From Spirogloea muscicola (taxonomy: Eukaryota > Streptophyta > Zygnematophyceae > Spirogloeales > Spirogloeaceae): a stretch of DNA of 20,165 nucleotides. Where the stretch lies: contig WELB01000017.1 in NCBI GenBank assembly GCA_009602725.1, positions 620,074-640,238 of the forward strand, in the 5' to 3' direction. Of this stretch, positions 1-20,165 are shown piece by piece; positions within the stretch are counted from its first letter, which is position 1; each line of letters begins with the position of its first letter. The notes below the pieces were generated by a model. The model was given only the letters and a program-made list of their open reading frames with translations, did not search any database and was not told where the DNA came from. The position numbers and the translations under genes were made by a program.

Positions 1-282
1 GTATGCCGGCAGCCTATCTGTCATTTCTGCGACGTCGAGTGTCAACCTGTCTGCAACGAGCTCAGGCGTATGCTCTGCATCAGAAAGCTGGTCGAGCCTT
101 AGCTGCTGGCACAAGAGCTAGTCAATTGCCGTCCGGTATTCGAGCGTCAGCTAGCGACCTCTATGTGCTGACTCGTGGTTACTGAGCGGGTCAGCTTACC
201 AGCAGGTGACGTACATTTGTCCAATGTGCTTGCCTTTGTACTTGGCCACACATGGCCTCCCCATCTCTTAATATACACGCAT
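1..282 (+). mobile_element. 3' end of a non-LTR retrotransposon (family I), cut by window edge
   Basis: The open frame from base 3 encodes the last 60 residues of a reverse-transcriptase polyprotein and ends in VLTRGY followed by TGA at about 183-185. The stretch FLRRRVSTCLQRAQA is nearly the same as in the minus-strand copy at 3690-4331; over the last 60 residues about 8 differ. The 3' UTR (about 185-282) also matches that copy: the GAGCGGGTCAGC start, the CTTTGTACTTGGCC block and a short GGCC-GGCC hairpin, ending near AATATACACGC. The 5' part lies outside the window, so it may be longer than it looks. It carries no catalytic reverse-transcriptase core here, so the fragment seen is not autonomous. 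Family I is my label for copies sharing this 3' UTR. Confidence 0.75.
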
Positions 283-786
283 TTTCCCCCCTGGCCATGG
301 ACATCCACGGGTGTCACGGGGGTCAGTGGTCCTCGTTACTTTCGCTGCTGGCCTCTCAAGCTGACCAGCGGCGCCGGGAACGGGGTGCAGCCCTTCCCGG
401 TGGCTCGGTGCCTTTGGGTCTTGTGTCCTGCTACCGTATGCGCTTGTCTATGTCCCTACAGCGGTCCCAGGCGATTGCTTTGCATCGCCGGGCTGGTCGC
501 GCCCTTGCAGCAGCCTCTGGTTTGCGCAGCGGGGTTCTTCCTCCCCTCAGCTCATCTGACTTCCTACTGCTGACACGGGGGTATTGAGGGCGCCCTGTCT
601 GCCTAGCCTTTGGCTCCGTCATGAACACCTGTATGCATCTGGCTGGCAGTCTACAGCCGATTTGTTAATATCAGCAGCCGCTTGACTTTCATTTTTTTTC
701 ACTGCCTAGCCTTTGGCTCCGTCATCAACACCTGTATGCATCTGGCTGGCAGTTCACAGCCGGTTCTTCAATAATAGCAGCCGCTT
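283..786 (+). mobile_element. 5'-truncated non-LTR retrotransposon 3' end (family II)
   Basis: It starts directly after the 3' end of the preceding copy. The frame ending at 587 reads FSPLAMDIHGCHGG (the end of the endonuclease-like domain), then CYRMRLSMSLQRSQAIAL, AGRALAAASG and finally SSSDFLLLTRGY-stop. Compared with the copy at 3690-4331, part of the region between the endonuclease-like domain and the LQRSQA motif is scrambled or replaced. The 3' UTR contains CCTTTGGCTCCGTCAT, a hairpin GGCTGGCAGTCTACAGCC (641-658) and the terminus AATATCAGCAGCCGC. This UTR is present twice in tandem (see the repeat entry). An inverted relative lies at 9640-9965. The assignment to a non-LTR element rests on the shared C-terminus and 3' UTR; no reverse-transcriptase core is present. 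Confidence 0.75.
600..786 (+). repeat. Tandem duplication of the family II 3' UTR, 103-base period
   Basis: TGCCTAGCCTTTGGCTCCGT begins at 600 and again at 703. Each unit carries CACCTGTATGCATCTGGCTG, a hairpin (641-658 and 744-761), an A/T-rich patch and a CAGCAGCCGCTT or TAGCAGCCGCTT end (near 671-682 and 773-785). The first unit is followed by a linker rich in T, with a run of eight T at 692-699. The units differ at scattered positions, for example ATGAACACC against ATCAACACC, so the duplication is not recent or the second unit came from another copy. Confidence 0.85.
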
Positions 787-894
787 TGGCCCACCAGGAG
801 CTGCTCGCGGCGCACCCGGACCTGGCAGGCCAGACGGTCTCCTTTCCGCACCTCGCGCACACCGCTGACCTGCGCGTCCAAGCGCGCTTCAAAG
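787..894 (+). other. Short unexplained coding-like fragment between retroelement copies
   Basis: This stretch follows the second family II 3' terminus and precedes a minus-strand family III copy. It is GC-rich with codon-like composition. One plus-strand frame is open and includes LLAAHPDLAG and FPHLAHTADLRVQARFK. I do not recognise it. It could be a scrap of the element body, of a host exon, or chance open frame in GC-rich DNA. Confidence 0.3.
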
Positions 895-1164
895 AAGCAA
901 GTGCTCGCCCATTGAGAATAGGGGCTGAAAAAACCAGCCCGAAAAAGAATGGACGGAGTACGAGAAGGGGCCAGGGGAAGCGCTAAGCAACAGAAAGAAA
1001 GCAGCTACGAATCACTCAGTAACCTCTGCTAAGCAGCCGCAGGTCAGAGATGCTAGGCTCGTTGAAGTGGGTCCCCTGGCCAGAGCCAGAGGCAGCAGCG
1101 AGGGTAAAGAAGAAGCGCGGCCAGATTGACTAATGGCTGGGAAAGGCCAGCCCAAAGGAATGGA
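895..1164 (-). mobile_element. Non-LTR retrotransposon 3' end (family III) interrupted by a hairpin tail
   Basis: Read on the minus strand from about 1108 down, the sequence encodes LAAASGSGQGTHF, then SISDLRLLSRGY-stop. A 3' UTR of about 80 bases follows, then the hairpin block (GGGCTGG, loop, CAGCCC; the stem is imperfect here) and the tail CAATGGGCGAGCACTT, which ends near 899. The upstream side is broken. Where other copies continue AGRALAAASG, this copy has a second hairpin-tail unit in the same orientation (1106-1164), so the reading frame enters from a solo tail. It lies inverted relative to the two plus-strand family III copies to its right. Confidence 0.7.
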
Positions 1165-1269
1165 CAAGGTCTGAGGGAGCCTGAGTCGCGGTCGTGGTCG
1201 ACAAGGCCGCCTACACCACCGCCGTGCTGCAGCTCCCCGAGGCCGACTTGCGGGGGCGCGCAAGACTTC

Positions 1270-1552
1270 AATCGGCCTCCTCCCCTTGCCTCTGGCTCTG
1301 GCCATGGGACCCACTTCCAGCATTTTTGGGCTGGCTTTTCCAGCCCCTATTCTCAGTGGGAGAGCACTTTCTTCTTTCTTAGCATCTCTAATCTGCGGCT
1401 GCTTAGCAGAAGTTACTGAGTGATTCGTAGCTGCTTTGTTTCTTCGTGTGCTTGTTTTTCTTAGCGCTTCTCCTGGCCCCCTTCTCGTACTCTGTTCATT
1501 CTTTTCTGGGCTGGCTTTTCCAGCCCCTATCCTCAATGGGCAAGCACTTTCT
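1270..1552 (+). mobile_element. Non-LTR retrotransposon 3' end (family III) with a hairpin tail inserted in its coding part
   Basis: The frame reads LASGSGHGTHFQ, an 18-20 residue stretch from an inserted hairpin unit (1321-1380), then SISNLRLLSRSY-stop at about 1419. The uninterrupted relative at 2337-2360 has ACTTCCAG, GAGCCT, AGCATCTCT at this place, so about 60 bases replaced 6. The 3' UTR (1420-1496) and terminal hairpin plus tail (1497-1552) follow. The upstream part (about 1166-1270, with a frame reading VVDKAAYTTAVLQLPEADL) has no match that I can see and is left unassigned. Confidence 0.7.
1321..1380 (+). repeat. Solo hairpin-tail unit inserted in retroelement coding sequence
   Basis: The unit contains GGGCTGGCTTTTCCAGCCC (a 7-base stem with a 5-base loop) followed by CTATTCTCAGTGGGAGAGCA. 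It interrupts coding sequence of the surrounding copy with a net gain of about 54 bases, which keeps the frame. It matches the terminal block of family III elements. Confidence 0.8.
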
Positions 1553-1589
1553 CCCCGGGGGCAGCGGCGTGGCTTCAGGCCCTCCCCAT

Positions 1590-2525
1590 CAGCCCTCACT
1601 CTCCCCGATGAGGTATTTCGCACTGCCGTCCACCGGCTCCTGGGACCGCCGCCTCCATGTCTCCAGGGCGTGCGTCAGTGTGTACGCGGCGAGCGAGGGG
1701 CCGAGTCCGGGGAGCTGGCCGCTCATGTTCTGCGCTGCGCCCACGGCGGCGAGCGGACAGCGGCCCACGACCGCCTCCGCGATGCGAAGCATGGCATCCT
1801 GGTGGAGGCTGGCTTCTCGGTGGCAGGGGAAGAAAGTGCTCGCCCATTGAGGATAGGGCGGAGCACTCCGGCGCCATGCCGCTCCAGGAAAGGGCCGACG
1901 GTCTCCACGCCCGTCGCGTAGACCTGGTGGCCACCCCACAGGCCGGCGGGCCACATCTTCTCCTGGACGTGGTGACCATTGACGCATACCACCGCTCACA
2001 CCCAGCCCAATGTGCCACCAAGGTTGGGTATGCGGTCGCCTGCGCCGCTCGGGCTAAAGAGCTCAAGTACGCCGACCATCCGCGGGAAGACGAGTTCTCC
2101 CCGTTGGCAATTGACACCCATGGGGCGCTCGGTGGCTCGAGCTGCTTACCCAGCTCGCCCTTCACACCATCGCCCATCGCTTCCATGGGTAGCCAGTAGA
2201 CTTTCCTGCAGCCGGGTCGCTGGCGCAAGTGTCTCGTATGCGCCTGGCCGTCTCGCTGCAGAGGTCTATGGCCCGCGCGCTTCACCTTCGTGCTGGCAGA
2301 GCCCTCGCTGCTGCCTCTGGCCCTGGCCAGGGGACCCACTTCCAGGAGCCTAGCATCTCTGATCTGTGGCTGCTTAGCAGGGGTTACTGAGTATTTCGTA
2401 GCTGCTTTGTTTCTTTGTGTGCTTGTTTTTCTTAGCGCTACCCCTGGCCCCCTACTCGTCCTCTGTTCATTCTTTTTTTGGGCTGGCTTTTCCAGCCCCT
2501 ATCCTCAATGGGTGAGCACTTTCTC
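1590..2525 (+). mobile_element. Family III non-LTR retrotransposon 3' end, longest plus-strand copy, frameshifted
   Basis: It lies head-to-tail behind the preceding copy. Three frames are needed to read it. First (about 1600-1830): LPDEVFRTAVHRLLG, AAHVLRC and AHDRLRDA, the region before and around the C-terminal zinc-type motif. Second (about 1895-2150): RRVDLVATPQAGGPHLLLDV, KELKYAD and FSPLAIDTHGALGG, the restriction-like endonuclease-type domain. Third (about 2236-2390): SLQRSMARALHLRAGRALAA and SDLWLLSRGY-stop. A truncated hairpin tail in antisense (1829-1858) sits at the first frame break. The 3' UTR (2391-2467) matches 1420-1496 closely, and the terminal hairpin lies at 2468-2525. It is dead as a coding unit because of the frame breaks. 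Confidence 0.75.
1829..1858 (-). repeat. Truncated solo hairpin-tail unit in antisense
   Basis: The plus strand reads AAAGTGCTCGCCCATTGAGG followed by ATAGGG, the reverse complement of the family III tail. The unit stops just before the hairpin stem. It sits where the reading frame of the copy at 1590-2525 breaks, after AGFSVAGEE. Confidence 0.75.
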
Positions 2526-2580
2526 TACTGGACGAGTCTTGCACAGAGGGTGCCTGCTAAGTCCGACTTGGTCAGACTTA

Positions 2581-2639
2581 GTTCTGTTTTGGGCTGGCTT
2601 TTCCAGCCCCTATCCTCAATGGGCGAGCACTTTCTTCTA
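2581..2639 (+). repeat. Solo hairpin-tail unit
   Basis: TTTTGGGCTGGCTTTTCCAG is followed by the usual CTATCCTCAATGGGCGAGCA tail. It lies about 60 bases after the terminal hairpin of the preceding element, separated by unrelated sequence that contains a 7-base inverted repeat (CTAAGTC at 2557-2563, GACTTAG at 2575-2581). On the minus strand it abuts a SNLRLLTR remnant, so it appears to interrupt another copy one or two codons before its stop. Confidence 0.8.
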
Positions 2640-2700
2640 GTCAGCAGCCGCAAGTTGGAGAAACAACAGCAGTAGAGGAGAAAAAAGGCGATGCCTGTGA
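2640..2700 (-). mobile_element. Remnant of a retroelement C-terminus
   Basis: On the minus strand the sequence encodes SNLRLLTR, the start of the terminal motif, and then runs into the antisense hairpin unit at 2581-2639 instead of GY-stop. Only the last dozen codons are recognisable; the upstream boundary is uncertain. Confidence 0.5.
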
Positions 2701-3397
2701 CAAGTAAGCCATCCCCCAAAATTGGCAAATGGACGTATATTAGTCGACAATATCAATCATGAACTGAGGCAGCCAGGGCAAGATTAGGACGAAGATCCAA
2801 ATCAAGTGCCAGGGAATGCTGCAGGGAAGCCAAAAAGCCCTAGGCCAAGGGCCCGAGGTACGAGAGCGAGAGTTCAGCTGAAGGAACCGGGAAAGCCCAC
2901 AATAAGTGAAGCTGTTCCAAAGAACGACTCTCCAGTAAGTGGTCGATTGCTTTTTGATTGGCCAGCGCTGAACAGAGCAGCCAAACGAGGCGGCGCGTGG
3001 GAAAGGCTCATGGGTGACTGGAGCCGCCACCAGCGGCGGCCCAGCCACGTCAGCAGCTCGCCTGCCCACATGTCGGCGTCACGGGGAGCCCCGAAGTGTT
3101 GCTGACGAGCGGCCGGGAAGACGAAAGAGAAGTGGCTCTTTCAAAGTACGTTCTTTCGAAAGGGGCAAGGGCTGTGATCATTGGTTGTTTTCCGACAGCT
3201 AGTCTGTCGAATTTGAGGTCACTCGTACTTACTGAGTGTTTCATCTTACGCCAGTTCTTAGATAGCGCTTTTGGCCCCTTCGTAATGTGGCCCCTTCGAA
3301 CCTTGTGAACAGCCAGCCCGATCAGAGTTGACAAGGCCCCGAGGGGCCGAAAAGCAGCTGAAACACGTATAAGCAAGTACCACGTAGAACACGTAAC
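2701..3397. other. Region without a recognisable gene
   Basis: Open frames here are short and show no family features. The stretch has mixed composition, with a GC-rich patch around 2980-3110. On the minus strand 3306-3323 reads GGGCTGGCTGTTCAC, a single arm of the hairpin seen at 9427-9446, suggesting more retroelement debris. I see no splice-consistent gene model. Confidence 0.4.
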
Positions 3398-3535
3398 ATC
3401 CAGTTAGCGGCCGCAAGTTAGAAAGACTAGCCGCCGGAATGCAGTCCCCTTACAGAAAGCCAGAGGCTGCAGCTAGAGCACGGCAGGGAGGGACAGCGAA
3501 ATGGATAGCGTGCGAGAGAGCGCAAATAGAGCGAG
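3398..3535 (-). mobile_element. Decayed retroelement C-terminus
   Basis: On the minus strand a frame reads RALAAASGFL-stop, and after small indels SLSNLRPLTG, matching the AGRALAAASG ... SDLLLLTRGY pattern of the better copies. It lies immediately downstream, on the minus strand, of the family I copy at 3540-4345, continuing the head-to-tail order. Boundaries are approximate. Confidence 0.5.
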
Positions 3536-3539
3536 GAAG

Positions 3540-4345
3540 GGAGGAAGAATGGAGTGTGTATTGATTTGATGGAGGGCCTGAGTGGCCAAGTACAAGGGCA
3601 AGCACATCGACAGATGCACATCACCTGCTGCTAAGAATGTGGCTCTCCCAAAAGGGAGCAAGGGCTTAGCTGCTGCTAAGCTGACCCGCTCAGTACCCAC
3701 GAGTCAGCACATAGAGGTCGCTAACTGATGCTCGAATACCGGACGGCAAATGACAAGCTCTTGAACTACCGGCCAAGGCTCGACCAGCTTTCTGATGCAA
3801 CGCATGAGCCTGAGCTCGCTGCAGACAAGCTGACACTCGACGTCGCAAAAAGGACAGATAGGCTGCCGGCATACCCATCTGGGCTGGAAGCATATCCTCG
3901 CGTCGTGCATATCCCAGACCCGCTACGTTCTCAAGGAGGGTATGGAAGCGAGGACCCAAGCAGCCGAAAGTGTCGATTGCGGCCGGGAGAAGGTGGTCGC
4001 TGCGGCGGTAGTCAGAGTAGTGTCGGAGCTTTCTCTGCTCAGCACCTCCCACTGCATGGCCAGCAATGTGTGTGGAAGCGGAACTCTTGTATGCCTCGGT
4101 CACCACCACATCCACCAAGGCTCGTGGGCCTCCGCCAGGTTGTACACCCACAATGTCCAGGGTGCGACGGTGATGGCGACCCTGGGAATCCGTGGTGATG
4201 GGCATTACACTGCTTACTTCCACAATGGCGCGGAAGCCGGCGTCGCGCATCAAGCCAGCCAGGGCGTCTCGGAGGAGATCGTGGGCGCCCACCACCTCAG
4301 GGCCTGTGGGACACCGCAGCATGTGGGTGGAAAGAACTGAAAGCG
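3540..4345 (-). mobile_element. Best-preserved family I non-LTR retrotransposon 3' end
   Basis: The minus-strand frame 4322 to 3690 is intact for 210 residues and stays open a little further upstream. In order it shows HMLRC and AHDLLRDALAGLMRDAGF (zinc-type motif region), RRTLDIVGVQPGG, ALVDVVVTEAY, EQRKLRHYSDY and LLPAAIDTFGCLGP (restriction-like endonuclease-type domain with candidate acidic and lysine residues), then RRRVSACLQRAQA, AGRALA and SDLYVLTRGY-stop. This is the usual order at the C-terminus of reverse transcriptases in several algal, oomycete and fungal non-LTR elements (family knowledge). The 3' UTR runs to about 3540 and matches 185-282. The 5' end is truncated near 4345, about 100 bases before the start codon of the next gene. 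The reverse-transcriptase core itself is missing. Confidence 0.8.
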
Positions 4346-4444
4346 GCTGCTGATTTTAAGGGGGAGAGGGAGGCGGGGGGAAGATCAGCCACGGCGGCTG
4401 CGAGGCTGCACTGCCTGGCAAAGTGGCAGGCCGCGCGAGCTGCC

Positions 4445-7150
4445 ATGCCCCGGGGCTCGGCGCTGGCCCGCAGCTTGGCGGCGCTGGCCCTCAGCAGCTC
4501 GCGCGCGGCGGCCCCCGCGCACTCGGAGGCCGCCGCAGCTCAGCACCTCGGCGCCGCAATCGAGCGTGGCGGCGGCTCTACTGCCTGGTCAACAGTCCGG
4601 CGAGCGAGCAGCCCGCGATTGCTCGCGGAAACCTGCAGCTTCCGCTTCGGCAGCTCCACTCTCCGTCAGGAATTTGCTGGTAGTGCGTGGCCCCAAATCG
4701 GCAGGCGGTGGCACACCGGCGGATCCGGTGGCCACGATCATGGCGGTGGCCTGGAGGACCTCGACCTCAGGGCTGGCGCTGGCGTGAAGAGGCAGGACGC
4801 CGACGGTGCCGCCGACCGCATCACGCGCCTCGGCCTGCTGGCGGACGTGGCGCTGACCGCCGGCAAGGGCGCCGCGGGCTTCGTGTCCGGCAGCACCGCC
4901 ATCATCGCCGACGCCGCGCACTCGCTGTCGGACGTGGTGGGCTGCCACTTGCGTTGGCCGCCAGCGTGCCTCCGGCCGTATTTGGTATGGCTCCCAGTTG
5001 CTGAACCCCAAACCCCGTGCCTGGCCTGGCAGGTGCTGAGCGCCGTGACTCTGTGGTCGGTCCGCGTCGCCCGCCTGCCCAAGGACGACAAGCATCCTTA
5101 CGGTCAGCTCCCGCCACTACAACTTCAGTACACCGAAGCCCACAGACCGTTCCTTGGGTCCAAGTCTTGACCCTCACCCGACCATCATCATTTGCTCCTC
5201 AATAGTGGCTGCAGCTCTCCTCTGGGCGCAGGCCACGGCAAGTTCGAGACCGTCGGGGCCCTGGCCGTCTCTGCTACGCTCCTCGCCACAGGTGGCGGCA
5301 TTGCCTGGCATGCCGTTGAAGTGCTCCAGGTAACAGCTCTGCCGACCATCAATACTTAAGCCCACTGGCTCCATTGGCCCCTTCCCACTACAGCACCTCT
5401 GTCAGTGCTTAGCATTTGGAGACGCAAAGAAGATTGACGCACCTTGTTCACGTGCCTGGTGTAGGCCCTGTACCCTCAAGTCGGCGAGATAGCTCTGGAG
5501 GTGCTGCACGTAGGACCAGAGCACGCGCATAGCAATGTCCACGGCCATGGGCATGGGATCGATCAGGAGCACATGGGCTTTGCGCTGGCGGCAGCTGTGG
5601 GCTCCATAGGCGTCAAGGAAGGGTGACCAACATAACCCAAGCCCTCCAGCCCAGGGACAGCTGATGCTGAGTTACTGCGGTTTGGTTATTACGTGAGTAG
5701 CATGCAACGCCCTGCCATGATGCCATGCACATACTATCACTTGCAGGTTATGTAAGCTCACTCGAGAAGTTGCAGGATGTCGTGTTGGCCAGGCTATACC
5801 GGGCAACACGAAGCGTTGGGCTGAAGCAAGGCAGCCAGCTACTCATGGCCAATGCCTGGCACCATCGCAGCGATGCCATCTCCTCGGTGGTTGCCTTGAT
5901 TGGCATAGGTGGGGTCCAGGCAAAACCCTTTGCATGCTACTGGCAAATCTTTGAATGTAGGAACATCATTTAGGGGTAGGGATACCCTGCTTTGACTGCT
6001 CTCGTGTTGGCTATGGCAGCTGGGACAATGGCAGGAGTTCCCGTTCTGGACCCCGTGGCCGCACTTCTGGTCTCTGGCATGATTGTCAAGGCTGCACTCG
6101 GCATTGCGTCGCAGAGGTACTGCAATCTCTATGCATGACGACTCACATTGAGCAGTTACGTAATGCTGGGCCTCTTGTATTCAGCTCTTTGATCAAATCT
6201 ACTGTTGTCATGTACTCTCCACTGTGAAGTTGGTCTCAAATTTGGTGCACTGAAGCAAGAGGCCCATGTCTAGCATATATTCTGTACAACTTGCTCTTTG
6301 CAAACCCGTTTCTTTGTTGCAAAGCTGGTCACATTTCATTTTGCGAATGTCAGCATGTGATCTTGGTGCTCAGTGGCCCCTTAGACAGCAAGTTGTTGTG
6401 CTAAGACTGCGGTAATGGCCTACTACCATCAGTTTGCAGGAGCTTGTTGATGCTGGGTTGCCTGAGAAGCTGCTGAAGCCTATCCGCATGGAAGTGCTCA
6501 AGGTTGACGGTGTTCAGGCATGTTGCTTGAGCTTTTGCAAGCTCTACCAACCCAAAGTCAGGACTTCTGAGTCGTGGAACTTTTCATGTCTATGATAGGA
6601 AGCTGGGGCCTGGGTAAGGGCCCCCTTACCCCTGCTCTTGCAAGTCAATGCTAGAGGCCCAGCCTTCCACTCATTGTCAATATCTGCACACGTGTTGTGC
6701 AGGGGTGTCACAACTTGCGTGGTCATAAAATGGGGCCCAGCATACACATTGACTCTCACATTGAGGTGCTCAAAGCAACACATGCAGTGCTTGACACAAA
6801 CACCTACCACAACGTCATATCACAAGCAGCTGCACTTGCAGGGTCCTCTATAAAGCTTAAGACCTCACATGCATGACCACCTGAATGTTCCAGGTTGATC
6901 CGGACTTGACAGTCCGTGCTGCTCATGATATTGGTAAAGCCGTGGAGCAGAGGCTTAGAAGTGCTTATCCTCTAATAGCAGAGGTCTTTGTGCACGTGGG
7001 TGGGTGCCTCGCTACTTTTGCTGCAAGCAAGCTTGCCTTTTCTTCGATACCCTGTGCATGGCCTTGAGAGGGAGGTCCTATGTTGATGATATGCTCAGAG
7101 GGCCCTAAGTCGTTGCTCCATTGTATTGTGCAGATCCAGCTCGCCGCTGA
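4445..7150 (+). CDS. Cation diffusion facilitator, Fe/Zn-type, MTP6-like, organelle-targeted
   Basis: A metal/proton antiporter of six membrane segments that moves divalent metals out of a compartment; the Fe/Zn-CDF group in plants is represented by MTP6 (family knowledge). My ten exons are 4445-4936, 5033-5102, 5232-5329, 5465-5622, 5793-5908, 6020-6116, 6433-6517, 6703-6765, 6894-6999 and 7134-7150, giving 433 residues. Residues 1-100 are rich in Ala, Ser and Arg, like a plastid or mitochondrial transit peptide. IIADAAHSLSDV (about 153-164, H159 and D163) is the TM2 metal site. KDDKHPYGHGKFETVGALAV marks TM3. HGHGHG in exon 4 is the His-rich loop. NAWHHRSDAISS (H296, D300) is the TM5 site. 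VPVLDP leads into TM6. The cytosolic C-terminal domain runs from LQELVDAG through GCHNLRG and VDPDLTVRAAHDIG to VFVHVDPARR-stop. The start is the first ATG of the frame, in a GCCATGC context. Exon 7 ends at an apparent GC donor. The last exon is only 17 bases. Metal specificity and compartment are inferred. Confidence 0.88.
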
Positions 7151-7534
7151 CATTGTGCAGGGCTGACTCACCATTTGTGTTACTATTCATATGTACGAGC
7201 AGTGTGACAGGCCTATCGGCAAAGTGTGTGCGCAAGTGCTTCATGCATTTAGTGGGCAGTGGACTATTGAGCAACTACAAGTACACCACCACAGCAGTGT
7301 GTATACTGGGCCATTGGTGCACCCGTCCTCCATCTCGTATGCTGCTCTTTTGAGAAGTTGCACAAATTGCACCTGCCGACCAGTCTGGTTGGAGCAGCTC
7401 GGCAGCAAGCATGTTATCAAGGATGGCTGGGGTGAGCAGACTCCAATGTGCATGCTGCTCAATATCCTGGTCCAGATATCTTGATCCGCATCGTCTGCTG
7501 GCAGCTCTCTATGATACTTGAAGTGTGTGTTGAG
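7151..7534. other. Downstream region of the transporter gene, no gene seen
   Basis: This stretch probably includes the 3' UTR of the transporter. Open frames are short and lack family features. I did not find a clear TGTAA polyadenylation signal, the motif common in green algae. Confidence 0.4.
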
Positions 7535-7810
7535 TGATGGAGGGCCTGAGTGGCCAAGTACAAGAGCAAGCACATTGACAGATGTACATCACCTGCTGCT
7601 AAGCTGACCTGCTTAGTAACCACAAGTCAGTATGTAGAGGTCGCCAACTGATGCCCAAATATGAGACTGCAAATTGAGAAGCCCTTGTGCCACCAGCTAA
7701 AGCTCGACCAGCTTTCTCGTGCAACGCATGAGCTAGCTGCAAATAGGCTGCCACACGTCGCGAAAACGACATCTATGCTGCCGGCATGCCCAACGCAGCT
7801 GGAAGCATAA
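7535..7810 (-). mobile_element. Decayed family I retrotransposon 3' end
   Basis: The plus strand TGATGGAGGGCCTGAGTGGC at 7535-7555 is the same as at 3569-3590, the 3' UTR of the best family I copy. Reading on the minus strand, the coding remnant covers the MLPA and GMPAA motifs, a damaged LQRAQA region and the terminal motif near 7615-7640, with several indels and stops. The upstream break is at a pyrimidine-rich repetitive stretch on the minus strand (7812-7862). Confidence 0.7.
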
Positions 7811-8649
7811 ATGAAGAGGGATAGTGAGGGACAGACGTAGATGGAGAGGGATAGAGAGTCAGGATGTGAACACTTAAAAGTAGGAAACTTTCCACCTCCG
7901 CCACAGGTATGATCGAGCACCCTTGTCAAATGTCATGACCCTGGCAACTGCTGGCCCAGATTTTGGCAGACCAGGCGTCCATGACGGCGGCAAAGTGGCG
8001 GCTGCCTAAGCACTTGCAGCCTCATCTACATTACCAACTTTGTTCACATTTGACCAATAATAGTCACAAATAGCTGGAGACCGCAGCTAGGGCTGCTTAT
8101 GAGATGCAGAGCCTATTGGCAGGTCCAGAGCGGCACCTTGATTACTTGATCTATAGGCCGCACAGCACACTATGCTGCAACCAGACAACATTGCTAGCTC
8201 GTAGCTATTGGACGTTCAGAATTGAAACTTTGACAGAGCGGTGCAGTCCACAACCCTCATCTGTAGACGCCCGAGGCACACAATGTGCCCCAATGGTGTG
8301 CAACCTCCACGAGCAGTGGCTAAGACACCGGCAAGTCCATGCTGCGTCCATGCATTCAAGCTGCCGGGAGCACGGAGGCTCGGATGTCCCCCTCTTCGTG
8401 TCTGCCGCCAGGCAGCAGCAATGTGGATCTGCAGCTACTGCTTGCTAAAGTGGCCATGGGTGTCAAAGATACTTGATAGATCTTCCTCAAACCGGAGGCT
8501 AGGAAGTAATGCGGTCCTTCTCAGAGACGGCGGCTGCGAGGCCAGGGTGGATACATGGTTAGAGTAGGTCGGAAGAGAGGACCAGCACATGAATCGGCTC
8601 CACAGAGCCAGCGCGTCGAGCTTAGTCTTGAGCCTACACTCCAAGATCC
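7811..8649. other. Region without a recognisable gene
   Basis: It begins with a purine-rich, loosely repetitive tract (7812-7862, GAGGGATAG-like units). After that I see no domain motif, hairpin unit or convincing splice-linked frame. The open frame at 8104-8448 has no recognisable feature and is probably chance. Confidence 0.4.
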
Positions 8650-8725
8650 CTGGTCAGCAGCCAAAGGTCGGGCAGACTAGCAGCAGGCAACGAATACCCC
8701 GTCATCAGCAGAAGGCAGTTGGATG
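8650..8725 (-). mobile_element. Very short decayed family II retrotransposon remnant
   Basis: AGCCAAAGGTCGGGCAGA followed by AATACCCCGTCATCAGCAGA parallels GAGCCAAAGGCTAGGCGGA and AATACCCCCGTGTCAGCAGT in the family II copy at 9640-9965, in the same orientation. This covers the last codons and the start of the 3' UTR only. Confidence 0.5.
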
Positions 8726-8954
8726 AGCAAGGTCGTATGTGGGCGGGGGTATCGGGCCCCTTGCAATACGAGAGTGCCTATGGAGGGAGTGATGCGGAGT
8801 GCATCTACGCACAGGGGAGCCGCAGACTGGGCAGCTCTGAGCCCTCTCAGCATGGCCTCGTGTCAGCTATCAGCCTTGTGGAATCGCCGAGGGAAGGGCG
8901 GCCGCCACGCGCAGGGCAGAGGCCGCGCCAGGCGCACGGCGCCGGAGCGGGAGC

Positions 8955-9150
8955 GAGAGCGGGGTGGAACGGGCGTGTATGGGTTTGACGGAAGAGCTAG
9001 AGCGGACAAGTACAGAGGCAGGCACATTCACAGATGTACGTCTCTCCGCTGACCCGACCCGCTCAGTAACCTCCGGGTCAGTTCGAAGAAGTCGTTGGTG
9101 GAGCACGAGCAGCGAACGGCCGAGTCCAAGCCGTCTTGTTGTCACCAACT
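8955..9150 (-). mobile_element. Decayed family I retrotransposon 3' end
   Basis: On the minus strand a damaged terminal motif (DFFELTR, then a one-base shift before GGTTACTGAGCGGGTC) is followed by a 3' UTR matching the other family I copies: ATGTGCCTGCCTCTGTACTT, then a GTCAAACCCATACACG end. The coding part upstream (9085-9150) is hardly recognisable, and a plus-strand copy begins near its edge. Confidence 0.65.
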
Positions 9151-9560
9151 AGAGCACGCCCAGATACCTGGCGCAACACAGCATGCCCAGGTATCCCGCA
9201 TGCGGCTGTCCGTCTGGTTCCAACGTCCCAGGCTCACGCAGTGCACTTGCGGGCAGGCCGCACTTTGGCTGCTGCTTCTGGGTCGCGTCAGGGTGCCTCT
9301 TTTCCATCCGCAAGTTGCTCCGACTTGCTGCTGCTGACCCGGGGTTGCCAAGCTTCCATTCGCTGTTTTCTCTTGCATATCTCTGTTCTTGGCGCCTGCC
9401 GGCCCTTCGGACCATGTCCATCATTCCTGGGCTGGCTGTTCACAGCCCTTTCGCGCCCCTTTGGAGAGCCCTTTCCTGTCACTTTTGTTATTCTCCTTCC
9501 TGGGCTGGCCTCTCCAAGCCAATGCCCTCTCCTGGGAGCGTCTGTCTCTCTTCCCTACCC
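9151..9560 (+). mobile_element. Non-LTR retrotransposon 3' end with two hairpin blocks
   Basis: The frame reads VHLRAGRTLAAASGSRQG, then CSDLLLLTRGC with the usual GGY-stop lost, so it runs on. Just upstream SRMRLSVWFQRPRLT is in another frame, showing a frameshift. About 80 bases later comes CATTCCTGGGCTGGCTGTTC, completing a hairpin GGGCTGgctgttcaCAGCCC (9429-9448), with a tail GGAGAGCCCTTTC similar to the family III tail. A second, weaker hairpin block follows at 9507-9540. I treat it as a fourth, family III-related subgroup. Confidence 0.65.
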
Positions 9561-9639
9561 AAGCATGAGCCTTGGCTAGCTGCTGCAGGCAGGCCGGCAA
9601 GAACGGTAAGCAGAGACAAGACGGGCAGCGGTGGGGGGC

Positions 9640-9965
9640 GGCTCGACCAGCAGAGAATGCGGCTGTCGATATTGAAGGATCGGCTGTGAACTGCCGACCA
9701 GATGCATACAGGTGTTTATGACGGAGCCAAAGGCTAGGCGGACCGGGCGCCCTCAATACCCCCGTGTCAGCAGTAGGAAATCAGATGAGCTGAGGGGAGG
9801 AAGAGCGACCCCGCTGCGCAAACCAGAGGCTGCTGCAAGGGCGCGACCAGCCCGGCGATGCACAAAGCAGTCGCCTGGGACCGCTGTGGGCACATAGACA
9901 AACGCATTCGGTAGCAGGACGCAAGACCCGAAGGCACCGAGCCACCGGGAGCTCGACCAGCGCAG
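9640..9965 (-). mobile_element. Family II retrotransposon 3' end, inverted relative of the copy at 283-786
   Basis: On the minus strand PVARCLRVLRPATE and, in other frames, CYRMRLSMCPQRSQATAL match the copy at 283-786. The 3' UTR shares CCTTTGGCTCCGTCAT, CACCTGTATGCATCTGG, the hairpin region (9682-9699) and an AATATCGACAGCCGC terminus. A base change or loss in the stretch equivalent to HRRAGRALAA shifts the frame. Only one UTR unit is present here, against two at 600-786. Confidence 0.75.
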
Positions 9966-10847
9966 GGCGGGGGCTGGTGTGAACGGGGGGGCTGAGCGGG
10001 GACCAGGTGGGGCCCCCGTTCACACACGCCAGCGCGCCGGGTCGCCGGTGGGCCCGGGGCGGCGGGGCCCGCGGATCCCGGGGCCAGGGATACTGGGGGG
10101 CCGGGCGCCGCTCGATGCGGCGCATCGGGCGGCAGGCAGCAGGCGCGCCGGCCGCGGCGGGGGCCGGGGGCGCCCATGATTGGCAAAAGGAGCGCGCGGG
10201 GGGGGGGGGATGGAGGAAATAAAATCCGCCGTTTTGGCGCCTCCCGGCCTTGCGCATATATCTCGCCCTGGTACATCGCTTTGGGGCTGGCTCCCCACAG
10301 CAGAATTGCCTTGGTGGACAGGAATTGCTGTTTCCCGGCATAGGCGGGGGAGGCGGGGGCCCGGGCCCCCCCCACCCGACAGGAGGAGGAGGAGCGGCGC
10401 GGCCGCAATCATCCCCCCCCATCATTTGCCCGCTCCGGCGCGGCCCCGCCAGCCCGGGGGGGTGCCGTTTAACGTGCCCCCCCCTCCCTCGGCGGCCCAG
10501 CTCCGCCGGCGGCACTGGCCGTCGGGGCCGCCCGTCCGCTCCACCCGAGCAGGCCGCAGACGTTCGCTCCCGCAGGCGGAGGCCCGTGTGCGGCTCGCTC
10601 CTCCGCCTTGGTTGCCCGGCGGACGAGGGCGGCCGCGCCTGGCTTGCGCCGGGGCCCGTGGAGGCCGCTGGGAGGGCCTCACTCGCCAGCACGGCCGAGC
10701 AACGCCGGAAGCCGGGCTCGCCCGCCGATGCTGACGACAGCGGACGGTGCGGGGCACTACGCCGGTCCCGGCCTGTCGGCCGGACGTCCCGGAGACCCCC
10801 GCCGACGCCCACGCCTTTGAAGCCTGCGAGCTCTGAATGGTGCTGGG
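9966..10847. promoter_or_regulatory. Extremely GC-rich stretch upstream of the histidine kinase, promoter-like
   Basis: This stretch contains long G and C runs (a G12 tract at 10198-10209, the palindrome GGGGGCCCGGGCCCCC at 10355-10370). Long open frames on both strands are expected from such composition and show no domains. Candidate promoter elements are TTTTGGCGC (10232-10240, an E2F-type site), a TATATC block (10256-10262) and ATTGG (10179-10183, an inverted CCAAT). It most likely supplies the promoter and 5' UTR of the kinase starting at 10848. Each element on its own could be chance. Confidence 0.45.
9977..10025. repeat. 13-base perfect inverted repeat
   Basis: GTGTGAACGGGGG (9977-9989) and CCCCCGTTCACAC (10013-10025) are exact reverse complements, separated by 23 bases. 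It sits at the edge between the family II retroelement copy and the GC-rich stretch. Confidence 0.85.
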
Positions 10848-13800
10848 ATGGACGCGGCAGACGGCCAAGAGGATGGTGCCAAGGCGTCGGCTGGGGGGTC
10901 TGGCAGGGACTGGCGCTGCGGGCGCGACGCTCGCTGCCAGCCGCGGGCATCCGTCCTATGGCTCCGCGTCTCAGTCCTGGTGAGCCGGTCTGCCCCACCC
11001 CATGCACTCGCTCCATAGCTGCAGTCGCTTTGGGCGTCCGGACTGCTCCTGCTGCCGCCACCCGCCCTGCCAGTGTGAGGTGGCACGGCATGGACACTCT
11101 CCATGCTGGGGAGTCTGAAGATCGTGCTTAACGAGCAGAGCGTTGATAAGCCTTATGGATAGCCTCTTGGGCAGCCGTGATGGGACTGGCCACAAGGGCA
11201 AGGCGCCATGCGCATGTGGCCACAGCACTACATGGACAACTGCTGAGTTTGTTGCTGACCACTAGGGCTACATGCCAGAGGCGGGATTGGTGACAGGTCG
11301 TTGACAAGGTCGCCAAGGGCGGGCGGAAGGTTGAGTAGCTGAAGGGCGACGTAGGGTGGCCCTCGTCAGGGCTGTCATAGAGGCTTGAGCAGGCGGCGCA
11401 GAGCCCTACCTTGTGCTGGCACAGGAAGCGGGCCAAGGGGGTTGTTGAGGGCCAAGCATGGCCACCCCTGAGTAGAGGTCGTGGTACAGGGCAGCCATCA
11501 AGGTCTCTTGGAAGCTGCATTGCCACGGTGGAAGGAGCTGCGGTGGACACTCGTAAATTGCCCATGGTGCTAAAGGCGGCCCTTTGTCTTTTGAATACTT
11601 GCAGGGTGCCCTCATTGTCCTCCTCGGAGTGCTAGGGGTGCTGGTGTGGCATTTCACCTCGTCCATACACAGCTCCCTCACTGAGTCGGTTGGCCTGAGC
11701 TACCGGCAACAGCTCATCCAGCAGGCCAGCGAGCACATCGGCCTCGTGGTGCAGGTCAGTTCCGAGGAGCACGGAGGGTACTCAGCCACACCAATGCCCT
11801 GGTCCACAGCCTTGCATTGTAACCTTGCATTGATATGGCTCAGGGCTGGTGACAGACTGCTGAGAGTCGAGTACAGGATTGAAGTCAGTTGTGCAGACAC
11901 CGGTTGGTTGGCATGGAGATCATTAGGACCAAGTCCTATTTGGACTCCTTCGGCAACTGACGTGCAGTCCTGCTGCATGCTGTTTGTGGTTGTCAGAGAA
12001 ACTCGCAGCTGGTGATTGCCGAGGCTGGGCTCCTGGGATCTCACCTTATTCGTGGAAGCTTGCTGTCTTTCGCAGTGCTTGCAAGCCAGGTGCATGTTGC
12101 TGCATGCCGCCCTTGTCCTTTCCACATTGCCCCCTGCCCTTCGCCTCCTTGCCTCATCGTCATGAGCATCGGAAGGCCCTTATCTCCTTTGCACTTTCGC
12201 TAAAAAAGCCCACCAAGTACTCAAGCTGCACATTTTGCCTGCGTGTTTGGCATGCACTACTACCCAAGGACATATGAATTTGATCGGTGTTTGCCGGGGA
12301 GAAGTTGCCACAGAAATCTGCACTCTTTTCTTCATGCTGTATACATTGGCCACACAGTCATGCTGATGGCTTGTGACAGGCTGACCCCTCACAGGCTAGA
12401 GTGATGTATGAAGGTCCTCTGTCAATCAACTTATGCTTTCATACTTGCCCTGTCATTGTGCTGCAGGTGGAGATACTCAACTGGAACTTCTTCAGCTCTG
12501 ACCCTACCACAACAACCAATGGTTTCATCGGACGGAGTGGGCTCCTGACGGGCTACCAGGGGCTGGCGCATGGTGCTGCACAGCTCTTCTTCTCGAATGT
12601 CACGCATAATCCCGGCGTCACTTTTGAGGGATACATAGCGCCGGCTCCAAGTCAAGGGGCACGGGGGGGGCCTTCATCCAGCCCCGTAAAGCTGTATGCA
12701 CCAGCTTCTGGCCCCGTATTACCACTCACAAGTGCTGACGAGTCTCAGGCCAAAGCTCCGCAGCCAGCATCCCCTCCACAGCCGAGCTACCCGCCCGGAA
12801 CAGATTACCAGTACTACACTGTGGATGTGAACAATGCCACTGGTGCTCGGGAAGGCCAGCCGAAGGTCAACTACACGCTTGACTACCGGGAGCTCAACGC
12901 GTACTCCTATGTCACCGAAGCTGACAAGGGCGAAGCTGTTCATGATGTGCTCTTCAACATCTATCTTGGAGTTCCTGAGCTGGCCTCCCTTTCCCCTGTG
13001 TACGACGTCTCTGGGGCTTATGTTGGGGCTACTCTTACTGGCTCCAGCCTTCAGGAGCTCACGAATTCCTTTGACCAGCTCAACTTCGGCGAAGGGGGCC
13101 GACTGTACCTCATCACTGATGGAAACCTCCTAGCGGCGGCTTCAGGAGGTGTGCATGGCGGGTGGTCAAATGCTGAGGTCTGGCAGGAGTGGTTGTACGG
13201 GTTTCCGACCAATGCAGAAAATGCAAGCGACCCAGTGTTGGCAGGAGCTGTGAACTTGCTATTTAATATCTCACTCGTGAAACCCAGCCAGGACATCCAC
13301 CTCAAGGATGTTCTCCTGGGAGGGCGCCTGTGCTACGTTGACTCCACCTACCTCACCTTTGGCAACTTGAAGATGGTGAGGATTCTGCCCAATGTGGAAT
13401 GTGGAAAGGCAATGCATTGTTGCAATCAATGTCAGTCATGCTTGTGCGGTCACCTGCGGATAGACAGCAGTCTGCAGCTTGCCAGGAGCTTGGCAAGCAC
13501 TCATCGTTTGACCTGTTCTTGGCCGCAGTACACGGTCCTCGTGATGCCTCGGGAGTTCATTTTCCCTCACACAGTAGGCAAACATCAAGCCTTTCTCTTC
13601 CTGCTTGCAACATTGATCGCAGCCTTCATTGTGGCTGGCTGTTTTGTCATTCTACTCCTCTCTGTTCGCATACGTGCTGAGAGAAGATTGAAGGTACATG
13701 ATCGTTGGCATTTCCAAAGAGCATAGTCTTGAGTGCCCATACATCGTGCAAAGACAATTTGATGACGTGCTGTACAGTATATGCATGATTGTCATTGATG

Positions 13801-16800
13801 CTTGTGGTTCTCAACATGGTAACATCATGGAGCACGACTTCGAGTCGGAGTCGGATATCAATGTCTTACGCTCTCTCACATTGCCTCTGCACAGGCAAAG
13901 TCCGCAGAGCAGGTTGCAAAAGCAGAGAAAGCTGAGATTCTAAATCAAACCAAGGTGAGGTCACATCCTGTGGACTGTCATTGTTTAGCATGACTTCAAC
14001 AGTGGTTGAGAAGCTGCTACCTGTGCCCAAGGTAGTGATGATTGCCACACACTGCAGAGCCTACCACATGCTACTATGCAGATACAGAACACAGGGAGAT
14101 CAGTGCTCCCTGTGATTTGCTCTTCAATCTGACCTCATGACTTTTCATTCTTCAGAGTACCTTCTTGGCTAGCATGAGTCATGAGCTTCGCACTCCCATG
14201 GCTGCCATTTTGGGCTTGCTAGACCTCGTACTCTTTGAAGACCTCCAACCAGAGGTGAAGACCAGGGTTGAGCAGATCAAAGCTGCATCCTCTGCCCTCC
14301 TGTCGCTTCTCAACGGCATCCTTGACCTCAGCAAGGTATGTGTTCCAAGTCAGACGAATCTTACAAAAGATTGAGTTCCTAAGACTTAACAAGCTCACGT
14401 CATTGTTGCTGCATCCATACTGGTCACCAAACACTGCTTTTGACATTCCCACCCCTAGCTTCTTGTGCAGGTAGAAGCTGGAAAGATGGTGCTGGAGACT
14501 GCGGAATTTGACATTCGTCAGGAGCTTGAGACCCTGGTCGACATCTTCTCAGTGCAGGTCAGCAATGAGGTGGTGTCAGCAATGCCCTGAGAAATGGTGG
14601 CATCTGTTTGTCAAGCTTGCAGGCTTGGATGAGACAGTAGCATAGAATGTCCCTGACCTGCTGTACTCCGACGTCCGTGCTTGTCTGCGCCAGGCTTTCA
14701 GCAAGGGCACAGAAATCGTGCTGGACTTTCCTAGCGACATGGACAGGATGGTCATCGGCGATGCTCCAAGGATTCGACAGATCATCAGCAACCTTCTGTC
14801 CAACGCGGTCAAGTTCACCTTGGATGGCTACATCATTATTCGCTGCTGGGAGGAGTCTTGCCCCGTGGACGCCGACAGCCCACAGCCTGCAGCAGTGCCA
14901 GCCAGCCGAGGGAAGGCTCACAGTAAAGCAAACGACTCGGGCACTGTGCATCAGGAACTTGTGAACATTGACCTGGAGTTGGGGCTTGAGCAGGACCTTG
15001 AGAAACCGGGCAAGGGGCCGCTCCTTGCCGCCATGCGACCAGTCATGCTCGTGTTTGAGCTGGACGACTCGGGTATTGGCGTTCCCAAGGAGAAGCGGGC
15101 GCTCATCTTTGAGAGCTTTGCGCAAGCGGACCTCAAGCACCAGCATGTTGGCACGGGCCTGGGGCTGGCAATTGTCAAGTCGCTGGTGCAGATGATGGGG
15201 GGAGGCATCGATATCCTCGACAAAGGCGAGGGCCTGCAAGGAACGCTGTTCCGCTTCAACATTATGCTTGCGCGGCCCGTCCAGGGTGCCATGCGCACTC
15301 TAACAGCACCGCACTCGGAGAGGTTGTGGCAGCCGTCCAGGGTCGAGAGAGCTCTATGTGGAGGCCATGTGTCGCTCCTTGTCAAGAACAAGCCTTGCTC
15401 GCAGGTAGCATCCAGGTGGTTGCAGCGCCGAGGGCTCCATGTCACAGAGATGCCCGACCTGAAAGTGTTGCTTGCAAGCCGCGGAGCTTGGGGAGCAGCT
15501 GCAGCGGCTACCGGAGATGATGCCGGCATCACTCAAGAGCACCAGCAACGAGAGCTGCCTTCCACCTCAGCTGCCGAGCCAGGGGTTCTGGATCTACTTA
15601 TTGTGGACACGGCAGCCATCCCTCTGTCCTCCAGCACTGGGGGCACCAGCGGAGGCATGGCATCTTCAAGTCCTTCCCCGGCAGCCTCCTCCTCCTCCAC
15701 TTCAGCCAGCTCCACTGATAGAGGTAGCCAAGTGGCCAGCATGCCGCAGCTCCTCAGGCTGCTCCAGGCCCAGTTCGTGGGGGGCACGTTGCCAAGCCGC
15801 CGCCCCGCTGTCATCTGGCTGGTGGCAGCCAACACCCCAGCCAGCTGGCGAGAGCTGCTGCGGCGCACAGGCTGTGGGGCTATTGTGTGCAAGCCGCTGC
15901 ATCCTTCTCGGATGGAGCAGCTGCTAAACATTGCGCTCGCTCAGCATGACTTGCTGAACCCCACAACGGCCTCAAGCTCTGGGCAACCATTGCCTGCTGC
16001 ACAAGATGAAGAGGAAATCTCGCTTGCGGCTTCAGCGGTGGAGCTGCCCCTGCAGGCTGTAAGCCAGTCTGGTGAAGGTCGAGGCGAGACAGGTACAACA
16101 AGAGCAGCGCCTCGGCAGGACGAGCGGCACCTGCCCAGCAGCGCTCCTGCGCAGGAGCCCAGGGGGAAGAGGGGGGGCTTCTCCACGGCGACTGCCTCAG
16201 CTGTATACCAGCCTCCGTCTGATGAGGTGAAGATGAGGTGGGCCTCCTTCAGGCCTCTCGACAGCAGCTCAGAGAGCAGGAGGAATAGTCTGGACAGCTC
16301 CGTAGGTATGGGTGCCATGCCGTGGAGCTTGGAGAGGCTTGCTGTGAGCAGCCCGGATGTTGGGACGCCCACTGACAGCCCACATCGTCCGAGCGAGACG
16401 CCAACTTGGGCTGTGGACCCCTTCCCACATTCGCTTCCAGAGATGAGCAGCAGCTTTGCCAGAGGGGAGGGTGGCTTGCGACGGCAGCTGTCAGACGTCT
16501 CTATTCTCAGGGCGTCCACCGATGCAGGCAATGGGTTGGTTGGCACCACCAGGCTGCAGCCGAAAGAGAGCAGCACCTTGACGGGGGTACGCATTCTGCT
16601 GGCGGAGGACGTCCCCGTGCTGAAGCGCCTGGCCATCATGCTGCTCGAAAAGCTTGGTGCCAGGGTGGTTGCTGTGACAAATGGCCAGGAGGCGGTGGAT
16701 GCTGTGAGGGCCAGCGTCCAGCAGGAGGAGGCTTCTCAAACATCGAGCGAGCAGACCAGCGATGCTTCCTTGGCGACTTCAACAGAGGCTGAGTCGTCTG

Positions 16801-17299
16801 GCAAGCAGCACGCCTTCGACTTGGTGCTCATGGATTGCCAGGTATGCATCTGCATTCCACTTACCTTCACAGGGTTTCTACAAAAGTGCTGCTCTGTGAA
16901 GTGAAATGTGTGTCCAGGAAAGCAACGATAAAAACATGTTCACTTCAGGGCCTGCAGGCGATGCCTCGTGAGTGCCACTCCATCCAGTACTGCATGCTGC
17001 TGTTACTCGAGAAAGTGGTCAAGGTGATGTGCATATATCACGTTGGAGGTGGTCTGATAAATTGTGGGGTCTGTGGTATCAAACAGATGCCTGTCATGGA
17101 TGGCTATGCGGCCACGGAGGAGATCCGGAGACTGGAAAGGGGGCATCACACACCCATTGTTGCTCTGACTGCCAATGCCATGACAAATGATGAGAAAAAA
17201 TGTTTGGAGGCTGGCATGGATGCTTTCCTTACCAAACCAATAAATGCAGAGCTCCTTGTCGCTACTGTGCTGCGCTTAGTACGTCCAGGCCAATCCTGA
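10848..17299 (+). CDS. Transmembrane hybrid sensor histidine kinase (plant AHK/CKI1-like architecture)
   Basis: My exons are 10848-10979, 11605-11754, 11997-12089, 12467-13375, 13529-13693, 13895-13954, 14156-14335, 14471-14557, 14694-16841 and 17087-17299, giving 1378 residues. TM1 (about 34-61) is joined precisely by intron 1. The ectodomain (62-448) is Cache-like (LSPVYDVSGAYVGATLTGSS, GGRLYLITDGNLLAAA). TM2 is about 449-474, followed by a charged linker. HisKA has MSHELRTP with phospho-acceptor H512. HATPase has the N box (N629), DDSGIG (716-721), FESF (731-734) and GTGLGL (745-750). A degenerate receiver (about 812-1010) keeps an Asp (LLIVDT, 897) and CKPL Lys 992 but lacks the acidic pair. 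A true receiver (about 1225-1378) has E1230/D1231, phospho-acceptor D1306, T1336 and K1358. Role: membrane sensing feeding a His-Asp phosphorelay, which would need a separate HPt protein. All nine introns are phase 0. The start ATG is inferred; ligand unknown. Confidence 0.88.
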
Positions 17300-18139
17300 T
17301 CGTCACGTTAGATAGTTGCTCCTCAATAGGAGAAGCACATCATTGTAGCTTGAGCACTAATTAAGGTGCATCTCCTTGTCCTCCCTAAGGATCAGTAGAC
17401 AGCCAAGCAGCAGCAGTCGAGGCAGCATCCAGCTCCAATTTTTTGATTTAAGCACTTCCGCTAATAAGCTCAACTTTAACCAATGTGTACTTGAGCACTT
17501 CATGAAGTAAGCTAGTTACACTTGTCTTTGCAAAGCGCCTGTAGTGGTGCATGACATTGAGGAGCCTCCATCATATTGGTGCTTTCCTCATCGGCTTGCA
17601 GTTGTGGGCTTACCATAGGGGTGCAGCGTGTGTGAATGGGCTCAAGGCTGGTAGGGTCTGCTGAGAGTCAGACAGTTATCAGTCGTGGATTTCTCATAAA
17701 ATGTCGTACATCAACTTGCAAATAGCCTCATCGAAGGGTCTCTCAACGTTTTTCTTACGTGATCATTGTTTCAGTTTCACGATCAACAGTCTAGTTGAAA
17801 ACCAGGTCAACTTCAACGAGCCACAATTGACATCAAATAATCGGCATCGTCTTTGGGGTCATCCGTGAGAGCTGATTTAGGAGAAGGCCTTCACTTAGCC
17901 TCACTGCTTATTCCGGCTGGGCTGGAGCCTGCCTTCTCTGTGCACTTGAGGCACGACAGCAGAGCGTCGCTATTTACATTCAATCGTTCAGGCTACTGCA
18001 AGAGCAACCGTCCGCCAAGCTGGCCAGAGCTTTTGTACATGAAGGCAGCTACGCTCTGTACTTTCTATCGTCTTCATCTTTGCAGCTGGGTATGTCTCTT
18101 TCAAGGGGAACCAGGAGTTGGATTGACCGAGTCACGGGC
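17300..18139. other. Intergenic stretch between convergent genes
   Basis: It lies between the stop of the kinase (+) and the stop of the membrane-anchored protein (-), so it holds both 3' UTRs. On the minus strand TGTAA occurs at 17978-17974, about 160 bases after the minus-strand stop, and could be the polyadenylation signal of that gene. No equivalent was found for the kinase. An open frame from 17853 lacks any recognisable feature. Confidence 0.45.
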
Positions 18140-19814
18140 TCACACGGTAACGGGACGTCGCAATACCACGAGCGTCAGGACAAGGATGGTGAGGATGAAG
18201 CAGGTCCTTAGAGTGCTCTCAACCGCGCTGCCACTGGCCTTTTCACCAAAGAGCTTCTTGTCCACAAAGCCAAAGATGCTGGAAACCAGGTCCCCAAGGC
18301 CTTCCCACATTTGGTTGACAACATTGTTGAATTGGCACAGCAAGTGCCCAAGGACGCTGTCTGGTTTGCCATCTGATGACGGAGTACTTCCAGCAGCCCT
18401 TGCAGAAGAAGGTGGCCAAACGCCTGCATCACCTTGTTTATTGTCTGTTACACTCATGCTGCTATTCGTGAATTGCACTTGCAGCAGGCAACATCATGTC
18501 CATCTAGCAGGGTCTCTGTAATGCGAATCTTAATCAGTAGATCAGTCAGAGATCAGTCCTTGATTGGACAGCCGACCTGTAAAGAGCGTCATTCTCCAGC
18601 TGCTCAAGCCTGCAGCTCCAGATACAGACAAGCATGCAAAGGTATTTCCTTTGAAGTGACTGACCTTCAGGAGGAGGAGGTAGCAGAGACGCTCGGCGCC
18701 TGATAAGTGCCTGCACTTTCTCATTGTGTCGGAAGGCCTTCCAGACCTGTGGGTCTGTGGCTAGCGACATTACTGCCTCCTGCAAGTGTCACCGGATGGC
18801 GAAAATAAATATGAAGGCTTAATGTGGCCAGCAGTGTGGTCATGTATCCATATCAGATAACTGTGACTAAGGGAGATGGTGCTTGCACAGGAGAGGTCTC
18901 AAATGAACACCCCTTTCTGGTACACGCGAAGATCTATAGCAGTCTGCGAGGCAGTTGGTCCTACCCTCATGTCAGGGTCTCGCTGCAGCAGCTCTACTGC
19001 TTGGTGGACGAAGTTGCTGCCTGGCCCTCCTCCCATGAAGGAGTGCGGCAAGAGGTCTCCTGCCTGGGCACTGCAGAGGCCTCTGAGAGCGTCGCTCTGC
19101 TGCTCGGGCATGCTATGCTGCGATGCCGACAGAGTCACCAGGTCTGCAGCCGCCACGCTAGCACCCGGCTCCAGCACCAGCAATGGGGGCCTTGAGACAA
19201 CATATTCTTCTTCCCTGCAAGCGGAGGCCCACAGGTCAATTCACAGCGGTTGACATGAAGGGTCAATCAAGTGCCGGCCAGGCCCAATTCTGCCTTCGTT
19301 CTGGCAGACAGTCTATGTATCGCCACACCGGCTCGAGCTTGCTAAGAGCAGACCACTCGAGAATTTGAGCAGCATTGCGGCCGCGGGTGAGTCTAGCAAG
19401 GTCACCACAGCCCAAAGGAAGAGGCATCCTGTTGCCAGGACCCCCGTCTTTGAAGTGTCGAGGCCATGCTCGTGCTAGGCAAGCAAGACAACACCTCTCA
19501 AGTGTGCAGGAGAGACGGGGATAGTGCAGTCTGCGGTTGGGATCATGGGGGGCCGCTTGGTGGCAGGCGCTGTCTTACTCCAGGAGGCTGATGCGGAGGT
19601 TCTCAGTCGCCTGCTCGGCCTCCTCCCGTGACGGCACGTCGCCCAGGATCGCTGCGGTCAGCTCCTCGTTGTACTCGTCCAGCAGGTCCCACTCGTCCTC
19701 GTGCGCCGCGACGGCCGCCGGCGCCGAGGAGCAGGCATTGGCAGTGGTGGCCCCGGAGGCCGCGGGACCCTTGCCGTTGGTGACGAGGCGGGCCTGCACC
19801 CCGCCGCGGGCCAT
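18140..19814 (-). CDS. Conserved-looking protein of unknown function with C-terminal membrane anchor
   Basis: Proposed minus-strand exons are 19814-19579, 19214-18965, 18779-18665 and 18423-18140, giving 294 residues. Junctions keep the frame and join motifs well: LLE into EEEYVVSRPPLLVLEPG, RDPDMR into EAVMSLATDPQVWKAF, then a Pro-rich linker PPPPEG. The N-terminus is rich in Ala, Gly and Ser, followed by an acidic segment EDEWDLLDEYNEEL. The middle has two short helical motifs (HQAVELLQRDPDM and VWKAFRHNEKVQALI). The C-terminus has MWEGLGDLVSSIFGFVDKKL and a hydrophobic segment CFILTILVLTLVVL followed by RRPVTV, as in a tail-anchored protein. I recall land-plant proteins of unknown function with the same order (xDPxVxxAVMSLASDxxVWxA, then a C-terminal membrane segment), but cannot name a gene. 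The last acceptor is uncertain; an acceptor giving exon 4 from 18444 also keeps the frame. Membrane and orientation are inferred. Confidence 0.72.
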
Positions 19815-20051
19815 CAACGCGCATTAGTGGCAGCAGAAGCCGTGGTGCCTCTCGGGACAAAGGCGCGCAAGGCTTGTTCTTGTCGACGGCCGCCAATTGG
19901 ACTTGGACGGCCGCCAATTGGGCGTGGCCCTGGCCCTGGCCGGGCGTGGCCCATGCACGTCCACTCCAGGCCCGTCCGCGGCGCCCGCCGCGGAGCGCCA
20001 CGGCCTGGCCGCACGAGGCTAGCCGTCGAGGACCGCCTCGGCCGTCGGCGC
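19815..20051. promoter_or_regulatory. GC-rich promoter with paired CCAAT palindromes, possibly bidirectional
   Basis: GACGGCCGCCAATTGG occurs exactly twice, at 19885-19900 and 19906-19921, 21 bases apart. Each contains CCAATTGG, a CCAAT box on both strands. GGGCGTGGCCC occurs at 19920-19930 and 19942-19952, 22 bases apart. They lie 70-140 bases upstream of the minus-strand start codon at 19814. The symmetry of the boxes and the possible plus-strand start at 20052 suggest a shared promoter. The motifs are seen directly; the function is inferred. Confidence 0.55.
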
Positions 20052-20165
20052 ATGATTGGAAATGCGTGCTCGGGTGCGGCGTGCGCACCGGCGCGGGCAG
20101 CGGCCGCAGGGCGTCGGCGAGTGGGGAGGCGGGCGAGACGGCGGCGGCAGCTGCCGCGCGAGCCG
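20052..20165 (+). CDS. Possible first codons of a divergent gene, cut by window edge
   Basis: From ATG at 20052 the frame is open to the end (38 codons) and begins MIGNACSGAACAPARAAAG, rich in Ala and Arg with no acidic residue until near the end, as in organelle transit peptides. The composition is so GC-rich that an open frame of this length is weak evidence. Its position opposite the minus-strand gene, beyond a promoter-like stretch, is the main support. The product cannot be told. Confidence 0.25.
   Translation, partial: MIGNACSGAACAPARAAAAGRRRVGRRARRRRQLPREP

Follow-up and report, generated by a model that had tools for sequence, protein, structure and literature searches.

Lone 3′ tails within a nest of retroelement-like copies are probably products of extreme 5′ truncation

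The stretch of DNA analyzed here (the window, 20,165 bases) contains nested retroelement-like ends that fill most of its first 4.3 kb. We sorted them into families I–IV, a scheme taken over from an earlier note on this sequence and extended here. Terminal codons are similar across the four families (for example LYVLTRGY, LLLTRGY, LLSRSY and LLLTRGC), and a 3′ UTR comes after them. Families I, II and III can be aligned as proteins; in this protein alignment, identity to the family I segment was 43% for family III, 46% for family II and 87% for a second family I segment. Beyond the nest lie other frames, of which one has a cation-efflux match and another, kinase-like, contains HATPase_c. The source of the DNA would be eukaryotic, with a green alga as the probable host. 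Positions 1–790 of the window show an apparent tail-to-head row in one orientation, made up of a family I end, a truncated family II copy, a lone family II tail and family III coding remains. The copies and tails referred to below are the following:

395–683, plus strand: end of family II copy II_a, with its tail at 599–683 and GGCTGGCAGTCTACAGCC at 641
702–786, plus strand: lone family II tail comprising most of the 3′ UTR of its family, situated downstream of the II_a tail
897–1104, minus strand: family III copy III_6, 5′-truncated, about 208 bp, with a tail match at 891–953
1106–1164, minus strand: tail 7, lone family III tail, degenerate, directly 5′ of the truncated III_6 start
1286–1550, plus strand: family III copy III_2, 5′-truncated, 265 bp with tail 1 counted in, ending in a tail of its own (1497–1550)
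1321–1380, plus strand: tail 1, lone family III tail within the last codons of III_2, missing from III_3 and III_6
1557–2525, plus strand: family III copy III_3, about 1 kb long, with remnants of coding sequence broken in frame at several points, a 3′ UTR and a tail at 2468–2525
1829–1858, minus strand: tail 5, lone family III tail, the 3′-most 26–32 bases without the hairpin, inside the III_3 reading frame
2581–2639, plus strand: tail 4, lone family III tail, 55 bases past the III_3 tail, adjoining a broken terminal motif ...NLRLLTR (minus-strand reading)
9416–9481, plus strand: family IV tail, with the related hairpin GGGCTGGCTGTTCACAGCCC at 9429; the family III tail model matches it weakly (E 0.027)
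near 14,150–17,270: kinase gene, which leads the translated matches of contig L001 (see below) to the window

The family III block consists of a hairpin, GGGCTGG-N5-CCAGCCC, and a 3′ tail. The exact hairpin GGGCTGGCTTTTCCAGCCC occurs at 1328, 1508, 2480 and 2591, and variants of it occur at 940–922 (minus strand, one G-U pair), at 1153–1135 (minus strand, shifted) and at 9502 (weak). Allowing up to three mismatches, the hairpin pattern gave 11 matches in the window against 0.16 expected, and none of 100 shuffles reached 11; these matches correspond to 7 distinct places, palindromic ones scoring on both strands. Self-BLAST found the block in common at the places listed in the earlier note, and together with the pattern search it confirmed that the block ends family III copies at 1497–1552 and 2468–2525. 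Beyond that list, we found the tail of a third long copy (891–953, minus strand) and the lone family II tail at 702–786. A covariance model trained on six tails matched the window 12 times. Its 7 strong matches were the six training sequences themselves and the minus-strand stretch 1826–1898 (38.8 bits, E 3.6e-8); weak ones lay in or beside the family IV tail at 9416–9481 (E 0.027) and 9489–9552 (E 0.31), and three further matches had E of 5.9 to 9.5. The model returned no strong match in the window outside the family III tails of the nest. The family IV 3′ region at 9416–9552 shows two related hairpin-like stretches in tandem, possibly a lone tail behind a full one.

The 3′ end of family III was defined by copy III_2. 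CTCCCC borders this copy at 1280–1285 and 1551–1556, and joining its flanks yields one open stretch that runs from ...ADLRGRARLQSASSP directly into GAAAWLQALP.... From the repeat on both sides and the in-frame joining of the flanks it follows that III_2 is a 5′-truncated insertion into III_3 with a 6-bp target duplication. It sets the family 3′ end at GAGCACTTT or a few bases further, and III_6 and III_3 terminate in the same tail. Upstream, III_3 extends at least into the III_2 flank (to 1241), perhaps to 781. Copy III_6 carries a 7-bp repeat, CTTCTTT, at either end; this is a candidate target duplication or possibly tail sequence. The starts of III_2 and III_6 lie within about 10 bases of one another in the element.

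The lone tails are about 26 to 85 bases long, and an own 5′ body is absent in all four family III cases. Tail 1 had been read before as about 60 bases replacing 6 with the frame kept, which proved right against two sister copies and the open frame 1126–1419, a frame that begins upstream of the element. Its site is empty in both sister copies that cover it, and judged by this comparison tail 1 is an insertion, or about 60 bases in place of 6. As an alternative, the 5-bp AGCAT on either side of it would represent a target duplication, with a separate 8-bp deletion. Tail 4 indeed stands alone against the broken terminal motif, as had been stated. The lone block noted upstream of LAAASG is likewise real; it is our tail 7, which lies on the minus strand, is degenerate and adjoins the truncated family III start at the AAASG codons. 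For the antisense block at 1829–1858 (tail 5), the description as a lone antisense copy holds, as all 30 bases are identical to 2637–2608 in self-BLAST; the hairpin that was thought to belong to it is absent. Deleting 26, 29 or 32 bases (the only lengths tried) from the region 1829–1860 gave one open frame, the frame past tail 5 aligns with family I (EHSGAMP versus EVSSVMP), and the 32-base deletion gives the family I spacing of 9 residues from AGF to MP. Because the host III_3 has other frame breaks, we take the reopened frame as weak support and not as proof. Next to tail 5, the host sequence GAGCACT (1861–1867) is the reverse complement of 1835–1841 in the inserted tail, and the site could fold back on itself; this may be chance or may have guided the insertion. 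The lone family II tail at 702–786 is 89.4% identical to 599–683 over 85 bases. No clear target duplication was found at tails 4, 5 and 7 or at the lone family II tail.

In all five lone tails, four of family III and one of family II, the family's 3′ end is retained, although in tail 7 it is degenerate. Their 5′ ends differ, though not all of them, since tails 1 and 4 have a near-identical start. A constant 3′ end combined with 5′ truncation, a feature of non-LTR retrotransposons, is hence found here. Lengths of family III copies form a graded series of 26–32 bases, three copies at about 50–60, one at about 208, one at 265 (tail 1 included) and one at about 1 kb. In all six recognizable family III copies, the degenerate tail 7 being omitted, the GAGCACTTT-type end is followed by CTYY, and Zepp-type poly(A) is absent from these six ends. 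As background, the fraction of positions, both strands counted, at which CTYY starts is 0.021, and of 407 TTT, 18 are followed by it. In III_2 the CTYY word itself is the target duplication. The recurrence of CTYY after the tail suggests a short pyrimidine repeat at the RNA 3′ end, or microhomology with the target. We dropped the idea of a target-site preference for CTYY after GAGCACTTT, as it is indistinguishable from a 3′ repeat of the RNA.

Folding gave a mixed picture of the tails. The inner hairpin is part of the minimum-energy structure in five of the six stretches folded and is missing from that of tail 7. Folding z-scores were −2.2, −2.8 and −5.1 for the long family III copies and −1.6, −1.3 and −0.5 for tails 1, 4 and 7. 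Across six aligned tails, 41 of 42 cells of the family III stem are paired (97.6%), and 5 of its 7 pairs are invariant; covariation was not found, as no pair had changed on both sides and all 500 shuffles reached the observed score. An outer stem, GUUCAUU/AAUGGGC, has 7 of 7 pairs in the three long copies; its arms were hand-picked and it was predicted for III_6 only, and we do not rely on it. Rfam at gathering scores gave no match. A shorter motif, GGCTGG-N4-8-CAGCC, picked after the tails had been inspected, occurs at 9 distinct sites in the window, every one at a family II, III or IV tail, versus a mean of 0.49 and a maximum of 3 in 100 first-order random sequences. Its presence in the tails of these three families would fit one common recognition signal. 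In family II, two of three tails contain the motif (the one at 9701, minus strand, does not), and in both family II tails folded the hairpin is not in the predicted structure. Here 163 and 10 of 200 shuffles folded at least as well as the real stretch, and one tail had a z-score of +0.93. For the family IV tail, folding predicted the hairpin.

Each lone block probably stems from its own retrotransposition event, in which a LINE-type element was copied by target-primed reverse transcription with extreme 5′ truncation. The enzyme of the element would recognize the 3′ tail of its RNA, and reverse transcription would start at the RNA 3′ end, in or near the short pyrimidine stretch after GAGCACTTT. 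If copying then halted after 26 to about 85 bases, the tail alone would be inserted. The enzyme, hairpin recognition and target priming are putative, as the window yielded no demonstrable reverse transcriptase domain. The common 3′ end and the graded 5′ losses are the series expected from target-primed reverse transcription that stops early. Further points for truncation are the empty tail 1 sites, the 6-bp duplication of III_2 and the same pattern in family II. Against it, none of the four lone family III tails is more than about 0.3 kb away from the tail of a long copy. The near-identical start of tails 1 and 4 is not predicted by random truncation, and III_2 and III_6 also start close together, which with so few copies is only suggestive. 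Truncation must also be reconciled with the hairpin missing from the predicted structures of tail 7 and both folded family II tails, with the want of clear duplications at tails 4, 5 and 7 and the second event that AGCAT at tail 1 requires, and with the family II tail at 9701 (minus strand) without the motif, the invariant stem without covariation and the lack of a Pfam family in the element segments.

The earlier note had proposed either extremely 5′-truncated insertions or a tiny non-autonomous element made only of the hairpin. Of these, the former is likely, given the 3′ anchoring, the two empty sister sites among two, the recurrence in family II and the graded lengths. The latter is not needed and is improbable, with the nearly identical 5′ end of two of the four lone family III copies in its favor. 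The same note had named two ways in which its idea could fall. Not every copy ends a longer element, as the lone copies exist, and gene conversion alone would fail to explain tails 1 and 5, which have host sequence on both sides.

Some of the lone tails could alternatively be parts of compound insertions, in which the reverse transcriptase switches to the 3′ end of another RNA and copies the tail only. Tail-to-head joining is an expected trace of such template jumping (R2). Tail 7 adjoins III_6 at its truncated 5′ start, and about 19 bases past the II_a tail the lone tail of family II begins; both arrangements favor a jump. However, tails 1 and 5, which lie inside an otherwise continuous element, fit poorly, and CTTCTTT at the ends of tail 7 and III_6 would equally fit a separate second insertion, or may be tail sequence. 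We regard template jumping as unlikely, though less so than the other alternatives. A template-jump model has been discussed for ZfL2-2 (PMC2666801). A break in the nest might instead have been mended with a short copy of a nearby tail, with no retrotransposition involved. The closeness of the lone family III tails to the tail of a long copy (at most about 0.3 kb), together with the lack of a strong match elsewhere in the window, makes such local copying during repair conceivable, and it would account for tail 5, which equals tail 4 over 30 bases and is without a target duplication. Random patches should, however, not always stop at the element 3′ end, as five of five do, and the same pattern is seen in a second family, so that this explanation appears improbable to us.

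A distinct non-autonomous unit some 55 bases long, itself transcribed or released by processing and then moved by the family III enzyme, would explain why tails 1 and 4 both begin about 4 bases before the hairpin, at TTTTGGGCTGG, and why three of the four lone family III copies have about 50–60 bases. But tail 5 falls short of this length, the start of tail 7 lies about 12 bases farther upstream, the lone tail of family II reaches about 85 bases, and only four lone copies of family III are known; we find this unit slightly harder still to credit than repair. Just as doubtful is the related idea that the family III tail existed as a discrete RNA of about 50–55 bases, protected by its hairpin and repeatedly used as a template. 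Lastly, short repeats of this size can mislead an assembly, and tails 4 and 7 are not cleared of this suspicion. A misjoin alone would not yield a host element that runs on past the insert, as it does at tails 1 and 5, and an artefact of this kind seems very improbable.

Severe 5′ truncation is described for LINEs of other clades and hosts, and the simplest view of a lone tail of about 55 bases is that it shows this known behavior in extreme form. In Anolis, a surplus of polymorphic CR1 insertions is ascribed in the cited account to many severely truncated ones below 50 bp (PMC5389967), and ZfL2-2 insertions are described with target duplication, blunt joining and target truncation (PMC2666801). 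The lone tails here are alike in severe 5′ truncation and differ in being nested in one another, with five seen. In cockroach R2, 5′-truncated copies and target deletions of differing size are reported (PMC7650587). Recognition of a 3′ stem-loop by LINE proteins is established for ZfL2-1 and ZfL2-2 (PMC4176376); the likeness to our elements is a stem-loop near the 3′ end, for which recognition here is putative. Green algae contain LINE/SINE pairs with common tails, RandI with SINEX families and L1-1_CR with SINEX-3, and SINEX-2_CR is given as ending in (CTTT)n (PMC3747384). As far as tail features alone are compared, the likeness to RandI/SINEX consists in short 3′ repeats, whereas the lone units here have no 5′ body. 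Zepp and Zepp-like LINEs of green algae are found as nested or clustered copies (PMC3446292, PMC8226300), and the 3′ repeat of Zepp is listed as poly(A) (PMC3747384). Clustering is thus alike, whereas the family III tails are without poly(A), and the likeness we see is one of arrangement. In the literature that we searched we met no hairpin-only element of this size, which is not to deny that such elements exist elsewhere. The nest offers natural minimal substrates, and its 26- to 60-base copies give a measure of how small an inserted part of the tail can be. Moreover, the alike hairpin motif in the tails of three families hints at one retained recognition signal. A discrete tail RNA, if it existed, would be among the smallest non-autonomous retroelements, reduced to the recognition hairpin, and a genome-wide peak near 55 bases, if present, would speak for a small, defined RNA template and for a lower bound on the size of retroelements.

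Pfam gave no family for three element segments, of which the family I segment alone lies wholly in the frame of the element; of the other two, one enters the frame only in its second half and one is out of frame throughout. A sequence search of the PDB with the family I segment returned two phospholipases at E 1.8, which we take as meaningless. Its AlphaFold model was of low confidence (pLDDT 41.9, pTM 0.35), and a likeness of its helix and strand order to PD-(D/E)XK nucleases, seen by eye at this pLDDT, was given no weight. In viral contigs, the 21-base tail pattern matched no stretch. Two protein searches of these contigs turned up 42 and 20 stretches carrying the peptide pattern, among which tblastn identified no relative; of the second query, just the latter half is in the element's frame. 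In genome contigs, an exact 23-mer of the tail had no match and a looser 21-mer had one, L001, from a Roseomonas assembly; by our own arithmetic, about 0.5 matches to the 21-mer pattern are expected by chance in 257 Gb. We rejected L001 as a chance match, because its likeness to the block is limited to the 21 bases of the pattern and strong matches to the window are translated ones only, led by the kinase gene. The 68-base block had no match in this Roseomonas genome, in a search run without a positive control, so that this empty result carries no weight.

Two further spots in the window touch family I. On the minus strand, a family I-like stretch of about 95–135 bp at 8960–9094 starts in the last codons and is possibly a short truncation. 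At 3636–3669, the 3′ UTR of the minus-strand family I copy 3520–3890 carries a 34-bp insertion with a small hairpin, CTCCC-TTTT-GGGAG, which folds no better than chance (29 of 200 shuffles). It is bordered by a perfect 11-bp repeat, CTTAGCAGCAG in element orientation, and is absent from three other aligned copies. The repeat is single in two of these empty copies, in one of them with 1 change, and the third copy has diverged there. The stretch 3120–3175 loosely resembles this 34-bp insertion.
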